Below, piece after piece: positions 1 to 64,000 of a stretch of DNA of 64,000 nt. The position numbers were made by a program, and so were the translations under genes. Below the pieces are notes generated by a model. It was not told the DNA's origin, searched no databases, and worked only from the letters and a program-made list of their open reading frames with translations. The DNA is from Acidiluteibacter ferrifornacis (GTDB lineage: Bacteria; Bacteroidota; Bacteroidia; Flavobacteriales_E; Vicingaceae), in NCBI RefSeq assembly GCF_009909615.1, contig NZ_WWNE01000012.1:186001-250000 (forward strand), given 5' to 3'. Within the stretch, counting starts at the first letter, position 1. Every line of letters begins with the position of its first letter.

Positions 1-692
1 ATGCAAAATTTATCGCCATTCACTTTCGTTGACTTGGGTAAAAATAAATCCTTAAACCCTTGACTTACGGTGATGATTTGATCGGATTGTTCGATTACTT
101 CTTTTTCTAATTTCAAGTCTATTCGCCTAGACCATTGGGTATGTCCCAACAATGAATAATAATAAATGTCGGTCCAAGGGTCTCTAAAGTCTACGATCCA
201 TTTCAGTTTGGGGAATGCTTTTTTAAGGTCTCTTCCAATTAGTTGAGTGGAGTGGGGCGGACTGGTTGTTATCACCGTTTGGATACCGTATTGCTGAATG
301 ATCTCCTTTCCTTTACCAACGGCATATTTTTTCCATCCCACTCTTGGATCAGGAATAAAAAAGTTGCTGCGAATGGCATTCACCAGTTGTTGCACCTTAC
401 TTTCATTATTGACATTTGAGAATCCGGCCGTAGGCACATTTTTTTTACCCACTAGTTGAGAGTAGTAGTTAATGGGTTCGAAAGAGGTGGTTTTATGTAT
501 TTGAATGCTAGGGTGAATGTCATGTTTAAGACTTTCATCCAACTGCATGTAACTTGCCACTTTTTCATCCACTGTTAGAATGTGCACTTCAATTCCTTGC
601 AGAGCGAGGTATTTGGAAAGTTTCAACCATCGTTGCACTCCTGCACCTCCGCTTGGGGGCCAATAGTAGGAAATGATGAGAACTTTTTTCAT
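1..692 (-). CDS. Glycosyltransferase, GT4-like, N-terminal part (C-terminus beyond window)
   Basis: An open frame reads from an ATG at 692 down to the left edge without a stop, giving 230 residues. The start MKKVLIISYYWPPSGGAGVQR carries the glycine-rich first loop of GT-B glycosyltransferases of the GT4-like N-terminal fold, and the segment VITTSPPHSTQLIGRDLKK (about residues 133-151) followed by WIVDFRDPWTD (about 158-168) is typical of Bacteroidota cell-surface sugar transferases. The family moves a sugar from a nucleotide donor to a glycan or lipid acceptor at the inner face of the membrane. The nucleotide-sugar-binding C-terminal half lies outside the window, so donor and acceptor cannot be judged. 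It is separated from ddl by about 90 nt on the same strand and could be transcribed with it. Confidence 0.85.
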   Translation of the reverse strand, partial: MKKVLIISYYWPPSGGAGVQRWLKLSKYLALQGIEVHILTVDEKVASYMQLDESLKHDIHPSIQIHKTTSFEPINYYSQLVGKKNVPTAGFSNVNNESKVQQLVNAIRSNFFIPDPRVGWKKYAVGKGKEIIQQYGIQTVITTSPPHSTQLIGRDLKKAFPKLKWIVDFRDPWTDIYYYSLLGHTQWSRRIDLKLEKEVIEQSDQIITVSQGFKDLFLPKSTKVNGDKFC

Positions 693-782
693 AACTGAGG
701 CATTGAATCAGTGTAAAGATAGCTGAACTCATTGAAATAGCTCAGGCAATCGGTGGTGAAAAATTGACTTTCCTTTGATGCA

Positions 783-1775
783 TTAGTTGTTTGAAGCATT
801 TAAAATGGCTTGTTCGATCGAGTTTCCAAACAATTCGGTGAGCGAGATTCCTGCTGCTATTGCTTGTTGAGGAATTAAGCTTCCTTCAGTTAATCCTGGA
901 ACCGTGTTGATTTCTATTACAGAAGGACCTGCTTCTTCTAAAATAAAGTCTACTCGGATAATGCCCGTCATGTTAAACTGGTGATAAATTTCAATTACAG
1001 TTTGTTGTATTTCAGCAGCAATGGCGGCATCTATTTGAGCGGGAGTAATTTCTTGAGAAGCTCCTTTGTATTTGGCCTCAAAGTCAAAAAACTCATTTTG
1101 AGAAACGATTTCCGTTATAGGCAAAGCGATTACTTTTCCTTTATAATTGAGTACTCCGCAGGTCACTTCTCTTCCTACCATAGCGCTTTCAATCAATACC
1201 TCATGGTCCTCCCCAAATGCTTTCTGAATGGCAGGGGCTAGGGCAGCCTGCTCTTTTACTTTGCTAATACCAAAACTACTTCCCGCATTGTTGGGTTTTA
1301 CAAAACAGGGAAAACCCAATTTTTTCCCAATCGCTGATTCATCGTAGTTCATTCCTTGTCTCAACAACATGGAGTTGGCGCAACGTATGCCTAATTGCTT
1401 CAGCAAGGTGGTGCAATACCATTTGCTAAATGTTACAGCAGAGTTTAAAAGGCTAGGCGTGGTGTATGGAATTTTTAACAAATCAAAATAACCTTGTAGT
1501 TTTCCATCTTCTCCAGGGGTTCCATGAATGGCGATAAAGGCACAATCAAATTGTATTCGGACATCCGGTGTAAGGATGCTGAAGTCATTTTTATCAACAC
1601 GATAGGTTTTACCTTCAATTTCTGCAGTCCATTCTTTGCCAATGACTTTGAGCATATAGCAGTCGTACAGCGATTTATCTAAGTGAGAAAATACTACTTC
1701 TGCAGTTTTTAAAGAGATGACAATTTCGGAAGAATCTCCTCCTGCAATGATGGCAATGGTGCGTTTTGAGCTCAT
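783..1775 (-). CDS. ddl: D-alanine--D-alanine ligase
   Basis: This cytoplasmic ATP-grasp enzyme joins two D-alanines for peptidoglycan precursor synthesis. The 330-residue length is normal. Visible motifs are IHGTPGEDG (83-91), the ATP-grasp lid KPNNAGSSFGISKV (160-173), and the substrate/metal site EINTVPGLTEGS (288-299). At the position of E. coli DdlB Tyr216 (FYDYEAKY) this protein has Phe230 in EFFDFEAKY. In other ligases Phe here is linked to D-Ala-D-lactate formation, but I recall Phe as common in Bacteroidota Ddl proteins, so normal D-Ala-D-Ala activity is the default reading. The gene is divergent from the PASTA-rluD operon, and a promoter-like element lies 30-60 nt upstream. Confidence 0.95.
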   Translation of the reverse strand: MSSKRTIAIIAGGDSSEIVISLKTAEVVFSHLDKSLYDCYMLKVIGKEWTAEIEGKTYRVDKNDFSILTPDVRIQFDCAFIAIHGTPGEDGKLQGYFDLLKIPYTTPSLLNSAVTFSKWYCTTLLKQLGIRCANSMLLRQGMNYDESAIGKKLGFPCFVKPNNAGSSFGISKVKEQAALAPAIQKAFGEDHEVLIESAMVGREVTCGVLNYKGKVIALPITEIVSQNEFFDFEAKYKGASQEITPAQIDAAIAAEIQQTVIEIYHQFNMTGIIRVDFILEEAGPSVIEINTVPGLTEGSLIPQQAIAAGISLTELFGNSIEQAILNASNN

Positions 1776-1806
1776 TTTAAATTCGTGTTATATCCAATTG
1801 CTAAAT

Positions 1807-1835
1807 TAAAATTATAGCGCAGTGGTTGAGCGCAA
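1807..1835 (-). promoter_or_regulatory. Putative promoter of ddl
   Basis: On the minus strand a TTG (1833-1835) is followed after 18 nt by TAATTTTA (1807-1814). This fits the Bacteroidota sigma-A pattern TTG-N17-19-TAnnTTTG except for the last base. It lies 32 nt upstream of the ddl start codon. Confidence 0.4.
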
Positions 1836-1911
1836 TTATTCGAGTTTTATTAACATCTTGTTCGTTTATAGATTTGATGGTATTAGCTACATCGACCTGC
1901 TTTAAATTTAA

Positions 1912-1919
1912 TATCTTTG
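1912..1919 (+). promoter_or_regulatory. Putative -7 element for the PASTA-rluD operon
   Basis: TATCTTTG matches the Bacteroidota -7 consensus TAnnTTTG exactly. I see no TTG at the usual distance upstream. A transcript from here would begin near 1925, which excludes the TTG codon at 1917 as a translation start and supports the ATG at 1941. Confidence 0.45.
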
Positions 1920-1940
1920 CTGACTTTAAAGGAAAAATTC

Positions 1941-2762
1941 ATGACCTTTTTTCGTTTTGTATTCTCGAAAATATTCGCCATTAACTTGCTGATAGCAATT
2001 GTGGTAGTAGTAGCTGCTTTTTTTGCTGTGTCTAATTATTTAACTAGCTATACCTTACATGGTGAGAGTATAGAAGTTCCCAATTTTGAAAACTATGAAT
2101 TGGAACAATTGGACGATGTGTTTAAAAGAAGTCAACTAAACTATGTAATTGTTGATTCCATATACATAAAAGGAAAATCTCCGGGAACGGTAATAGAGCA
2201 AGATCCTGCTGAAGGAAGGTTGGTGAAAAAGGGTAGAAAAGTTTATTTGACTGTAACCGCCACTCAACCGCCTCAAACTACCATTCCTAACTTGATAGAT
2301 CGCTCAATGCGTCAAGCAGAAGCGACCTTAGCTGCTTATGGTTTGAAACTGGGCGAAGTGACCTATGAAGCGGATCCTTGCTCCAACTGTGTGCTGAAAC
2401 AACAGCAAAACGGACAAGATATAATTCCTGGAAATCCTATTCACAAAGGGGCTGTTATCGATTTAGTGGTAGGTAAGGGATTGGGTGATGAATTAGTCCC
2501 TATTCCATACTTGTACGAAATGAATGCAGAAATGGCGAAAGTGTTGTTGAAGACGAGCTTGTTAACAGTTGGTGCAGAAGAGTTTGACGAAACGGTGGTG
2601 ACTGCTGAAGACTCTGCAAACGCCATTATTTACCGACAAATTCCTGCTTATGCGCCCAACAAATCCATTAACTCAGGGAGTTTGGTCAGTATCTTTTTAA
2701 CGATGGATAAAAATAAGGTGGTTGATTATGCCGTTGATACTACCGTAACGATTCAACCCTAA
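1941..2762 (+). CDS. Membrane-anchored PASTA domain protein
   Basis: The 273-residue protein has one N-terminal membrane segment (about residues 12-32) and an extracytoplasmic part with PASTA modules. The first (about 43-108, VPNF...VTVTA) and second (about 113-184, TIPNL...VVGKG) are clear, and a third (about 188-260) is diverged. PASTA domains bind muropeptides or lipid II in kinases and penicillin-binding proteins. Here there is no kinase or transpeptidase domain, so a peptidoglycan-sensing or scaffolding role is inferred. The start at 1941 is chosen over an upstream TTG at 1917 because the TTG overlaps the -7 element and because AAGGA sits at 1929-1933. It is followed after 3 nt by the next gene, indicating an operon with a T9SS protein and rluD, opposite ddl. 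Confidence 0.85.
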   Translation: MTFFRFVFSKIFAINLLIAIVVVVAAFFAVSNYLTSYTLHGESIEVPNFENYELEQLDDVFKRSQLNYVIVDSIYIKGKSPGTVIEQDPAEGRLVKKGRKVYLTVTATQPPQTTIPNLIDRSMRQAEATLAAYGLKLGEVTYEADPCSNCVLKQQQNGQDIIPGNPIHKGAVIDLVVGKGLGDELVPIPYLYEMNAEMAKVLLKTSLLTVGAEEFDETVVTAEDSANAIIYRQIPAYAPNKSINSGSLVSIFLTMDKNKVVDYAVDTTVTIQP

Positions 2763-2765
2763 AGA

Positions 2766-5009
2766 ATGAAGAAATTATTTTTAGCGATTTTTCTAATGTC
2801 GTCTTTTGGTGCTTTTGCCCAAGATTACTTAACAGTACCTTCTTCTAATCCAAGTCTGTTTTATCGTCAAACGGCTAAAAGTCAAGATAAAGTAGAACAA
2901 TACAAGTCTTTTATCTACTTGTTTGATACTTTAAGTCTACCTTTTAAAGATGATTTTTCGAGGGATAAAATGCGCAAGCTGAATGCTAAAGAAGGGGATG
3001 CAGGACTCCAAGATACTGTTTTTTACTATTTGTATTTAGGAAATGTGGTTTCTGATACTGGTGCCAGATATTCAGAATTGAGAACCAATACTTATCGATT
3101 TAATGCGGATAGCAGTGCTATAGATACCACACCAAATCCGCAAATTGCAGTCACATTCAATGATTATTCGGTTTATCCCAATGAATCTGTAATCAGACAG
3201 GTGTATCCAGCTTATAACATTTATGATACCGTTGGAAAGCCAGTTGATACGATTGCTTCAGCGTTTACCTACGAACAAGATTCTGTGATTCGGTATATTG
3301 TTCCTTCGGATGGGAAGGAATACCTTTGGCAGAATGATTTTGTATTGATCAACGATGGGTTTGCCTTTCATCCACCATCTTATGGGGTGGCCACTTTTGA
3401 TGGGTTAGATCGCTTTGGTAGAGCTTACGACATTTCTTCTACTAACACTTATGGAGTTGCGGATGTGTTGACTTCTGCACCAATTGATTTGTCGGGATTG
3501 ACACTTGCAGACTCTGTTTTTTTAAGTTTTCAATATCAGCCTCAAGGTTTAGGCAGAGATGCGCCAGAACCTAACGATTCTTTAGTCTTGGATTTTTATG
3601 ATGTCAGTCAGAAAAAATGGAAAACGGTTTGGGGAGCTAGAGGGAGTGGAAGAATACCATTCGAGAAAGAAATTTTATTGGTGGATAGTGCTTTTCTAGA
3701 GAAGGGGTTTCAATTCAGGTTTAAAAACAAGGGGAATTTGTCCGGAGCTTACGATAATTGGAACATCGATTACATTTACCTCAATAAACAACGTTCTAGG
3801 TTTGATATCGTTTTTGACGATGTGGCCATATTGTCGAATTACCCCAGCATGCTGAAGGATTATTCATCGATTCCTTATTGGCAGTACGCAGCTATTGCAG
3901 GGGCAACTGTAAGAGATACCATATCCAATTTTTTTGGGAACAATACTACCAATACAAAGACCGTTTACTTTAGGTATTTTGTGAGCGATCCGTCGGGAAC
4001 CTATTATCCACAATTTCCTTTTCCATCGAATACATCTACCACAACGACTTTACCAGGCTTAGGAACACAGAGAAGAAATTATCCACTGAAAAATGGGCCT
4101 TTAAATTTTGAGTATCCCATTACTGACATGGATACAGCGCATACTTTTCTAACTACTTTCGTGGCACAGTTTAGTAATTCTGGCGGACAAGATTTTTTCC
4201 CAGAGAATGATACTTTGTTTCATGAACAACGATTCGATCATTATTTAGCTTATGATGATGGTTCGGCGGAAGCAGGGTATGGTGTAAATATTACAGATAC
4301 TACTTTCGGAAAAAGGGGAGTAGTTGCCCAACGGTTTACCTCTTTTATTCAAGACACCTTAACAGCGGTTAGTATTTACTTTTTGCAGCAAGGAGTTGAC
4401 TTGGAAGGTAGCACCTTTAATTTGTGTGTATGGTCTGATCTAAACCAAAATGGCTTGATTTACAAGAAGCCCATGAAGGATGTCGTTTCTTATTTCGATA
4501 AGAATGGTTTCAGAACCTACCACCTTGATGATAGCGTGATTGTTGAAGTAGGTGACTTTTATATCGGGATAGAACAGAATACCTTCCGATCATTGAATGT
4601 AGGATATGATTTCAGTAATGACCGAAAAAATTCCATGTTTTATTCATTAGATGGTGGAGTTACTTTTTCTACACCAAGTGGAGCTATTCAGCCTGGAACC
4701 ATGATGCTTCGTCCGTACTTTAGGATTAATAAGAATCAAGTGACTGTTGAAGAAAATGAATTAAAAGCTTTAGATGTAATGGTTTATCCTAATCCAACAT
4801 CTGGTGGATTATCGTTGAGAATGAGCGAAGGGAATTCATCATTAATGAATTACCAAGTATACGATATTCAGGGGAGATTGATACTTCAAAATCAGTTTAT
4901 TCAACAACACGAAATCGATTTAAGCGATCAAAATAATGGCGTTTACCTTTTGCGATTAATGGATCAAGAAGGGCAATCTACCACTAAACGAATTATAGTT
5001 TCACATTAG
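2766..5009 (+). CDS. Secreted protein with T9SS type A sorting domain
   Basis: The 747-residue product begins with a signal peptide (MKKLFLAIFLMSSFGAFAQ) and ends with a type A T9SS sorting domain: VMVYPNPTSGG near residue 675, YQVYDIQGRLI near 698, and a closing NGVYLLRLMD plus basic tail. It should cross the inner membrane by Sec and be released or anchored on the surface by T9SS. The body is rich in beta-strand segments and has lectin/jelly-roll-like stretches (for example the GSAEAGYG region near residue 500), but I recognise no catalytic domain. It lies between the PASTA gene and rluD with gaps of 3 and 2 nt, which strongly suggests co-transcription. Function unknown. Confidence 0.85.
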   Translation: MKKLFLAIFLMSSFGAFAQDYLTVPSSNPSLFYRQTAKSQDKVEQYKSFIYLFDTLSLPFKDDFSRDKMRKLNAKEGDAGLQDTVFYYLYLGNVVSDTGARYSELRTNTYRFNADSSAIDTTPNPQIAVTFNDYSVYPNESVIRQVYPAYNIYDTVGKPVDTIASAFTYEQDSVIRYIVPSDGKEYLWQNDFVLINDGFAFHPPSYGVATFDGLDRFGRAYDISSTNTYGVADVLTSAPIDLSGLTLADSVFLSFQYQPQGLGRDAPEPNDSLVLDFYDVSQKKWKTVWGARGSGRIPFEKEILLVDSAFLEKGFQFRFKNKGNLSGAYDNWNIDYIYLNKQRSRFDIVFDDVAILSNYPSMLKDYSSIPYWQYAAIAGATVRDTISNFFGNNTTNTKTVYFRYFVSDPSGTYYPQFPFPSNTSTTTTLPGLGTQRRNYPLKNGPLNFEYPITDMDTAHTFLTTFVAQFSNSGGQDFFPENDTLFHEQRFDHYLAYDDGSAEAGYGVNITDTTFGKRGVVAQRFTSFIQDTLTAVSIYFLQQGVDLEGSTFNLCVWSDLNQNGLIYKKPMKDVVSYFDKNGFRTYHLDDSVIVEVGDFYIGIEQNTFRSLNVGYDFSNDRKNSMFYSLDGGVTFSTPSGAIQPGTMMLRPYFRINKNQVTVEENELKALDVMVYPNPTSGGLSLRMSEGNSSLMNYQVYDIQGRLILQNQFIQQHEIDLSDQNNGVYLLRLMDQEGQSTTKRIIVSH

Positions 5010-5011
5010 AG

Positions 5012-6097
5012 ATGATAGAAGAGGAAGAGTATAACGAAGAGTTGGAACAAGATAGTGATGAACTATTTGAACATTATAAGTACATAGCCGACAAAGGTCA
5101 AACGGTATTGCGGATCGATAAATTTTTAAATGATCGATTGCCCAATACTTCAAGAAATAAAATCCAAGATGCCGCCAATGCAGGAAATGTTGTGGTAAAT
5201 GGAGTAGCTGTGAAGAGCAATTATAAAGTGAAACCATTGGATGAAATATCCATCGTTTTACCTTATCCGCCTCGAGTGATTGAACTAATACCTGAAAATA
5301 TTCCTTTAGATATACTTTATGAAGACGATACCTTGTTGGTGCTAAATAAGGCATCCAATATGGTGGTTCATCCGGGTTATGGAAACTACAGCGGAACTTT
5401 AGTCAATGCATTGATCTACCACATTAATAATTTACCTGAAGCGGATGGTAATGAAGGACGTCCTGGGTTAGTTCATCGATTAGATAAGAATACTACGGGT
5501 ATCATGGTAATTGCTAAGACAGAACAAGCATTAACCCATTTGAGTAAACAGTTTTACGATCGTACTTCTAGCAGAACCTATCAGGCTTTGGTTTGGGGAG
5601 ATATGAAGGAGGATAGTGGTCGAATTGAAGGACATATAGGCAGGAGCTTAAAAAATCGCAAACTGATGGACATTTTTCCAGATGGAGAATTTGGAAAAGC
5701 GGCAATAACCAATTTTAGAGTTTTAGAGCGATTTGGTTACGTAACCCTAGTGGAGTATAAATTGGAAACCGGACGAACCCATCAGATTAGAGCTCATTCT
5801 AGGTTCATCGGACACCCACTATTTAACGATCCAGAATATGGTGGAGATCGCATTTTAAAAGGTACGACTTTTACCAAATACAAACAGTTTATTAATAACT
5901 GTTTTGAAATTTTACCTCGACAAGCATTACATGCTAAAACGTTGGGATTTACGCATCCCAAAACGGGCGAATGGATGGAGTTTAATTCTGAGTTACCTGA
6001 TGATATGACTCAAGTGATTGCCAGGTGGAAAAACTACATTGTCAACCGTAGTTTAAACGAGGAGGAAGAAGATACTAGTGGTAAAGAATTGGAATAA
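5012..6097 (+). CDS. rluD: RluD-family 23S rRNA pseudouridine synthase
   Basis: The 361-residue protein has an S4 RNA-binding domain (about residues 31-85, starting LRIDKFLNDRL), then the RluA-type catalytic domain with HRLDKNTTGI (155-164), in which Asp158 is the nucleophile, and LETGRTHQIRAH near residue 250. RluD converts uridines of 23S rRNA helix 69 to pseudouridine. The N-terminal 20 residues are very acidic (EEEEYNEELEQD), and the C-terminus is acidic too. It is the third gene of the operon starting at 1941, with 2 nt between it and the T9SS gene. RluD rather than RluC is inferred from family likeness. Confidence 0.92.
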   Translation: MIEEEEYNEELEQDSDELFEHYKYIADKGQTVLRIDKFLNDRLPNTSRNKIQDAANAGNVVVNGVAVKSNYKVKPLDEISIVLPYPPRVIELIPENIPLDILYEDDTLLVLNKASNMVVHPGYGNYSGTLVNALIYHINNLPEADGNEGRPGLVHRLDKNTTGIMVIAKTEQALTHLSKQFYDRTSSRTYQALVWGDMKEDSGRIEGHIGRSLKNRKLMDIFPDGEFGKAAITNFRVLERFGYVTLVEYKLETGRTHQIRAHSRFIGHPLFNDPEYGGDRILKGTTFTKYKQFINNCFEILPRQALHAKTLGFTHPKTGEWMEFNSELPDDMTQVIARWKNYIVNRSLNEEEEDTSGKELE

Positions 6098-6168
6098 CAC
6101 CAATCTTTTTTAGCTTAAATCGATTGGAAGAATAGAAAAAAACAATCGGTAATATATGTTCAAAAGCC

Positions 6169-6176
6169 TAATTTTG
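6169..6176 (+). promoter_or_regulatory. Putative -7 element for the MscS gene
   Basis: TAATTTTG is an exact TAnnTTTG match, 79 nt upstream of the MscS start codon. No TTG is present at the expected spacing, so the -33 box is weak or absent. Confidence 0.4.
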
Positions 6177-6255
6177 TTCTGTTTTAGAGTGGACGAAATA
6201 GTAGTCTCTAAATGTCATACTGTTTTTAAATAAAAGATTTAGTAAATCTATTCTT

Positions 6256-7116
6256 ATGGAGAATAAATGGAAATTAACAACCTATGTGGTTTTACTATTC
6301 GTAATTATATACCTGAAGTTTTTTGACTCTGATGCATCGGCATTTATCAACAAATTCGATCAGATGAAAGCAATTTTGGCTTTTTTCATATTCTATATAC
6401 TGATTTACTTATTGTCCAATGCAGCGAAATACTTTTACAATAGAAGTCATAAAATCGCACATAACAAGAAGAATAACGTACACTTTGGGATAGAGAATAT
6501 TGCTAACTTTATGTTAGGTGTGGGTTTGTTAGTGTTGTTTATGAGTTTGTTAGGAGTGAAGCCGATAGAATTAATTACTTCTTTAACCATTGTCGCTGCG
6601 GCTTTCGCCATTTTAACCAAAGAATACATTGTGGACTTCTTGAGTGGAATTTACTTGAGTTTTTCCAACACTTTTGAGATCAATGATTATGTAAAGATTG
6701 ACAATCAAAAAGGTAAGGTTATTGAAATAAGTATGTTGAAAGTTAAAATATTGAACGACGACGATGATGTGGTTATATTACCAAACTCTAAGGTTCATTA
6801 CAATGAAATTATCAATTATACACGACGAGATGTACGATTGATGAATGTTGACTTTCAAATTGCTTTGAAGTATATTGATAATATTGAACAGTTGGAGAAA
6901 GAGATTATTTCTTCTATTGAAAGTTTTAGTGAATATATTGATCCTCGTTCATATAACCTTAAAGTAGTGGAGATGAAAATGGACTACTTGGAATTGAAAT
7001 TTCAATATACGCTAAAACTGTCGGATATGGATTTAGTGAAGAAAATCAGAAGAAAAACCATTCGTGAAGTATTTAACTTTATATCTAGTAAAAAAGAAAA
7101 CTCTATAGAGAAATAA
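6256..7116 (+). CDS. MscS-family mechanosensitive ion channel
   Basis: The 286-residue protein has membrane segments near residues 10-25, 38-58, 83-103 and 105-125. The last is alanine-rich (IVAAAFAILTKE), as expected for the pore helix. It is followed by the MscS beta-domain with FSNTFEINDYVKI (about 133-145) and VVILPNSKVHYNEIINY (about 170-186). Such channels open in the inner membrane under tension and release solutes on osmotic downshift. The length matches small-conductance MscS proteins. It stands alone between rluD and a strong bidirectional terminator. Confidence 0.9.
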   Translation: MENKWKLTTYVVLLFVIIYLKFFDSDASAFINKFDQMKAILAFFIFYILIYLLSNAAKYFYNRSHKIAHNKKNNVHFGIENIANFMLGVGLLVLFMSLLGVKPIELITSLTIVAAAFAILTKEYIVDFLSGIYLSFSNTFEINDYVKIDNQKGKVIEISMLKVKILNDDDDVVILPNSKVHYNEIINYTRRDVRLMNVDFQIALKYIDNIEQLEKEIISSIESFSEYIDPRSYNLKVVEMKMDYLELKFQYTLKLSDMDLVKKIRRKTIREVFNFISSKKENSIEK

Positions 7117-7135
7117 AGTAGAATAGAACTCCAGC

Positions 7136-7165
7136 AAAAAAGCATCCTAAAAAGGATGCTTTTTT
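7136..7165. terminator. Bidirectional intrinsic terminator
   Basis: A 13-bp stem (AAAAAAGCATCCT / AGGATGCTTTTTT) with loop AAAA is followed by T on either strand. It ends the MscS transcript on + and serves the small convergent gene at 7164-7313 on -. The stop codon of the minus-strand gene overlaps the stem by two bases. Confidence 0.9.
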
Positions 7166-7313
7166 ATTTTTCGATTAATTCTTTGCTTAGTAAATACATG
7201 TATGGACATCGTCCGCATGCCTTACCTTTTTTATATTTGTCACAGCATTTGGTTTTCAAGTCTAATTTCTTGAGTTCCTTTTTATATGCTTTTATTTGTT
7301 TCTTTTTTCCCAT
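7164..7313 (-). CDS. Small Cys-rich basic protein, 49 residues
   Basis: A short frame starts at ATG 7313 and stops at TAA 7164-7166. The protein begins MGKKKQIKAYKKELKKLDL, then carries the cysteine cluster TKCCDKYKKGKACGRCPYM and ends in a short amphipathic tail. The four clustered cysteines (CC-x10-C-x2-C) in a lysine-rich chain suggest a zinc- or RNA-binding mini-protein. I recall similar short unnamed proteins in Flavobacteriales, but cannot search for them. The frame exactly fills the space up to the terminator, which supports it being real. It lies 61 nt downstream of ferritin on the same strand, so a metal link is possible but not shown. Confidence 0.7.
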   Translation of the reverse strand: MGKKKQIKAYKKELKKLDLKTKCCDKYKKGKACGRCPYMYLLSKELIEK

Positions 7314-7374
7314 CTTTTGACGGGATAAAATTACTTATTTAAAATCATTCTAAATAAGAATGTATCAAAAAGTA

Positions 7375-7884
7375 TTAAGCCGTTGCAGCAGGAGTAACGG
7401 TTAGGGTTTTTACATCTCTGTCGAACAAATACAATCCACCCTTATCGTCTCCAATAAGGTTAATTTTGTCTAAGATAGTACGAGCCAAGGCTTCTTCTTC
7501 AATTTGTTCAGCAACATACCATTGCAAAAAGTTATGTGTTGAAAAATCCTTCTCATTCAATGAAATTTCTACCAAATCATTAATGCTTTGGGAAACCATA
7601 ACTTCGTGTTTAAATAATAATTCAAACATTTCTTTTGGAGAACCATAAGCCGTTTTAGGTGCAACTAAGTCAGAGATAGTCGCATGACCGCCTCTTTCAT
7701 TAATGTATTTTACCAATTTAAGCATGTGCATACGCTCTTCATCTGAATGCATGTACATAAAAGCTGCAACTCCTTCTAAACCTTTAACTTCTGCCCAAGA
7801 GGCCATTGCTAAATATACTTGAGAAGATTCTGCCTCTATTCTAACTTGTTTATTTAATGCTTGTTCTACCTTTTCTGATAACAT
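7375..7884 (-). CDS. ftnA: Ferritin (non-haem, bacterial FtnA type)
   Basis: The 169-residue protein is a four-helix ferritin. The ferroxidase ligands are visible: Glu17, Tyr24, Glu50, His53, Glu94 and Gln127. It should assemble into a 24-subunit cytoplasmic cage that oxidises Fe(II) and stores iron. The C-terminus (DVKTLTVTPAATA) is a short unstructured tail. It is transcribed toward the 49-residue Cys-rich gene, with a weak hairpin (CTTATTTA / TAAATAAG, 7334-7358) between them. It is divergent from pyrR, about 100 nt apart. No Fur-like palindrome is obvious. Confidence 0.95.
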   Translation of the reverse strand: MLSEKVEQALNKQVRIEAESSQVYLAMASWAEVKGLEGVAAFMYMHSDEERMHMLKLVKYINERGGHATISDLVAPKTAYGSPKEMFELLFKHEVMVSQSINDLVEISLNEKDFSTHNFLQWYVAEQIEEEALARTILDKINLIGDDKGGLYLFDRDVKTLTVTPAATA

Positions 7885-7971
7885 ATTTTATTAAGATTTT
7901 TGAATTCATAAAATTAAGAGTTTCTTTCAAATATTTGACCTTAGAATAGAGCGAACATCGGTTTAGATTTT

Positions 7972-7979
7972 TATCTTTG
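7972..7979 (+). promoter_or_regulatory. Putative -7 element for pyrR-pyrB
   Basis: TATCTTTG is an exact TAnnTTTG match only 8 nt before the pyrR ATG. Transcription from it would start at about 7984-7986, giving a leaderless or nearly leaderless mRNA. No convincing -33 TTG is present. Confidence 0.45.
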
Positions 7980-7987
7980 CGCTCATC

Positions 7988-8533
7988 ATGGTTAACGAAC
8001 GCCTTATATTAGATCACAAAAAACTTCAACTAACCATCAAACGGTTGTGTTATCAGCTGATTGAAAATCATGGTGATTTTTCTAACTCCGTCATTTTGGG
8101 CTTGCAGCCAAGGGGTGTTTTTATGGCAGATAGAATTCATAAAGAATTGGAGTCTATATTAAAAAGAAAAGTACTTCTCGGTCGATTAGATGTTACCTTT
8201 TTTAGGGATGACTTCAGAAGAAGAGCCAATCCATTGATTCCTAATGCAACTAGCATAGATTTTACCATAGAAAACAAACGGGTGATATTGATCGACGATG
8301 TTTTGTATACAGGACGAACCATTCGATCGGGATTAGATGCTATGTTAGCCTACGGAAGACCAGCTGATGTCGAGTTGATGGTGCTAGTAGATCGAAGGTA
8401 TAGTCGACACCTTCCAGTAGAAGCAAATTATATCGGAACCCAAGTGGATTCAATTTCTGAAGAAAGAGTGAGAGTAGAGTGGAAAGAAGCAGACGGCAAA
8501 GATCAAATCATATTATATACCCCAGAACAGTAG
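7988..8533 (+). CDS. pyrR: PyrR-type phosphoribosyltransferase
   Basis: The 181-residue protein is a type I phosphoribosyltransferase with the PRPP-binding loop VILIDDVLYTGRTIR (99-113) and the PyrR-typical LGRLDVTFFRDD segment (64-75). PyrR proteins form UMP from uracil and PRPP, and in Gram-positives also bind pyr mRNA as attenuators. The gene lies directly before pyrB (stop and start separated by one nt), so a role in pyrimidine control is plausible. However, I see no attenuator hairpins in the roughly 100 nt upstream, and the mRNA may be nearly leaderless, so RNA-based attenuation in cis is unlikely. Confidence 0.93.
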   Translation: MVNERLILDHKKLQLTIKRLCYQLIENHGDFSNSVILGLQPRGVFMADRIHKELESILKRKVLLGRLDVTFFRDDFRRRANPLIPNATSIDFTIENKRVILIDDVLYTGRTIRSGLDAMLAYGRPADVELMVLVDRRYSRHLPVEANYIGTQVDSISEERVRVEWKEADGKDQIILYTPEQ

Positions 8534-8534
8534 A

Positions 8535-9482
8535 ATGGAAAAATTATCAACCCGCCACTTATTAGGAATAAAGAACTTAACAAGAAAGGACATTGAATTA
8601 ATTTTCAATACGGCTGATAATTTTAAAGAAATCATCAATCGACCAATTAAAAAAGTTCCCTCATTACGAGATACTACGATAGCCAATTTATTTTTTGAAA
8701 ACTCCACCCGAACCAAACTTTCATTTGAGTTGGCAGAAAAAAGATTGTCGGCCGATGTGGTTAATTTTTCAGCGAGTGGTTCATCTGTTTCAAAAGGAGA
8801 AACACTGATAGATACCGTCAATAATATTTTGGCAATGAAAGTGGATGTTGTAGTTATGCGACACCCCAATCCTGGAGCAGCTGTGTTTTTGTCTAAAAAC
8901 ATAAACGCAAGTATAGTGAATGCAGGTGATGGTACTCATGAACATCCTACTCAAGGGCTTTTGGATGCCTTTTCTATTCGTGAAAAGTATGGTGACCTTT
9001 CAGGAAAAAAAATTGTTATCGTAGGAGATATTGCTCATTCTAGAGTGGCATTGTCAAATATATACTGTCTACAGAAATTAGGGGCAAAAGTGAAAGTTTG
9101 TGGTCCTCCTACATTGATTCCAAAGTATATATCTTCTCTTGGTGTGGAAGTGGAATACAATCTAGATAGGGCTATCGCTTGGTGCGATGTAGCGATGATG
9201 CTGAGAATTCAATTGGAGCGACAAACCAATGTATCAGAAGGAAATCAAGTTAAACTCTTTCCATCACTGCGTGAATATGCTAATATGTATGGACTTACAG
9301 CGGAAAGATTGAATCGACTTGATCATAAAATTACTATAATGCACCCGGGACCAATCAATAGGGGAGTAGAGATAACTTCGGAAGTGGCCGATTCTGAGCA
9401 TTCCATTATACTTAATCAAGTAGAAAATGGCGTGGCCGTAAGAATGGCGGTTTTATACCTTTTAAGCGGTAGAGAATTTTGA
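8535..9482 (+). CDS. pyrB: Aspartate carbamoyltransferase catalytic subunit
   Basis: The 315-residue enzyme condenses carbamoyl phosphate and aspartate in the second step of pyrimidine synthesis. Motifs are the carbamoyl phosphate site FFENSTRTKLSFE (53-65), VMRHPNPGA (107-115), HEHPTQGLLD (135-144) and IMHPGPINRGVE near residue 272. The length is that of a catalytic chain without a regulatory domain, and no pyrI follows. It is one nt behind pyrR and is surely co-transcribed. The promoter of the next gene overlaps its stop region. Confidence 0.96.
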   Translation: MEKLSTRHLLGIKNLTRKDIELIFNTADNFKEIINRPIKKVPSLRDTTIANLFFENSTRTKLSFELAEKRLSADVVNFSASGSSVSKGETLIDTVNNILAMKVDVVVMRHPNPGAAVFLSKNINASIVNAGDGTHEHPTQGLLDAFSIREKYGDLSGKKIVIVGDIAHSRVALSNIYCLQKLGAKVKVCGPPTLIPKYISSLGVEVEYNLDRAIAWCDVAMMLRIQLERQTNVSEGNQVKLFPSLREYANMYGLTAERLNRLDHKITIMHPGPINRGVEITSEVADSEHSIILNQVENGVAVRMAVLYLLSGREF

Positions 9483-9507
9483 TACGCCATTATTTTATAT
9501 ATATTTG
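9479..9507 (+). promoter_or_regulatory. Promoter of the STAS-RNase Z pair
   Basis: TTG (9479-9481) is followed after 18 nt by TATATTTG (9500-9507), a full match to the Bacteroidota promoter TTG-N17-19-TAnnTTTG. The -33 box overlaps the pyrB stop codon. Predicted transcription starts near 9513, 15 nt before the STAS start codon. Confidence 0.65.
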
Positions 9508-9527
9508 TTTGCATCAGCATTATAATT

Positions 9528-9902
9528 ATGGAATACGAAATAATAAAGGAAGAGAAGTTCGCTGCATTTAAGTTCTCAACAGAGAAACTTACTGCTATAA
9601 TTGCACCTTCTGTAAAAGCAGACATTATTGTTTTGAATGAAGAAGGCTATTCCAACTTTATTTTAGATTTATCTAATGTTCAATATTGCGATTCTTCGGG
9701 ATTAAGTGCCATTTTAGTGGCCAACCGGGTAGCGAAAGAAAATAGAGGAATATTAGTGGTTTGTAGTTTGCAACCTTCTGTAGATAAGTTAATTAAAATT
9801 TCGCAGTTGGATGGGATTTTAAATATTGTACCCTCCTATAATGAAGCCATGGACTATATCTTCATGGAAGAATTAGAGAAAGGATTAGATGACATTTTCT
9901 AA
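9528..9902 (+). CDS. STAS-domain protein (anti-sigma factor antagonist-like)
   Basis: The 124-residue protein is a single STAS domain with the phospho-acceptor motif YCDSSGLSAIL (53-63), where Ser56 aligns with the regulatory serine of SpoIIAA. Such proteins are switched by a partner kinase and phosphatase, and control a sigma factor or another output. No RsbW/SpoIIAB-type kinase or PP2C phosphatase is encoded nearby. A C-terminal acidic extension (EELEKGLDDIF) follows the domain. It is 3 nt upstream of the RNase Z gene, a pairing I recall from other Bacteroidota. The functional meaning of the pairing is unknown. Confidence 0.88.
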   Translation: MEYEIIKEEKFAAFKFSTEKLTAIIAPSVKADIIVLNEEGYSNFILDLSNVQYCDSSGLSAILVANRVAKENRGILVVCSLQPSVDKLIKISQLDGILNIVPSYNEAMDYIFMEELEKGLDDIF

Positions 9903-9905
9903 TTC

Positions 9906-10838
9906 ATGGCATTATCAGTTCTCATTCTTGGAAGTAGTGCCGCAGCTCCTACATTAAGCAGAAATCAAACCGCCCAACTAGTTACTACAGAGCGATCTCA
10001 ATTCTTAATCGATTGTGGAGAGGGTACCCAACTCCAACTCAGGAAATATAAAGTTAGGTTTCAACAGATTGATCATATTTTCATCTCACATTTACACGGA
10101 GATCACTTTTTTGGATTAGTAGGGTTGCTTTCAACCATGCATCTTTTGGGTAGAAAAACTCCTATCCACATTTATGGTCCTAAAGAGCTCAAAGAAGTAG
10201 TAGAAGTCCAATTTAAATACATAGGGGGCCCAGGCTTAAGCTATAAAATCATTTTTCATGGGGTGGAGAATAGGAAAGATGCAATTTATGAAGATCAGGA
10301 GATTGTAGTTACGAGCTTTGAAGTAAAACACCGAATTAAGTGTTTTGGTTATAAATTTCAAGAAAGAGTAAAACCTAGACGTATCAATGGAAAAAGAGTA
10401 GAATTTTATAAAGTACCTAATTACTTTAGAAGCAAACTAAAGGATGGTGCTGATTTTACGACAGAAGAAGGAGAAGTGATTTCCAATGAGGTTTTAACAG
10501 ATTCGCCGTACCCTTCTTATTCTTATGCTTATTGTGCAGATACGGCATACAATGAAGGAATGCTGCCTGAAATTAAAGGAGTGGACTTGTTGTATCATGA
10601 AGCCACATTTTTGGAGCAAGAGAAATCTAGGGCAAAGAAAACATTTCATTCTACAACTGTTCAAGCGGGAACCATTGCTCAAAAAGCAGGTGTAAAACAA
10701 TTGATCATTGGTCATTTTTCCAACCGATACAACGATTTAAATTCAGTCTTAAAGGAAACGAAAACAGTTTTTAAGAACACTCAACTCGCTATAGAAGGAA
10801 AAACGTTTTTAGCTGGAGATAGCAAATCAAAGAAATAA
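9906..10838 (+). CDS. rnz: Ribonuclease Z (tRNA 3'-processing)
   Basis: The 310-residue protein is a short-form RNase Z of the metallo-beta-lactamase fold. It has SHLHGDHFFGL (61-71) for the two-zinc site, and later metal ligands in YCADTAYNEG and in IIGHFSNRY near the C-terminus. The region between about residues 155 and 185 (KPRRINGKRVEFYKVPNYF) corresponds to the flexible exosite arm that clamps tRNA. The enzyme cuts tRNA precursors after the discriminator base, which fits the tRNA-His in this window lacking an encoded CCA. It is co-transcribed with the STAS gene. Confidence 0.94.
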   Translation: MALSVLILGSSAAAPTLSRNQTAQLVTTERSQFLIDCGEGTQLQLRKYKVRFQQIDHIFISHLHGDHFFGLVGLLSTMHLLGRKTPIHIYGPKELKEVVEVQFKYIGGPGLSYKIIFHGVENRKDAIYEDQEIVVTSFEVKHRIKCFGYKFQERVKPRRINGKRVEFYKVPNYFRSKLKDGADFTTEEGEVISNEVLTDSPYPSYSYAYCADTAYNEGMLPEIKGVDLLYHEATFLEQEKSRAKKTFHSTTVQAGTIAQKAGVKQLIIGHFSNRYNDLNSVLKETKTVFKNTQLAIEGKTFLAGDSKSKK

Positions 10839-10848
10839 TAGACGACTA

Positions 10849-10876
10849 TTGTTAGCACTATTAAAAGCTAATTTTG
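10849..10876 (+). promoter_or_regulatory. Promoter of the 2OG-Fe(II) oxygenase gene
   Basis: TTG (10849-10851), 17 nt, then TAATTTTG (10869-10876) is a complete Bacteroidota promoter. Transcription should start near 10882, consistent with translation from the TTG codon at 10908. Confidence 0.65.
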
Positions 10877-10907
10877 CATAGGATTCAAAAACAATTATTG
10901 ATATAAC

Positions 10908-11588
10908 TTGAAAACACGATTTAATTTCGAACTTGTTCACGACGACAATTCTAATGAAACAGAATTGGGAATGTTAGACGCAATAGCGGACAGCCTTGCA
11001 ATAAATTCTTATGCTATCATTGATAACTTTTTGTCGGATGAAGAGGCGATGGATTGTTTGGCCGTTTTGAGAGAAAATAAAGAGGACGGAAATTTTAAAA
11101 AGGCTGGAATTGGGACACTTGGGATGCACCAGATAGATAAAAGCATTAGAGGAGATGAAATCAAATGGTTGGATAATAATAACCTATCTCCGGCGTCTCA
11201 AGTATATATGGATCAGGTTGAATCAATGATGCGGTTTTTTAATCGCACTCTATTTTTAAGTTTAAAAGATTTTGAATGTCATTTTGCGCACTATCCTTCA
11301 GGAACTTTTTACAAGCGGCATTTGGATTTATTAAAGTTGTCAGATCATAGAAAACTAAGCTTTGTGTTCTATTTAAATCCTGATTGGAAAGAGGGTGATG
11401 GCGGCGAACTTTTGTTATACCTTCAAGAGAATGGTACAGAAAGAACGGTCGTAGTCAATCCCTTATTGGGTCGATTGGTAGTGTTTAGGAGTGAAATTTT
11501 AGAGCATGAAGTAGCACTAGCTAATAAGAGTAGATATAGCATTACTGGCTGGATGTTAGACCAATACAAAGGAACTACTTTCCTTTAA
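10908..11588 (+). CDS. 2-oxoglutarate/Fe(II)-dependent dioxygenase, prolyl 4-hydroxylase-like
   Basis: The 226-residue protein has the iron triad His138-x-Asp140 (FYKRHLDLL) and His200 (EILEHEV) plus Arg209 for 2-oxoglutarate, in a double-stranded beta-helix with YLNPDWKEGDGGELLLY between them. Family members hydroxylate prolyl or other residues in proteins, and bacterial forms are related to PHD-type enzymes acting on EF-Tu or ribosomal targets. The substrate here is unknown. Translation from TTG 10908 is favoured because a stop codon lies just upstream and a good promoter ends at 10876. An internal ATG at 10971 is the alternative. The broken Spy-like gene follows 57 nt after. Confidence 0.88.
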   Translation: MKTRFNFELVHDDNSNETELGMLDAIADSLAINSYAIIDNFLSDEEAMDCLAVLRENKEDGNFKKAGIGTLGMHQIDKSIRGDEIKWLDNNNLSPASQVYMDQVESMMRFFNRTLFLSLKDFECHFAHYPSGTFYKRHLDLLKLSDHRKLSFVFYLNPDWKEGDGGELLLYLQENGTERTVVVNPLLGRLVVFRSEILEHEVALANKSRYSITGWMLDQYKGTTFL

Positions 11589-11645
11589 AGTTTATTCAAA
11601 CAGACATTAGTGAAGTGCTTCCAGTTTCTAATAATCTACTTTATT

Positions 11646-12113
11646 ATGATTAAGAAAAAGTTTTACCTCATGGTTAGTATCGCTCTGCTTTGTTGCAATT
11701 TGATACTAGTATTTTTTTTACTTCAAGTTCCTAAAATTAATAGGAATGAAGGGCCTATGAGAAGGCAGCCTAATCCGAAAATGGTGATTATTGAAAAACT
11801 CCATTTTGATGATAATCAGGTTAAAGCCTATGAGTAATTGATTGACGTACACCAAAATGAGATTCAACAGCACGATAGAGCAATAAATGATTTAAAGCGG
11901 GAATTGTATTTACAATTAAAATCAGCCAATCAGGAAACTAAATCTGAGGAATTAATCGCAAAAATGTGTGAGATTCAAAGTGAGATAGAGCGAGCTCATT
12001 TTCAGCATTTTTTCGAGATTAGGGCACTTTGTCGTCCCGATCAAATGGATGATTTTGATTCTCTTTCTGAGGAGTTAGCTAGAATATTTGGAAAGCCACC
12101 CTTAGTTCGATAA
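11646..12113 (+). pseudogene. Spy/CpxP-like periplasmic protein gene split by an in-frame TAA
   Basis: One reading frame runs from ATG 11646 to 12113 but contains a TAA at 11835-11837. The first part encodes a membrane anchor (about residues 5-27) and RRQPNPKMVIIEKLHFDDNQVKAYE. After the stop the same frame continues with LIDVHQNEIQQHDRAINDL and IRALCRPDQMDDFDSLSEEL. This is the layout of Bacteroidota periplasmic heavy-metal-sensor proteins (CnrR/Spy fold), where a Gln codon is expected at the stop, so a single CAA to TAA change explains it. No ECF sigma partner is adjacent. It is either a recent nonsense mutation, a sequencing error, or readthrough. A separate second protein from TTG 11838 is less likely. 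Confidence 0.75.
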
Positions 12114-12427
12114 TACATTGCATTTTAATTGCTTAATATTTGGGAAGGAGCGTCTTGTCTAGTAAGTGTTAATAGCATTTGTTTATCAGGTATTATTTCT
12201 AGAATAAGAAGGCTTGGGATAAATAAAGATTAATTGTTTTTAAGTGTTGTTAATACTAGGCAAGAGTCATTTGATTCTTGCCTTTTTTGCGTTAGAAGAT
12301 TGCTGTGTTATTCTTTATGATTTGATAAATAGGAAGTTCTGTTAATTCTCAGAAATAGCTCTCTCCATTTTGTTTTTTTTTGGTAAAAAATGTTAACCTT
12401 TTTTACTTCCTTTGCGTAAAACCACCC
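12114..12427. other. Intergenic region before the PKD adhesin cassette
   Basis: This 314-nt AT-rich stretch holds an intrinsic terminator at 12259-12288 and no gene that I can support. Near its end, TTG (12380-12382) and TTCCTTTG (12407-12414) may form a weak promoter for the PKD gene, but the spacer (24 nt) and the -7 sequence deviate from consensus. Confidence 0.5.
12259..12288 (+). terminator. Intrinsic terminator
   Basis: GGCAAGAGTC, loop ATTT, GATTCTTGCC and six T form a 10-bp stem with one G-T pair and a T-run on the plus strand. It closes the oxygenase / Spy-like transcription unit. Confidence 0.8.
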
Positions 12428-15400
12428 ATGCTAAACCCCTGCAAAAAAATACTTCTACTGTTCGTTTCCTTACTATTAGTAGGTATATCGTCCTACGGTC
12501 AGTGCTTTAGAGTACTTGACGGGAATGGAGTTTTTACCAATAATAACCCTCAATGGGTCAATTGTACACCTGGATCTTATACATTAATTCTTCAAACTAA
12601 TAATGCCATTGGGCCTTATACCATTAATTGGGGAGATGGGAATTCAGGAAGTGGTACGGATATTACCCCTCCGGCATTCATTCAGCACACCTATCCGAAT
12701 ACAACGAATACCTTTAATGTTACATTGACAGAAACAGGAACTGGTTGTACGATTAACGGCTTAGTTGTTTTAGAGAGGAACCCTTTGGCTTCGATTCAGT
12801 TACCTGCAGGTGACGACAATTTTGGATGTACTCCAGTCCAATTTCGATTTATTAATAGTTCTACCCAAATATCAAGTACAACTTCATTTACATGGGATTT
12901 TGGTGATGGTAGTCCTGTTCTAAATTTTGGTGCTGGAAACCTAGGAGATACCATTAACCATACTTATCTCCCCGGAATCGGTGTTCAAAGCTGTGATTTG
13001 GAGGTAACATTGGAAGCAACTAATTTTTGTGGAACATCTACAGCTAGTTTCTTTCCACTAAAAGTTTGGGATTTGGATGAAGCGCGTATTACCCCATCTG
13101 CAACTCTTCAATGTTTTCCTGATAATACATTTCAGTTTACAAATTCTACTATCCGTAACTGTTATCCAGAAGGGAATAACTCACAGCGTTATGAGTTTTG
13201 GAATTTTGGAGATTATTGGGGGAAGGGATACGACTCTATTATCAATTGGCGTCCATGGAATCCTCCGATTATCAATCCACCACCCATAGAGTACCCAGGT
13301 GTTGGTACTTATTCCGTGACACTTATAGATAGTAGTTATTGTGGTACAGATGCGACAACAATTAGTGTAACTATAACAAGTGCACCAACATCTGTAATCA
13401 CATCCAACAAGGATACTATTTGTGCAGGAGAATCAGTTACTTTTATGAATGGCTCTTTTGGAGGCGGTAATACTTATCGTTGGAATTTCGATCAAGGAAG
13501 TGGATGGCAAAACTTAAATGGCAACAATAAGACAAGAACTTTTAATAATCCAGGTGATTATAGAATTGGATTGATTGTCGGTGTAAACGGTGCAAATGGT
13601 TGTAGAGATACTGCTTTTGTTGATCTTTATGTTAACCCAAGCCCTACTACAGATTTTACCTTAAGTAATAACAATCAGTGTGATAGTATGATTGTTAACT
13701 TTACTAATACTACCACAGGTGCTGTCTTTTGGCGATGGACTTTTGGAAATGGGAATACTTTTGTTGGTCAGAACCCTCCCGCGCAGAATTATACTTCACC
13801 TGGTGCATATACGGTCAAATTATACACTGAAAATAATTCAGGATGTCCCGATTCAGTAACAAAAACAGTTAATATCTATCAAACTCCTGTTCCTGCCTTT
13901 TTGCCTGCTTCTGTATGTGTAAATTCTGTTGCAAGTTTTATGGATCAATCCACTACTGCCCCTGGTGATCCGGTTACATCATGGTTCTGGGATTTTGATA
14001 ATGGGTCAACATCAACTTTAAAAAACCCTACTACAGTTTTTACAACAGGAGGGACGTACAATATAGTATTACAAGTATCTACAGCTAATTGTACTGCTAG
14101 AGATACAATTCCTATTATAGTCGAAAGTCTACCGACTGCAGGCTTTACGCTGTCCCCCGATGGTGGATGTTCGAAGCTTGGAGTGGCTTTTTCAAATACC
14201 TCATCACCGAATGCCACTAAGTTTAAATGGAATTTTGGAGACGGTAGTCCGATTGATACGAATCGAAGCCCAGTGCATGAATATGTGAATACATCATCCG
14301 GGGATACTTCTTTTATAGTTACCCTAATTGCTTCCACAACATTTGGATGTTCAGACACCATATCCGATACCATTGATGTTTTTCCAGTACCCTCTCCTGA
14401 CTTTACCTCAGATGCTGTTGTAGATTGTGGTCCAATTACAGTCAATTTTACGAATTTAACAGTAGGGGATAGCTTGAGTTATATCTGGAATTTTGGAGAT
14501 GGAACAGCGCTCTCAACAGATACTAATCCCACTCATGTATTCGACAATAAGACACTGTTTATTAGTAACTATAATGTTCAACTAGTGGTTCTATCTAAAA
14601 ATGGATGTAGGGATACGACAACCAAAGTGATAACAGTCAATCCTGAGCCAATTTTTAATTTCACCACATTGCCTGATTCAGGATGTAGCCCTTTGAGAGT
14701 ACAGTTTCCTGTTGTAGTTGGGGCGGTTAGTTATCAATGGGATTTTGGTGATGGTAATACTTCAGTGGGAGCTAATCCTACTCATTTGTATGTTAATAAT
14801 ACAACCAATAATCAGACTTTTAATATTCGCTTGATCGCAACAAATAGTTTTGGATGCAGCGATACCTCTTATGGTGATGTATTAGTTTATCCAAACCCAA
14901 CTTCAATTTTTACAACAGATACTATTCGAGGTTGCCAGCCATTGCCTATTGAATTTACTAATTCTAGTACCGGTGCAAATTTCTACAATTGGAGTTTTGG
15001 AGATGGTACCTCTAGTGATACTTCAGATGCAATTTTTACAAAAATATTCACAAATACTACTGCAACTATTGTAAATAGAACGGTAAGATTAATCACTAGC
15101 ACTAATCAAGGTTGCAAAGACACCGCTACCACACAAATTGAAGTTTATCCTAAAGTGGAAGCACAGTTTTTATCGGATACAGCAGGATGTACTCCTTTTC
15201 CTGTTTCATTCACTAATCAATCTATAGGTGCATCTGGATATCAATGGAGTTTCGGGGATGGAGGAAGCTCCACTTTAAATGCCCCTAATCATCTTTTTGT
15301 TAATCCGTTGTTAAAAGACACCATTTATCAAGTAAAATTGATAGCGACTTCTCCTCAAATGTGTGTAGATTCACAAGTGAATAATATTCTAATATATCCA

Positions 15401-18400
15401 AAGCCAGTAGCAGATTACACAATTGACCAATCGGTGGGATGTCATCCACTGATAGTTAATTATTCTAACAATTCCTTGATTGCAGATTCTTGTCGTTGGG
15501 ATTGGGGAGATGGTACTTTCAATAGTAATTGTTTTTCTGCCAATTCACATACTTTTAATAACACAACCTCTTCGTTACCCATTAATTATTATACGAATTT
15601 ATACGTCTTTACAGATAATGGATGTAAAGATACTTTGAGAAAAACAATCACAGTAAACCCTGATGTTATTGCTGCTTTCACTGCAGATACTGTAGGGTGT
15701 AGCCCTTTTCCCGTAAGGTTTTCAAATAGCTCAACGGGAGCAGCTAATTACCATTGGGAATTTGGTGATGGGACTTCAAGCAGTGCGGTGAATCCAAGTC
15801 ATACTTATATTAATTCAGGCTTAACTGATACGATTTTTTATGCAAAACTATTAGTTGGGTCACCACAAGCTTGTCTTGACTCTGTAACCATTCCTATTAG
15901 AGTTCACCCTAAACCAATAGCAGACTATACTCTAGGTAATAATCTTGGATGTCATCCATTTGAAGTAAACTTTACAAATACATCCTTAATTGCAGATTCT
16001 TGCAGATGGTCATGGGGTGATGGTACTTTTGATGACACTTGTTTTATTACAAAATCCCATAACTACACGAATACTACCTCTTCATTACCACTGATTTACG
16101 CTGCAAATTTGTATGTGTTTACCAATCAGGGTTGTAAGGATACTATAAGAAAAACAATTACTGTAAATCCTGACATTATTGCTGACTTTTCTGTGGATAC
16201 AATTGGATGCAGCCCTCATGTGGTTCGCTTTAATAATAGTTCTTCTGGTGCTGCAGGTTATAATTGGGATTTTGGAGATGGTACTTCAAGCATTGCTGTG
16301 AACCCCAATCATACTTATGTAAATACTGGATTGATTGATACCATTTTTGAAGCTAAACTTGTAGTTAGATCCCCTCAGGGATGCACGGACTCTATGATAG
16401 TTCCTATCCGAGTGCATCCTAAACCAATTGCAGATTATTCCATCGATAAAACTATTGGTTGTCATCCACTAGAAGTAAATTATACAAATACATCATCTAT
16501 TGCTGACTCTTGCAGTTGGGTTTGGGGTGATGGTACTTTTAATGACACTTGTTTTGTGAGTAGTTCACACACCTTCTCCAATACGACTTCATCAGCGCCG
16601 ATTACCTATGCAACCAATCTTTATGTATTTTCTGATAAGGGTTGTAAAGATACCCTGAGAAGAACTGTGACAGTGAACCCACAAGTAATTGCAGACTTTA
16701 CTGTAGATACAGTAGGCTGTAGCCCATTGAAAGCTACTTTTAATAATAGTTCTGTTGGAGGCGCAAGTTTTCAATGGTTGTTTGGTGACGGAGTTATTTC
16801 TAACTCTTCTAATCCCAATCATATTTATATCAATTACGGTCAAATAGATACAATCTACAATGCGAAGCTAATTGTGCGATCCCCTCAGCAGTGCATTGAT
16901 TCATTGGATTATGATATTTTGGTGCATCCAAAACCCATAGCCGATTTTGTGGCATCAACTACTGGAGGATGTCAGCCATTAGAAGTTCAATTTACCAACC
17001 AATCTACTAGCAATGACTCTTGTAGTTGGGTATACGGTGATGGGAATAGTCTAAATAACTGTAATATCAATACAAATCATACTTATTTTAACCAGACATC
17101 ACTAGTACCTATTTCTTACCCAACTGAATTAAGAGTCTATACTAATTTTGGGTGTGCAGACACTTTGGATCAAATTTTTACCGTAAATCCACAGGTTATA
17201 GCGGATTATTCTTTTGATACCATAGGTTGCTCTCCATTTCCAGTTACCTTCAGATCTCAGTCATTTGGAGCAATTAGTTATCAGTGGGATTTTGATGATG
17301 GAGCTACCTCACAGGGCCTGATTGCAAATCATACCTTCGTAAATACTTCAAGTAGGGATACGGTTTTTAATGTACAATTAATTGCTAATTCAGTATACAA
17401 CTGTAAGGATACCGTAGTTAATCCAATAACAGTAAGAGCAACACCAATTCCTGATTTTGTAGCCAATCCTATAACACAATTATTTCCAAACTCTACTGTG
17501 AATTTGATCAACAATACGAATGCGGGACCATGGAATTATAATTGGAGTTTTGGAGATACCACTTTTTCTACCGTTCGATCGCCAGGTAGTCACGTGTATA
17601 ATTATTGGGGAAAATATAAAATTTGGCTAAAAGCAAGTACACCATTTTGTTCGGACAGTGTTTTTAGAGAAATTACCATTATCGCTCCTGTTCCTGTTGC
17701 GGAGTTTAATGATAGTATTACAGGATGTGAGCCATTAGCGGTAACCTTTCAGAATCAATCAATCTATGCCAATCAGTACATTTGGGATTTTGGAGATGGG
17801 AGTAGCTCCAGTCAGAAAAATCCGACCTATACTTACAGGCAACCTGGAATATTTAATGTATCCTTGAGAGCAATTGGAGACGGAGGAGAAGACATTGAAG
17901 TAAAGAATAATTATGTGGAAGTCTATAGACGTGCGAATGCTAACTTTACGATCAACAAAGGACCTGATGAAAAGATATTCATCCCAAACGACCCATTAGT
18001 TACAATTAATTATTCAATCAATGCTGATAGTTACTTATGGGATTTTGGAGATGGCAACACTTCAACTGAAAGAAACCCCACTCACTACTATACCAAAGAA
18101 GGAACTTTTCCAATATTTCTGATTGCAGAAACTTCATTTGGTTGTAATGATACTTTTGATTTAGGCAGAACAGTAATAGCAGAATTGCAAGGAAGTATTA
18201 GAGTTCCGAATGCATTTACTCCAAATCCATCAGGTCCAGGTACTGGTCAAGTAAAACGCAATCCGGGGTTTGGAGAGTTAAATGATGTATTTTATGCATT
18301 AATTGTAGGTGCAGAAACTTATGAATTGAATATTTTTAATAAATGGGGCGAGTTGTTGTTTGTTTCTAAAGATCAGGAAATTGGATGGGATGGTTATTAC

Positions 18401-18505
18401 AAAGGTGAACTTTGCAAGCAGGATACCTATGTATGGAAAGTGAAAGCGACTTTTGCAGATGGAGAAACAGTTGTCAAAACTGGAGATTTGCTATTATTGA
18501 GGTAA
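12428..18505 (+). CDS. Giant PKD-repeat surface protein with T9SS type B (gliding-associated) sorting domain
   Basis: The 2025-residue protein starts with a signal peptide (MLNPCKKILLLFVSLLLVG, cleaved near SSYGQ). I count 22 PKD-type cores of the form W-x-F/W-G-D-G. It ends in a type B sorting domain: VPNAFTPNPSG, then LNIFNKWGELLF, GWDGYYKGE and a TYVWKVKATF strand. Type B cargo is exported by T9SS with a dedicated PorP/SprF partner, which is encoded two genes downstream. Most domains have a paired Cys (GCSP or GCHP near the start, G/QC-x-D near the end). The ATG at 12428 is chosen over a TTG at 12380 because only the later start gives a clean signal peptide. A SprB-like adhesin role is inferred. 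No enzyme domain is seen. Confidence 0.93.
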   Translation: MLNPCKKILLLFVSLLLVGISSYGQCFRVLDGNGVFTNNNPQWVNCTPGSYTLILQTNNAIGPYTINWGDGNSGSGTDITPPAFIQHTYPNTTNTFNVTLTETGTGCTINGLVVLERNPLASIQLPAGDDNFGCTPVQFRFINSSTQISSTTSFTWDFGDGSPVLNFGAGNLGDTINHTYLPGIGVQSCDLEVTLEATNFCGTSTASFFPLKVWDLDEARITPSATLQCFPDNTFQFTNSTIRNCYPEGNNSQRYEFWNFGDYWGKGYDSIINWRPWNPPIINPPPIEYPGVGTYSVTLIDSSYCGTDATTISVTITSAPTSVITSNKDTICAGESVTFMNGSFGGGNTYRWNFDQGSGWQNLNGNNKTRTFNNPGDYRIGLIVGVNGANGCRDTAFVDLYVNPSPTTDFTLSNNNQCDSMIVNFTNTTTGAVFWRWTFGNGNTFVGQNPPAQNYTSPGAYTVKLYTENNSGCPDSVTKTVNIYQTPVPAFLPASVCVNSVASFMDQSTTAPGDPVTSWFWDFDNGSTSTLKNPTTVFTTGGTYNIVLQVSTANCTARDTIPIIVESLPTAGFTLSPDGGCSKLGVAFSNTSSPNATKFKWNFGDGSPIDTNRSPVHEYVNTSSGDTSFIVTLIASTTFGCSDTISDTIDVFPVPSPDFTSDAVVDCGPITVNFTNLTVGDSLSYIWNFGDGTALSTDTNPTHVFDNKTLFISNYNVQLVVLSKNGCRDTTTKVITVNPEPIFNFTTLPDSGCSPLRVQFPVVVGAVSYQWDFGDGNTSVGANPTHLYVNNTTNNQTFNIRLIATNSFGCSDTSYGDVLVYPNPTSIFTTDTIRGCQPLPIEFTNSSTGANFYNWSFGDGTSSDTSDAIFTKIFTNTTATIVNRTVRLITSTNQGCKDTATTQIEVYPKVEAQFLSDTAGCTPFPVSFTNQSIGASGYQWSFGDGGSSTLNAPNHLFVNPLLKDTIYQVKLIATSPQMCVDSQVNNILIYPKPVADYTIDQSVGCHPLIVNYSNNSLIADSCRWDWGDGTFNSNCFSANSHTFNNTTSSLPINYYTNLYVFTDNGCKDTLRKTITVNPDVIAAFTADTVGCSPFPVRFSNSSTGAANYHWEFGDGTSSSAVNPSHTYINSGLTDTIFYAKLLVGSPQACLDSVTIPIRVHPKPIADYTLGNNLGCHPFEVNFTNTSLIADSCRWSWGDGTFDDTCFITKSHNYTNTTSSLPLIYAANLYVFTNQGCKDTIRKTITVNPDIIADFSVDTIGCSPHVVRFNNSSSGAAGYNWDFGDGTSSIAVNPNHTYVNTGLIDTIFEAKLVVRSPQGCTDSMIVPIRVHPKPIADYSIDKTIGCHPLEVNYTNTSSIADSCSWVWGDGTFNDTCFVSSSHTFSNTTSSAPITYATNLYVFSDKGCKDTLRRTVTVNPQVIADFTVDTVGCSPLKATFNNSSVGGASFQWLFGDGVISNSSNPNHIYINYGQIDTIYNAKLIVRSPQQCIDSLDYDILVHPKPIADFVASTTGGCQPLEVQFTNQSTSNDSCSWVYGDGNSLNNCNINTNHTYFNQTSLVPISYPTELRVYTNFGCADTLDQIFTVNPQVIADYSFDTIGCSPFPVTFRSQSFGAISYQWDFDDGATSQGLIANHTFVNTSSRDTVFNVQLIANSVYNCKDTVVNPITVRATPIPDFVANPITQLFPNSTVNLINNTNAGPWNYNWSFGDTTFSTVRSPGSHVYNYWGKYKIWLKASTPFCSDSVFREITIIAPVPVAEFNDSITGCEPLAVTFQNQSIYANQYIWDFGDGSSSSQKNPTYTYRQPGIFNVSLRAIGDGGEDIEVKNNYVEVYRRANANFTINKGPDEKIFIPNDPLVTINYSINADSYLWDFGDGNTSTERNPTHYYTKEGTFPIFLIAETSFGCNDTFDLGRTVIAELQGSIRVPNAFTPNPSGPGTGQVKRNPGFGELNDVFYALIVGAETYELNIFNKWGELLFVSKDQEIGWDGYYKGELCKQDTYVWKVKATFADGETVVKTGDLLLLR
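15155..17440 (+). repeat. Alternating two-type PKD tandem array (A-B-A-B-A-B-A-B-A)
   Basis: Inside the giant protein, nine consecutive modules of about 250 nt alternate between two types. Type A has VIADFTVDTVGCSP, FGDGTSS and SPQxCxDS. Type B has KPIADYTID, GCHPLEV, ADSCRWxWGDGTFNDTC and NGCKDTLRKTITVNP. In type B the GDG loop is flanked by two extra cysteines. The unit of duplication appears to be the A-B pair (about 500 nt). Nucleotide identity between copies is imperfect, so the expansion is not very recent. Confidence 0.8.
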
Positions 18506-18507
18506 CT

Positions 18508-20055
18508 ATGGAAAAACGATTACTACTTTTAATGGTATTGATTGGTTGGAATCTAATTTCGATTGGACAAACTGATGGATATAGTAAAAAGGATAAAATT
18601 GCCTACGAAGAGGCTGATTCCTATATCGCTTATGGGGATTATAAAACTGCTGCAGAACTGTTTGAGGAATTGTATAAAAAGGATCAAGCCAACCCTTGGA
18701 TCAATTATAAATTAGGTCTCTCTTTTTATGAACTTCATGACTTCGAAAAGGCTAAGCCATATTTAAAAAGGTCAATAAATACGGTGGAATCAGCAAAATA
18801 CTATCTAGCACATATTTTACATTATCAATCCTATATTGATGAGGCGGAATTAATGTTGAAGAGTATTCAATCATCTGAAATTGATCAAAAGGAAATTCAA
18901 CGGATTTTAGATCAGATCGAATTTGCAAGAATTCAATTTAAAAACCCACAAGAGGTAACAATTAAAAATGTAGGAGAGCAAATTAATAGTGAGTATCCTG
19001 ATTATGTGCCATTAATTACCGCCAATGAGGAATATCTTTATTTCACAAGCAGACGACCTAATGAAGAGCACCAGTTAAAAGACGTAACAGGCCAGTATTA
19101 TGAGGAGGTATATATGAGTTTGTCAATTGACGAACAATGGACAAAAGCGGCACCTATAAAAGGAAACATCAATACAGAGAAGCACGATGCTTGTGTGGGA
19201 TTAAGTCCTGATGGTAATCGGATGTTTTTGTTTAAAACCAATACCAACTTAATAGGTGGCGATTTATATGAAAGCCAACAGATTAATGGTTTTTGGAGCA
19301 CTCCCTTGAAAATGAGTGATAAAATAAATGGAGAATTCAGCATTGAGCCCAGTGCAAGTATTAGTATAGATGACCGAACCTTTTATTTTTCTAGCAATAG
19401 GGAAGGAGGTTATGGAGGTTTTGATTTGTATCGAGTGGTCAAGTTGCCTAATGGCGAATGGAGTGAAGCAATGAATCTAGGGGATAAAATTAACACGCCA
19501 TTTGATGACGATGCTCCCTTCATTCATCCTGACGGAAAAACACTTTACTTTAGTTCAAAAGGTCATCAGTCCATGGGAGGGTATGACATCTTTAAGTCTA
19601 AATTAACTTCAGATAATCAATGGGGGGCAGTGGAGAATTTAGGATTCCCCATTAATACGACTACTGATGATATCTATTTCGTTATTGGGGCAAATGAGCA
19701 CCATGGGTATTATTCATCTGCGAAAACGGGAGGTTTCGGTGGGCAAGATATCTATAGAATTAACTACCTTGAAAAATCATTGAGACAATCAGTTGTTAAA
19801 GCTCAAATTCCAACATTAATCGGTAATAAAGATGGGGCATCTGTTACTATTTATGATTTGAGTACGAATGAAATAGTTGGAGCATATACTCCACGAACAA
19901 GAGATGGACGGTTCATTTTTATTGTGGACCCCAATGTGGAATATGAAATTGTAATCGAAGCCATGGGTTATGAGGAATTGATAAAAAAAGTGTCCTTTTC
20001 GATTGATGAATTATTGAATCGACCAACCATTGAATTTCAACTTATGAAAAACTAA
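18508..20055 (+). CDS. PorE-like TPR / PD40 beta-propeller protein lacking an OmpA domain
   Basis: The 515-residue protein has a signal peptide ending near SIGQ, TPR repeats (about residues 28-130), a PD40-type propeller (about 160-430, with repeated YFSSNREGGYGGFDLYRV-like blades), and a C-terminal carboxypeptidase-regulatory-like beta-sandwich (about 435-515). PorE of P. gingivalis has the same order and then an OmpA-type peptidoglycan-binding domain, which is missing here. A periplasmic scaffold for export of the upstream PKD protein is inferred. The ATG at 18508, two nt after the PKD stop, is chosen because it yields a good signal peptide. A longer frame from 18412 would overlap the PKD gene. 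It is followed by PorP/SprF after 6 nt. Confidence 0.88.
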   Translation: MEKRLLLLMVLIGWNLISIGQTDGYSKKDKIAYEEADSYIAYGDYKTAAELFEELYKKDQANPWINYKLGLSFYELHDFEKAKPYLKRSINTVESAKYYLAHILHYQSYIDEAELMLKSIQSSEIDQKEIQRILDQIEFARIQFKNPQEVTIKNVGEQINSEYPDYVPLITANEEYLYFTSRRPNEEHQLKDVTGQYYEEVYMSLSIDEQWTKAAPIKGNINTEKHDACVGLSPDGNRMFLFKTNTNLIGGDLYESQQINGFWSTPLKMSDKINGEFSIEPSASISIDDRTFYFSSNREGGYGGFDLYRVVKLPNGEWSEAMNLGDKINTPFDDDAPFIHPDGKTLYFSSKGHQSMGGYDIFKSKLTSDNQWGAVENLGFPINTTTDDIYFVIGANEHHGYYSSAKTGGFGGQDIYRINYLEKSLRQSVVKAQIPTLIGNKDGASVTIYDLSTNEIVGAYTPRTRDGRFIFIVDPNVEYEIVIEAMGYEELIKKVSFSIDELLNRPTIEFQLMKN

Positions 20056-20061
20056 TTGGGT

Positions 20062-21078
20062 ATGAAAAGACTACTACTTTACATATTTTTTATATTCATA
20101 GCAGTCTTTGCTAATGCTCAAGATATGCAGTTTTCGCAGTTTTATGCATCTCCTTTGTATGTCAATCCTGCCTTTACTGGTACTACTGTAGAACACCGAT
20201 TGGCAGCAAATTATCGATTGCAATGGCCATCTATTCCTGGTGGATTTAAAGCTTATCACTTTTCTTACGACTATAATGCAGCAGATATAAATTCTGGTTT
20301 TGGATTTATTGCTAATAGAGAAGAATCCGGATCTTTCGGGTTAACAACTAATTTAATTGCATTGAGCTATTCCTATCGTTTTGAGATAAAACGCGAATTG
20401 TTTGTAATGGGAGGAGTAAAGTTTGGATATGCTTTTAGAAGTATAGATTATTCTAAACTGGTATTCAATGATCAATTGGAAAATGGATCTCCAGTGACAA
20501 GAGATAATGATGCCTTTGCGGATCAAAATAATAATTACCCCGATATCTCAGCAGGGGTACTGTTGTATTCTCCACAGTATTGGTTGGGAATGTCTTATAA
20601 CCACTTAAATGAACCTAACCAGACTTTATTGTCAGGAAATGATAACATTAGTGAACTACCAAGAAAGTTTTCTTTGCATGGAGGATATGTGTTTGCGATT
20701 AAAGATAAGATTGTGAATAGAGCAACTGCTCAAAATGTTACTGTTGCATTTCAATACAAATCTCAGGGAAAATTTGATCAGGTAGATTTGGGTTTTTATT
20801 ATAATAATAGTCCGCTCGTTTTTGGATTATGGTATAGGGGATTACCAATAATTAAACACTACGAACCAACATATGCCAACAATGATGCTGTTATTGCCCT
20901 AGTGGGATACAGTATTCCTGATTATAATATTAGTATTGGCTACAGTTACGATATCACCATCTCTCGATTAATATCTAATACAGCGGGCTCACATGAAATT
21001 TCTGTTGTATATGAAGTAGCGAGTAGAAGAAAAAAACGTAGAAATAGAAAGTTTATCGTTCCTTGCGCAAAGTTTTAA
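20062..21078 (+). CDS. porP: PorP/SprF-family T9SS outer membrane protein
   Basis: The 339-residue protein has a signal peptide (MKRLLLYIFFIFIAVFANAQ) followed by the family signature DMQFSQFYASPLYVNPAFTG, and then alternating beta-strands ending in a basic tail. PorP/SprF proteins are outer membrane beta-barrels that hold type B T9SS cargo at the surface. Its place as third gene behind the PKD type B protein and the PorE-like protein marks it as their dedicated partner. ATG 20062 is preferred to the TTG at 20056 because of the signal peptide. The family name is firm, but equivalence to the P. gingivalis or F. johnsoniae namesake is not. Confidence 0.93.
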   Translation: MKRLLLYIFFIFIAVFANAQDMQFSQFYASPLYVNPAFTGTTVEHRLAANYRLQWPSIPGGFKAYHFSYDYNAADINSGFGFIANREESGSFGLTTNLIALSYSYRFEIKRELFVMGGVKFGYAFRSIDYSKLVFNDQLENGSPVTRDNDAFADQNNNYPDISAGVLLYSPQYWLGMSYNHLNEPNQTLLSGNDNISELPRKFSLHGGYVFAIKDKIVNRATAQNVTVAFQYKSQGKFDQVDLGFYYNNSPLVFGLWYRGLPIIKHYEPTYANNDAVIALVGYSIPDYNISIGYSYDITISRLISNTAGSHEISVVYEVASRRKKRRNRKFIVPCAKF

Positions 21079-21251
21079 TGTTTTCCTTTCAAACCTACTT
21101 TTGAAGAGGAGTTCTACGTATACACAATTTACTTTTGAAACTATTTTATAATTGTCTAAAGATATTTTTTAGGTGCTAAAAGTAACTAGATAATGTGTTA
21201 GAAAGAATGCTAATCTATGGAAGGAAAATTTTACACATTAAGAACGATGAT

Positions 21252-22199
21252 TTATTGAAATGGAAGTTGACGAAGATCTACATTGCCACCAGTTAAAATT
21301 AAAGCAAGCTTTTTTCCTTTAAAGAAAGCTTTATTAGCCAATACAACTGCTAGTGGTACCGCGCTAGAAGGTTCGATGACAATTTTTAATCTTTCATAAG
21401 TTATTTTCATAGCACTAATTATTTGTTCATCAGTTACGGTAAAAATCTTAGATACATTATCCATGATAATAGGAAAATTTATCAAACCAACTGAGGTTAA
21501 TAAGCCATCAGCAATTGTATTAGGGTTTGTTTGAAGTAGATGTTTACCACTTTTCCAAGATTGAAATGCATCATCTGCTCCTGTGGGCTCACACCCTATA
21601 ATTTTAGTAGTTGATGAATAAACCAAAGTGCTTAAAATACTTCCCGCCATTAATCCCCCGCCACCAATAGGAGCTAAAAGGTAATCGATGTTTGTTTCCG
21701 CTTCATATATTTCTTTTACACAAGTAGCTTGTCCATAAATAACTTCCCAATTGTCGTAAGGATGCACAAAAGCAAAGCCAAACTCACTAATAATTTTCTC
21801 TACACCATCTTCTCGTGCTTGCAAGGTAGGTTCGCATAGCTCTATTTCAGCGCCGTATCCTTTTACTGCTGCTATTTTCACATTTGGAGCATTGCTAGGC
21901 ATCACAATTTTAGCCTGAAAACCCGCTTTTTGAGCAGCCAATGCCACGGCCTGCGCATGGTTTCCACTAGAGTGGGTCGTAATTCCTTTGATTGATAAAT
22001 TACCTTTCAGTTGAAGAATTGCATTGGCAGCTCCTCGCATCTTAAATGCGCCTATCTTTTGAAAATTCTCACACTTAAAAAGTAATGTAGCGCCAGCAAG
22101 TTGATTGATACTTTCTGAACTAAATAAGGGTGTTTGATGAATAAAAGGTTTTATCCTTTTGTGAGCAGACTCAATCGCTGTTTGGTGTGTAGTAGACAT
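21252..22199 (-). CDS. PLP-dependent threonine/serine dehydratase (or serine racemase-like)
   Basis: The 315-residue fold-type II PLP enzyme has the Schiff-base lysine Lys53 in KIGAFKMRGA, the phosphate/substrate loop THSSGNHAQAVA (75-86), the PLP-phosphate loop GGGGLMAGS near residue 178, and IEPSSAVPLA near 277. It lacks the C-terminal ACT regulatory domain of biosynthetic IlvA, so it is a catabolic-type threonine ammonia-lyase or a serine racemase/dehydratase, which cannot be told apart here. It is monocistronic, convergent with porP, and has a good promoter 51-78 nt upstream. Confidence 0.9.
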   Translation of the reverse strand: MSTTHQTAIESAHKRIKPFIHQTPLFSSESINQLAGATLLFKCENFQKIGAFKMRGAANAILQLKGNLSIKGITTHSSGNHAQAVALAAQKAGFQAKIVMPSNAPNVKIAAVKGYGAEIELCEPTLQAREDGVEKIISEFGFAFVHPYDNWEVIYGQATCVKEIYEAETNIDYLLAPIGGGGLMAGSILSTLVYSSTTKIIGCEPTGADDAFQSWKSGKHLLQTNPNTIADGLLTSVGLINFPIIMDNVSKIFTVTDEQIISAMKITYERLKIVIEPSSAVPLAVVLANKAFFKGKKLALILTGGNVDLRQLPFQ

Positions 22200-22249
22200 G
22201 TGTTGGTTGTTGCGTAAAATAAAAATCTAAAAATAAGTTATTTGTGATA

Positions 22250-22277
22250 CAAATTTACATTGACATTGGTTTCTCAA
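22250..22277 (-). promoter_or_regulatory. Promoter of the dehydratase gene
   Basis: On the minus strand TTG (22275-22277) is followed after 17 nt by TAAATTTG (22250-22257), a full Bacteroidota consensus. The leader would be about 45 nt. Confidence 0.65.
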
Positions 22278-22551
22278 ATTAAATAACTCATTGGAGCAAA
22301 CCATACCATTTTAGGTTCTTTTTTTGTGTAGAGAAGAATTTATTATAAGGACTATCTTAATTATGACTGCCAATTCTAGCTTATCAATATATGCTGAATG
22401 GTTATTTCAATAGCTAATTAATTTTTATTGCCCCTTAAATTAAATAATCGTTAGTAAATATGATGATATCTGCTGAAGAGTGAGTTCATTTTTTCAAATA
22501 ATAGTATGTAATTCACGACGAATCGATTCGGCAACAAACAGAAGTAATGCA

Positions 22552-22581
22552 TTTGGAAGAGTAGGGTCTAATTTACTTTTG
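22552..22581 (+). promoter_or_regulatory. Promoter of the CNNM transporter gene
   Basis: TTTG (22552-22555), 18 nt, then TACTTTTG (22574-22581) matches the consensus fully. The 5' leader would be about 105 nt, unusually long for this window, so it may hold a control element. I see no riboswitch that I recognise in it. Confidence 0.6.
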
Positions 22582-22691
22582 TAGATCAGGTTAATTATTT
22601 TGATACATTTTAACGTGTTTAGTTTAATAGTCCTTTGATTCCAGTTACTGTAGAAGTTCATTATCTTTAGAGAATAAACAACTAACGTCTT

Positions 22692-23741
22692 ATGACCCTT
22701 TTAATCTTTTTCTTTTTATTAAGCATTGGTATCTCGTTTTTATGTAGCATATTAGAAGCTGTATTATTGAGTATTACCCCTTCATTTATTCGAAAACAAG
22801 AGCATAGTAACCCAATTCTTTTCGAAGATCTTAATAAATTTAAGGAAGATATAGATCGCCCATTGTCTGCAATTTTAACACTGAACACGATTGCACATAC
22901 TGTTGGAGCAATTGGAGTTGGGGCTCAAGCTAGTCAAGTATTTGGAGAAACAGTAATTGACTTATATCTATTCTCGATTTCTGCAGAAACCATAATTGCT
23001 GCATTGATGACTTTGGGTATTTTGATTTTAAGTGAGATCATACCAAAAACCATTGGAGCAAATAACTGGCAAAAATTGGCTTCCTTTTCGATAAGTACAT
23101 TAAAAGTTATGATTACCATATTGACCCCTTTAGTTTGGATAAGTCAAAAAATCACGAGGAAGTTAAAAAACGAAAAAAACAAGAGTGTACTGAGTCGATC
23201 TGATTTGGCAGCAATGGCAAGAGCAGTGTCGAAAGATGGAGATATTAATCACTCTGAGAGCTCACTAATTCGAAATGTTTTGAACCTTCCAAATAAAAGC
23301 ATAGAAGACATTATGACACCTAGAACTGTGATGTTTTCTGCTCTTGCATCAAATACAATTGAAGAAGTGTTTCAATCAGAACGATTTAAGCAATTTTCAA
23401 GAATTCCGATTTTTGACGATGAGAAAGAAAGAATTATTGGTATTGTTCTTAAAAATGATTTATTGAATGAGATCATTGAAGGAAACCGAGATAAAAAGGT
23501 AAGCGAACTGAAACGTGAAGTTAAGTCGATCAATGAAAATGAATTACTAGGGGAGTTTTTTAAAGATGTTCAAAAAAATAAGGAGCATATTTTTATTGTT
23601 CAAGATCAATACGGTAGTGTAACGGGTATTGTCACCTTAGAAGATGTATTGGAAACAATTTTGGGATATGAAATATTGGATGAGACGGATCAGGTTGCTG
23701 ACCTTCAAACATTGATAAAGAAGAATGAATCGAAAAAGTAA
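22692..23741 (+). CDS. CNNM/HlyC-CorC family transporter (DUF21 and CBS pair)
   Basis: The 349-residue protein has a DUF21 membrane domain (about residues 1-150, with four hydrophobic segments and SAILTLNTIAHTVGAIGVGAQ) followed by a CBS pair (about 200-330, with IMTPRTVMFSAL and DQYGSVTGIVTLEDVLETILG). Relatives export or sense Mg2+ or other divalent cations. The CorC/HlyC C-terminal domain found in longer members is absent, and the chain ends about 20 residues after the CBS pair. It is monocistronic and ends at a strong bidirectional terminator. The ion is not deducible. Confidence 0.9.
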   Translation: MTLLIFFFLLSIGISFLCSILEAVLLSITPSFIRKQEHSNPILFEDLNKFKEDIDRPLSAILTLNTIAHTVGAIGVGAQASQVFGETVIDLYLFSISAETIIAALMTLGILILSEIIPKTIGANNWQKLASFSISTLKVMITILTPLVWISQKITRKLKNEKNKSVLSRSDLAAMARAVSKDGDINHSESSLIRNVLNLPNKSIEDIMTPRTVMFSALASNTIEEVFQSERFKQFSRIPIFDDEKERIIGIVLKNDLLNEIIEGNRDKKVSELKREVKSINENELLGEFFKDVQKNKEHIFIVQDQYGSVTGIVTLEDVLETILGYEILDETDQVADLQTLIKKNESKK

Positions 23742-23780
23742 ATTCTATAACGAGGTTAAAGCACTAAAATTATAGAGCAT

Positions 23781-23813
23781 AAAAAAGCGAAGTGAATATC
23801 ACTTCGCTTTTTT
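23781..23813. terminator. Bidirectional intrinsic terminator
   Basis: A 15-bp perfect stem (AAAAAAGCGAAGTGA / TCACTTCGCTTTTTT) with loop ATA separates the convergent CNNM and HMA genes and provides a T-run on both strands. Confidence 0.93.
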
Positions 23814-23816
23814 ATA

Positions 23817-24179
23817 CTATTGAGTATCTTTCTTTTTCTTACAGCAATTGTCCAATTTTTCATAACCATCAGCACTTGCTTGCAGATCATTTGCTTTATA
23901 TCCTGCTTCTGAAATTGCTTTTTCAATTTCTGCAATGGTTACTTGTTCTGTGTTGTATTTTACGATGATAGAATTGGTCTCACTATCAATATTAACCGAT
24001 TTAATTCCTTTGTTAGACTTAATTTTGTTGTAGATGTTTCCACCACATGAACCACATTTGTCACAGTGGTCACAGAAGATTTCTGTTTTAATGGTTGCGG
24101 TTTCAATCTTGTCTTTTGACTGACTTTGAGCTGTATTTATCGCAAACATAAAAGTTAGCATGATTAATATTCTTTTCAT
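23817..24179 (-). CDS. Secreted heavy-metal-associated (HMA) domain protein with extra cysteines
   Basis: The 120-residue protein has a signal peptide (MKRILIMLTFMFAINTAQSQ) and one HMA/ferredoxin-like domain (about residues 29-96, ending AISEAGYKAND). Instead of a single CxxC metal site it has Cys36, Cys39, Cys42 and Cys45 in FCDHCDKCGSCGGNIY, plus a Cys112-Cys113 pair in a lysine-rich tail. It should bind Cu(I) or a similar soft metal in the periplasm. The ATG at 24179 is preferred to a longer start at 24215, which would precede the signal peptide with charged residues. No efflux gene is adjacent. The CopA ATPase is 10 kb away. Confidence 0.85.
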   Translation of the reverse strand: MKRILIMLTFMFAINTAQSQSKDKIETATIKTEIFCDHCDKCGSCGGNIYNKIKSNKGIKSVNIDSETNSIIVKYNTEQVTIAEIEKAISEAGYKANDLQASADGYEKLDNCCKKKKDTQ

Positions 24180-24276
24180 AATTTTTGATTTTTTATGGAT
24201 AAACACAAATATCAATGTTTTAATTCAAATGATACACCGTTTTAATAGGAATAGTAGCTAAAAATATATAAAAAGC

Positions 24277-25764
24277 TTACTCCTTAATTAATCGCTTGGT
24301 CACAACTCCTCTATTAGTGGTGATCTCAATTAGGTACAATCCCGATTGAAAATTTGAAATTTCAATATTCGGAGAATTTTGAGATTCCAATTGCATCTTT
24401 CCATCGATGGTGTATATTCTTACTAGTTGGATTTTTTCTGTTGACTTGATAGTTATAATATCCTTTACCGGGTTAGGGTACAATTGGATGGAGTTTTCTA
24501 AAGCTGATTTTTCTTCTAATCCGACAGTGAAAGTGAAAGGTGTGCCCCAAGTTTGATTGCCTTTTTTGAAGTAAGTATGTGTAGTAACTTCAGTTTCAGG
24601 GAGACCACCCCATGAGTCACTTTTATATTTATCAAATGGAAACCCAATAGGCCTCAATGTTTCTAAAGCATGCTCATATTTGGTGAAATAAATTCGGGCT
24701 ATATCTTTTTGGTTTTGAGTGGGATGAATTAGAAACATAGTTTTGTATTCTATTATACTTGAGAATTTAAAATTTTCAGTATGAAATAGAATACTTGCGT
24801 TGCCCCATAAGTTATTAATTTCTGAATCGTTTACAATCATTGATTTTTTATTGTGTGAAATTTCTGAGATATCAAAAACATTAAACATGGTGTCTTTTCG
24901 TCGAGTATTGTTGTAATGATTGAACCAACTATCTTCTATAGTAATAGTCCTGATTAATCCAATAGTTGTATCGCTTATTATCTTTGCGATATGGTCTGTA
25001 TTTTCTCTTGGCCAAAAATCACGGTCATAATTATAGTGATATTCATCTCCTACAGTTAAAACATTATAATCATTGTTAGTGTATGCATTGTTGGATAAGT
25101 AATATCGTTTAAAGGAAACATTAAGAATTCTATCTAGGTCTGAGAAGTCTATAGTTTTTACTAAACCATGATTTTTTGAAATAAGTAGTTTAAAATTTTG
25201 AAGCTTATGATTTGGCAAAACTATATTAGAATCGTTTAGTACCGTTAAGTAAATTTGAGCTAAGGAGTCCATGCCAAATTGACCGACTGAATCGAAATAA
25301 ATTGAATCTACTGTAGCATTTATAATACTTGAAATTGATTTGCCTAAGGTCCAAGTTTGATTTCGTTTATATTGATGAGGAAAAGTTAATCTATATCCAT
25401 TACTATCAATGGTTTTAAAAATGGAAGAATCAGACGAAATAATAGCTGTATCCCCCAATATCCTACCTTTTATTTTTAAACCATTTTGGTAGTACCAGTG
25501 CCACCATGGACCGGCAGCAATTAATGGATAACCTTTCTCGAAAATAATTACTGTTTCATTACCTTGGCTAGTAACACTTTTAACACTTACAGATTGTATT
25601 GCATAAGATAAAATTAATGGTGCATTTAATGGTCCTGCACTTCGAACAGAAATACTATCATCCTTAAACTGCACCAATGTATCACTGGCTTTAAATGGAG
25701 CCCAGTCTTGTGCGGATAAGATGGAAGTAAATAATAAGGTTGCAATTAGTAAAATTCTTTTCAT
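24277..25764 (-). CDS. Secreted protein with T9SS type A sorting domain
   Basis: The 495-residue product has a signal peptide (MKRILLIATLLFTSILSAQ) and a C-terminal type A sorting domain: IQLYPNPVKDIITIKSTE near residue 423, VRIYTIDGKMQLESQ near 445, SGLYLIEI and a basic end RLIKE. The central part of about 390 residues has repeated Tyr/Asp-rich beta-strand segments, and I recognise no enzyme motif. Secretion by Sec then T9SS is inferred from the termini. A -7-like element lies 45 nt upstream. It is not obviously in an operon with the HMA gene (97-nt gap). Function unknown. Confidence 0.85.
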   Translation of the reverse strand: MKRILLIATLLFTSILSAQDWAPFKASDTLVQFKDDSISVRSAGPLNAPLILSYAIQSVSVKSVTSQGNETVIIFEKGYPLIAAGPWWHWYYQNGLKIKGRILGDTAIISSDSSIFKTIDSNGYRLTFPHQYKRNQTWTLGKSISSIINATVDSIYFDSVGQFGMDSLAQIYLTVLNDSNIVLPNHKLQNFKLLISKNHGLVKTIDFSDLDRILNVSFKRYYLSNNAYTNNDYNVLTVGDEYHYNYDRDFWPRENTDHIAKIISDTTIGLIRTITIEDSWFNHYNNTRRKDTMFNVFDISEISHNKKSMIVNDSEINNLWGNASILFHTENFKFSSIIEYKTMFLIHPTQNQKDIARIYFTKYEHALETLRPIGFPFDKYKSDSWGGLPETEVTTHTYFKKGNQTWGTPFTFTVGLEEKSALENSIQLYPNPVKDIITIKSTEKIQLVRIYTIDGKMQLESQNSPNIEISNFQSGLYLIEITTNRGVVTKRLIKE

Positions 25765-25808
25765 AGGTCTATTGATTTGGTAGCTAGAGACCTAAGTTAA
25801 CCATAAAA

Positions 25809-25816
25809 CAAACGTA
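25809..25816 (-). promoter_or_regulatory. Putative -7 element for the T9SS gene at 24277-25764
   Basis: On the minus strand TACGTTTG matches TAnnTTTG exactly. There is no TTG at the right distance. The leader would be about 38 nt. Confidence 0.4.
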
Positions 25817-25889
25817 TTTTTTAAAGAAGAGAGTTATTTTAAGAAATTTAGTCTAAAAATTAAATTTTACTACTAAAATTATATATTCG

Positions 25890-27221
25890 CTAATCTTTTG
25901 ATTGACCAAAATCTGCGTTAAATTTCCAAACCAAAGCGACTGCTCTAAAAATCATCCACACCAAAAAGGCAATCCAGATTCCAAAAATGCCCCAATCGAA
26001 ATATTGAGAGATGTATAGCGTAGGAACAAATCCCACGAAAGTGGAAACCAACAAGACGTTACGTAAATACTTCATTTTACCCAATCCTTTAAAAATTCCG
26101 TCGTAAATAAAAGCCACACCATTTATAGGTAAACTGATTAACACAATAAAAAAGAATTGATTGAATAACTCCAATACATCTGGTTCTTTACTGAAAATGG
26201 TACCAAAACTACTGTAGAATATCATACCGACTATCAAAAGTAAACAAGCCATCATTAAGCCATAATTGACACAGCGTTTGGCTAAAATACGCAGCGAAAA
26301 TATATCGTTTGCTCCATAAAGTTTACCGCCCAAAATATTTCCTGCAGAGGCGTAGCCATCTAAAAAGAAAGCGGAGAACAACCAAATGTTGATAGCGATG
26401 GTATGCGCAGCGATCACCACTTTCCCCAAATCTGTAGCTACTCGCACAGCTAATATGAACGCTATGTTCAAAGCCAATGTCCGAACAAATAAATTCAAGC
26501 TCATTACCACTAAGTTTTTAATTTCAGGGTGAATGGGAAATGACAATTGAAGAGAAATGGAAGTTTTTTGTCGCAATAAAATATACGCTAATATGGCCAT
26601 TAGAAATTGAGCGATTAGACTGGCCCAGGCCGCTCCTTCGATGTGCATCGGATCAATGTATCCTTCCCAACCATACACGAGTAGAAAATCCATTCCAATA
26701 TTGGTAAAAGCGCCTACTAATGCAATCACCATAGGCCAAGTGGTATTTTGAAGCCCTCTAAAAATTCCAAAAATGGCGAAAGTGAACAAAGTCAATGGAA
26801 ATCCCCAAACCCTTATTTTGTAGTACTGTATGCAATAATCCAAAACTTGTCCTTCAGCATTGAGTAATTGAAAAATGGGCTTAATAAAAATAGAGGTAGA
26901 GGCAAGTACAATAATTGATAAAACGAGATTGAAGAATATTGCTTGGGCAGGAAGAGATTTTATATCCAACAACTTGTCTGCTCCTAGGTGCTGAGAAATC
27001 AATGCAGAAATAGCACTTCTAGTTTGTCCTAAAATCCATATTAGCATAGATAAAAAGGCACCTACTATACCTACAGCAGCTAATGCCTCTGTAGCATTAG
27101 TCTCTAAATTACCCACAACTGCTGCATCAGTAGAAGAAAGCAGAGGTTCAGCTATGCTAGCTAGTAGTGCAGGAACCGCAATTTTATTGATGTTTTTAAA
27201 TGTGATTTCGGGTCGAATCAT
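25890..27221 (-). CDS. MATE-family multidrug/Na+ efflux transporter
   Basis: The 443-residue inner membrane protein has about 12 hydrophobic segments in the two-lobed MATE arrangement (for example LSSTDAAVVGNL near residue 26 and ILGQTRSAISALISQHLGA near 69). It exchanges Na+ or H+ for cationic organic compounds. A longer frame up to 27368 exists, but it would run over a terminator and the end of the FAS1 gene and adds a non-membrane, Cys-rich stretch, so the ATG at 27221 (MIRPEITFKNINK) is chosen. It stands downstream of the FAS1 gene, separated by an intrinsic terminator, so it probably has its own promoter. Confidence 0.92.
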   Translation of the reverse strand: MIRPEITFKNINKIAVPALLASIAEPLLSSTDAAVVGNLETNATEALAAVGIVGAFLSMLIWILGQTRSAISALISQHLGADKLLDIKSLPAQAIFFNLVLSIIVLASTSIFIKPIFQLLNAEGQVLDYCIQYYKIRVWGFPLTLFTFAIFGIFRGLQNTTWPMVIALVGAFTNIGMDFLLVYGWEGYIDPMHIEGAAWASLIAQFLMAILAYILLRQKTSISLQLSFPIHPEIKNLVVMSLNLFVRTLALNIAFILAVRVATDLGKVVIAAHTIAINIWLFSAFFLDGYASAGNILGGKLYGANDIFSLRILAKRCVNYGLMMACLLLIVGMIFYSSFGTIFSKEPDVLELFNQFFFIVLISLPINGVAFIYDGIFKGLGKMKYLRNVLLVSTFVGFVPTLYISQYFDWGIFGIWIAFLVWMIFRAVALVWKFNADFGQSKD

Positions 27222-27256
27222 AATGCAAAGAAAGTAGTTTCTGTTTGGTTTATAGC

Positions 27257-27286
27257 AAAAAAAAGGGCCTTCCTTTCGGAAGACCC
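27257..27286 (-). terminator. Intrinsic terminator of the FAS1 gene
   Basis: On the minus strand GGGTCTTCC, loop GAAA, GGAAGGCCC and eight T form a 9-bp stem (one T-G pair) with a T-run, 20 nt after the FAS1 stop codon. Confidence 0.88.
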
Positions 27287-27306
27287 CCAAACCTAAAACT
27301 AACCAA

Positions 27307-28284
27307 CTACAGTTGTGGCAATAAAACCTGATTAACGGCATGAACAACTCCGTTCGTAGCTTGTACATCAGTTATTATAATATTTACATTTCCTTGACTA
27401 GACTCCTCTGTTTGAAGTTGAGCACCGTTGGTTAAATCAACAGTCAGGTCTGAACCTCCTAAAGTACCAATGGTTTGACCTTGGCTTAATTGACTAGCTT
27501 GTACATTCGCGCCGGAGACCACATGATACTCTAATACCGCTTGTAAAGTAGCTTCAGGAATATCATTTAACGTATTCCATTTACTATTTGAGTTTAATAA
27601 TGTGGTAAATGCTTCATTAGTAGGAGCAAATATGGTAAATGGACCGTTTCCAGATAAAGTTGTTGTATAAGTGAAATTATATGCGGTTAATGCTGCCACT
27701 AAGCTTGAGAATCGATCGTCTGCTAAGGCAATATCAACAACATTTGGAGGCAACAATACACGGTCTATAATGTGAATTACACCATTAGAAGCCATTATAT
27801 CGGCTTGCATAACTTTAGAACTATTATTAATTGTGACACCATTACTTGTTTCCACAAATAAAGACGTATTAACTCCATTTGGACCTGATGTGTTGATAGT
27901 TGTTGCATACATATCGTCTGATAAATCAGTTGATTTAACTGTACTACCTAATACATGATATGTCAAAACGCTAGTCAAAGTGGCTTTGTCAATATCGGAA
28001 ATTTGGTTCCAATCGTTATTAGTTGCTAAAAGATTTCTAAAAGCCTCATTGGTTGGTGCAAAAACTGTAAAAGTTCCACTAGCTTGGAAAGTAGAAACTA
28101 AATCTGCGGCAGATAATGCCACTACTAAACTATCAGTACGACTGTCTGATGAGGCAATTTCAGCGATGTTTTGAACTGTAGGTGTAGGAGTAGGTGTTAG
28201 CACATTATCATCGTCGTCATCACAGGCAATTAAAGAGGTGCTCAAGATTAATGCGGCCATAACCGCCTTGTTTAAATTTTTCAT
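27307..28284 (-). CDS. Lipoprotein with two fasciclin (FAS1) domains
   Basis: The 325-residue protein has a lipoprotein signal with lipobox LIAC (Cys21), followed at once by DDDDDN and a Thr-Pro linker. Two FAS1 domains follow (about residues 38-178 and 180-325), each with the motifs TVFAPTNEAF, VLxYHVL or VLEYHVV, and GVIHIIDRVLLP or GVVHAVNQVLLP. FAS1 proteins mediate adhesion or polysaccharide contact. The acidic run right after the lipidated Cys resembles the Bacteroidota surface-export signal, so display on the outer face of the outer membrane is inferred. It is a single-gene unit with its own terminator. Confidence 0.92.
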   Translation of the reverse strand: MKNLNKAVMAALILSTSLIACDDDDDNVLTPTPTPTVQNIAEIASSDSRTDSLVVALSAADLVSTFQASGTFTVFAPTNEAFRNLLATNNDWNQISDIDKATLTSVLTYHVLGSTVKSTDLSDDMYATTINTSGPNGVNTSLFVETSNGVTINNSSKVMQADIMASNGVIHIIDRVLLPPNVVDIALADDRFSSLVAALTAYNFTYTTTLSGNGPFTIFAPTNEAFTTLLNSNSKWNTLNDIPEATLQAVLEYHVVSGANVQASQLSQGQTIGTLGGSDLTVDLTNGAQLQTEESSQGNVNIIITDVQATNGVVHAVNQVLLPQL

Positions 28285-28470
28285 AGTTAATGTTTTTATG
28301 TGTTTGTTTCAGTCTAAACACCCTTAGATTATTTTTGTTTATTAAAATTTGCTAATTATTAAACAAAATGCAGATACAACTTGAAATTTATTCTTGAAAT
28401 ATTTGCTGTGGTAATTGTAAATAGTGGGATAGAAGATAAAAATGTGTATTATTGATAAAGAATATATATT

Positions 28471-29244
28471 ATGAAAACAAAAGAAGAAATTGTAAAAAAC
28501 TGGTTGCCCAGATACACCGGTACCCCGATAGAAAGTTTTGGTGAATACATTTTGTTAACCAACTTTGGCAACTATGTGAACATGTTTGCAGAGGAATTTA
28601 ATGTTGCGGTAATTGGGAAGGATAAGCCGATGCAAACTGCTACCGCCAATAATATTACGATCATAAATTTTGGAATGGGTAGTCCTATGGCGGCTACCGT
28701 AATGGATTTATTGTCCGCTATCATGCCAAAGGCTGTTTTGTTTCTGGGCAAATGTGGTGGTTTGAAGAAGAAAACTCAAATAGGAGATATGATACTTCCG
28801 ATTGCAGCAATAAGAGGAGAGGGGACAAGTGACGATTATATGCCACCTGAAGTACCTGCGTTGCCATCGTTTCGTTTACAACGTTCGGTTTCATCAATGA
28901 TAAAAAAGCATCAATTGGACTATTGGACAGGTACGGTTTATACTACTAATCGTCGGGTATGGGAACATGATGAAGATTTTAAAAATTACCTTAGAGAAAT
29001 ACGCGCAATGGGCATAGACATGGAAACTGCCACCATTTTTACTGTAGCTTTCGTAAATGAGATACCTCATGGTGCATTGCTGTTGGTTTCTGACAATCCT
29101 ATGATTGCAGAAGGAGTAAAAACCTCAGAAAGTGATCAAAAAGTAACATCTAATTTTGTTAATGCGCATTTACAAATAGGTATTGATGCATTAATCGAAT
29201 TAAGAGATTCAGGTGAGTCGGTTAAGCATTTAAGATTTGTCTAA
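28471..29244 (+). CDS. amn: AMP nucleosidase (short form) / PNP-family nucleoside phosphorylase
   Basis: The 257-residue protein has the PNP/UDP phosphorylase fold, with GMGSPMAATVMDLL near residue 71, FLGKCGGLKKKTQIGD near 91, and the base-binding signature AMGIDMETATIFTVA near 179. It matches the short AMP nucleosidase form that I recall from Bacteroidota, which lacks the N-terminal domain of E. coli Amn and splits AMP to adenine and ribose 5-phosphate. A nucleoside phosphorylase activity cannot be excluded. Its 3' end overlaps the 3' end of the convergent PBP gene by 4 nt, and no terminator is seen there. Confidence 0.82.
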   Translation: MKTKEEIVKNWLPRYTGTPIESFGEYILLTNFGNYVNMFAEEFNVAVIGKDKPMQTATANNITIINFGMGSPMAATVMDLLSAIMPKAVLFLGKCGGLKKKTQIGDMILPIAAIRGEGTSDDYMPPEVPALPSFRLQRSVSSMIKKHQLDYWTGTVYTTNRRVWEHDEDFKNYLREIRAMGIDMETATIFTVAFVNEIPHGALLLVSDNPMIAEGVKTSESDQKVTSNFVNAHLQIGIDALIELRDSGESVKHLRFV

Positions 29245-31481
29245 TTGCCAAACAACTTGTTAAAGAAGGTTTTTCTTTTTTTTCTTTTCTCTGAACGTTC
29301 TAATCTTTCATCCAAGGTTTCTTCTTTATCTCCAAAAATGTCCAAGAATTCCTCAAATTGAGAATCTTCTTTGAAGTCGTCACAATCAAAAAGAGATAAT
29401 TGGTCTTCTGTGATTTCTGGAAAGGATTTTGAAACCATTTTTTTAGTGGTGGATTCTTTTTGGAGCTTATTATAACTTAAGCCTACCAAAGGTAGAGCTA
29501 AGCGACTTGCAGAACCATTTGCTCCACTGGAAAAATGAATTTTCGGTAAAGTTGCTCCAACTCTGGCAACTGTAATGGCTTTTGGATTGTATGCTGTAAA
29601 CCATGCATCTGCAAAGTCTTGTGAGGTTCCAGTTTTTCCTGCTAAAGGTATACGAACACCATAAGTGCCTGCCAAAGCTGCGCCTGTTCCTTCTTTAACA
29701 GCTTTTTGTAAAATGATATTTAAAAGTTTCACCGCTTCAACATTCAACAGCTTTCTTGCTTTTACTTTTTGATGTGCATAGATTAACTGTCCATTAGTGG
29801 AAATAATAGAGTCAATAAAATATGGCTGCACAGAATATCCTCCATTTCCAAAAGTGGCGTATGCTCTAGCCAGTTCGTAAACACTAGCTGATGCGGCTCC
29901 TAAAGCAGTGGATGGCTCGTCAGGTAGTTCGGATTGGAACCCTAATTTCTGCCAAATGGATTTTAGTTGGGGGTAACCTACTTCAAAGAATAAATTCACA
30001 GTCGGGATGTTCTTAGAAAAAGCCAAAGCCGCTGCTAAGCTGTATTTTCCACCTGTTTGTAAATCGTAGTTTTGAGGGTTCCATTCTTCAAAGTCTGCTA
30101 ATTGAATAGAATCATTGTCTAAATAATCGCAAGGTGAATAGCCTTCTTCTAATGCCGCTAAATAGACCATAGGTTTAAAGCTTGAAGCTAATTGACGCTT
30201 AGCCATTACTTGATCATATGGATGGATTTGCTGGTTAATTCCACCTTGGTATGCAAGGATAGCCCCTGTGGTCACATCCATGGTCATCATGGCAGCATGC
30301 AGTTGAGTTAGCTCGTATTTGATGCTGTCAAGAATAGAAGCATCCATCACTTTTGGCCCTTCCCAGGTCTGAAATTCAGTTCTTTTTATTGTATCCTTAC
30401 TGTGGGAAATAGACTGTTGATGGGCAAAATTTTTCGCTAACTTATCCAATTCTTTAGCGTAGTATCCTTTAGCATATTGCTTTTGAAGTAAAGCATGCAT
30501 TTTGGATAAGTGTTCTTTCATCGCATCATACTGACTTTTCTGTACTTCATATTGAAGGGTAGTATAAATCTTTAAACCATCCTTCTGGAGAGATATTTCA
30601 GTTTGATGAATTCCATTATACTCTGCTATTTTCTCTTCAGCGAGCTTCCTGACCACCTCTGCGTAATAATTGGCTATCCCTCTAGATTTAATATCATAGT
30701 AATCTAATTCTATGGGTAATGCTTGATTATCTGTTTTTTCCTCCTGACTGATGTAATCATATTTAGCCATTTGAGCTAAAACTACATTTCGTCTTGTTTT
30801 TGAACGATCGGGATGTAATCTTGGGTTGTAGTAAGAGTTTGCCTTAAGCAGACCTATTAATGTGGCTGATTGAACTATTGTTAAATCCTTTGTGGTTGTA
30901 TTAAAGAATCGCTGTGCAGCGGATTCTATGCCGTAAAGGTTCTCGCCAAAAGGAACAGTATTGAGATAAAGTGCTAAAATTTCGTCTTTAGAATAAATTT
31001 CTTCAATTCGTTTGGCAAGTATGATTTCCTTTACTTTATTAAAAGCGATGCTTCCAAATTGAAACTGTTCTCTTCCAAACATATTTTTAGCCAATTGTTG
31101 GCTTATAGTGCTACCTCCACCAGAGCTTTGATCACCAAGGAAAATGCTTTTGACAATTACTCGAGCAACACTTCTATAGTCAAATCCTTCATGATCATAA
31201 AACCGAACATCTTCTGTAGCAATTAAAGCGTTTTTGAGGTGCTCAGGCATTTCTTCAAATGCGATGTCTGTTCTGTTGAGCGCATAAATTTTAGATAGTT
31301 GTTTGCCGTCTGCGGAATAGATAATGGAAGCATTTTCCAATTGAAATGCTTTTAAATCATCTTTGGTTGGAATTTTACCGAAAAGACCTGCGTAGATGCT
31401 CATCACAAATACGACAAAGAGTAGAGCAGGGGTACCAATAAGAACTAAAAATATTTTTATAAGTTTTTTCTTCATTTTCAT
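29241..31481 (-). CDS. Bifunctional penicillin-binding protein (PBP1A-like transglycosylase/transpeptidase)
   Basis: The 746-residue class A PBP has an N-terminal membrane anchor (about residues 7-33) and a GT51 domain with catalytic Glu90 in ATEDVRFYDHEGFD and GGGSTISQQLAKN (121-133). Its transpeptidase domain has Ser433-x-x-Lys436 (ASSFKP), Ser489-Lys-Asn (SKN) and KTGTS (616-620). It polymerises and cross-links peptidoglycan in the periplasm. The C-terminus is a charged tail (LERSEKRKKRKTFF). It is downstream of a small secreted TPR-like protein with an intrinsic terminator between them. Confidence 0.94.
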   Translation of the reverse strand: MKMKKKLIKIFLVLIGTPALLFVVFVMSIYAGLFGKIPTKDDLKAFQLENASIIYSADGKQLSKIYALNRTDIAFEEMPEHLKNALIATEDVRFYDHEGFDYRSVARVIVKSIFLGDQSSGGGSTISQQLAKNMFGREQFQFGSIAFNKVKEIILAKRIEEIYSKDEILALYLNTVPFGENLYGIESAAQRFFNTTTKDLTIVQSATLIGLLKANSYYNPRLHPDRSKTRRNVVLAQMAKYDYISQEEKTDNQALPIELDYYDIKSRGIANYYAEVVRKLAEEKIAEYNGIHQTEISLQKDGLKIYTTLQYEVQKSQYDAMKEHLSKMHALLQKQYAKGYYAKELDKLAKNFAHQQSISHSKDTIKRTEFQTWEGPKVMDASILDSIKYELTQLHAAMMTMDVTTGAILAYQGGINQQIHPYDQVMAKRQLASSFKPMVYLAALEEGYSPCDYLDNDSIQLADFEEWNPQNYDLQTGGKYSLAAALAFSKNIPTVNLFFEVGYPQLKSIWQKLGFQSELPDEPSTALGAASASVYELARAYATFGNGGYSVQPYFIDSIISTNGQLIYAHQKVKARKLLNVEAVKLLNIILQKAVKEGTGAALAGTYGVRIPLAGKTGTSQDFADAWFTAYNPKAITVARVGATLPKIHFSSGANGSASRLALPLVGLSYNKLQKESTTKKMVSKSFPEITEDQLSLFDCDDFKEDSQFEEFLDIFGDKEETLDERLERSEKRKKRKTFFNKLFGN

Positions 31482-31493
31482 ACAATGGGAAAT

Positions 31494-31524
31494 AAAAAAA
31501 GGGAATTGTAAACAAGTCCCTTTT
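31494..31524 (-). terminator. Intrinsic terminator
   Basis: On the minus strand AAAAGGGACTTGT, loop TT, ACAATTCCCTTTT with one mismatch is followed by a T-run. It ends the gene at 31546-32382, 20 nt after its stop and just before the PBP start. Confidence 0.85.
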
Positions 31525-31545
31525 GTGATTTATGCTATAAAGCGA

Positions 31546-32382
31546 TTATTCATCATCACTTTCATCTTCGTCATCGTCATCACTTTTAAATGATTTATAG
31601 ATAATTTCAGATTCTTTCTTTCGAGATTCAGGATCAACTTTTTCACCGATTAAATATTTCTCCATGTCTTTACTCATGGCTAAGATTTCAGGTGCTTGGC
31701 TTTCTTTTACTTCAAATTTGTAGGCGGCAAAATATTTATTGTATTCTCCATTTTTCACCAAAGTAGCCCATTCTTCTAGTCCATTTACTAAAGTTTGTGC
31801 AGATACTTCATCAGGTACGTATTCATCGTTGATATTTTCCATAGCGAGTTTGATACTTTTAACACCTTCACCAACATTTCTGGCTTTCATTTCGTAGACT
31901 CCTTTCATCAACCAAACTGAGTAGTCATCCGGATCAAATTTTACAATTTTCCCCATGTAATATGCCGCTTTTCTTGGATTGTTATTGTCATAATAGATTT
32001 CAGAAATCTTTATCACTGTATCTTTTAATAACGTTAGAAAGTCATCATTTACTTTTAATATTTTTTCGTTTTCTTCTTTAGTGGCATATTTCACCATTTT
32101 GTATGCAGCCTTCAACGACTCTTTAATCGCATTAGGATAATCTTCTTGTAATTCTGGTTTTTTAGCAATTTCGTAGTAAGCTTGAGCGATGTAAAGGTAG
32201 GTCGTAGGATTTCGTCTATACTCAGGGTCCTCTGCTAATTTTTCAGCTTTAGCAGCCACATCTTCAATTTTTCCATCCACCATGAGAAAGGCGATTTTAC
32301 TCAATTTTTTATCCTCTTCTTGAGCGTTAATTGTGCTTCCTAAAGCAATAAATAGAAACAGTGTAAATAGACTTTTTTTCAT
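31546..32382 (-). CDS. Secreted TPR-like protein with acidic C-terminus
   Basis: The 278-residue protein has a signal peptide (MKKSLFTLFLFIALGSTINAQ) and an all-helical body with TPR-like pairs (RRNPTTYLYIAQAYYEIAKK near residue 57, PRKAAYYMGKIVKFDPDDYSVWLMKG near 136). It ends in a very acidic tail SDDDDEDESDDE. I do not recognise a specific family. A periplasmic scaffold role is possible. It is transcribed alone toward the PBP gene and has its own terminator. The acidic tail is encoded by a low-complexity GAT/GAC/GAA stretch at 31549-31585. Confidence 0.75.
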   Translation of the reverse strand: MKKSLFTLFLFIALGSTINAQEEDKKLSKIAFLMVDGKIEDVAAKAEKLAEDPEYRRNPTTYLYIAQAYYEIAKKPELQEDYPNAIKESLKAAYKMVKYATKEENEKILKVNDDFLTLLKDTVIKISEIYYDNNNPRKAAYYMGKIVKFDPDDYSVWLMKGVYEMKARNVGEGVKSIKLAMENINDEYVPDEVSAQTLVNGLEEWATLVKNGEYNKYFAAYKFEVKESQAPEILAMSKDMEKYLIGEKVDPESRKKESEIIYKSFKSDDDDEDESDDE

Positions 32383-32475
32383 AACTAAGTTTTATTTGGA
32401 TTCGTGAAATTACAAATCTTGTACCAAGTATCAACGAAGATAAGATATTTACATTCGATTGCCTGAAATTAATAT

Positions 32476-32483
32476 TAATTTTG
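32476..32483 (+). promoter_or_regulatory. Putative -7 element
   Basis: TAATTTTG is an exact TAnnTTTG match 19 nt upstream of the ATG at 32503. A TTG occurs at 32459-32461, but the spacer (14 nt) is short. Confidence 0.45.
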
Positions 32484-32502
32484 ATCAAATTTTTAGAGCA
32501 TA

Positions 32503-33057
32503 ATGAAGAATCATTCCAGTCGCATCAACAGTAATCAAGAAAATGGAAAATTTGTACTGACTATTAATGCCTACTATGAAGAAGATAAGCAGAAGTTTTT
32601 TTCGGTATGGTTAGGTGCATTCACTTTGTGTGGATTGGCAATTCTATCTCAGTTGTTTACCTCCGAGAATAGCGAAATGAAATTAATGATTTTTGTTTTC
32701 GGAATGTTTTGGGCTTATTTTGAATATAAAATGGTTAGAACATGGAGGTGGAGAAGAAGCGGAAAAGAAGTCATTGAAATGGATGATCAGTATATCTATG
32801 TCGGGAGAATTTATGGTAAAAGAGGAATTCCTAAAGCCTATCCATTAAAGGATGTTCAGTTGCCGCGTAAGTTTGTGAATGAAAGTAATGATTTTGTAAA
32901 AAGTATGAATGACTCATATTGGATGATTTCCAATGAGCAACTGTGCATGACTTACAAAGGAAAATTAATCATGTTCGGTCTGCGTCTATCAGAAAAAGAA
33001 ATGAATAAAGTATTAAAATTAGTTCAACAAGAAATTGGAAAACGATTAAAAAGTTAA
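32503..33057 (+). CDS. Membrane protein with two helices and PH-like C-terminal domain, unknown function
   Basis: The 184-residue protein has a soluble start, two adjacent membrane segments (about residues 33-50 and 59-76), and a cytoplasmic domain with alternating strands (VIEMDDQYIYVGRIYGKRG, QLCMTYKGKLIMFGLRL) ending in an amphipathic helix (EMNKVLKLVQQEIGKRL). The layout resembles bacterial PH-like membrane proteins of the YcxB/YdbT sort, but I cannot assign a family. It is monocistronic. Its stop codon directly abuts the stop of the convergent CoA transferase gene with no base between. Confidence 0.75.
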   Translation: MKNHSSRINSNQENGKFVLTINAYYEEDKQKFFSVWLGAFTLCGLAILSQLFTSENSEMKLMIFVFGMFWAYFEYKMVRTWRWRRSGKEVIEMDDQYIYVGRIYGKRGIPKAYPLKDVQLPRKFVNESNDFVKSMNDSYWMISNEQLCMTYKGKLIMFGLRLSEKEMNKVLKLVQQEIGKRLKS

Positions 33058-34131
33058 CTATTCGCTAATTTTAAAGACCGCTGTTGCAACTCGTTTCGTA
33101 GACATGCCCTCAATTTCCTCTTCCAAAATTAGCCGTTGAGCTTGTTCATCTTCAAAAACATCTTTTAAGTTTTTTAACTCACCGATCGGCACTTTGGCTT
33201 CTATTAAACGCTTGTAAATGTCTGCTCCATTGAGTAAATGAAAAGTTTCACTTAAGGCCATATGCAATTCAATACGATGGTTTACTCGTAATTGGTTGGT
33301 TCTATATTTAGGCGACTCTAGAAGGTCTGAGCGTTTAATTTCTTTACATAAATTTTGAAACTGCTGATTATTTCCTATGGCCAAAACATACTTAATCCCA
33401 TCATTTGAAGTTACAATTTCACCATACGGTGCAATGTTTGGGTGCAAACTTCCAATTGGTTTTGGAATGTGGTTATTCATTAAATAATTGGTCGCCTGAT
33501 TCGCCAAGGAGGCCAATGCGGCATCATATAGTGAAACAGAAATTTGAGCACCTTTTCCAGATATTCCGCGTTGTATCAAGGCGATTAGTATTCCTTCTTT
33601 AAGTTGATGCGCTGCAAATAAATCAATAAAAGCGATGGGTAGTTTTACGGGTGTTTCAACATTTTCACCATTCATTGACATTAAACCAGATTCTGCTTGT
33701 AAAACCACATCGAAGGCCACTTTGTCGCTATCGGTTCCAAATCCATTAATGCTTGCATAAATCAATTTAGGATTCAACTGTTGAAGTGTTTTATAATCTA
33801 ATCCATATTTCAGATCATCCCCTTTTTTGAAATTAGAAATAAGGATGTCAGCAGTGCTTATTTCATTTAAAACTAGCTGAATATCCTTGCTATCTTTAAG
33901 GTCGAGTTGAAGGGCTTTTTTGCCGTAGTTCACTGCTGAATAATAGGCTGAAACAGGATTGTGAATGGATTCATCAGTTAATCTCCAGCTTCTAGTAACA
34001 TCACCATACGTCGACTTATTTTCTATTTTTAAAACAGAAGCTCCTAATTCTGCGAAAAAAGTTCCTACTGCGGGTCCAGCAAGAACAGAAGCCAATTCTA
34101 CGACCTTTAACTCTTTAAATGGTTGGTTCAT
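33058..34131 (-). CDS. Family III CoA transferase (CaiB/BaiF type)
   Basis: The 357-residue protein has the family III signature LKVVELASVLAGPAVGTFFAELGA (near residues 8-31, split here as LKVVELASVLAGPAV and GTFFAELGA), VLKIENKSTYGDVTRSW, and the putative catalytic aspartate in LPIAFIDLFAAHQLKEG near residue 165. These enzymes move CoA between carboxylic acids such as carnitine, formate/oxalate or succinate pairs. The substrate is not deducible. Members are often about 400 residues, so this one is slightly short. Its start overlaps the stop of the upstream CopA gene by 4 nt (ATGA), suggesting translational coupling of two apparently unrelated functions. Confidence 0.88.
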   Translation of the reverse strand: MNQPFKELKVVELASVLAGPAVGTFFAELGASVLKIENKSTYGDVTRSWRLTDESIHNPVSAYYSAVNYGKKALQLDLKDSKDIQLVLNEISTADILISNFKKGDDLKYGLDYKTLQQLNPKLIYASINGFGTDSDKVAFDVVLQAESGLMSMNGENVETPVKLPIAFIDLFAAHQLKEGILIALIQRGISGKGAQISVSLYDAALASLANQATNYLMNNHIPKPIGSLHPNIAPYGEIVTSNDGIKYVLAIGNNQQFQNLCKEIKRSDLLESPKYRTNQLRVNHRIELHMALSETFHLLNGADIYKRLIEAKVPIGELKNLKDVFEDEQAQRLILEEEIEGMSTKRVATAVFKISE

Positions 34132-36260
34132 TTATCAATATTTTTGTAGCGTAAACGGATGGAATTTCCAATCACAATCACATCAGAGAAAGCCATAGAT
34201 AGGGCTGCTACCATTGGATTTAAAAATCCCATAGCTGCAATTGGAATGGCAACCACATTATAGGCAAAAGCCCAAAATAAATTCTGCTTAATAGTTAAAT
34301 AGGTGTGTTGACTTATATTGTAGGCATCCCAAGCCGATTTTAGAGAAGACTTATTCAGCAATACGATCTCCGCAGAGTTAATGGCTACCTGAGTAGCAGA
34401 ACTTAAACTCACACCAATACTGGCTTTGGCTAGGGCAGGAGCATCATTGATTCCATCACCTACCATAACCGTAAATCCATCTTGATTTAATGCATCTATC
34501 TTAGCTAGTTTTTGTTCGGGTAGTTGCTCGCTTTCGTAGTTTTCTATGCCGCACTTTTCAGCCATCGCCCTTACTTTTTCTTCTTTGTCTCCACTTAAAA
34601 TGTAAGTTGAGATCTTTGCTTCTTCAAAGTTTGCGATTGTTTCTACGGTATGTTCTCTGATTTCGTCCTCTAAATCAATTCCGGCAACTATTATTTCATT
34701 TTCGATTAGATACAATGAATGAGAATTGACAGTTTCTTCTTTTAGCAGTTTATATGAACCTAAGGCAATTTGATTACCTTCTGAATCTTGTCCAAACATT
34801 CCCAATGCTTTTTCTTCTCTAATTCCCATTAATGGAGTCATTTTAACTTTGCCTTTCAGCTGTTTCAAAATGGATTTGGCTATAGGATGGGCAGAATACA
34901 TTTCTAAACTCAGTATGATGGATTGAACCTTCTCTTCTGAATAACGGTCGTCATAAAGCTGTATCTTATTGATGCTAAAATCTCCAGTAGTGATTGTTCC
35001 TGTTTTATCAAAAACTATGTGTTTTGCTTTGGCAAAGATTTCCAGACTCTGTCCACCTTTTATCAGGATTCCATTTCGTGCAGCTCGGCTGATTCCTACC
35101 ATTACGGCTGTTGGAGTGGCCAATCCCATCGCACAAGGGCAAGAAATTACCAATACCGCAATAGCATTCAAAATGGCAATTCTAAAATCTACACCGATGA
35201 CGAAATACCACACAACAAAGGTTAAAACTGAAATGCCAACAACAATTGGAACAAATATACCAGCTACTTTATCTCCTAATTTTTGAATGGAAGGTTTCTG
35301 ACTTTGGGCAGTTTTTACCAATTCTATAATTTGTGACAATACTGTTTGATGACCTACTTTTAAAGCTTGCATTTTAATGCTGCCGTCTAAAACTATTGTT
35401 CCTCCAATTACTTCATCGCCTGGATTCTTTTTAACAGATTCTGCTTCACCACTTATCATGGCTTCATCAATTTTAGCAGAGCCCTCTTTTATCTTTCCAT
35501 CGGTTGGAATTTTATCTCCGTTTCTGACCAATAAGGTATCACCAACTTTTATATCCTTAGCTTCTATTTCTTCGATAGTTTCTTCTCCATTCTTCAGGCA
35601 TACTTTATTGGCTTTTTCCACTTGAAGTGCGGTCAATTCTTGAATGGAAGAGGTGGTTTGCTTTACAGATCGGTGTTCTATTAAATTGCCTAAGAAAACT
35701 AAAGTAATAATGGTTGATGCCGTCTCAAAAAATAGAAAATTTGCTACTTCAGGTTCTCCCCAATGTAAGATCATTCCAGATAAAGAATACCCAAATGCTG
35801 CGGTAGCACCAATAAAAATAAGCACATCCATATTGGGTACTCCTGATTTTAGTGAGCCCCATCCACTTTTGCCAAAGTGATAAAAACCCAATGCAAAAAC
35901 TGGCAGACAGAGCAGCAATTGGACCATGGGGTTGTGAAGTGGTGCCCAACTAACGAACATATGAAGAAATAAAGGAATAGAGAAAAGCAAACTGATGTAA
36001 AACTTTTGTTCAATGGATAATTGTCGGCTGTGGCTAGAGGTTTGTCCATCCGACTTTATACCATATCCCAACGACTTTATGTCTGATTCAATAACATCTA
36101 TGGTTATGTCAGGTGAATTGGAAAAACGAACCTCTCCAGTAGCGAAATTGACATCCACATCTTTCAATCCTCTTTTTTCTAATCTTTTAGTTACGCCTAG
36201 TGCACAATTGGAACAGGTCATTCCTTCGACTAGAAGTAGATTTTTTTCGGATTTTTCCAT
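34128..36260 (-). CDS. copA: Heavy-metal P1B-type ATPase, copper exporter type
   Basis: The 710-residue membrane ATPase has one N-terminal HMA domain with GMTCSNCA (Cys16, Cys19), transmembrane CPC (374-376 in VISCPCAMGLATP), phosphorylation site Asp418 in DKTGT, TGE-type loop ISGEAE (269-274), and GDGINDAPALA near residue 617. The CPC motif and single HMA point to Cu(I) export from the cytoplasm. On the minus strand TAATTTTG sits 5 nt before the ATG (36265-36272), which would give a leaderless transcript if used. A CoA transferase gene overlaps its 3' end. Confidence 0.93.
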   Translation of the reverse strand: MEKSEKNLLLVEGMTCSNCALGVTKRLEKRGLKDVDVNFATGEVRFSNSPDITIDVIESDIKSLGYGIKSDGQTSSHSRQLSIEQKFYISLLFSIPLFLHMFVSWAPLHNPMVQLLLCLPVFALGFYHFGKSGWGSLKSGVPNMDVLIFIGATAAFGYSLSGMILHWGEPEVANFLFFETASTIITLVFLGNLIEHRSVKQTTSSIQELTALQVEKANKVCLKNGEETIEEIEAKDIKVGDTLLVRNGDKIPTDGKIKEGSAKIDEAMISGEAESVKKNPGDEVIGGTIVLDGSIKMQALKVGHQTVLSQIIELVKTAQSQKPSIQKLGDKVAGIFVPIVVGISVLTFVVWYFVIGVDFRIAILNAIAVLVISCPCAMGLATPTAVMVGISRAARNGILIKGGQSLEIFAKAKHIVFDKTGTITTGDFSINKIQLYDDRYSEEKVQSIILSLEMYSAHPIAKSILKQLKGKVKMTPLMGIREEKALGMFGQDSEGNQIALGSYKLLKEETVNSHSLYLIENEIIVAGIDLEDEIREHTVETIANFEEAKISTYILSGDKEEKVRAMAEKCGIENYESEQLPEQKLAKIDALNQDGFTVMVGDGINDAPALAKASIGVSLSSATQVAINSAEIVLLNKSSLKSAWDAYNISQHTYLTIKQNLFWAFAYNVVAIPIAAMGFLNPMVAALSMAFSDVIVIGNSIRLRYKNIDK

Positions 36261-36394
36261 AAATCAAAATTACTTAATCATTCGTTAGACTTGCTGAAAG
36301 AGGGGTGTTAAACTTAAAGCGGTAGTACTTTCTTTTTAGGCTAAAAAAAATGATGTTTTTTTTTAATAAAAGTGAGTAGTAAAATAAAAAGTTT

Positions 36395-36402
36395 TATATT
36401 TG
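36395..36402 (+). promoter_or_regulatory. Putative -7 element for tRNA-His
   Basis: TATATTTG is an exact TAnnTTTG match about 50 nt upstream of the tRNA. No -33 TTG is found at normal spacing. Confidence 0.45.
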
Positions 36403-36452
36403 CCACCCGTTAGGAAAAATGAAAATATTTATTTGACTAACGAAAGAAATAC

Positions 36453-36527
36453 GGTGGTTGTAGCTCAGCTGGTTAGAGCATCGGTTTGTGGTGCCGAGGG
36501 TCGTGGGTTCGAATCCCATCTTCCACC
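36453..36527 (+). tRNA. tRNA-His (anticodon GTG)
   Basis: The cloverleaf reads clearly: D arm GCTC...GAGC, anticodon arm TCGGT-TTGTGGT-GCCGA with anticodon GTG, and T arm GTGGG-TTCGAAT-CCCAT. G at 36453 can serve as the G-1 identity base opposite C73 (36527). The acceptor stem GTGGTTG / CTTCCAC has two adjacent T-T mismatches (positions 5-68 and 6-67). CCA is not encoded, so tRNA nucleotidyltransferase must add it after RNase Z cutting. It is followed by a strong terminator and stands alone. Confidence 0.95.
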
Positions 36528-36536
36528 CACTAATTT

Positions 36537-36565
36537 AAAGGTTAGGTTTTTACCTAACCTTTTTT
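36537..36565 (+). terminator. Intrinsic terminator of tRNA-His
   Basis: AAAGGTTAGGT, loop TTTT, ACCTAACCTTT forms an 11-bp perfect stem followed by a T-run, 9 nt after the tRNA. Confidence 0.92.
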
Positions 36566-36726
36566 CGTTGTTCTAATTTTTTGATACAGTTTAAGATATT
36601 AAATGTTTTTAGCTTAACTCTAATAGTTTTCTCCTCAAGATAAGTCGTATTAATAAAAACATCTTTGGCAGTGTTTTATACGAATTTACTCATTAAATAC
36701 TCCTGAAGATATATTTTTAAATCTTA

Positions 36727-37269
36727 TCAAAAATTTAGATACAATTGATGATTTGGATTGCTGTGAGTCGACGATATTTTAAAAGAATATTCTCCAATTT
36801 TTCTAAAGCCGATTTTTTTGTAAAATTCCAAGGCTTTTGAATTTTCTACCCATACATTTAGCCAAATTCCATCTTGACGACATTTCTTACATAACTCTAG
36901 GTTAAAATTAAAAAGTTGGTATCCGTAGGATAAACCATGATAGTCTTTTAGAACATATAGCCTCTCTAGTTTGGCAATATTTATGGAATCCACTGAATTG
37001 TGTGGGATATTTATGCAAATTTTTGAAAATCCAATAGCCTTGTGACCTATAAATAGTAAATAGTAGTTATTGTTCGCCTCTTCAAGTTCTTTCTCTATTT
37101 GCTCAATGGTATAGTTGTTTTTAATGTATTCAGCAATGTCCACCTTAGGTGCGCTATGCCCATGAGATTCAGTGAAGGTTATTTTTGCTAGACGCATTAA
37201 TATGGAAGAATCAATGCAGGTGGCTTTTCGAATGAACAAATCAGGAACGGAATGTTGAAGTATTGCCAT
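36727..37269 (-). CDS. GNAT-family N-acetyltransferase
   Basis: The 180-residue protein shows the GNAT fold: the N-terminal FIRKATCIDSSILMRLAKITF, then KLERLYVLKDYHGLSYGYQLF around residues 118-138 (acetyl-CoA binding region, with a degenerate Q/RxxGxG/A loop), and NSKALEFYKKIGFRKIGEYSF near 154. The substrate is unknown. The acetyl-CoA loop reads HGLSYG rather than the usual RGxGxG, but function is likely kept. It is monocistronic and lies between tRNA-His and the GH3 gene, which it diverges from. Confidence 0.88.
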   Translation of the reverse strand: MAILQHSVPDLFIRKATCIDSSILMRLAKITFTESHGHSAPKVDIAEYIKNNYTIEQIEKELEEANNNYYLLFIGHKAIGFSKICINIPHNSVDSINIAKLERLYVLKDYHGLSYGYQLFNFNLELCKKCRQDGIWLNVWVENSKALEFYKKIGFRKIGEYSFKISSTHSNPNHQLYLNF

Positions 37270-37580
37270 CTGAACTTAACCGATTAACTAATAAAGAATT
37301 ATTATTCTCTTTTTTTTAGTTTAAAAGTAAACAATAATTGAAATGACATACAATTGCTTTAATTGTTAAGCTCACAATTCCCAAAGAAAGTTAAAATAGA
37401 ATAACATTTTACTTTGTGATGTCCATTCTTTATTTTTTGGTTTGGGATTTGTACAAAATGAGTTGATTTAATAAACGTTCAACTGTTTAAAAGTATTGCT
37501 AATGCTTAGTCCCTCGGGCAGCATAATCTTTAATTTAGAGGTTCGTTATATTAGAATACGATCACTATAAAATCCATTTT
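37270..37580. other. Intergenic region between GNAT and GH3 genes
   Basis: This 311-nt divergent region is AT-rich. It contains the inverted repeat ACAATT-GCTTT-AATTGT at 37350-37366, a possible operator, with another AATTG at 37336-37340. I find no exact consensus promoter and no coding frame of note. Confidence 0.4.
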
Positions 37581-40571
37581 ATGCGGCTTACAATCTTGCC
37601 AATTTTCCTTTTTTCATTGTTACTGTTGAGCTCTTTTCATTTACCAACCAAGGAATCAGAAATAGCTGAACCTAAAAGGATTCCTTATTTAAAAGGGAAT
37701 CATGTTTGGGCTGACTCGATACTTAATTCAATGAGTTTAGATGAGAAAATTGGTCAATTATTCAATGTAGCGGCCTACACCAATGAGAAAATGAACAAAA
37801 AGGAAGTTGAGCAGTTGATTCAACAGTATCACATTGGTGGGTTGACCTTTTTTCAGGGTTCAATTTTTAAACAAGCAGAACTTACTAATTATTATCAATC
37901 CATATCAAAGGTGCCATTAATGGTTGCAATGGATGCAGAGTGGGGAATGGCTATGCGTATTGACAGTGTGATGAAATACCCGTGGCAAATGACATTGGGA
38001 GCTATAGAAGATGAAGAGTTGATTTATAAAATGGGAAAAGACATTGCTCAACAAATGCGACGAATTGGAGTGAATGTGAGTTTTTCGCCTGTTGTAGATG
38101 TCAATAATAACCCCAATAATCCAATAATTAATGCTAGATCTTTTGGAGAGAATAAAGAAAATGTAGCTCGCAAGGGAGTAGCATATATGCAAGGTTTACA
38201 AGATGGAAAAGTATTGGCATCTGCTAAGCATTTTCCAGGTCATGGAGATACAGATGCAGATTCGCACAAATCACTGCCTTTAATTGACAAAACGGCCAAG
38301 CAATTAGATTCTTTAGAATTATATCCTTTCAAACAGCTGATAAAAAAGGGAGTAGGAAGTGTAATGATTGCTCACCTAAATATTCCTGCGTACACCAAGG
38401 AATCGGCTTTACCCTCTTCATTAACGGCATCGGTCGTGACTGATTTACTAAGAAATGAGTTAAAATTTAAAGGATTGACCTTTACTGACGGCTTAAATAT
38501 GGCAGGAGCTGCTGCTAGATTATCTTCTCCACAAGTGGATGTAGAAGCGATTAAAGCAGGCAATGATATTTTGTTGCTGTCTAGAGACGTTGCTAAAGGA
38601 GTAGAAGCTATTAAACAAGCCTTGTTGGATAGTGTTTTAACGGTAGAAGCTATAGATGCTTCTGTATTGAAAATTCTTCGTGCTAAACATTGGATGGAAT
38701 TGGATCAATACGCTCCATCAAACCTTAATCAATTGTATGAAGACCTAAATACGCCAAAATTTAAGGCGTTGAACCATAAACTAACGGCAGCTTCAATTAC
38801 ACTTTTACGCAATGAAAACATCATTCCATTGTCTACCGGTACTCAGAGAATTGCGGTTTTATCCATCGGTTCAAAAGAAGTCACCACTTTTCAGAAGAGC
38901 ATTGCTAGCTATGCAGACGTTCAATTTTTCAACGCAGGAAATGATATTCCTGTTGGAGATCAGAAAGCGATGATGGATAGTTTGATGCCATATGATGTGA
39001 TTATTATTGGGATGCATAGAAGTGACAAACACCCTTGGGTGAAGTACGATGTTTCAGAGGACTTAAAAGGCTTTTTAAATGTATTGCGATTAAAGAAAAA
39101 AGTGATTTTGGACGTATTTATGAATCCATATTCAATGCGCAATAGCTTAGCAACTGAATATATGGATGCATTTTTAATTTCTTATCAAAACTCAGATGCA
39201 GCCCAACAAATCTCAGCAGAAATCATATTTGGAGCTCGCTCAGCAAAAGGAAAATTGCCAGTAGGGATCTCAAAAGCTTTTCCCGAGGGTTCAGGAATGA
39301 GTAACGAAACTTCTAACATTCTTTACAGGGAAATTCCTGAAGAGTTGGGTTTGTCTACAGAGTTGTTGAATCAAATCGATATTATCGCACAAGATGGAGT
39401 AAACAAAGGAGCATATCCTGGTTGTCAGGTTTTGGTAGCGAAGGATGGAAAAATTATTTACGACAAGCAGTTTGGTCATTCAACTTATGAGTCCAATCAA
39501 CCAATCCAATCAACCGACTTATATGATATTGCATCGGTAACAAAGATATCAGCGACATTGTTGGCGGTAATGGATTTAGTGTCGAAAGATCAACTGAGTT
39601 TAGACGACAACCTAGGAAAACACCTAGGAAGAATGGTAAAAAATACTGATTATGCTGATTTGAAATTAAGAGAGATTTTAGCACATCAAGCAGGATTGGC
39701 AGCATGGATACCATTTTACATAAAAACATTGAGCGGTGGAGAACCCAGGTCAGATCTTTACAGTAAGATTCAGACATCAGAGTTTTCTGTTAGAGTAGCA
39801 GATAGCCTTTATATTACGCCTACTTATGAAGATACTATCTTTTATAGAATTATTCATCGTGCAAAGGTAAACCCCAAAAAAGAATATCGATACAGCGATG
39901 TGGGATACTATTTCATGAAAGAAATTGTTGAACGAATCACCGATATGCCGATAGAAGACTATTTACAAGCTAATTTTTATGGTCCTTTGGGGATGAGTAG
40001 AACAACATTTAATCCATTGAACAAATTTAATAGAGCTGAAATTATTCCAACAGAAGATGACAGAACGTATAGAAGGCAATTGGTTTGGGGTGATGTTCAT
40101 GATCCAGGAGCTGCTATGCTAGGAGGAGTGGGAGGTCATGCTGGACTATTTTCTAATGCCAATGATCTGGCGAAGTTGATGCAGCTATATTTGAATAACG
40201 GGAACTATGGCGGAAATCAATATATCGATGCATCAGTGGTCAAAGAATTTACAAAATGTCAATTCTGTAAAGACGATGCTCCGAAGAATGGAAACGAGAA
40301 TAGAAGAGCTGCTGGATTTGATAAACCTGCTTTTCATGGAAATCCTGGACCAACTTGTGATTGCATTAGCTACGCAAGTTTTGGGCATTCTGGATTCACT
40401 GGCACCTACGCTTGGGCTGATCCCGATGCACAAATAGTTTACATATTTTTGTCAAATCGTGTATACCCTGATGCGAACAATAAAAAGCTTTTGCAGTTAA
40501 ATATTCGAACAGATATACAAGAACGAATTTATGATGCTATTAAGGCATCTAAAATGAAAATGATCAACTAA
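37581..40571 (+). CDS. GH3 beta-N-acetylglucosaminidase fused to a serine beta-lactamase-like domain
   Basis: The 996-residue protein has a signal peptide (MRLTILPIFLFSLLLLSSFH) and a GH3 domain (about residues 40-370) with the NagZ-type loop KHFPGHGDTDADSH (216-229) and nucleophile Asp303 in FTDGLNMAG. A GH3 C-terminal domain follows (about 400-565). Then comes a class C beta-lactamase/esterase-like domain (about 590-990) with Ser652-x-x-Lys655 in ASVTKI and Tyr771-Ser-Asp in RYSDVGYY. A combined role in trimming cell-wall muropeptides or peptidoglycan in the periplasm is inferred. The architecture is known in Bacteroidota. It is 11 nt upstream of bshA and is likely co-transcribed with it. 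Confidence 0.93.
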   Translation: MRLTILPIFLFSLLLLSSFHLPTKESEIAEPKRIPYLKGNHVWADSILNSMSLDEKIGQLFNVAAYTNEKMNKKEVEQLIQQYHIGGLTFFQGSIFKQAELTNYYQSISKVPLMVAMDAEWGMAMRIDSVMKYPWQMTLGAIEDEELIYKMGKDIAQQMRRIGVNVSFSPVVDVNNNPNNPIINARSFGENKENVARKGVAYMQGLQDGKVLASAKHFPGHGDTDADSHKSLPLIDKTAKQLDSLELYPFKQLIKKGVGSVMIAHLNIPAYTKESALPSSLTASVVTDLLRNELKFKGLTFTDGLNMAGAAARLSSPQVDVEAIKAGNDILLLSRDVAKGVEAIKQALLDSVLTVEAIDASVLKILRAKHWMELDQYAPSNLNQLYEDLNTPKFKALNHKLTAASITLLRNENIIPLSTGTQRIAVLSIGSKEVTTFQKSIASYADVQFFNAGNDIPVGDQKAMMDSLMPYDVIIIGMHRSDKHPWVKYDVSEDLKGFLNVLRLKKKVILDVFMNPYSMRNSLATEYMDAFLISYQNSDAAQQISAEIIFGARSAKGKLPVGISKAFPEGSGMSNETSNILYREIPEELGLSTELLNQIDIIAQDGVNKGAYPGCQVLVAKDGKIIYDKQFGHSTYESNQPIQSTDLYDIASVTKISATLLAVMDLVSKDQLSLDDNLGKHLGRMVKNTDYADLKLREILAHQAGLAAWIPFYIKTLSGGEPRSDLYSKIQTSEFSVRVADSLYITPTYEDTIFYRIIHRAKVNPKKEYRYSDVGYYFMKEIVERITDMPIEDYLQANFYGPLGMSRTTFNPLNKFNRAEIIPTEDDRTYRRQLVWGDVHDPGAAMLGGVGGHAGLFSNANDLAKLMQLYLNNGNYGGNQYIDASVVKEFTKCQFCKDDAPKNGNENRRAAGFDKPAFHGNPGPTCDCISYASFGHSGFTGTYAWADPDAQIVYIFLSNRVYPDANNKKLLQLNIRTDIQERIYDAIKASKMKMIN

Positions 40572-40582
40572 TTGATAGAAAT

Positions 40583-41719
40583 ATGAACATCGGAATAGTG
40601 CTTTACCCTACTTATGGAGGAAGCGGAGTAGTTGGAACAGAGTTAGGAAAGGCCTTGGCCGACAAAGGACATAAAATCCATTTTATCACCTATAGACAGC
40701 CAGTAAAACTAGAAGAGTTTACGGCGAATATCTCTTATCACGAAGTACGAGTTTCCGATTATCCCTTGTTTGACTATCCACCTTACGAACTGGTATTGGC
40801 CAGTAAGCTGGTGGATGTGGTGAAGTATGAAAAGTTGGATTTATTGCACGTTCATTATGCTATTCCGCATGCTTCAGCAGCTTATATGGCTCAACAAATT
40901 TTGAAAACGGAAGGAATAGAAATTCCTTTTATCACCACCTTACATGGGACTGATATTACTTTAGTGGGAAAGGATGCCTCATTTGAGCCAGTCATTACTT
41001 TTGCCATCAATCAATCCAACGGAGTGACTGCGGTTTCCGAAAGTTTGAAAAGGGAAACCTATGAGCATTTTAAAATCCAAAATGGGATAGATGTTATTCC
41101 CAATTTTATTTGCATTAAGCAATATGAGGAGGTAAAAATAGACCATCGGTTGAGAGAATCTATTGCACCAAATGGCGAACGTATCATTATACACATTTCC
41201 AACTTTAGAAAAGTAAAGCGAGTGACGGATGTGGTGAAAGTGTTTGCACAAATAAGAGCAAAAATGCCAGCTAAATTAGTAATGGTAGGTGATGGCCCAG
41301 AACGGAATAAAATTGAGCAAATGTGTCGAACACTGGGCTTGTGTGGCGATTTGCAAATGATGGGTAAAGTGAACGATACCATTCGAGTGCTTTCTGTTGC
41401 CGATTTGTTTATTTTGCCTTCTGAATCAGAAAGTTTTGGGTTGGCTGCTTTAGAAGCAATGGCAGCCAAAACACCGGTCATTTCTACCAATACTGGTGGA
41501 ATTCCTGAAGTGAATATTGATGATGTAACTGGCTACATGAGTAATATAGGCGATGTAGATGACATGTCAGCCAACGCTTTGAAGATTTTAAAAGACGACG
41601 AAACGCTGAATCGTTTTAAAAAGGATGCTTTTGAGCAAGCCAAGCGTTTTGATCTGGGGAAAATCTTACCGCAGTATGAAGCACTTTATGAAAGAGTGTT
41701 GCACAGGCATTTGTTGTAG
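40583..41719 (+). CDS. bshA: BshA, N-acetyl-alpha-D-glucosaminyl L-malate synthase
   Basis: The 378-residue GT4 glycosyltransferase starts MNIGIVLYPTYGGSGVVGTE, the BshA signature with the glycine-rich loop. It has LLHVHYAIPHASAAYMA near residue 92, TTLHGTDITLVG near 118, and the donor-site motif SESFGLAALEAMAAKTPVIS near 280. It transfers GlcNAc from UDP-GlcNAc to L-malate, the first step of bacillithiol synthesis in the cytoplasm. bshB and bshC are not in this window. It follows the GH3/beta-lactamase gene closely. Confidence 0.93.
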   Translation: MNIGIVLYPTYGGSGVVGTELGKALADKGHKIHFITYRQPVKLEEFTANISYHEVRVSDYPLFDYPPYELVLASKLVDVVKYEKLDLLHVHYAIPHASAAYMAQQILKTEGIEIPFITTLHGTDITLVGKDASFEPVITFAINQSNGVTAVSESLKRETYEHFKIQNGIDVIPNFICIKQYEEVKIDHRLRESIAPNGERIIIHISNFRKVKRVTDVVKVFAQIRAKMPAKLVMVGDGPERNKIEQMCRTLGLCGDLQMMGKVNDTIRVLSVADLFILPSESESFGLAALEAMAAKTPVISTNTGGIPEVNIDDVTGYMSNIGDVDDMSANALKILKDDETLNRFKKDAFEQAKRFDLGKILPQYEALYERVLHRHLL

Positions 41720-41766
41720 AGAATACACTTCATTCCACTATTGTTATGTTTTTGTAGATTGGTTCT

Positions 41767-42624
41767 CTATTCCTCAACCACAATCTCTTTATCATTTCGG
41801 CACCATTCACTCCATGAACCCACGTATAATTTAGGAATTTCCAACCCTGCATAATCCATCGCTAAGATAGTGTGACAAGCGGTTACGCCTGAACCACAAT
41901 GAATGATAGTTCGATCAGCATTCTTATTCTGAAGAATAGATTGATAGAGCTTTCTTATATCTTCAGGTGAGCGGAACAATCCATTTTCGTCTAAATTTTT
42001 GGCCAAAGGAACATTAATCGCTCCTGGAATGTGACCTGCAACTGGATCTATTGGTTCTGATTCTCCATTATATCGGTACGATTCTCTGACATCAATTACT
42101 GCAAAGTCTGCTTTCTCAGAGTGGGCTTCTACTTCGTCGATTGTTGCCATTGGAAGCAGCCATCTGTCAGCGGTATAAGGTTCTGTTTTATTTGGGGTTA
42201 CCTCCTTATCGTTTGCCGGAAATCCATTTTTAATCGCCGTTTGAAAACCACCATTGACAACCTGAACTTTTTCATGTCCAATAGATCGGAGCATCCACCA
42301 GAATCGTGCTGCAGCATTCATTCCATTGGTGTCGTCGTAAACAACCACATGACTTTCTTCAGAAATACCTAGTTCAGCTAGTGTTTTCGCAAATTGATTG
42401 ATCGGAGGTAAGGGATGTCTACCGCCATTTGCAGCATCTTTAATGTGGGACAATTGAAGGTTTAAATCAACGTGTTTTGCTCCATTCAAATGTTTTTCAG
42501 CATAGTCTGATTTAGCATTTTTTCCGCTTCTAGCGTCAACTAAGACCAGATTTTTATTAGTACGTATTTCCATTAATTCATCAGAATTGATGATGGGAGA
42601 GATGGGATTAATTTGATGACTCAT
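41767..42624 (-). CDS. Sulfurtransferase, tandem rhodanese (3-mercaptopyruvate type)
   Basis: The 285-residue protein has two rhodanese domains (about residues 10-135 and 155-285). The catalytic one is the second, with Cys243 in IIHCGSGVTACH. The CGSGVTA loop is that of 3-mercaptopyruvate sulfurtransferases rather than of thiosulfate:cyanide enzymes (usually CRKGVT). The first domain has no Cys in its loop, as is normal for the family. The enzyme moves sulfane sulfur to thiols or cyanide. It is followed on the same strand by no close gene, and the GNAT gene lies 17 nt upstream, so the two are probably one transcript. Confidence 0.92.
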   Translation of the reverse strand: MSHQINPISPIINSDELMEIRTNKNLVLVDARSGKNAKSDYAEKHLNGAKHVDLNLQLSHIKDAANGGRHPLPPINQFAKTLAELGISEESHVVVYDDTNGMNAAARFWWMLRSIGHEKVQVVNGGFQTAIKNGFPANDKEVTPNKTEPYTADRWLLPMATIDEVEAHSEKADFAVIDVRESYRYNGESEPIDPVAGHIPGAINVPLAKNLDENGLFRSPEDIRKLYQSILQNKNADRTIIHCGSGVTACHTILAMDYAGLEIPKLYVGSWSEWCRNDKEIVVEE

Positions 42625-42641
42625 TTCAATTGTTATTTTCT

Positions 42642-43061
42642 TTATTCACAATGTTCTTTAATTTGTTTTTCATCCTTCGGTAAAAGGTACGCCGATTTTT
42701 GGTTCAGCCATCCTATTTTTTCATAAAATCCTGCTTTGCCTGGTGTTGCTGTTAAAGTGATGAAATTGTACCCAACCAGCTGCTTGGTAATGGTATCGAC
42801 AATTCGTTTACCAATTCCTTGACCTTGAAAGTCGGGGTGAATGGCGATGTCAACCAAGTTTGCATAATATTTACCATCGTCTACTGTTCGTCCAAAACCA
42901 ATAATTTCATTTTTTTCTCTGACGATACAGATGTAAGAACTGGTCAGAAAGGATGCTTTAATGTCTTCTGGTGTTCGTACACCCCAATTGATTAATAAGA
43001 AGATTTCCGAGATTCGTTCCCATTGAATCTGGTCACGGTTTGGATTGATTTCGATTGTCAT
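42642..43061 (-). CDS. GNAT-family N-acetyltransferase
   Basis: The 139-residue protein has VDIAIHPDFQGQGIGKRIVD (about 91-110) carrying the acetyl-CoA loop QGQGIG, and a C-terminal FYEKIGWLNQKSAYLL (about 113-128). The substrate is unknown. It is 17 nt upstream of the sulfurtransferase. A near-perfect palindrome lies 44-63 nt upstream of its start codon and may serve as an operator for it or for the opposite-strand RNA candidate. Confidence 0.9.
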   Translation of the reverse strand: MTIEINPNRDQIQWERISEIFLLINWGVRTPEDIKASFLTSSYICIVREKNEIIGFGRTVDDGKYYANLVDIAIHPDFQGQGIGKRIVDTITKQLVGYNFITLTATPGKAGFYEKIGWLNQKSAYLLPKDEKQIKEHCE

Positions 43062-43104
43062 TTTAGCCGTTTTGTTTAAGTCATCAAATTAATTCACTAT
43101 TGTC

Positions 43105-43124
43105 CGATTAAAAATTTTGAATCG
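43105..43124. promoter_or_regulatory. 20-nt near-perfect palindrome, putative operator
   Basis: CGATTAAAAATTTTGAATCG is symmetric in all but one pair (A opposite G). It overlaps the putative -33 element (TTG 43117-43119) of the hairpin RNA candidate and lies upstream of the GNAT gene on the other strand, so a dimeric regulator could control either. Confidence 0.4.
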
Positions 43125-43143
43125 AAAACGAATGCTAATTTTA
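43117..43143 (+). promoter_or_regulatory. Putative promoter of the hairpin RNA candidate
   Basis: TTG (43117-43119), 16 nt, TAATTTTA (43136-43143) resembles TTG-N17-19-TAnnTTTG with A in the last place. The predicted start (about 43148-43150) coincides with the first base of the long hairpin. Confidence 0.35.
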
Positions 43144-43147
43144 TGTT

Positions 43148-43290
43148 GTCCCTTGAATTTTTGTTTTTGGAAAATAAAATGAATCCTTAGAGAAACCGGG
43201 AAGCTTCAATCTGTGATTGGAGATCACCCGGCTGAACTTAGGATTTATAAAATTTGGAGGAAATAAAAATTCAAAGGACGAGCTTTTTTT
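43148..43290 (+). ncRNA. Candidate structured RNA: 132-nt gapless hairpin followed by a T-run
   Basis: Bases 43148-43190 pair with 43237-43279 in exact register over 43 positions (31 Watson-Crick and 4 G-U pairs). Inside are CCGGG / CCCGG (43196-43200 with 43227-43231) and an 8-bp apical stem CTTCAATC / GATTGGAG (43204-43211 with 43215-43222) with loop TGT. Four bases after the outer stem a run of seven T begins (43284-43290), giving terminator character on +. A promoter-like element ends just before the hairpin. It codes for nothing visible. Alternatives are a MITE-like miniature element, or a 5' UTR structure for the minus-strand GNAT gene. The remaining sequence to 43471 is AT-rich, with a weak hairpin at 43297-43317. 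Confidence 0.45.
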
Positions 43291-43471
43291 GTTTCGTTTT
43301 TTTGGTGGACAAAAAAATGAAAAATCTAAATCAAAAAAAGTAAGTCCCTATTTTAAGATAAATTAAATGAAATCTTCATTTTTATGGAATAGTTCATTTA
43401 TTACTATGTAGTTACACTTTAATGTCTATTTAATTCGATATACTTTTGTTTTTTGTCGTACAACAGTGAAA

Positions 43472-44713
43472 TTAATTATTCTCAATTAATTTAATACTCT
43501 TTTCTAGGCAATAAAATTCAAATTCTCGCTCAGGAAAATGGACTTCTCCACGGATGTAATACGCTCTTTTTTTATAGAACTCAATCACCTTTTTGTTCTG
43601 ACTATAGGCATCTAATCGGATAGAAGTATAACCATTGTCAATTGCATATAACTCAGCAAAATCCATCATTTTAGTGGCATAACCGTTGCGTTGATGAATG
43701 GGATTCACGACCAATCGATGAATGACTAATATTTTAGAATCATCAAATTGCCAATTCACTGTACTATAAACTGCTTCTTGAATTTCGCTGATGTTAATTG
43801 CGCCAATAATCTCATTACCATGTGATAGTACAAATAAATAACCTTTCCTTAAATCATCTTCAATTATGGATTGGGTGGGATAGTTATCCGTCCATTGAAA
43901 AATAGAGTTTCGTTCCAATTCCGCCTTTGCAGCTAAGTAAATTTGAAACAGTTTATCAGCATCAGAAACGGTTCCCTTTTTTATATTGAGTTGTTCAACT
44001 ATAGTAGTTTCTGTATTGGTTTCGTAAACAATCAATCCTTCATTCGTTTCGTCCAATTGTTCTAAAAGCTGTCCATTCTTATTCCATACCGCACTTTGGC
44101 CTGTACTCATAAAGTTGTCGCAAAAACCAATGCTATTCACCATTAAAACTGGAGTGTTAAATTCCTTTGCAATGGAAGGGAAGTAGGAATTGGCTTTCTC
44201 TATTCCGTGATTTGGTTTGGCAACACTCGCAATGTAAATATCAGCTCCGTTATTATGAGCGTTTATAAAATGTTCACGTTGCAATAATTCATAGCAAATT
44301 CCAAAAGCAATTTTAGTTTGATCAATGACAATGTATTCTTGATTTTTACCTGCTACAAAATAGGGCAATTCGTCATCATGCAGGATTTGCTTGGAATAGA
44401 CTAACCGATTTTTGTTGGGTTGAAAAAGGAGCAGACTTATTCTAACTCCATCTTTATAAGGAGTGGGCATTCCAACTCCGATAGTAATCTTATTTTGATC
44501 TGATAACTTCTGAAATGGATCAAATAGTTCATCATCAATTGACGCAGTCAACTCTTTGGCCAATTCAGGCTCGTAACCGGTAATGGACAATTCAGGAAAA
44601 ACAATCAAATCTGCATTCAGTTTAATTGCCTTTTTAATCAATCGAATATGATTCTTGATGTTCTTTTGAACATTCCCTTTAGTAGATTTTAGTTGGGCAA
44701 GACAGATTTTCAT
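43472..44713 (-). CDS. Carbon-nitrogen hydrolase fused to a C-terminal GNAT acetyltransferase
   Basis: The 413-residue protein has a nitrilase-superfamily domain (about residues 1-235) with the complete triad Glu41 (FPELSITGYEP), Lys108 (YSKQILHDDELPYF) and Cys140 (FGICYELLQREHF). A GNAT domain follows (about 245-405) with VIHRLVVNPIHQRNGYATKM and KVIEFYKKRAYYI. The hydrolase acts on amide or nitrile carbon-nitrogen bonds. The known bifunctional family has the GNAT half first, whereas here the order is reversed. The substrate is unknown. The GNAT acetyl-CoA loop reads QRNGYA, close to consensus. It is a single-gene unit on the minus strand. Confidence 0.88.
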   Translation of the reverse strand: MKICLAQLKSTKGNVQKNIKNHIRLIKKAIKLNADLIVFPELSITGYEPELAKELTASIDDELFDPFQKLSDQNKITIGVGMPTPYKDGVRISLLLFQPNKNRLVYSKQILHDDELPYFVAGKNQEYIVIDQTKIAFGICYELLQREHFINAHNNGADIYIASVAKPNHGIEKANSYFPSIAKEFNTPVLMVNSIGFCDNFMSTGQSAVWNKNGQLLEQLDETNEGLIVYETNTETTIVEQLNIKKGTVSDADKLFQIYLAAKAELERNSIFQWTDNYPTQSIIEDDLRKGYLFVLSHGNEIIGAINISEIQEAVYSTVNWQFDDSKILVIHRLVVNPIHQRNGYATKMMDFAELYAIDNGYTSIRLDAYSQNKKVIEFYKKRAYYIRGEVHFPEREFEFYCLEKSIKLIENN

Positions 44714-44797
44714 GAGAAAGAAAAGATTTCTTTCTTATAAAAATAGGGATATAAATTGAATGTTTTTAACCCTTATAAATGACTTGTATTCAAAATT

Positions 44798-45457
44798 CTA
44801 TTCTTTTTTAAATTCTTCCATTTCGTTATAGAATTGAATCGCTTTCATAACAGATTTTCCACCTGATCCGGCTAACATGTTTCTGAACCATGCTTTATTT
44901 AAGTTTTCAATGGTGTGCTGCTTATACAGCCAATAGCTTAAATAGAGGAATGATAGTGTCAAAATAGACTGAAAAATGAGATAACCTGTACCAACTTCAT
45001 TCGGAAACCAGTTGTCGGATAAATAGAAGGTGGTAAAAAATGGAAACTGTAAACACATTATTTTGGAGTGATTGATAATCGACAATTGCAATTTGGATAA
45101 CTGCTGCTGAATTTCTAGAACACTTCCGTCGTAATTAATGGTATTCGTCCAAGTGAGGTGTTTGATGTAATCTGCAAACCCTTTTACATTAATCAAAGCA
45201 ATGATAGAAACAGAGCCAATGAAATAATTCAACGAAGCACTGTAGTTAGTTATTGAATAAGTTAAAGCGTACCCCAATAAAAATAAGTAAAAAACAAAAG
45301 CGATAATTCCTGACGTTTTTAATCGAATCAACGACTTTAAGGAATTTTGAGCCTTAGTATTTATAGTTTCTTTTAAAAGAATTTGATTGATTCGGAGTGT
45401 TTTCTCAATCTTGCTGTTTTGTTCTTTCCAGATATTGATCAATTCTATATTTTCCAT
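44798..45457 (-). CDS. Membrane protein encoded with an ECF sigma factor, putative anti-sigma
   Basis: The 219-residue protein has a cytoplasmic N-terminus (MENIELINIWKEQNSKIEKT, about 45 residues), four hydrophobic segments (about 48-70, 75-95, 135-155, 160-180), and a short helical tail. It starts one nt after the sigma factor stop, so translational coupling is likely. Its N-terminal helix could bind the sigma factor, but there is no zinc-binding anti-sigma (HxxxCxxC) motif. I recall similar proteins behind ECF sigma genes in Bacteroidota. ATG 45457 is preferred to a longer frame from 45514, which would overlap the sigma gene. Regulator function is inferred from position. Confidence 0.75.
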   Translation of the reverse strand: MENIELINIWKEQNSKIEKTLRINQILLKETINTKAQNSLKSLIRLKTSGIIAFVFYLFLLGYALTYSITNYSASLNYFIGSVSIIALINVKGFADYIKHLTWTNTINYDGSVLEIQQQLSKLQLSIINHSKIMCLQFPFFTTFYLSDNWFPNEVGTGYLIFQSILTLSFLYLSYWLYKQHTIENLNKAWFRNMLAGSGGKSVMKAIQFYNEMEEFKKE

Positions 45458-45458
45458 T

Positions 45459-45971
45459 TTATTGAGTTTTGAGTTGCGTGATTTTTTGTTTGATAATGAG
45501 TTTGATTCGACCAATCTTAGTCGCGACGTTTGTTTCAGTGATTCCCATAATAGCCGAAATTTCTTTATGGCTTTTCTCTTCCAAATAAAGTAAGATGACC
45601 GCTTTGTCCAATTGCTTCAATTCCAAAATAACTTGTTGCAGCAGTCCTAAATCCGATTCTTTATCATCTTGCATTTCATTGTGTGTAAAATCAATGATGC
45701 TATCTGTTAAAGGATTGGAAATCGTTTTTCGACTATTTTCCTTGCGATAAAACGAAATAGCCACATTTAGTGCAATCCGATACATCCAAGTAGAATACTT
45801 GAAATTGGAGTCATATTTATCAAACGACTTCCAGAGTTGAATAATAATTTCTTGAACAAGGTCTTTTCGGTCTTCACTATTTTGGCAATAGGAGTTCGCT
45901 ACCTTATAAAGGATGCCCTTATTCGTTTGAATAACAGAAATGAAAGAATCAGAAAGATTATTTTTTTCCAT
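45459..45971 (-). CDS. ECF-type RNA polymerase sigma factor
   Basis: The 170-residue protein has sigma region 2 (about residues 20-85: DLVQEIIIQLWKSFDKYD and STWMYRIALNVAISFYRK) and region 4 (about 115-165: LEEKSHKEISAIMGITETNVATKIGRIK), with the linker between. It is the size of ECF sigma factors. The gene is followed after one nt by a four-helix membrane protein and is overlapped by 14 nt by a small lipoprotein gene upstream, so all three are probably one transcript. The signal it answers is unknown. Confidence 0.92.
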   Translation of the reverse strand: MEKNNLSDSFISVIQTNKGILYKVANSYCQNSEDRKDLVQEIIIQLWKSFDKYDSNFKYSTWMYRIALNVAISFYRKENSRKTISNPLTDSIIDFTHNEMQDDKESDLGLLQQVILELKQLDKAVILLYLEEKSHKEISAIMGITETNVATKIGRIKLIIKQKITQLKTQ

Positions 45972-46143
45972 TGCTAACTGTATTCAGTTGATCCATTTTA
46001 AAGGATGACTCAAGACTTTTTGATTCGATCTTTTGTTTTGGACTTGAATAATAATTTCGAGTTAAGGAAATACTACAACCCATAACTAAGAAAAGTGTGA
46101 GTATTACAACCAACCCAAAGATGCATTTTTTTATGTTCCTCAT
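45958..46143 (-). CDS. Small lipoprotein upstream of the ECF sigma gene
   Basis: The 61-residue frame has a basic start (MRNIKKC), a hydrophobic stretch and a lipobox LVMGC (Cys23), then 38 polar residues. It is a credible lipoprotein. Its 3' end overlaps the sigma factor start by 14 nt, which suggests coupling, for example as an envelope sensor. I do not recognise it, and the frame is short, so it may instead be only a leader. Confidence is moderate. Confidence 0.5.
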   Translation of the reverse strand: MRNIKKCIFGLVVILTLFLVMGCSISLTRNYYSSPKQKIESKSLESSFKMDQLNTVSNGKK

Positions 46144-46504
46144 GAATAAATATTTTAAGAGTTAAATCGTCTATTTACTCCATTATTCGCATGAGTTGCC
46201 AAAATATCACAGTTTGGGGTGTTTTTAGGAATTATTTTTTGTGGGAGAATTAATGTGGAAATATAATTTTGTAACTCGTGCAGCTAGGTTTCGTATTCTT
46301 ACAATTTATAAAACCCTGCAATAGAACCTTAAGAAATTACTTTATCTGTATAAATAGATTGAGAAGATATTGAAGTAATAGAACAGAATACAAGAAAGAA
46401 AAGTGTACGTATAATATTTTAATGTCCAGATTGATCCATTTTTTTACAGCTGCAGTATAGTTGTAATGAATGAGAAATACAGTACTTATTCAGTAGTGCT
46501 AATA
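46144..46504. other. Intergenic region with a possible signal-peptide relic
   Basis: This 361-nt stretch contains no intact gene. On the minus strand at 46329-46415 a frame without ATG reads IIRTLFFLVFCSITSISSQ followed by SIYTDKVIS and a stop, which looks like a Bacteroidota signal peptide whose start codon has decayed. The frame continues past the stop with GSIAGFYKL. It may be the remnant of a secreted-protein gene. Confidence 0.3.
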
Positions 46505-47083
46505 TTAATTTGTTACTTCAGAAAGAAGTTTAATTCGCCCTGAGAATAGAATTTCAGATTCGACATCACAATTTTCTCCCGACCAATATTTTTCAGCAAA
46601 GTCTTCAAACTCACTGATTGGGTAAGTATCGCATTTTATATAGCTTGCAGAAGCCTTATGTATTGTATTAGGTTGAATTAACTTTACTTCAAAAATTCTT
46701 TTTTCATTATGAATTTGGGTTAACCAATAATTTAAATGCTCTTCAGTGCATAACCAAATGCATTGCTGTCGAGATGGAAGTTCAGGGAAACGTGATTTTC
46801 TAATATTTTCAAATATTTCTTCCCGAATCCATTTAATGTATTGTAATAATTCAGAGGCGATGTCATTTGCTATAATTTCATATTGACTGGCTCTCATTAG
46901 GTCACAATGGATTCGATTTTCAACTTTTGATTTGGAAGTTTCTATTAGTTCTTTTTTTAGTGAGCAAGAGCTAACAATTTCAGAATAAAAAGTGTTTAAT
47001 TTACTTCCAATAGTATATTCTGAACCAACCTCCCATTGATTTTCTACCCTTCTCTTTTGAATATGAAAGTATCTTTTTGTCAT
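46505..47083 (-). CDS. DUF2441-like protein of unknown function
   Basis: The 192-residue protein begins MTKRYFHIQKRRVENQWEVG and has SRFPELPSRQQCIWLCTEEH near residue 97 and YWLTQIHNEKRIFEVKLI near 118. This pattern fits the DUF2441 family as I recall it (an RxFHI...VG start, LPSRxxCxW, and an acidic C-terminal YW motif). The function is unknown, and a relation to ADP-ribosyltransferase-like folds is only a guess. It lies 68 nt downstream of the toxin gene on the same strand, so it could be part of that accessory cluster. Confidence 0.65.
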   Translation of the reverse strand: MTKRYFHIQKRRVENQWEVGSEYTIGSKLNTFYSEIVSSCSLKKELIETSKSKVENRIHCDLMRASQYEIIANDIASELLQYIKWIREEIFENIRKSRFPELPSRQQCIWLCTEEHLNYWLTQIHNEKRIFEVKLIQPNTIHKASASYIKCDTYPISEFEDFAEKYWSGENCDVESEILFSGRIKLLSEVTN

Positions 47084-47151
47084 TATATTTATTTTATCTA
47101 AGGATTATTTTATAAACTATAATACTTTTATGGAGGCGATAATATTGAAAA

Positions 47152-47457
47152 TTACTTAAGACTGTCTTTTAATTTTTCGGGATTTTGTCTTATATCAAAA
47201 ATGGTGATTACTTCGATTTCATTTGAGCTAGTCAAAACACGATAATAGAAAGTAGTTTGTTTTGTAACCACGCATTTATACAAACCTTGAAATTTGCTTG
47301 ATTTGGGGCAGCTGTATGGTAAATAGGATATTTGATTAAACTTTTCAGTCAGTTTCGAGATAAACCTATCACGAGTTTTCTGATTCCAATTTTCTAATAA
47401 GTAGCTGTTTAATTGAAGTAGTTTTAATTCAGCATGTTCAGATAAGAACACCTTCAT
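47152..47457 (-). CDS. RelE/ParE-family toxin
   Basis: The 101-residue protein matches the RelE/ParE fold: N-terminal MKVFLSEHAELKLLQLNSYL helix pair, FISKLTEKFNQISYLPYSCP, and a C-terminal strand set with FYYRVLTSSNEIEVITIFDIRQNP. Such toxins cut mRNA on the ribosome or inhibit gyrase. The member type cannot be told. Its ATG shares one base with the stop codon of the antitoxin gene (TAATG), a typical coupled toxin-antitoxin layout. Confidence 0.9.
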   Translation of the reverse strand: MKVFLSEHAELKLLQLNSYLLENWNQKTRDRFISKLTEKFNQISYLPYSCPKSSKFQGLYKCVVTKQTTFYYRVLTSSNEIEVITIFDIRQNPEKLKDSLK

Positions 47458-47675
47458 TATGAGATTTTCTTTAAAAATGAATCATAAGAGATTCTTTTGC
47501 CATTGTCTAAATCCTCAATTCCTTTTTTAATGTCTTCTTGCTCACTGGGTGACAATTCATCCCAAAAATCTGATTTTTCTTTTTTGACAAAGTCAGCTAC
47601 TCGTTGGATAAATTCGGCATTCTCATTCTCCAAAATGGTTCTAAGTAATTCTAATTTTGTTGTTTGAATATCCAT
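47457..47675 (-). CDS. Antitoxin of the RelE/ParE-type pair
   Basis: The 72-residue protein is mostly helical (LLRTILENENAEFIQRVADF) with a C-terminal DELSPSEQEDIKKGIEDLDN, a pattern I know from Bacteroidota antitoxins next to ParE/RelE toxins. It should bind and neutralise the toxin and may repress the operon, although no DNA-binding motif is clear. It precedes the toxin with a one-base overlap. Confidence 0.88.
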   Translation of the reverse strand: MDIQTTKLELLRTILENENAEFIQRVADFVKKEKSDFWDELSPSEQEDIKKGIEDLDNGKRISYDSFLKKIS

Positions 47676-47725
47676 GACTTGAAATGATTTACACCAAATT
47701 TACAAAAAATAATGTAGGTGTGTTT

Positions 47726-48460
47726 CTATCCCTTCTCCCAAACCTTCCAAGCTTCTTCTGCTTGAATTTTCAGCATTTGCTCCCCATTAATGGCAATAGC
47801 GCCTGCTGCTTTGGCGTGTTGTAGAAATTGTGTTTCAGAAGGGTTGTAGACCAAATCGTATAAGAAATGTTGTTCGGTCAGGTATTCATAAGGAAGTTCT
47901 GGAGCCTCCGTAATGTTCGGGAAAGTGCCTATCGGCGTAGTATTTACAATCAATAAATGGTGCTTCATCACAAAGCTATTGATGTCCGTGTAGCTTAACT
48001 CGTTTTCAGCTTTAGGATTTCGGCTAACGTAGGTGATCTTGATTCCTAAATTCTCCAATACATAAGCTACCGCTTTTGCTGCGCCTCCAGTACCCAAAAT
48101 TAATGCTCTGGTGTGTATGTTTTCTAAGAAAGGCTTGATGCTGTTTCTGAAACCAATTACATCTGTATTGAAGCCTTTTAAACCACTTTCTGTAAACTGA
48201 ATGGTATTAACTGCTCCAATGGCTTTTGCTTCTTCATCTATTTCGTCCAAATAGGGGAGAATAGCCTCTTTATAAGGGATGGTAACGTTTAATCCGGATA
48301 GTTGGTGCTCTTGTACTAAAGCTGTAAATTCTCCAATCTCAACCAACTCAAACAAAGAGTAGGAAGCATCTGTGATTCCTTCTTTCCCAAACTTTTGTTC
48401 GAAATACTGTTTAGAGAAAGAGTGGGAGAGGTTTTTCCCGATTAAACCAAATTGTCTCAT
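47726..48460 (-). CDS. aroE: Shikimate dehydrogenase
   Basis: The 244-residue enzyme reduces 3-dehydroshikimate with NADPH in aromatic amino acid synthesis. The shikimate site is GLIGKNLSHSFS (5-16) and NVTIPYK (58-64, catalytic Lys64), with IGAVNT (81-86) and the Rossmann loop LGTGGAAKAV near residue 123. It is slightly shorter than E. coli AroE (272), as is usual in this phylum. It is the last gene of the five-gene operon 51914-47726, with a 4-nt gap to the DUF368 gene. Confidence 0.94.
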   Translation of the reverse strand: MRQFGLIGKNLSHSFSKQYFEQKFGKEGITDASYSLFELVEIGEFTALVQEHQLSGLNVTIPYKEAILPYLDEIDEEAKAIGAVNTIQFTESGLKGFNTDVIGFRNSIKPFLENIHTRALILGTGGAAKAVAYVLENLGIKITYVSRNPKAENELSYTDINSFVMKHHLLIVNTTPIGTFPNITEAPELPYEYLTEQHFLYDLVYNPSETQFLQHAKAAGAIAINGEQMLKIQAEEAWKVWEKG

Positions 48461-48464
48461 TAGA

Positions 48465-49391
48465 TTAGGCTTTTTTAAATCGCTTGCCCAATCCTTCTAA
48501 CACAAAAATCAATGCAAAGCCAACAATCGCCAGTACTACAGCAAAAGCCAATTGATTGTCACCTTCAAAATTTTGTGGCAATAAATTAATTTGCTCAAGG
48601 GGTTTTTGCTCTCCATGACGGTCGGTCATGTAACTCAATGTTTCTTTCCAAGGCCAAATTTTATTCAATGATCCAATCATGAACCCTGTCAAAATTGCCA
48701 TTGTTAAGTTGTGGTAGTGTTTTAACAACCAAGATAGTAAATGCGAAAAACTCAATAAACCTGTCACACATCCTACACCGAACAAAGCAATAACATCCAA
48801 TTTAAATTGACTTAAAGAATCGATGATGTAAGCGTATTTTCCCAATAAAACTAAAATAAATGACCCCGATATTCCAGGTAATATCATTGCGCATATTGCT
48901 ATGGCTCCGCTAATTAGAACTGCCCACCAAGTATTAGGAGTAGCTGCAGGTACTATAGAGGTAATCCAATAAATTAAAACGGTTCCGCCAATTAATCCAA
49001 TGATGTTGGTGATATTCCATTTGGTGATGGTTTTAGCTACAAAAATCGCAGAAGCGACAATTAATCCAAAGAAAAATGACCAAATCAAAACTGGATGAAC
49101 TTCTAATAAGTATTTGATTAGTTTAACCATACTTACTAAACTAATGCCGATTCCCAGCACCAATGCTACCAAAAAGCTTCCGTTGATGTGTGCCCAAAAT
49201 CCTTTGAGTCCATCTTCTTTAAGCGCTTTTATTGCTCCTAAATTGAAAGATTTTAATGTATTTACAAACTCTTCATAAATTCCAGCTATCAGTGCGATAG
49301 TTCCGCCTGAGACACCAGGCACAATGTCTGCAGCACCCATTCCCATTCCCTTTAAAGAAATGATGGCGTAGTCTTTCCAACTTCTTTTCAT
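48465..49391 (-). CDS. DUF368 membrane protein (PopT-type polyprenyl-phosphate translocase family)
   Basis: The 308-residue integral membrane protein begins with the DUF368 signature GMGMGAADIVPGVSGGTIALIAGIY (split here: GMGMGAADIVPGVSGGTIA, LIAGIY) and repeats a related GISGSFILVLLGKY in its second half, with about eight to ten membrane segments. A DUF368 protein (PopT) has been reported as an undecaprenyl-phosphate translocase that recycles the lipid carrier across the inner membrane. Applying this role here is inference from the family. It sits just upstream of aroE and downstream of the rhodanese gene. Confidence 0.9.
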   Translation of the reverse strand: MKRSWKDYAIISLKGMGMGAADIVPGVSGGTIALIAGIYEEFVNTLKSFNLGAIKALKEDGLKGFWAHINGSFLVALVLGIGISLVSMVKLIKYLLEVHPVLIWSFFFGLIVASAIFVAKTITKWNITNIIGLIGGTVLIYWITSIVPAATPNTWWAVLISGAIAICAMILPGISGSFILVLLGKYAYIIDSLSQFKLDVIALFGVGCVTGLLSFSHLLSWLLKHYHNLTMAILTGFMIGSLNKIWPWKETLSYMTDRHGEQKPLEQINLLPQNFEGDNQLAFAVVLAIVGFALIFVLEGLGKRFKKA

Positions 49392-49419
49392 ATCAATCTA
49401 TTGTATCTGTGAAGTCCAA

Positions 49420-49710
49420 TTATGACTCTATAAATGCTGTTACACCTCCTTGAAGAGAATGTAGATTTTCTAATTTAAACTTTCTTTCTAGTGTCATAAT
49501 AATTGCCGAAGAGCGTTTTCCACTTTGACAGCAAAAAATAACCTTTTTGTTGGTATCTATCTTGTCAACAGAGTTTAATACTTCGTCCAAAGGAATATTG
49601 ATACCACCTATATTATTGTCTTCAAACTCATAAGGTTCTCTTACATCAATGATTTGGATATCGCTGTTATTGATCACAGCTTTTAGTTCGGTTGGGCTAA
49701 TCGTTTGCAT
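49420..49710 (-). CDS. Single-domain rhodanese-like protein
   Basis: The 96-residue protein is one rhodanese domain with IIDVREPYEFEDNNIGGINIPLDEV (near 20-44) and the catalytic loop FCCQSGKRS (67-75), with a double Cys where the second fits the catalytic position. It could carry sulfane sulfur as a persulfide. It lies in the five-gene operon, 5 nt after the ComA-like gene and 28 nt before DUF368. Confidence 0.92.
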   Translation of the reverse strand: MQTISPTELKAVINNSDIQIIDVREPYEFEDNNIGGINIPLDEVLNSVDKIDTNKKVIFCCQSGKRSSAIIMTLERKFKLENLHSLQGGVTAFIES

Positions 49711-49715
49711 GCTTA

Positions 49716-50501
49716 TTATTTATATTCAGAAATCATTTCATCAGATAGATATTGGAAAAAGGTGTCACCTCTTAGGCCAATTCTCAACGTTTCCAAAGGA
49801 ATAACTTCTTCGTAGCCGATGTTTCCTAAGTTCACGTTAGGACCTAATAATTTGATAAACCACACTTGTTGTGCTTTTATTGGTGCTTCCCAAAGAATTT
49901 TGTCCATTGGTACTTTTTTCAAAATTTTGTTCACCAATGCGCTGTGTGCAGTTCCATTTGGTCGGTAGATTCCTACAGTTCCACTTTCTCTAGCTTCTGC
50001 AATAACTTTCCACGAGCCTGCTTCTAGTTCTTTAGTCATCATACTGATCCATTTTCCTGGACTAATTAGAATGCCTTCTTCTTTAGATCCTACTTCGGAT
50101 AATACAGTAAAATCTTTAGCTAAGGTGCTGATATATTTGCATTTTACATCGTGATTCATAACAATTGAACCGTCAGAAACTTCGCAGACTTGAAGTTTTA
50201 GCTTGTCCATTAACTTTCTATATTCATCAAACATCCCTCTGATAATAAAAGATTCGAAGAGTGTTCCTCCTAAATATACCTTTAGACCAGCGTCATGATA
50301 CAATTTTATTTTCTGTTCAAGATTGTTTGATACATATGAAGTTCCAAACCCTAATTTAATTACATCGGTTAAATCACCAGAAGTTTCAATAAAGTCTTCT
50401 GCCTGTCTAAGGCTTAATCCTTTGTCCATCATCATGGTTACACCATTCTCTCTCGGTTTTGCCGTTCTTTCTGGAATAAACGGTAATTCAAAATTTTTCA
50501 T
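49716..50501 (-). CDS. Phosphosulfolactate synthase (ComA)-family protein
   Basis: The 261-residue protein has the ComA-type TIM-barrel pattern: PRENGVTMMMDKGLSLRQ near residue 17, VIKLGFGTSYV near 47, LKVYLGGTLFESFI near 73, EVSDGSIVMNH near 106, and IWEAPIKAQQVWFIKLLGPNVNLGNI-type end (near 203-228; split in the protein as LWEAPIKAQQ and LGPNVNLGN). ComA adds sulfite to phosphoenolpyruvate to form phosphosulfolactate. In this phylum the product could feed sulfonate metabolism, but the other genes are absent from the window. Its start directly abuts the stop of the TPR gene. Confidence 0.85.
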   Translation of the reverse strand: MKNFELPFIPERTAKPRENGVTMMMDKGLSLRQAEDFIETSGDLTDVIKLGFGTSYVSNNLEQKIKLYHDAGLKVYLGGTLFESFIIRGMFDEYRKLMDKLKLQVCEVSDGSIVMNHDVKCKYISTLAKDFTVLSEVGSKEEGILISPGKWISMMTKELEAGSWKVIAEARESGTVGIYRPNGTAHSALVNKILKKVPMDKILWEAPIKAQQVWFIKLLGPNVNLGNIGYEEVIPLETLRIGLRGDTFFQYLSDEMISEYK

Positions 50502-51914
50502 CTATGATTTATAATAATCGATTAGTTCTAATACACTTGAGTTTTCTTTGATTTCAGGATAAATTTCAAATAAGATATCATGTCCGTCAAAATTTAATGC
50601 AAGCGCTTTATCTAGGTTGAAAAGAGCTTCTTCTTTTCTACCATATTTAATTAAGAATGCTCCATAGCTATAGAGCAATTTGTCATTTTTTTCTTGTATT
50701 TCAATGCCTTCTTGAAAAGTAATCATAGCAGAAGTCACATTACCTAATTGATCAAACATCCAGGCAAGGTCAGACCAAATATCTTGATTGTCAGGATCCA
50801 ATTCTTTTACTTTTTCATAAGCTAAAAGCGCTTCTTCTAGAAATCCCAATTTAGCTTGTACATCACCAAATACATAATGAAATTCAGGATTGTATTCGTC
50901 TAAATCTATTCCTTTTTTGATGTAATGGATGGCTTCATGCAAATGTCCCATTTCATTATATATAGCGCCCATTCCTACCCATGCTTCCGCACAAAATGGA
51001 TCTAACTGAGTTGCCTTTTTATAATAATGCAGTGCTTGCTGATTATCCTCTAATTTTTCATAGCATTCACCAATGTAGTAATAAGTCAATGATTCCGGAG
51101 ATTCATGATCAAAGGTTTCTTTGAAGCATGCAATAGCCTCAGCATACATCTCCATATTTTCTAAACAAATGGCTTTACTGTAGTAAGCCGAAGCAAAGTC
51201 TTCTCGAATCGCAATTGAAAAGTCAAATGCATCAATGGCCTTTTCAAACAATTCTTGTTTCATATATGCAGCTCCCAAATTGTACCACCCTAAGTGGGAG
51301 TATGGGTCTTTATCGATATATTCTGAAAAAAACTGAATAGCTTTTTCTACTTGATTGCTGATTTCAAAACAAAAGTACAACTCATAAAGTGCAATTTCAT
51401 TTTCAGGAAATTCATTCAAAATCAAACTTAAATATTCAATTGCTAAATCGTATTTATTCAAGTTTTCATATTCAAAAGCAATACTCATCAACATTTCTTC
51501 GCGCTCATGTTCATCAGCGTATTCCAATGCTTTTTTATAATTGTCGATGGCCTTTTCAGCTTGCCTTAATTGACTGTATGTGCTTCCTTTTAACTGAAAT
51601 AAGTCAATGTTGTATGGCTCAAGTGCTTCTGCTTGTGCTAAATATTTCAAAGCTTGATTGGGTTTATGCATTGAAACAAAAACTTGAGCTTTATTAACCA
51701 GTAAAGTACTGGATTTAGGGTGTTGCATTAAACCAAAATCAATGACTTTTAAAGCCTGTTTTGGATTATTATGATCTAAATAATACTCTACCATCTCCTC
51801 GAATTCGTCTACGTCAAAATACAGCGACTCTTCATTGGAAACCATTTCTTCGAATCGTTTAACGGAATAATACTGTGAATCTTCTTCGTTAAATCGACTA
51901 TTGCTCTCTTCCAT
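50502..51914 (-). CDS. Tetratricopeptide-repeat protein
   Basis: The 470-residue soluble protein has no signal peptide. After an acidic N-terminus it is built from about 12 TPR units, for example AWVGMGAIYNEMGHLHEAI near residue 310 and AYYSKAICLENMEMYAEAI near 240. TPR proteins scaffold complexes, and the partner is unknown. It is the first gene of the operon with ComA-like, rhodanese, DUF368 and aroE genes. The gap to the ComA-like gene is zero, and a -7 element lies 45 nt upstream. Confidence 0.9.
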   Translation of the reverse strand: MEESNSRFNEEDSQYYSVKRFEEMVSNEESLYFDVDEFEEMVEYYLDHNNPKQALKVIDFGLMQHPKSSTLLVNKAQVFVSMHKPNQALKYLAQAEALEPYNIDLFQLKGSTYSQLRQAEKAIDNYKKALEYADEHEREEMLMSIAFEYENLNKYDLAIEYLSLILNEFPENEIALYELYFCFEISNQVEKAIQFFSEYIDKDPYSHLGWYNLGAAYMKQELFEKAIDAFDFSIAIREDFASAYYSKAICLENMEMYAEAIACFKETFDHESPESLTYYYIGECYEKLEDNQQALHYYKKATQLDPFCAEAWVGMGAIYNEMGHLHEAIHYIKKGIDLDEYNPEFHYVFGDVQAKLGFLEEALLAYEKVKELDPDNQDIWSDLAWMFDQLGNVTSAMITFQEGIEIQEKNDKLLYSYGAFLIKYGRKEEALFNLDKALALNFDGHDILFEIYPEIKENSSVLELIDYYKS

Positions 51915-51958
51915 AGGCGGTAAAAAAATAAAACAGATATTTCTGCTTTAAGTTAATG

Positions 51959-51966
51959 CAAAGTTA
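51959..51966 (-). promoter_or_regulatory. Putative -7 element for the TPR-aroE operon
   Basis: On the minus strand TAACTTTG is an exact TAnnTTTG match, 45 nt upstream of the TPR ATG. No -33 TTG at normal spacing is found. Confidence 0.45.
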
Positions 51967-52027
51967 TCAATAAACCGCAAAGAATAGGGGGAATCCCGTA
52001 TTGTTTTGCACAAAGATTTAAACAAGA

Positions 52028-52054
52028 TTGTACTTCATAAAATTGCTACTTTTG
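52028..52054 (+). promoter_or_regulatory. Promoter of the GlmM-MFS operon
   Basis: TTG (52028-52030), 16 nt, then TACTTTTG (52047-52054). Transcription should start near 52060, which excludes the frame extension from 52006 and supports the ATG at 52078. Confidence 0.55.
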
Positions 52055-52077
52055 TGGCACAAAACTTTTTTAGAAGA

Positions 52078-53493
52078 ATGACATTAATTAAATCAATTTC
52101 AGGAATTAGAGGAACGATTGGTGGAAAATCAGGTGATGGTTTAAGTCCATTAGATATTGTAAAGTTTGCTTCGGCCTATGGTACCTGGCTGCTTTCTAGA
52201 CGAACAGATGCTAAACTAAAAGCTAAAGTTGTCATAGGACGAGATGCAAGAATTTCGGGTGAAATGGTAACAAATATTGTAGCTGGAACTCTCGTAGGTC
52301 TAGGTATCGATGTAGTGGATCTAGGACTTTCTACCACTCCAACAGTAGAAGTAGCAGTTACAGAAGAAAATGCGAATGGAGGGATTATTATCACTGCAAG
52401 TCATAACCCTAAGGAATGGAATGCATTAAAATTGCTGAATGAGAAAGGAGAGTTTGTAAGTGCACAAGATGGGGCTGATATTTTAGCGATTGCCGAAGCT
52501 GGTCATATGCAATATGCTTCTGTTTCTCATTTAGGACAATTGTCTCATGATGATACTTATTTACAAAAGCATATCGATATGATTCTAAATTTACCTTTGG
52601 TAGATAAAGAAGCGATAACGAAAAAGAATTTTAAAATTGTAATTGATTGTGTGAATAGTACAGGTGGAATTTTTGTTCCAGCGTTACTGAGAGCGCTAGG
52701 GGTGGAGGACATCGTAGAATTATATTGCGAGCCGAATGGCCATTTTCCGCACAATCCTGAGCCACTTCCAGAGAACTTAGTTGAAATTTCTAAGGCAGTA
52801 GAAAAACACAATGCGGATTTAGGTTTAGTCGTGGATCCCGATGTAGATCGTTTAGCAATTGTTTGCGAGGATGGTGAAATGTTTGGCGAAGAATATACAT
52901 TAGTTGCTGTGGCAGATTATGTTTTAAGTAAAACCAAAGGGAATACAGTTTCAAATTTATCAAGTACAAGGGCTTTAAAAGACGTTACCTTAAAATATGG
53001 CTGCGAATACAATGCGTCAGCAGTAGGAGAGGTGAATGTAGTAGAAAAAATGAAAGAGACCAATGCTGTAATTGGTGGTGAAGGTAACGGAGGAGTAATT
53101 TATCCTGAACTGCATTATGGAAGAGATGCTTTGGTAGGTATTGCATTGTTTTTATCTCATTTGGCAAACTTTAAGGATAAAAATTGTACTAAATGTTGTT
53201 CTACCTTAAGATCAACATACACGAATTATTACATTTCTAAAAATAAAATTGAATTGACACCTGATATTGATGTCGATGTAATTTTGCAACGCATTCATGA
53301 GAAGTATCAAAAACAACCGATTTCAACTATTGATGGAGTGAAAATCGAATTTGATAAAGAGTGGGTACATTTGCGAAAATCCAATACAGAACCAATTATT
53401 CGAATTTACTCTGAAAGTGAGACGGCCTCTACCGCCGACCATCTTGCAGGAAAAATTATATCAGATATTAAAGAAATATTAAAAGAAAACTAA
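52078..53493 (+). CDS. glmM: Phosphoglucosamine mutase (GlmM-type phosphohexomutase)
   Basis: The 471-residue enzyme has all four phosphohexomutase elements: phosphoserine loop TASHNPKEWNALK (106-118, Ser108), metal loop DPDVDRLAI near residue 255, sugar loop GGEGNGGVIYPELH near 337, and the phosphate-binding loop RKSNTEPIIRIY near 435. GlmM converts glucosamine 6-phosphate to glucosamine 1-phosphate for UDP-GlcNAc and peptidoglycan. The Bacteroidota member could also act on mannose or glucose phosphates. ATG 52078 is chosen because the promoter -7 element overlaps the longer frame. One nt separates it from the desulfurase gene. Confidence 0.9.
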   Translation: MTLIKSISGIRGTIGGKSGDGLSPLDIVKFASAYGTWLLSRRTDAKLKAKVVIGRDARISGEMVTNIVAGTLVGLGIDVVDLGLSTTPTVEVAVTEENANGGIIITASHNPKEWNALKLLNEKGEFVSAQDGADILAIAEAGHMQYASVSHLGQLSHDDTYLQKHIDMILNLPLVDKEAITKKNFKIVIDCVNSTGGIFVPALLRALGVEDIVELYCEPNGHFPHNPEPLPENLVEISKAVEKHNADLGLVVDPDVDRLAIVCEDGEMFGEEYTLVAVADYVLSKTKGNTVSNLSSTRALKDVTLKYGCEYNASAVGEVNVVEKMKETNAVIGGEGNGGVIYPELHYGRDALVGIALFLSHLANFKDKNCTKCCSTLRSTYTNYYISKNKIELTPDIDVDVILQRIHEKYQKQPISTIDGVKIEFDKEWVHLRKSNTEPIIRIYSESETASTADHLAGKIISDIKEILKEN

Positions 53494-53494
53494 A

Positions 53495-54634
53495 ATGAGA
53501 GTTTATCTTGACAACGCTGCTACCACTCCTGTGGATCCCAAAGTAGTAGAAGCAATGGTCCCAGTGTTGGCCAATACTTATGGAAATCCATCTTCAATTC
53601 ATTCAAAAGGAAGAGAAGCGAAAGCCTTGATAGAAACATCTAGAAAGGCAATTGCAAAATATTTTAATGCTTCCCCAGCTGAGTTTTTCTTCACTTCGGG
53701 CGGAACAGAAGCAGATAACATGATTCTGCGCTGTGCAGTGCATGATTTGGGAGTTACCAGAATTATTACATCAGCAATAGAGCATCATGCGGTTTTGCAT
53801 ACTGCTGAAGAATTGGCAAAAACAAATGGTGTTGAGTTTGTGTTGGTGAATTTAGATGAAGATGGTGCTGTAGATTTAAATCACTTGAAGGCATTATTAG
53901 AAGATGAAACCCATAAAACTTTGGTTTCATTAATGCATGGTAATAATGAGATTGCCAATTTGTTACCTTTGGAGATGGTTGGTGAAATGTGCAAAGAGCA
54001 CAATGCACTTTTTCACAGTGATACTGTGCAAACCATGTGTCATTACCGTTTAGATTTCAAGAAATTAAATGTACACTTTGCAACTTGTGCAGCTCATAAG
54101 TTTCACGGACCAAAGGGAGTTGGATTTATGTATGTCGATTCCAACTTTAAGTTTAATCCCATGATAACGGGTGGTGCGCAAGAGCGAAATGTTAGAGCAG
54201 GAACTGAAAACATTCATGGTATAGTTGGTCTGGCTAAGGCAATAGAAATTGCTCATGCAGATATGGAACATCACCAAGAGTACGTAACGGACTTAAAGCT
54301 GTATATGGTAGATCGTTTAAAAGCTACTATTCCTGGTATATCTTTTAATGGAAAATCTGCTACAAAAGATTCATTGTATACAGTGTTAAGTGTTTGCTTC
54401 CCACCAAATGATATGGGAGAAATGTTCTTGTATAATTTAGATATTGAAGGAATTTGCGCCAGTGGAGGTAGTGCATGCTCATCAGGAAGCAATGTAGGTT
54501 CACACGTTCTAAGAGCTATTGGTGCTGTTATGGAGCGACCTTCCATCCGATTTTCGTTTTCTAGATTTAGCACCAAAGAGGAAATTGATCACGTTATTAC
54601 TGTTTTAAAAGAATTGTACGCAGTGCCGGCATAA
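53495..54634 (+). CDS. Cysteine desulfurase (NifS/IscS family)
   Basis: The 379-residue PLP enzyme has the Schiff-base Lys202 in CAAHKFHGPKGVGF, FTSGGTEADN near residue 66, and catalytic Cys328 in GGSACSSGS. The short active-site loop is that of group I (IscS/NifS) enzymes, which deliver sulfur from cysteine for Fe-S clusters and tRNA thiolation. No iscU or sufE follows. It sits inside the GlmM operon, and its stop codon overlaps the next start by one base. Confidence 0.93.
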   Translation: MRVYLDNAATTPVDPKVVEAMVPVLANTYGNPSSIHSKGREAKALIETSRKAIAKYFNASPAEFFFTSGGTEADNMILRCAVHDLGVTRIITSAIEHHAVLHTAEELAKTNGVEFVLVNLDEDGAVDLNHLKALLEDETHKTLVSLMHGNNEIANLLPLEMVGEMCKEHNALFHSDTVQTMCHYRLDFKKLNVHFATCAAHKFHGPKGVGFMYVDSNFKFNPMITGGAQERNVRAGTENIHGIVGLAKAIEIAHADMEHHQEYVTDLKLYMVDRLKATIPGISFNGKSATKDSLYTVLSVCFPPNDMGEMFLYNLDIEGICASGGSACSSGSNVGSHVLRAIGAVMERPSIRFSFSRFSTKEEIDHVITVLKELYAVPA

Positions 54635-55410
54635 TGAAATCAGAGAAAATTACTATAACTTTTTTAGGGACAGGAACATCGCAAGGTGTTCCTGTTATTG
54701 CGTGCGACTGTGCCGTTTGCCATTCACAAGATCCTAAAGATCAGAGATTGAGAACTTCAATTTTAATTTCTACGAACGAACAAAACATAGTAATTGATAC
54801 TGGTCCGGATTTCAGACAGCAAATGTTAAGAGAAAATGTTCAACGATTAGATGCTGTAGTGTTTACACATGAACATAAGGATCATGTGGCAGGTATGGAT
54901 GATATTCGAGCTTTTAATTTTAAGCAAAAGGAGGACATGAATGTATTTGCTACTGATCGAGTGCAGGAAGCGATTAAGCGTGAGTTTCCTTATATTTTTT
55001 CAGAGAATAAATATCCTGGAGTCCCATTGGTGAGATTAAATACCATATCCAATCAACCTTTTGATATTAATGGGATTGAGTTTACTCCTATAGATGTGAT
55101 GCATTATAAGATGCCTGTTTATGGATTTAGAATTAAAGATTTTTCTTACATAACTGATTGTAATTATATTCCCCCTAAAGAAAAGGATAAAATAAGAGGG
55201 ACAAAGGTTTTAGTGATTGATGCACTCAGAAAAGAAAAACACATTTCGCACTTTAATTTAGAAGAAGCTATTGCATTGATTAAGGAAATGGAAGTAGAGC
55301 AAGCATACTTGATACACATTAGTCATTTGTTTGGAAAGTATGCCGATGAAATGCCGAAACTACCAGATGGTATTGAACTCGCATATGACGGATTAAAGCT
55401 TACCATTTAA
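54634..55410 (+). CDS. MBL-fold metallo-hydrolase (PhnP-like)
   Basis: The 258-residue metallo-beta-lactamase-fold protein starts ITITFLGTGTSQGVP and has the metal motif FTHEHKDHVAGMDD (about 75-88), then YITDCNYIPPKEKD near 167 and LIHISHLFGKY near 226. It resembles PhnP/RNase Z-type phosphodiesterases. CxCxVCH at 25-31 may bind an additional zinc, as in PhnP. The substrate is probably a cyclic nucleotide or phosphodiester, but it is not known. It overlaps the desulfurase gene by one base. Confidence 0.9.
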   Translation: MKSEKITITFLGTGTSQGVPVIACDCAVCHSQDPKDQRLRTSILISTNEQNIVIDTGPDFRQQMLRENVQRLDAVVFTHEHKDHVAGMDDIRAFNFKQKEDMNVFATDRVQEAIKREFPYIFSENKYPGVPLVRLNTISNQPFDINGIEFTPIDVMHYKMPVYGFRIKDFSYITDCNYIPPKEKDKIRGTKVLVIDALRKEKHISHFNLEEAIALIKEMEVEQAYLIHISHLFGKYADEMPKLPDGIELAYDGLKLTI

Positions 55411-55420
55411 TAATACACAT

Positions 55421-56629
55421 TTGAAAAATAGAAAAGCCTCCCTAACGTTCATCTTTATAACCATTTTGGTGGATGTCATTGGAATTGGAATAATCATTCC
55501 TGTTATTCCTTCGTTAATAGAAAAACTCAGTGGAGACGGATTAAGTGAAGCCTCAAGAATAGGAGGGTGGTTAATCTTTGCATTTGCTATTATGCAATTT
55601 TTGTTTGCTCCCTTAATGGGAATCTTAAGTGATAAATTTGGTAGAAGGCCAGTGTTGTTATTATCCCTTTTAGGATTGGGGATTGATTATCTCTTTCATG
55701 CATACGCACCAACTATTGGATGGTTATTAGTAGGAAGGGTGTTGGCGGGTATTACAGGTGCTAGTTTAACTGTTGCTAACGCATATATTGCAGATATCAG
55801 TACGCCAGAAAACAAAGCGCAGAATTTTGGAATGGTCGGAGCTGCGTTTGGATTGGGGTTTATTATTGGACCGGTGATTGGAGGTATAGCAGGTGAAATT
55901 AATGTGCAGTATCCCTTCTTTATTTCTGCTGGGTTGACTTTTTTAAACTTCATTTATGGATTTGTTGTTTTACCAGAGTCATTAGCACCTGAAAAGCGAA
56001 GGAACATTGATTTGAAAAGGGCAAATCCAATAGGTTCTTTAAAATTGATTCGTAAATATCCTATAGTACTCGGTTTAATAGCTTCTTTTTTTCTACTATA
56101 TCTTGCAAGTCAAGCAGTTCAAACTACTTGGACATACTACAGCATGTATAAGTTTGCATGGGATGAAGCGATGGTTGGCTATTCTTTAGGAGTCGTAGGA
56201 ATAATTGTGGCTGTTGTTCAAGGAGGATTAGTAAAGTATGCCGTAAAATGGTGGGGAGAAAAGAAGACCATTTATAGAGGTTATTTTTTATGGATTGTAG
56301 GTTTAGTATTATTTGCTGCTGCATCCCAAGGTTGGATGTTGTTTGCTTTTTTATTGCCTTATTGTTTGGGCGGTATTGCTTCTCCAACTCTTCAAGGAGT
56401 GGTTTCAAACCAAGTTGCAGATAACGAACAAGGTGAGCTACAAGGAGCATTAACAGCAACGATGAGTTTATCAGCAATTATTGGCCCTTTAATTATGACC
56501 AATTTGTTCTACGTATTTACCCAAGAGAATACACCCATTCAATTTCCTGGAGCTCCTTTTGTTTTGGGAGCTATTCTAGTCTTGATTAGTTTTTTACTTT
56601 CTAGAAAGTCACTCGATAAATTGTTCTAA
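55421..56629 (+). CDS. MFS transporter, TCR/Tet family-like exporter
   Basis: The 402-residue protein has twelve predicted membrane segments and the MFS motif A GILSDKFGRRPVLL (near 67-80), as well as the Tet-type VGRVLAGITGASLTVANAYIADI (near 106-128; here as VGRVLAGITGASL and TVANAYIAD). It should export drugs with proton exchange, but it lacks proof of tetracycline specificity. Translation starts at TTG 55421, with no good ATG near. It is the last gene of the operon, 10 nt after the MBL gene. Confidence 0.9.
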   Translation: MKNRKASLTFIFITILVDVIGIGIIIPVIPSLIEKLSGDGLSEASRIGGWLIFAFAIMQFLFAPLMGILSDKFGRRPVLLLSLLGLGIDYLFHAYAPTIGWLLVGRVLAGITGASLTVANAYIADISTPENKAQNFGMVGAAFGLGFIIGPVIGGIAGEINVQYPFFISAGLTFLNFIYGFVVLPESLAPEKRRNIDLKRANPIGSLKLIRKYPIVLGLIASFFLLYLASQAVQTTWTYYSMYKFAWDEAMVGYSLGVVGIIVAVVQGGLVKYAVKWWGEKKTIYRGYFLWIVGLVLFAAASQGWMLFAFLLPYCLGGIASPTLQGVVSNQVADNEQGELQGALTATMSLSAIIGPLIMTNLFYVFTQENTPIQFPGAPFVLGAILVLISFLLSRKSLDKLF

Positions 56630-56750
56630 TTAATTATTGGAGTATTTATATGGCACTTCAATTGCTCATTCATTAACATTAAAATAATGTATTGATTAAA
56701 TTTTAGATTTAAGTATGTTGTTTTAGAATAGGTTAAATAATTAGCAAGCA

Positions 56751-58052
56751 ATGAAATACTTATTATCACTTATGGTTTTACTCAATTGTGTAAATTTTTT
56801 CCACAATACTGTAAACGCTCAATCAACTTGTAAACCATGCAATACTCCATCCGGAAGATATTTAGTAGATGTTTTTTCGGTAGAAGAGGTAATTAGAACC
56901 TCAGATATATTTTATGCTGATTCTTTGTCTAAAAATCCGAGAGCATTAAATTTTTATAGTGTTAAGGATTCTTGTGTATCCCGTCCTTTAATTGTTTATT
57001 TACCGGGGAGTGGATTTATAGATCGAGGAGCTAATCCAAAGAATAGTGATGTAGCGAATGCTAAAGCACTATATTTTGCACAAAAAGGTTACGCAGTTGC
57101 TGTTGTTGATTATTACAGAGTCGCTGATCCATACACCTCAGGATCCAAGTTTAATGGGGTTATGCATGAAGCTATGAAAGATGTTCATGCGGCAATACAA
57201 TATCTAATAGGATATCATAAAACATTTAGAGTTGATACCAGTAATATCTTTATAATTGGAGAAAGTGCTGGAGGAATTGCAGGTTTAGGTGCAATCCTAT
57301 CAGATGTAAACGGAGAGTTTATTGCGGAAGAAATACCATCTTATGTTTCTCCTGAGGATATTTCATTGAATCATGAGAGTTTATTTCCAAATAGAAAGGT
57401 TTTTATTAAGGGTTTTGCTGGAATAAGTACCTCCGCTCCAACTGCAGCCTTTTTTCAATTACGTGCTAGGAATGTTAATATCCCTTTACTTTTTATTCAT
57501 TCAAATGGAGATAAAATTGTTCCATTTGATTCAACGACTTCTGACCTTTTTGAAGGTGCTCTAATTCAACCATTGTGTGGTCCAAAATGTATGCTAGATA
57601 TAAAAATACGTGACAAAGGTTCAAATTGCTTTCAATTGAATGAAGTGGAGGATACAACGCATGATGTTCTTTCGAGACCAGTTGGAATTCAGTATTTAGT
57701 AGAAATGAGAAACTTTTTCTATGAACAAGTAAACTGTTATGATTGTGAAAGTTATCATAATAAATATTTGCCAGATGTAACCGATTCGTTAGGAGCAGAG
57801 TTTCCCATTGAGGAATTATCGAATGTTGTAATTTATCCTAATCCTGCTCAAAGTCATATTATAATAAAAGGATTAGTTCCATTAGAATTGTCACGAATCA
57901 TCATTTATAATATAGCTGGAAAAATCATAGGTGATTATGAAACGACAAACGCTGTAAAGTGGTTAGACCTCTCAAATTATGAAACAGGATTATATGTAGT
58001 GAAAGTGTCGACAGATGAAAAAACAGTGATTCAGAAGTTCTCGAAGAATTAA
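56751..58052 (+). CDS. Secreted alpha/beta hydrolase with T9SS type A sorting domain
   Basis: The 433-residue protein has a signal peptide (MKYLLSLMVLLNCVNFF, cleaved near VNAQ) and an alpha/beta hydrolase domain (about 60-330): LIVYLPGSGFIDRGAN near 80 as the oxyanion part, nucleophile Ser in IIGESAGGIAG near 170, and acid/His near LLFIHSNGDKIVPFDS and DTTHDVLSR. A type A sorting domain follows (VVIYPNPAQSHIII, then SGLYVVKVST-type end). It is likely an exported carboxylesterase or lipase of the BD-FAE or GH-like esterase type. It is a single-gene unit, 121 nt after the MFS gene. Confidence 0.88.
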   Translation: MKYLLSLMVLLNCVNFFHNTVNAQSTCKPCNTPSGRYLVDVFSVEEVIRTSDIFYADSLSKNPRALNFYSVKDSCVSRPLIVYLPGSGFIDRGANPKNSDVANAKALYFAQKGYAVAVVDYYRVADPYTSGSKFNGVMHEAMKDVHAAIQYLIGYHKTFRVDTSNIFIIGESAGGIAGLGAILSDVNGEFIAEEIPSYVSPEDISLNHESLFPNRKVFIKGFAGISTSAPTAAFFQLRARNVNIPLLFIHSNGDKIVPFDSTTSDLFEGALIQPLCGPKCMLDIKIRDKGSNCFQLNEVEDTTHDVLSRPVGIQYLVEMRNFFYEQVNCYDCESYHNKYLPDVTDSLGAEFPIEELSNVVIYPNPAQSHIIIKGLVPLELSRIIIYNIAGKIIGDYETTNAVKWLDLSNYETGLYVVKVSTDEKTVIQKFSKN

Positions 58053-58062
58053 ATGTAAGTGT

Positions 58063-58824
58063 TCAGAATCCTTCAATTGCACCTAAGCCAAAAAGTGCGA
58101 AATCATATTTTATAGGATCGATAGCGTCAAATTCGGATAATCGATTAGAAATTTCTTCTACCGACTTCCAATCGTTTTGTTTTCTTTGAAGTAGTTCTAA
58201 TTTACGACTCACATTTCCTGTATGAACATCTAAAGGTAGTTTTAAGTCTGCAGGGGAGAGTCGATTCCAAATACCAAAATCAACTCCTCGATTATCGCTT
58301 CGAACCATCCATCTAAGATACATGTTAATACGTTTTGCAGATGACCCCTTTAAAGGATCAGAAACATGCTTAAGTGTTCTTAAACTTTCTGCTTTTAGGA
58401 AGAAAAGCTCTTTAAATTGAGAAATATTTTCTGCTACATTCTTAGTTTGGGAGAGTGCACTTTCAAGTCCACCATGCTTCAAGTAGATATTTTGGAGAGA
58501 ACTAAAAAACTGATTTAAATCTTGAGCATTGAATGTTCTATGAACAAATCCTTTCGTACGTTTTAAATCTGACTTCTTGTGATTGATTATGAAATCGAAT
58601 GGTGCACCATCCATTAGTTGAATAATGTGTTTGGCATTCTTGATGATGCTTTTTCGTTGCCCCCAAGCTATTGTGGCAGCTAAGAAACCTGCTATTTCAA
58701 TGTCTTCTTTTTTAGAGAATTCATGAGGAATAAGAATGGGATCATCATGAATAAAGTCAGGACGATTAAATTCATCTACTTTTTGCTCCATGAGCGCTTT
58801 TACATCAGAAATAGATAGAGTCAT
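58063..58824 (-). CDS. TIGR02757 (DUF2400) family protein
   Basis: The 253-residue protein has DDPILIPHEFSKKEDIEIAG (near 26-45), SAKRINMYLRWMVRSDNRG (near 158-176) and LPLDVHTGNVSRKLELL (near 196-212). These are the marks of the conserved TIGR02757 family, which is of unknown function and has a helix-hairpin-helix-glycosylase-like fold. DNA repair has been suggested for it, but not shown. The gene diverges from the 78-residue gene at 58864, with only 39 nt between. Confidence 0.85.
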   Translation of the reverse strand: MTLSISDVKALMEQKVDEFNRPDFIHDDPILIPHEFSKKEDIEIAGFLAATIAWGQRKSIIKNAKHIIQLMDGAPFDFIINHKKSDLKRTKGFVHRTFNAQDLNQFFSSLQNIYLKHGGLESALSQTKNVAENISQFKELFFLKAESLRTLKHVSDPLKGSSAKRINMYLRWMVRSDNRGVDFGIWNRLSPADLKLPLDVHTGNVSRKLELLQRKQNDWKSVEEISNRLSEFDAIDPIKYDFALFGLGAIEGF

Positions 58825-58835
58825 GAAACAATAGT

Positions 58836-58843
58836 TAATTTTG
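58836..58843 (+). promoter_or_regulatory. Putative -7 element for the 78-residue gene
   Basis: TAATTTTG matches TAnnTTTG, 20 nt upstream of ATG 58864. The facing minus strand has TAACTTTA (58852-58859) for the TIGR02757 gene, so two overlapping divergent promoters seem to share 39 nt. Confidence 0.4.
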
Positions 58844-58863
58844 AATGTCCGTAAAGTTATTTG

Positions 58864-59100
58864 ATGAACAAAATAAAACCTGAAGAGTTTAAAAAATTAT
58901 CACTTGTACAAAGGTATAAGTTACTGCAAGAAAGGGGAAATTTTATTGCATCGCGTCAGCTTGGAGGCCATTTATGCCATCTTTTTGCAATTGATGGGTT
59001 CTATGTAGAAATGTATAAAGTGATAGGGATGAATCAAGTACAATGGATTGAGGTCGTTAAGAATGACCGAACTTTAGATTCGTATTTGGATAATTTTTAG
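58864..59100 (+). CDS. Small conserved protein, 78 residues, unknown function
   Basis: The protein has EEFKKLSLVQRYKLLQERG, then NFIASRQLGGHLCHLFAIDG with FYVEMYKVIG. Its layout, with a helical start and a GxFxxxR...xLYxLxxFFVE-type beta part, recalls a short family common in Bacteroidota, but I know no function for it. A TTG at 58861 directly before the ATG is less likely. Its last codons overlap those of the convergent SUI1 gene by 4 nt. Confidence 0.75.
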   Translation: MNKIKPEEFKKLSLVQRYKLLQERGNFIASRQLGGHLCHLFAIDGFYVEMYKVIGMNQVQWIEVVKNDRTLDSYLDNF

Positions 59101-59435
59101 CCTCCTACACGTTTAGCCTTATACTTAGCTTCATGCAATATTCCTAATATTTTCTCACGATGGTCACCTTGAATTAATATTTCTCCATTTTTAACTGAGC
59201 CGCCCACACCGCATTTAGATTTGAGCATTTTGCCTAAAGCACTCAAGTCTTCTGAAGTTCCAATAAAATTGTATACCAAGGTTACCGCTTTACCCGCACG
59301 CTGTTTTTTATCTAAAGTTACTTTTAAGTCTTGCTGTTGAGGAGGTAAAGTTTCTTGTTCTTCATTTTCTTCATAATCATAATTGAAATCAGGGTTGGTG
59401 CTATACACCACATTCTTTTTTTTATTCTTAGCCAT
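59097..59435 (-). CDS. SUI1/YciH-family translation initiation factor
   Basis: The 112-residue protein has an acidic N-terminus and an eIF1/SUI1 domain (about 35-112) with VTLVYNFIGTSEDLSALGKML and KCGVGGSVKNGEILIQGDH. YciH-type factors resemble eIF1 and improve start-codon selection. It is 5 nt downstream of the Cys-rich protein gene at 59441-60022, so the two are co-transcribed. Confidence 0.92.
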   Translation of the reverse strand: MAKNKKKNVVYSTNPDFNYDYEENEEQETLPPQQQDLKVTLDKKQRAGKAVTLVYNFIGTSEDLSALGKMLKSKCGVGGSVKNGEILIQGDHREKILGILHEAKYKAKRVGG

Positions 59436-59440
59436 CTAAA

Positions 59441-60022
59441 TTATATTAATATGGGTGGTCTATTGGTTGGAAATAATTCTTTTAAAGTGGGGTCAGGAGT
59501 AATGATTTGATCTTTAAATCCATTCATTTCATCCAAAGATTTAGCAGAAATTAAGTGAATAATTTGATCCAGTACTTCACCAGAAATCGTATACGGGAAT
59601 AATCCAAACACGAGTCGGTTGCCTTTAAACTGACCATAGATTTGGTATTCGTCAAGGTCATCAATAGATTTGTTGGTCACCACACAATGATTCAACCATT
59701 TTTCTGCTTCTAGTTGATTTTCTTCGATCATTTCTTGAAATCGTTTCTCAAGATTAACCTTTGATTCAAAAAACTCAGTAATATTTTTCTTAGACTCCTC
59801 ACTCATCCTTGCTTGCATGATAGGGATGCACTCAAAACAAAGTGCATATTCAAAGATTGTATGAACCATTCCAGTTCCGGCTTTCTTGAATGCTTTTTCA
59901 ATAATGTAGTCTATATCATCAGATAAGTCTGTATTACATAGAGCGCATGCTTGGATGGCCGCTCCTGTTAAATCGGAATGAAAAATGTGTGGAACTTCGC
60001 CTTTGGGGTCTAGAATAAACAT
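59441..60022 (-). CDS. Protein with two CxxC pairs, unknown function
   Basis: The 193-residue cytoplasmic protein has Cys26-x-x-Cys29 (ACALCNTDL) and Cys62-x-x-Cys65 (LCFECIPIM), which together could bind one zinc, followed by a helical middle and a C-terminal alpha/beta part (YQIYGQFKGNRLVFGLFPYT). I recognise no family. It precedes the SUI1 gene by 5 nt, which hints at a link to translation, but this is only context. The first 20 residues (MFILDPKGEVPHIFHSDLTG) are conserved-looking. Confidence 0.75.
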   Translation of the reverse strand: MFILDPKGEVPHIFHSDLTGAAIQACALCNTDLSDDIDYIIEKAFKKAGTGMVHTIFEYALCFECIPIMQARMSEESKKNITEFFESKVNLEKRFQEMIEENQLEAEKWLNHCVVTNKSIDDLDEYQIYGQFKGNRLVFGLFPYTISGEVLDQIIHLISAKSLDEMNGFKDQIITPDPTLKELFPTNRPPILI

Positions 60023-60089
60023 GGTATAAAATTACAAAATGTTAGATAGCCTTCAAAAAGGTGTCTAAATAAGATTAAAATAGGAATAA

Positions 60090-63011
60090 TTACATTTTTA
60101 AAATTTTTAGAATAGCCTTTTCTCCAGTTTCTGTTTTTATTGTAACAATGTAAAAGTTGGTAGGTAAATCATTTAAAAGTTGAATCTTAGTCTTTTTAAA
60201 GAAGCTTTCCTCTTTAATATAAGTACTATTTAGACTTCTGATTTCGACAGTAGTTTCTTCATAACATTTACGTAGATTTACCGTAAGGAATTGACTAGTA
60301 GGGTTTGGTCCAAATATTAAAGCCTCTTGGAAGCTATTTTCTAAAATTTCAGCATTGATTACCACTGCCATTTCCGAAGTATCTTTACAGCCCAATTGCT
60401 CTAAAATAACTCCGTAAATTCCGTTTTTTGAGGGTGAAAAAAATTGGTTATGAATCCCAACCTCAGAAGAGTCTCTATAGTCAATCCATGAATAACTAGC
60501 GTTATCAGCTTTACTTCTCAGTTCAGGATCACAGTTATCAATTCTTAAGTCAGGGTAGACATTAACTGAGACCGTACTATGAGGTGAAACAATAGGGCAT
60601 CCTCCTTCACCTCTAACATGGTAGTTGTCTGACTGTTTTGCTTGAAGTTTAAAAACTCCGGTTGAGTTGCTTTGAATAAAATGGCCCTCATTATTGTATA
60701 TACTCCACTTTTTTGCATTGTTTAGCGTGTCTAATTTTGAAATGCCTATCACAATAGTATCTCCAGTACAATACTTTATTTCTGAGGAGTTTAAGGTTGG
60801 TTTAGAAGCTGGTCTGCAAATTTCTGCAAGAGTTAAACCTCCTGAGGAAGGGTTGTTACCATCTGCTTTGTTGAAATCGAAAAGCTTTGTAATTGTTGAA
60901 TTAATTGGATTGAATTTAAATATAGTTCCGTCTCCATATTTCCCACCTTTTGAACAGTACCCAAATATCATCCCATCGGGTGATTGTATAATGTCTCCTT
61001 CAGGATGTTCGCCATATAAAGTACTATCGAATTCAACTATTTTTATTATTGAATTTGTCAAATAGTCATATCTAAATACTCCACCTGTATTATTGTCTCC
61101 TTTAGATGAAAATGTTCCATAAATGTGGTTATTCACAATAGATTTGATGAGATTACTCTTTGGATGAGCAATTCCTGAATAAAACATTTCTGCTTTAACC
61201 GTAAATTTATCTTGCTTTAAATCATACTCTATTATTGTCCCCGCACCGAAAGAAGAATTGTAAAAGCTTCTTCCTTTCGCCCAAGTAGACCCATAAAACT
61301 TTCCATTATCAGCTTCTATAAATCCTCCATTAAAGTAATAATTACCCCAGGTGTTACTCTCTTTAACGACTACTTTAGAGGTGAAAGGGTCAATCTCTGT
61401 TACAGTGAGTTTATCGTTACCTGAAAACCCATAGATTTTGCCATTTGAAGCAGAAGTCAGGCTTCCATCAGGAGCATATACTTGTGAAAAGTGATTGGTA
61501 CTTTTGTTATAATCAAATAATAGTTGAAGTTGTTTATTACTAACATCTAATAGGTACATTTTTCCATTATTGTTTGCGCCTAGACTTTTAGTTATCAGTA
61601 TTATTTTGTTGTCAGTGTATTGATATAAATTCCCAATTACCGAAGTTTTATTCGAATCCGCTAAATGGAGAATCGTCTTTCTTGTTTTGGTTGCTGGATC
61701 AAATTCAAATACAGATCCTCTCAAATTTATTCCTCCGTATTCTGTATACCCATATAGTTTTTTATTGGCAGCTTGCACTAATTTGCCAATAGGAATTGCT
61801 CCCTCATATCCACAATTTAACTCAACTAAATTCCGATAGGAATGATTGGTCAAATCATAGCCAAATAAAACGTCACTGTAGCACCATCCTGAACGACTAA
61901 TACCCAGAAAGTAGTTACTATTTATAAACAGGAAATCGAATTTTGGCTCTCGGTCTCCTGAGTTATTTTGAAAGTTTTTCTCAATCTTATAGGTTTCATT
62001 TATCATGTTAAAACTAACAATAGCTCCTCCATTATAGCTATTTACTGGAAAATAAAGTGTCTTATTTTCTCCTTCAGCAGGAATTCCAACCCCATTATAA
62101 GTATTTAAATTGGAAGGAAAATAATCGATTTTTTTTTGAGTAGGATTGTATCTGTATAATAACCTTCCTGTGACGCCATATATATTGCCGTCAGAAGCAA
62201 ACATGGGACTTGTAGTAGGTATTGAGATGGATTCAGGGCTATTTGAAAAGTCATTAAGTACTTGAAAAGAATTGGTCAGATAGTTATACTCAAATAGTAT
62301 TCCTTTGTTATCTTTCCCGCCACCTTTAGTAACACCATATAAAAGCCCAGATTTTCCTTCAATCAAATTTCCATTTGGATTAAATCCATTCGTTATATTA
62401 AAATGATGTAGTTCATTATAGGTATTAGTATTTAGATTGAATTCATAAATAAAGCCATTACCGCTACCCCGGGAACTTAGACCATATAATTTACCGTTAG
62501 ACGCCTCAAGTAATTTCCCATCGTTTGAATGATAGGAGTTGAGAAGAAATTCATATAGAACTGTTAGTTGATTTGTGCTAATATCAAATTCAAATATTAC
62601 TCCGTTACCGTATCTTCCATTATTTTTAGTTGTTCCGTATAATTTTCCATTCGACCCTTCAATTAAACCATAATTTGGTGCATAAGCAACTTCATAATCA
62701 AAGCCATAAAGACTTAGGTATTCATTTGTTGATGGATTGTATTGAAAGATTGTACCCATTCCAAAAGTTGAAATTCCATAAACTAGACCATTAGAAGCTC
62801 TAACTAATGATTTTCCAACATCCTTAGCCTCTGTTCGATAAAACTCATATTCCTTTGTGTGTTTTGATTGATTAGTATTTAAACTAAAAATTGTTCCACC
62901 ATTGTGAGTTCCTCCCATTTCCGTTAATCCCCATAATTCAAGAGTTTGAGCATTGGAAGTATAAGTGTAGAATAGTATGTAAATAAAACAAATGATGTAT
63001 TTTTTTGTCAT
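60090..63011 (-). CDS. Large secreted GloVer-repeat protein with T9SS type A sorting domain
   Basis: The 973-residue protein has a signal peptide (MTKKYIICFIYILFYTYTSNAQ) and many GloVer-type repeats of about 40-50 residues over about 30-730, each like NGKLYGTTKNNGRYGNGVIFEF. A beta-sandwich part follows (about 740-880, IRVDNCDP-like Ig-type segment with RGEGGCPIVS). It ends with a T9SS type A sorting domain (LIFGPNPTSQFLTVNLRK, ending ILKM). The product is likely a cell-surface or released beta-propeller protein of unknown function. A short leader frame (62938-63057) overlaps its start. Confidence 0.88.
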   Translation of the reverse strand: MTKKYIICFIYILFYTYTSNAQTLELWGLTEMGGTHNGGTIFSLNTNQSKHTKEYEFYRTEAKDVGKSLVRASNGLVYGISTFGMGTIFQYNPSTNEYLSLYGFDYEVAYAPNYGLIEGSNGKLYGTTKNNGRYGNGVIFEFDISTNQLTVLYEFLLNSYHSNDGKLLEASNGKLYGLSSRGSGNGFIYEFNLNTNTYNELHHFNITNGFNPNGNLIEGKSGLLYGVTKGGGKDNKGILFEYNYLTNSFQVLNDFSNSPESISIPTTSPMFASDGNIYGVTGRLLYRYNPTQKKIDYFPSNLNTYNGVGIPAEGENKTLYFPVNSYNGGAIVSFNMINETYKIEKNFQNNSGDREPKFDFLFINSNYFLGISRSGWCYSDVLFGYDLTNHSYRNLVELNCGYEGAIPIGKLVQAANKKLYGYTEYGGINLRGSVFEFDPATKTRKTILHLADSNKTSVIGNLYQYTDNKIILITKSLGANNNGKMYLLDVSNKQLQLLFDYNKSTNHFSQVYAPDGSLTSASNGKIYGFSGNDKLTVTEIDPFTSKVVVKESNTWGNYYFNGGFIEADNGKFYGSTWAKGRSFYNSSFGAGTIIEYDLKQDKFTVKAEMFYSGIAHPKSNLIKSIVNNHIYGTFSSKGDNNTGGVFRYDYLTNSIIKIVEFDSTLYGEHPEGDIIQSPDGMIFGYCSKGGKYGDGTIFKFNPINSTITKLFDFNKADGNNPSSGGLTLAEICRPASKPTLNSSEIKYCTGDTIVIGISKLDTLNNAKKWSIYNNEGHFIQSNSTGVFKLQAKQSDNYHVRGEGGCPIVSPHSTVSVNVYPDLRIDNCDPELRSKADNASYSWIDYRDSSEVGIHNQFFSPSKNGIYGVILEQLGCKDTSEMAVVINAEILENSFQEALIFGPNPTSQFLTVNLRKCYEETTVEIRSLNSTYIKEESFFKKTKIQLLNDLPTNFYIVTIKTETGEKAILKILKM

Positions 63012-63240
63012 ACATTAGGTTTAGTGCTTGCTCAATAAGTTCTTTGTAAAAAGTCATTCCTTTAATTAGTTATGTCAAACAACTGTATTATTTAAAGGCG
63101 TATACGTATAAAGGAAGCTATGATTGAAAATTAGTAATAGATTAATGGTGTTGAGCTGGTTATTTCAGTTACGAAAGTAATCAAAAAAATACATGAAGAA
63201 GAGCAGGGTTACTTATCTATTAGCTGTTTATTAAACTGAC
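63012..63240. other. Intergenic region upstream of the GloVer gene, with a possible leader frame
   Basis: On the minus strand a 39-codon frame starts at ATG 63057 behind AAAGGA and ends at 62938, reading through the start of the GloVer gene in another frame (begins MTFYKELIEQALNLMYDKK). It may be a leader peptide for translational coupling, or chance. Near 63100-63110 there is a small palindrome TATACGTATA. No consensus promoter is seen. Confidence 0.3.
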
Positions 63241-63273
63241 AAAAAAAAATCGCTTCAGGGATACTGAAGCGAT
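63241..63273 (-). terminator. Intrinsic terminator of rpoD
   Basis: On the minus strand AATCGCTTCAG, loop TATCC, CTGAAGCGATT is an 11-bp perfect stem followed by a T-run, 22 nt after the rpoD stop. Confidence 0.92.
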
Positions 63274-63295
63274 TAAAGAATAAAAATCCTATTCA

Positions 63296-64000
63296 CTATA
63301 AATAAGTTTGAAGGTTTGTTTGAGAAGATACTCTTCTTAAACGTCTCAAACCTCTTTCCTTTATTTGACGAATACGTTCTCTTGTTAATCCAAAAGTGTT
63401 TCCAATCTCTTCCAGAGTCATTTCGCTAGAACCACCTAGTCCATAAAATAAACGAATAACTTCGGCTTCCATTCCCTTAAGGTATGAAAGGGTACGCTCA
63501 AGGTCTTTTGACAAAGATTCTTGCATTAAAGAATCTGTAGGGTCAGGGGTATCGCTATTTTCTAATACACTAACCAAACTATTGTTATCGTCATCGTTGC
63601 TCATAGGAGCGTCAATAGAAACTTGTTTTTTCGACATTTTCAATGACATTTCAACTTTTGCAACGTCCATTTCAGTTAAATCACTTAATTCATCAGCCGT
63701 TGGAGTACGTTCATTTTTCTGTTCAAATTCATTTGACGCTTTGCTAATTTTTTGGATTTCACCCAATCTGTTGTGAGGTAAACGAATAGTTCTTGAATTA
63801 TCAGCAGCAGCTTTCAAGATACTTTGCCTAATCCACCATACTGCATATGAAATGAATTTAAACCCTTTTGTATGATCGTATCGTTTTGCGGCTTCAATCA
63901 AACCTAGGTTTCCTTCGTTGATTAAGTCTTCAAGGGTAAGTCCAGTATTCTGGTATTGTTTAGCCACAGAAATCACGAAACGTAGATTGGCTCTTACCAG
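63296..64000 (-). CDS. rpoD: Primary sigma factor RpoD/SigA, C-terminal four-fifths
   Basis: The frame runs from the right edge to the stop at 63296, giving 234 residues. It holds sigma region 2 (LEDLINEGNLGLIEAAKRYD, then FISYAVWWIRQSILKA), TIRLPHN of region 3, and region 4 with the helix-turn-helix MTLEEIGNTFGLTRERIRQIKERG. Bacteroidota RpoD is short, about 285 residues, without the long region 1.1 insert, so about 50 N-terminal residues lie outside. The Bacteroidota sigma-A recognises TTG/TAnnTTTG, the promoters found in this window. Confidence 0.97.
   Translation of the reverse strand: MVRANLRFVISVAKQYQNTGLTLEDLINEGNLGLIEAAKRYDHTKGFKFISYAVWWIRQSILKAAADNSRTIRLPHNRLGEIQKISKASNEFEQKNERTPTADELSDLTEMDVAKVEMSLKMSKKQVSIDAPMSNDDDNNSLVSVLENSDTPDPTDSLMQESLSKDLERTLSYLKGMEAEVIRLFYGLGGSSEMTLEEIGNTFGLTRERIRQIKERGLRRLRRVSSQTNLQTYL

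Follow-up and report, generated by a model that had tools for sequence, protein, structure and literature searches.

The long hairpin in the 64,000-nt stretch of Acidiluteibacter ferrifornacis DNA analysed here (the window) is the centre of a 374-bp MITE (43095-43468) that lies between two genes. Inside this MITE sits a folded module of about 175 nt which is older than the MITE and independent of it. The reading of the whole as an IS4-type MITE with an independent structured module as cargo, the REP-like interpretation of that module included, was given a probability of about 90%; the REP-like, single-strand reading is the best inference for the module and is much less certain than the MITE itself.

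A DNA search of the window's genome returned a second copy, of 96% identity, on contig C18. In the pairwise alignment, similarity to this second copy continued well past the hairpin on both sides, and the element was found to extend to 374 bp, with no open reading frame of at least 60 aa inside. It is bounded by 18-bp terminal inverted repeats, CACTATTGTCCGATTAAA on the left (43095-43112, plus strand), an exact match to the left end common to copies in three genomes, and CACTGTTGTACGACAAAA on the right (43451-43468, minus strand), located by a pattern search with the left end. These two ends are alike at 14 of 18 positions and different at four. Comparison of the flanks revealed a perfect 9-bp target-site duplication, AAATTAATT, at 43086-43094 and again at 43469-43477. 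The minus-strand CN-hydrolase/GNAT gene (43472-44713) has its stop codon within the right-hand duplication, so that it was left whole by the insertion. No empty orthologous site could be shown, the flanking gene being without a close homologue in the two congeners.

Dispersed copies of the MITE were present in all three genomes of the genus, with 15 and 11 further matches in the other two, which have the common left end CAYTRTTGTCCGATTAAA. When this left-end pattern was searched for, an inverted partner was located 280-480 bp away at many places and about 1.4 kb away at three. Exact duplications were seen in eight of 16 elements, each of exactly 9 bp, and agreement at 8 or more of the 9 positions in 11 of them; set against the duplications observed in these 16 elements, re-dealing of the right flanks in 2000 trials gave a mean of 0.65 and a maximum of 5. 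The earlier note had raised a MITE-like mobile hairpin as an alternative and had named dispersed copies with target-site duplications as its mark; the terminal repeats, 9-bp duplications and dispersed copies described here bear that alternative out. No match to the MITE was found among plasmids and phages.

Some copies depart from the common plan. The second MITE of the same genome (L004:6082-6471) has at its borders, where 9 bp is usual, a near-perfect direct repeat of 16 bp (ATTCAATATCC[T/A]ATTT). Two copies, L010 (G002:C10:12070-12334) and L012 (G002:C1:164286-164595), have an extra GC-rich palindrome, CCTGTCCGCGGCAGGCGGG, within the 3' internal loop of the hairpin core, which makes three levels of nesting: palindrome in module in MITE. 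Most copies in the congener G001 (L011, L013, L014, L018 and L022) contain a nested stretch of about 45 nt between CCGG and the apical stem, with a hairpin of its own (AATGTGACCTT...AAGCCACATT). Other middles (GTTCTTTTGTCTT...AAAATGAACC modules) were seen between the same MITE left ends in L017, L023, L031 and L032, and the MITE family is therefore modular.

Ends in common with an autonomous IS were found through G001, which holds two intact elements of about 1.4 kb (1401 bp each) coding for a 335-aa transposase. This protein scored 193.9 bits against NF033592 (IS4 family; cut-off 115) and 78.7 bits against PF01609, above the cut-off, and contains the YREK motif in the form Y-(2)-R-(3)-E-(6)-K (YKKRWSIELLFKQLK). 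The ends of the IS, CATTAGTGT and CACTACTGT, have the form CA------T, and several MITEs of that genome have the very same right end as the IS, CACTACTGTCCGATAAAA. IS copy L191 has a 9-bp duplication, TTTATAAAA, and none was found at L190, the second intact copy for which both ends were read. Members of the IS4Sa subgroup measure 1150-1750 bp, with ends CA------T and direct repeats of 8-10 bp (PMC2266710). The G001 IS is alike in its DDE_Tnp_1 domain and YREK motif, its length of 1401 bp, its CA------T ends and its 9-bp duplications, the label IS4Sa-like being set against the published subgroup table (PMC2266710). Judged from this congener, a 1401-bp IS4-family (IS4Sa-like) IS is the likely parent of the window MITE, which differs from it in that its interior carries a foreign structured module absent from the IS. 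The window's own genome gave neither a DDE_Tnp_1 match nor a relative of the G001 transposase, and the MITE copies there are therefore probably stranded. Searches of the G001 IS against plasmids gave no match.

The fold of the hairpin was compared with shuffled sequence, as had been proposed in the earlier note, and proved real. The minimum free energy of 43140-43295 was -52.3 kcal/mol, against -30.8 ± 3.4 in dinucleotide shuffles (z = -6.28), with none of 200 shuffles as good. The two arms described there (43148-43190 with 43237-43279) do pair, but not without interruption: the 43 positions comprise 31 Watson-Crick pairs, four G-T pairs and eight mismatches, and the fold has conserved internal loops in place of ungapped pairing throughout. 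Fold and homologues together delimit hairpin A of the inner module at 43146-43281 (plus strand), with an outer stem followed by the GC-rich stem and the 8-bp apical stem, both present as described. Covariation and model matches define its conserved core (43174-43253, plus strand; models R1 and R2), which reads CTTAG-AGAAA-CCGGG-AAG-stem-ATCA-CCCGG-CTGAA-CTTAG. The run of seven T (43284-43290) is also present; it had been taken for a terminator-like end and is instead the linker to hairpin B, TTTCGTTTTTTTG (GTGGA) CAAAAAAATGAAA (43292-43322, plus strand), whose position after hairpin A is kept in most copies. Hairpin A with its invariant internal loops, and hairpin B after it, make up the module of about 175 nt, and a model search confirmed that there is a single such element within the 64-kb window.

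The conservation of this structure extends well beyond the genus. A 14-nt core word, searched in bacterial genomes, located several sites in Mangrovibacterium marinum with the same internal loops and different stems; this species belongs to another order of Bacteroidota. In an alignment made without structure, the covariation score was 0.352, against 0.133 after shuffling and at most 0.102 with slid partners, and both sides had changed in 11 of 23 pairs. An alignment of 59 copies, which was fitted to the covariance model and includes two antisense reads, scored 0.590 against 0.214 after shuffling and at most 0.163 with slid partners, with double changes in 19 of 22 pairs. The stems therefore covary in relatives, the point on which the earlier note had asked for a check, and the compensatory changes beyond chance mark the inner module as a conserved structured nucleic acid. 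As the stems covary, the module folds as one nucleic-acid strand when acting. The conserved structure is genuine, but its behaviour is that of a dispersed repeat, not of a gene. No Rfam family matched the element at the gathering threshold, and at three loci searched up to an E value of 1 there was no match, apart from one chance-level match elsewhere.

The start of hairpin A lies close to GTCCTTGA or GGCATTCAA in the majority of copies; after it come a short linker and then hairpin B, as in CTTGAC-TTTTTTC-GTTCTTTTTGT (GTCAAG) ACAAAAAGGAC. The loop of hairpin B is often complementary to the linker, with pairings such as CTTGAA/TTCAAG, CTTGAT/ATCAAG, CTTGACC/GGTCAAG, GCTCGCC/GGCGAGC, TGGGC/GCCCA, TCTG/CAGA and TGTG/CACA. 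The alignment of hairpin B being too uneven for formal pair counts, a re-dealing of loops was used, in which the longest loop-linker pairing of 30 distinct sequences averaged 5.10 bp against 3.79 bp when re-dealt (maximum 4.43 in 5000 deals). This pairing is absent from the window's own subfamily, and the pseudoknot therefore characterises the family, not the window copy.

A first model, built from the structure-free alignment, found copies in 17 of 46 genomes of the family and in eight of its 16 genera. With the refined model, the window's own genome gave 14 core copies; among 39 further genomes of the class, two had copies (29 and 6); and M. marinum gave 85 matches, or about 60 without antisense duplicates. 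It found none in 13 other Bacteroidota and none in 15 genomes of other phyla, the best 117-150 candidates per genome being scored in these scans, so that absence is provisional. In a scan of 395 genomes across the phylum the best 11 candidates per genome were scored, and absence there carries no weight. An alignment of ten own-genome copies, taken from loci other than the two best MITE loci, showed sharp common ends with divergent flanks. Beside one of these copies, L392, lies a lone IS4-type end; for the others, a scan that covered nine of the ten loci and allowed up to 4 mismatches gave no convincing pair of such ends. A copy of the module in a different genus of the family (G003) is enclosed by weaker IS4-type ends, and the duplication around it is possible but imperfect. 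The stand-alone module had no match among plasmids. In M. marinum the module repeats in tandem every 422-438 bp at G440:C22:15079-16001 and C7:142039-142555 (L366 and L367). At L281, copies of the module at G000:C11:452-530 and 2636-2714 follow two homologous adjacent genes, which suggests that gene and module were duplicated together.

By their neighbouring genes, 19 copies of the module lie between convergent genes, 28 between co-directional genes and three between divergent genes, and among those between co-directional genes 12 are oriented with the genes and 16 against them. The placement between gene pairs and this mixed orientation fit a tolerated mobile repeat and not a strand-bound 3' UTR. 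A common neighbouring gene was sought and rejected, as ten proteins flanking copies in M. marinum and in genome G496 were unrelated and mostly the products of ordinary cellular genes. Folding energy was lower on the plus strand in 49 of 53 copies, and the z-scores of the two strands were hardly apart (-4.02 against -3.70). In the fitted alignment G-T pairs outnumbered A-C pairs on the plus strand by 48 to 12, whereas after symmetric realignment their ratio equalled that of a composition control. The single strand in which the module acts would be either single-stranded DNA, during replication, or a transcript.

It was also considered that the module might be a REP/BIME-type repeat moved by a RAYT (a Y1 HUH transposase), in which case the IS4-type ends would be incidental. 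The module is palindromic, intergenic and dispersed, occurs at times in tandem arrays, and lies mostly near gene 3' ends, as the excess of convergent over divergent placements illustrates. Y1_Tnp genes occur in 29 of 46 genomes of the family, and RAYTs of subclass 2.6 from Bacteroidetes have been reported with 'atypical secondary structures' (PMC6006769). However, no copy of the module was found within 1.5 kb on either side of 30 sampled Y1_Tnp genes, so that the linked RAYT of a REP repeat was not seen, and Y1_Tnp was no more associated with the module-bearing genomes (10 of 17) than with the module-free ones (19 of 29). Mobilisation of the inner module by a RAYT was therefore rejected for want of both proximity and co-occurrence. 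Y1 transposition (IS200/IS605) is not known to produce terminal inverted repeats with a 9-bp target-site duplication, and for the window copy, which has both, this explanation is refuted; as an account of the whole it was considered unlikely.

Slightly less likely still is a role as transcription terminator or 3'-end stabiliser, with copies retained for their benefit to neighbouring genes, an explanation that would draw on the preference for gene 3' ends and on the T-run after the hairpin. Any tolerated insertion is expected to show such a gene-end bias, however, and the lack of an orientation preference relative to co-directional genes, the patchy presence among related genomes and internal loops whose invariance exceeds what a terminator needs all speak against it. 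The self-contained, regulated sRNA gene first proposed in the earlier note, made up of operator, promoter, 132-nt hairpin and terminator, would fit the strong fold with its stems covarying in relatives, the promoter-like element and T-run, and the RNA-like excess of G-T pairs in the fitted alignment, but is improbable and was rejected as the main reading, since the element is bounded by terminal inverted repeats and target-site duplications, its copies are dispersed in either orientation, the 'operator' (a palindromic 20-mer indeed present at 43105-43124) shares positions with the terminal inverted repeat and is disrupted in copy L009, the 'promoter' (TTG-N16-TAATTTTA, present at 43117-43143 on the plus strand) is kept among the nearest MITE copies only and is missing upstream of stand-alone copies of the module, the G-T excess is that of composition alone once realigned symmetrically, and the strand difference in folding energy is mostly gone as z-scores.

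The IS4-type MITE with an independent module as cargo can be put together as follows. An IS4-family (IS4Sa-like) DDE transposase would act in trans on the 18-bp ends of the MITE and would have inserted it into AAATTAATT, where the CN-hydrolase/GNAT gene has its stop codon, and so produced the 9-bp duplication; transposition itself and mobilisation in trans are read from the ends and duplications. As cargo, the MITE would have brought with it the older, independent module of hairpins A and B, whose single-stranded form may be recognised by some protein and which would have spread both alone and by riding in MITEs. The MITE is in this respect a further example of a hitch-hiker; what may set it apart is that the search of its own genome gave no parent IS. 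For the module, stems that covary between orders, together with fixed internal loops, mean that it must be read as a folded single strand, and the covariance model makes its recognition, its transcription and its spread (one genome has about 60 copies, most others have none) testable.

Set against known systems, the MITE adds a member to a well-known type. BrickBuilt/MITEPgRS of Porphyromonas gingivalis (PMC4596501) and MITECca01 of Cardinium (PMC9769881) are likewise short and transposase-free, with the ends of a full IS, and the nested repeats of BrickBuilt are predicted to form long stem loops (PMC4596501). They differ in belonging to the IS5 and IS982 families and in sequence, and the available parts of these accounts describe no inner module with cross-genus covariation (PMC4596501, PMC9769881). 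Like REP/BIME repeats with their RAYTs, the module is a dispersed intergenic palindromic repeat that also forms tandem arrays, but it is far longer (about 175 nt), has two hairpins, and showed neither a linked RAYT nor a GTAG tag. With the structured RNAs of Rfam it shares covarying stems and invariant internal loops, though it matches no family there, and nothing describing the repeat was found in open-licence papers. Only tentatively, and at less than even odds, might the module be regarded as a mobile structured nucleic acid from Bacteroidota that forms an undescribed class, with tandem-GA-like internal loops and a loop-linker pseudoknot, its single strand being read by some enzyme, which colonises genomes alone and nested in IS4-type MITEs. 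A new class is not claimed, mainly because the structures of RAYT subclass 2.6 (PMC6006769) are known by description only. Together with the nested MITEs of P. gingivalis (PMC4596501), the 'atypical secondary structures' of those RAYTs (PMC6006769) are the nearest precedents.
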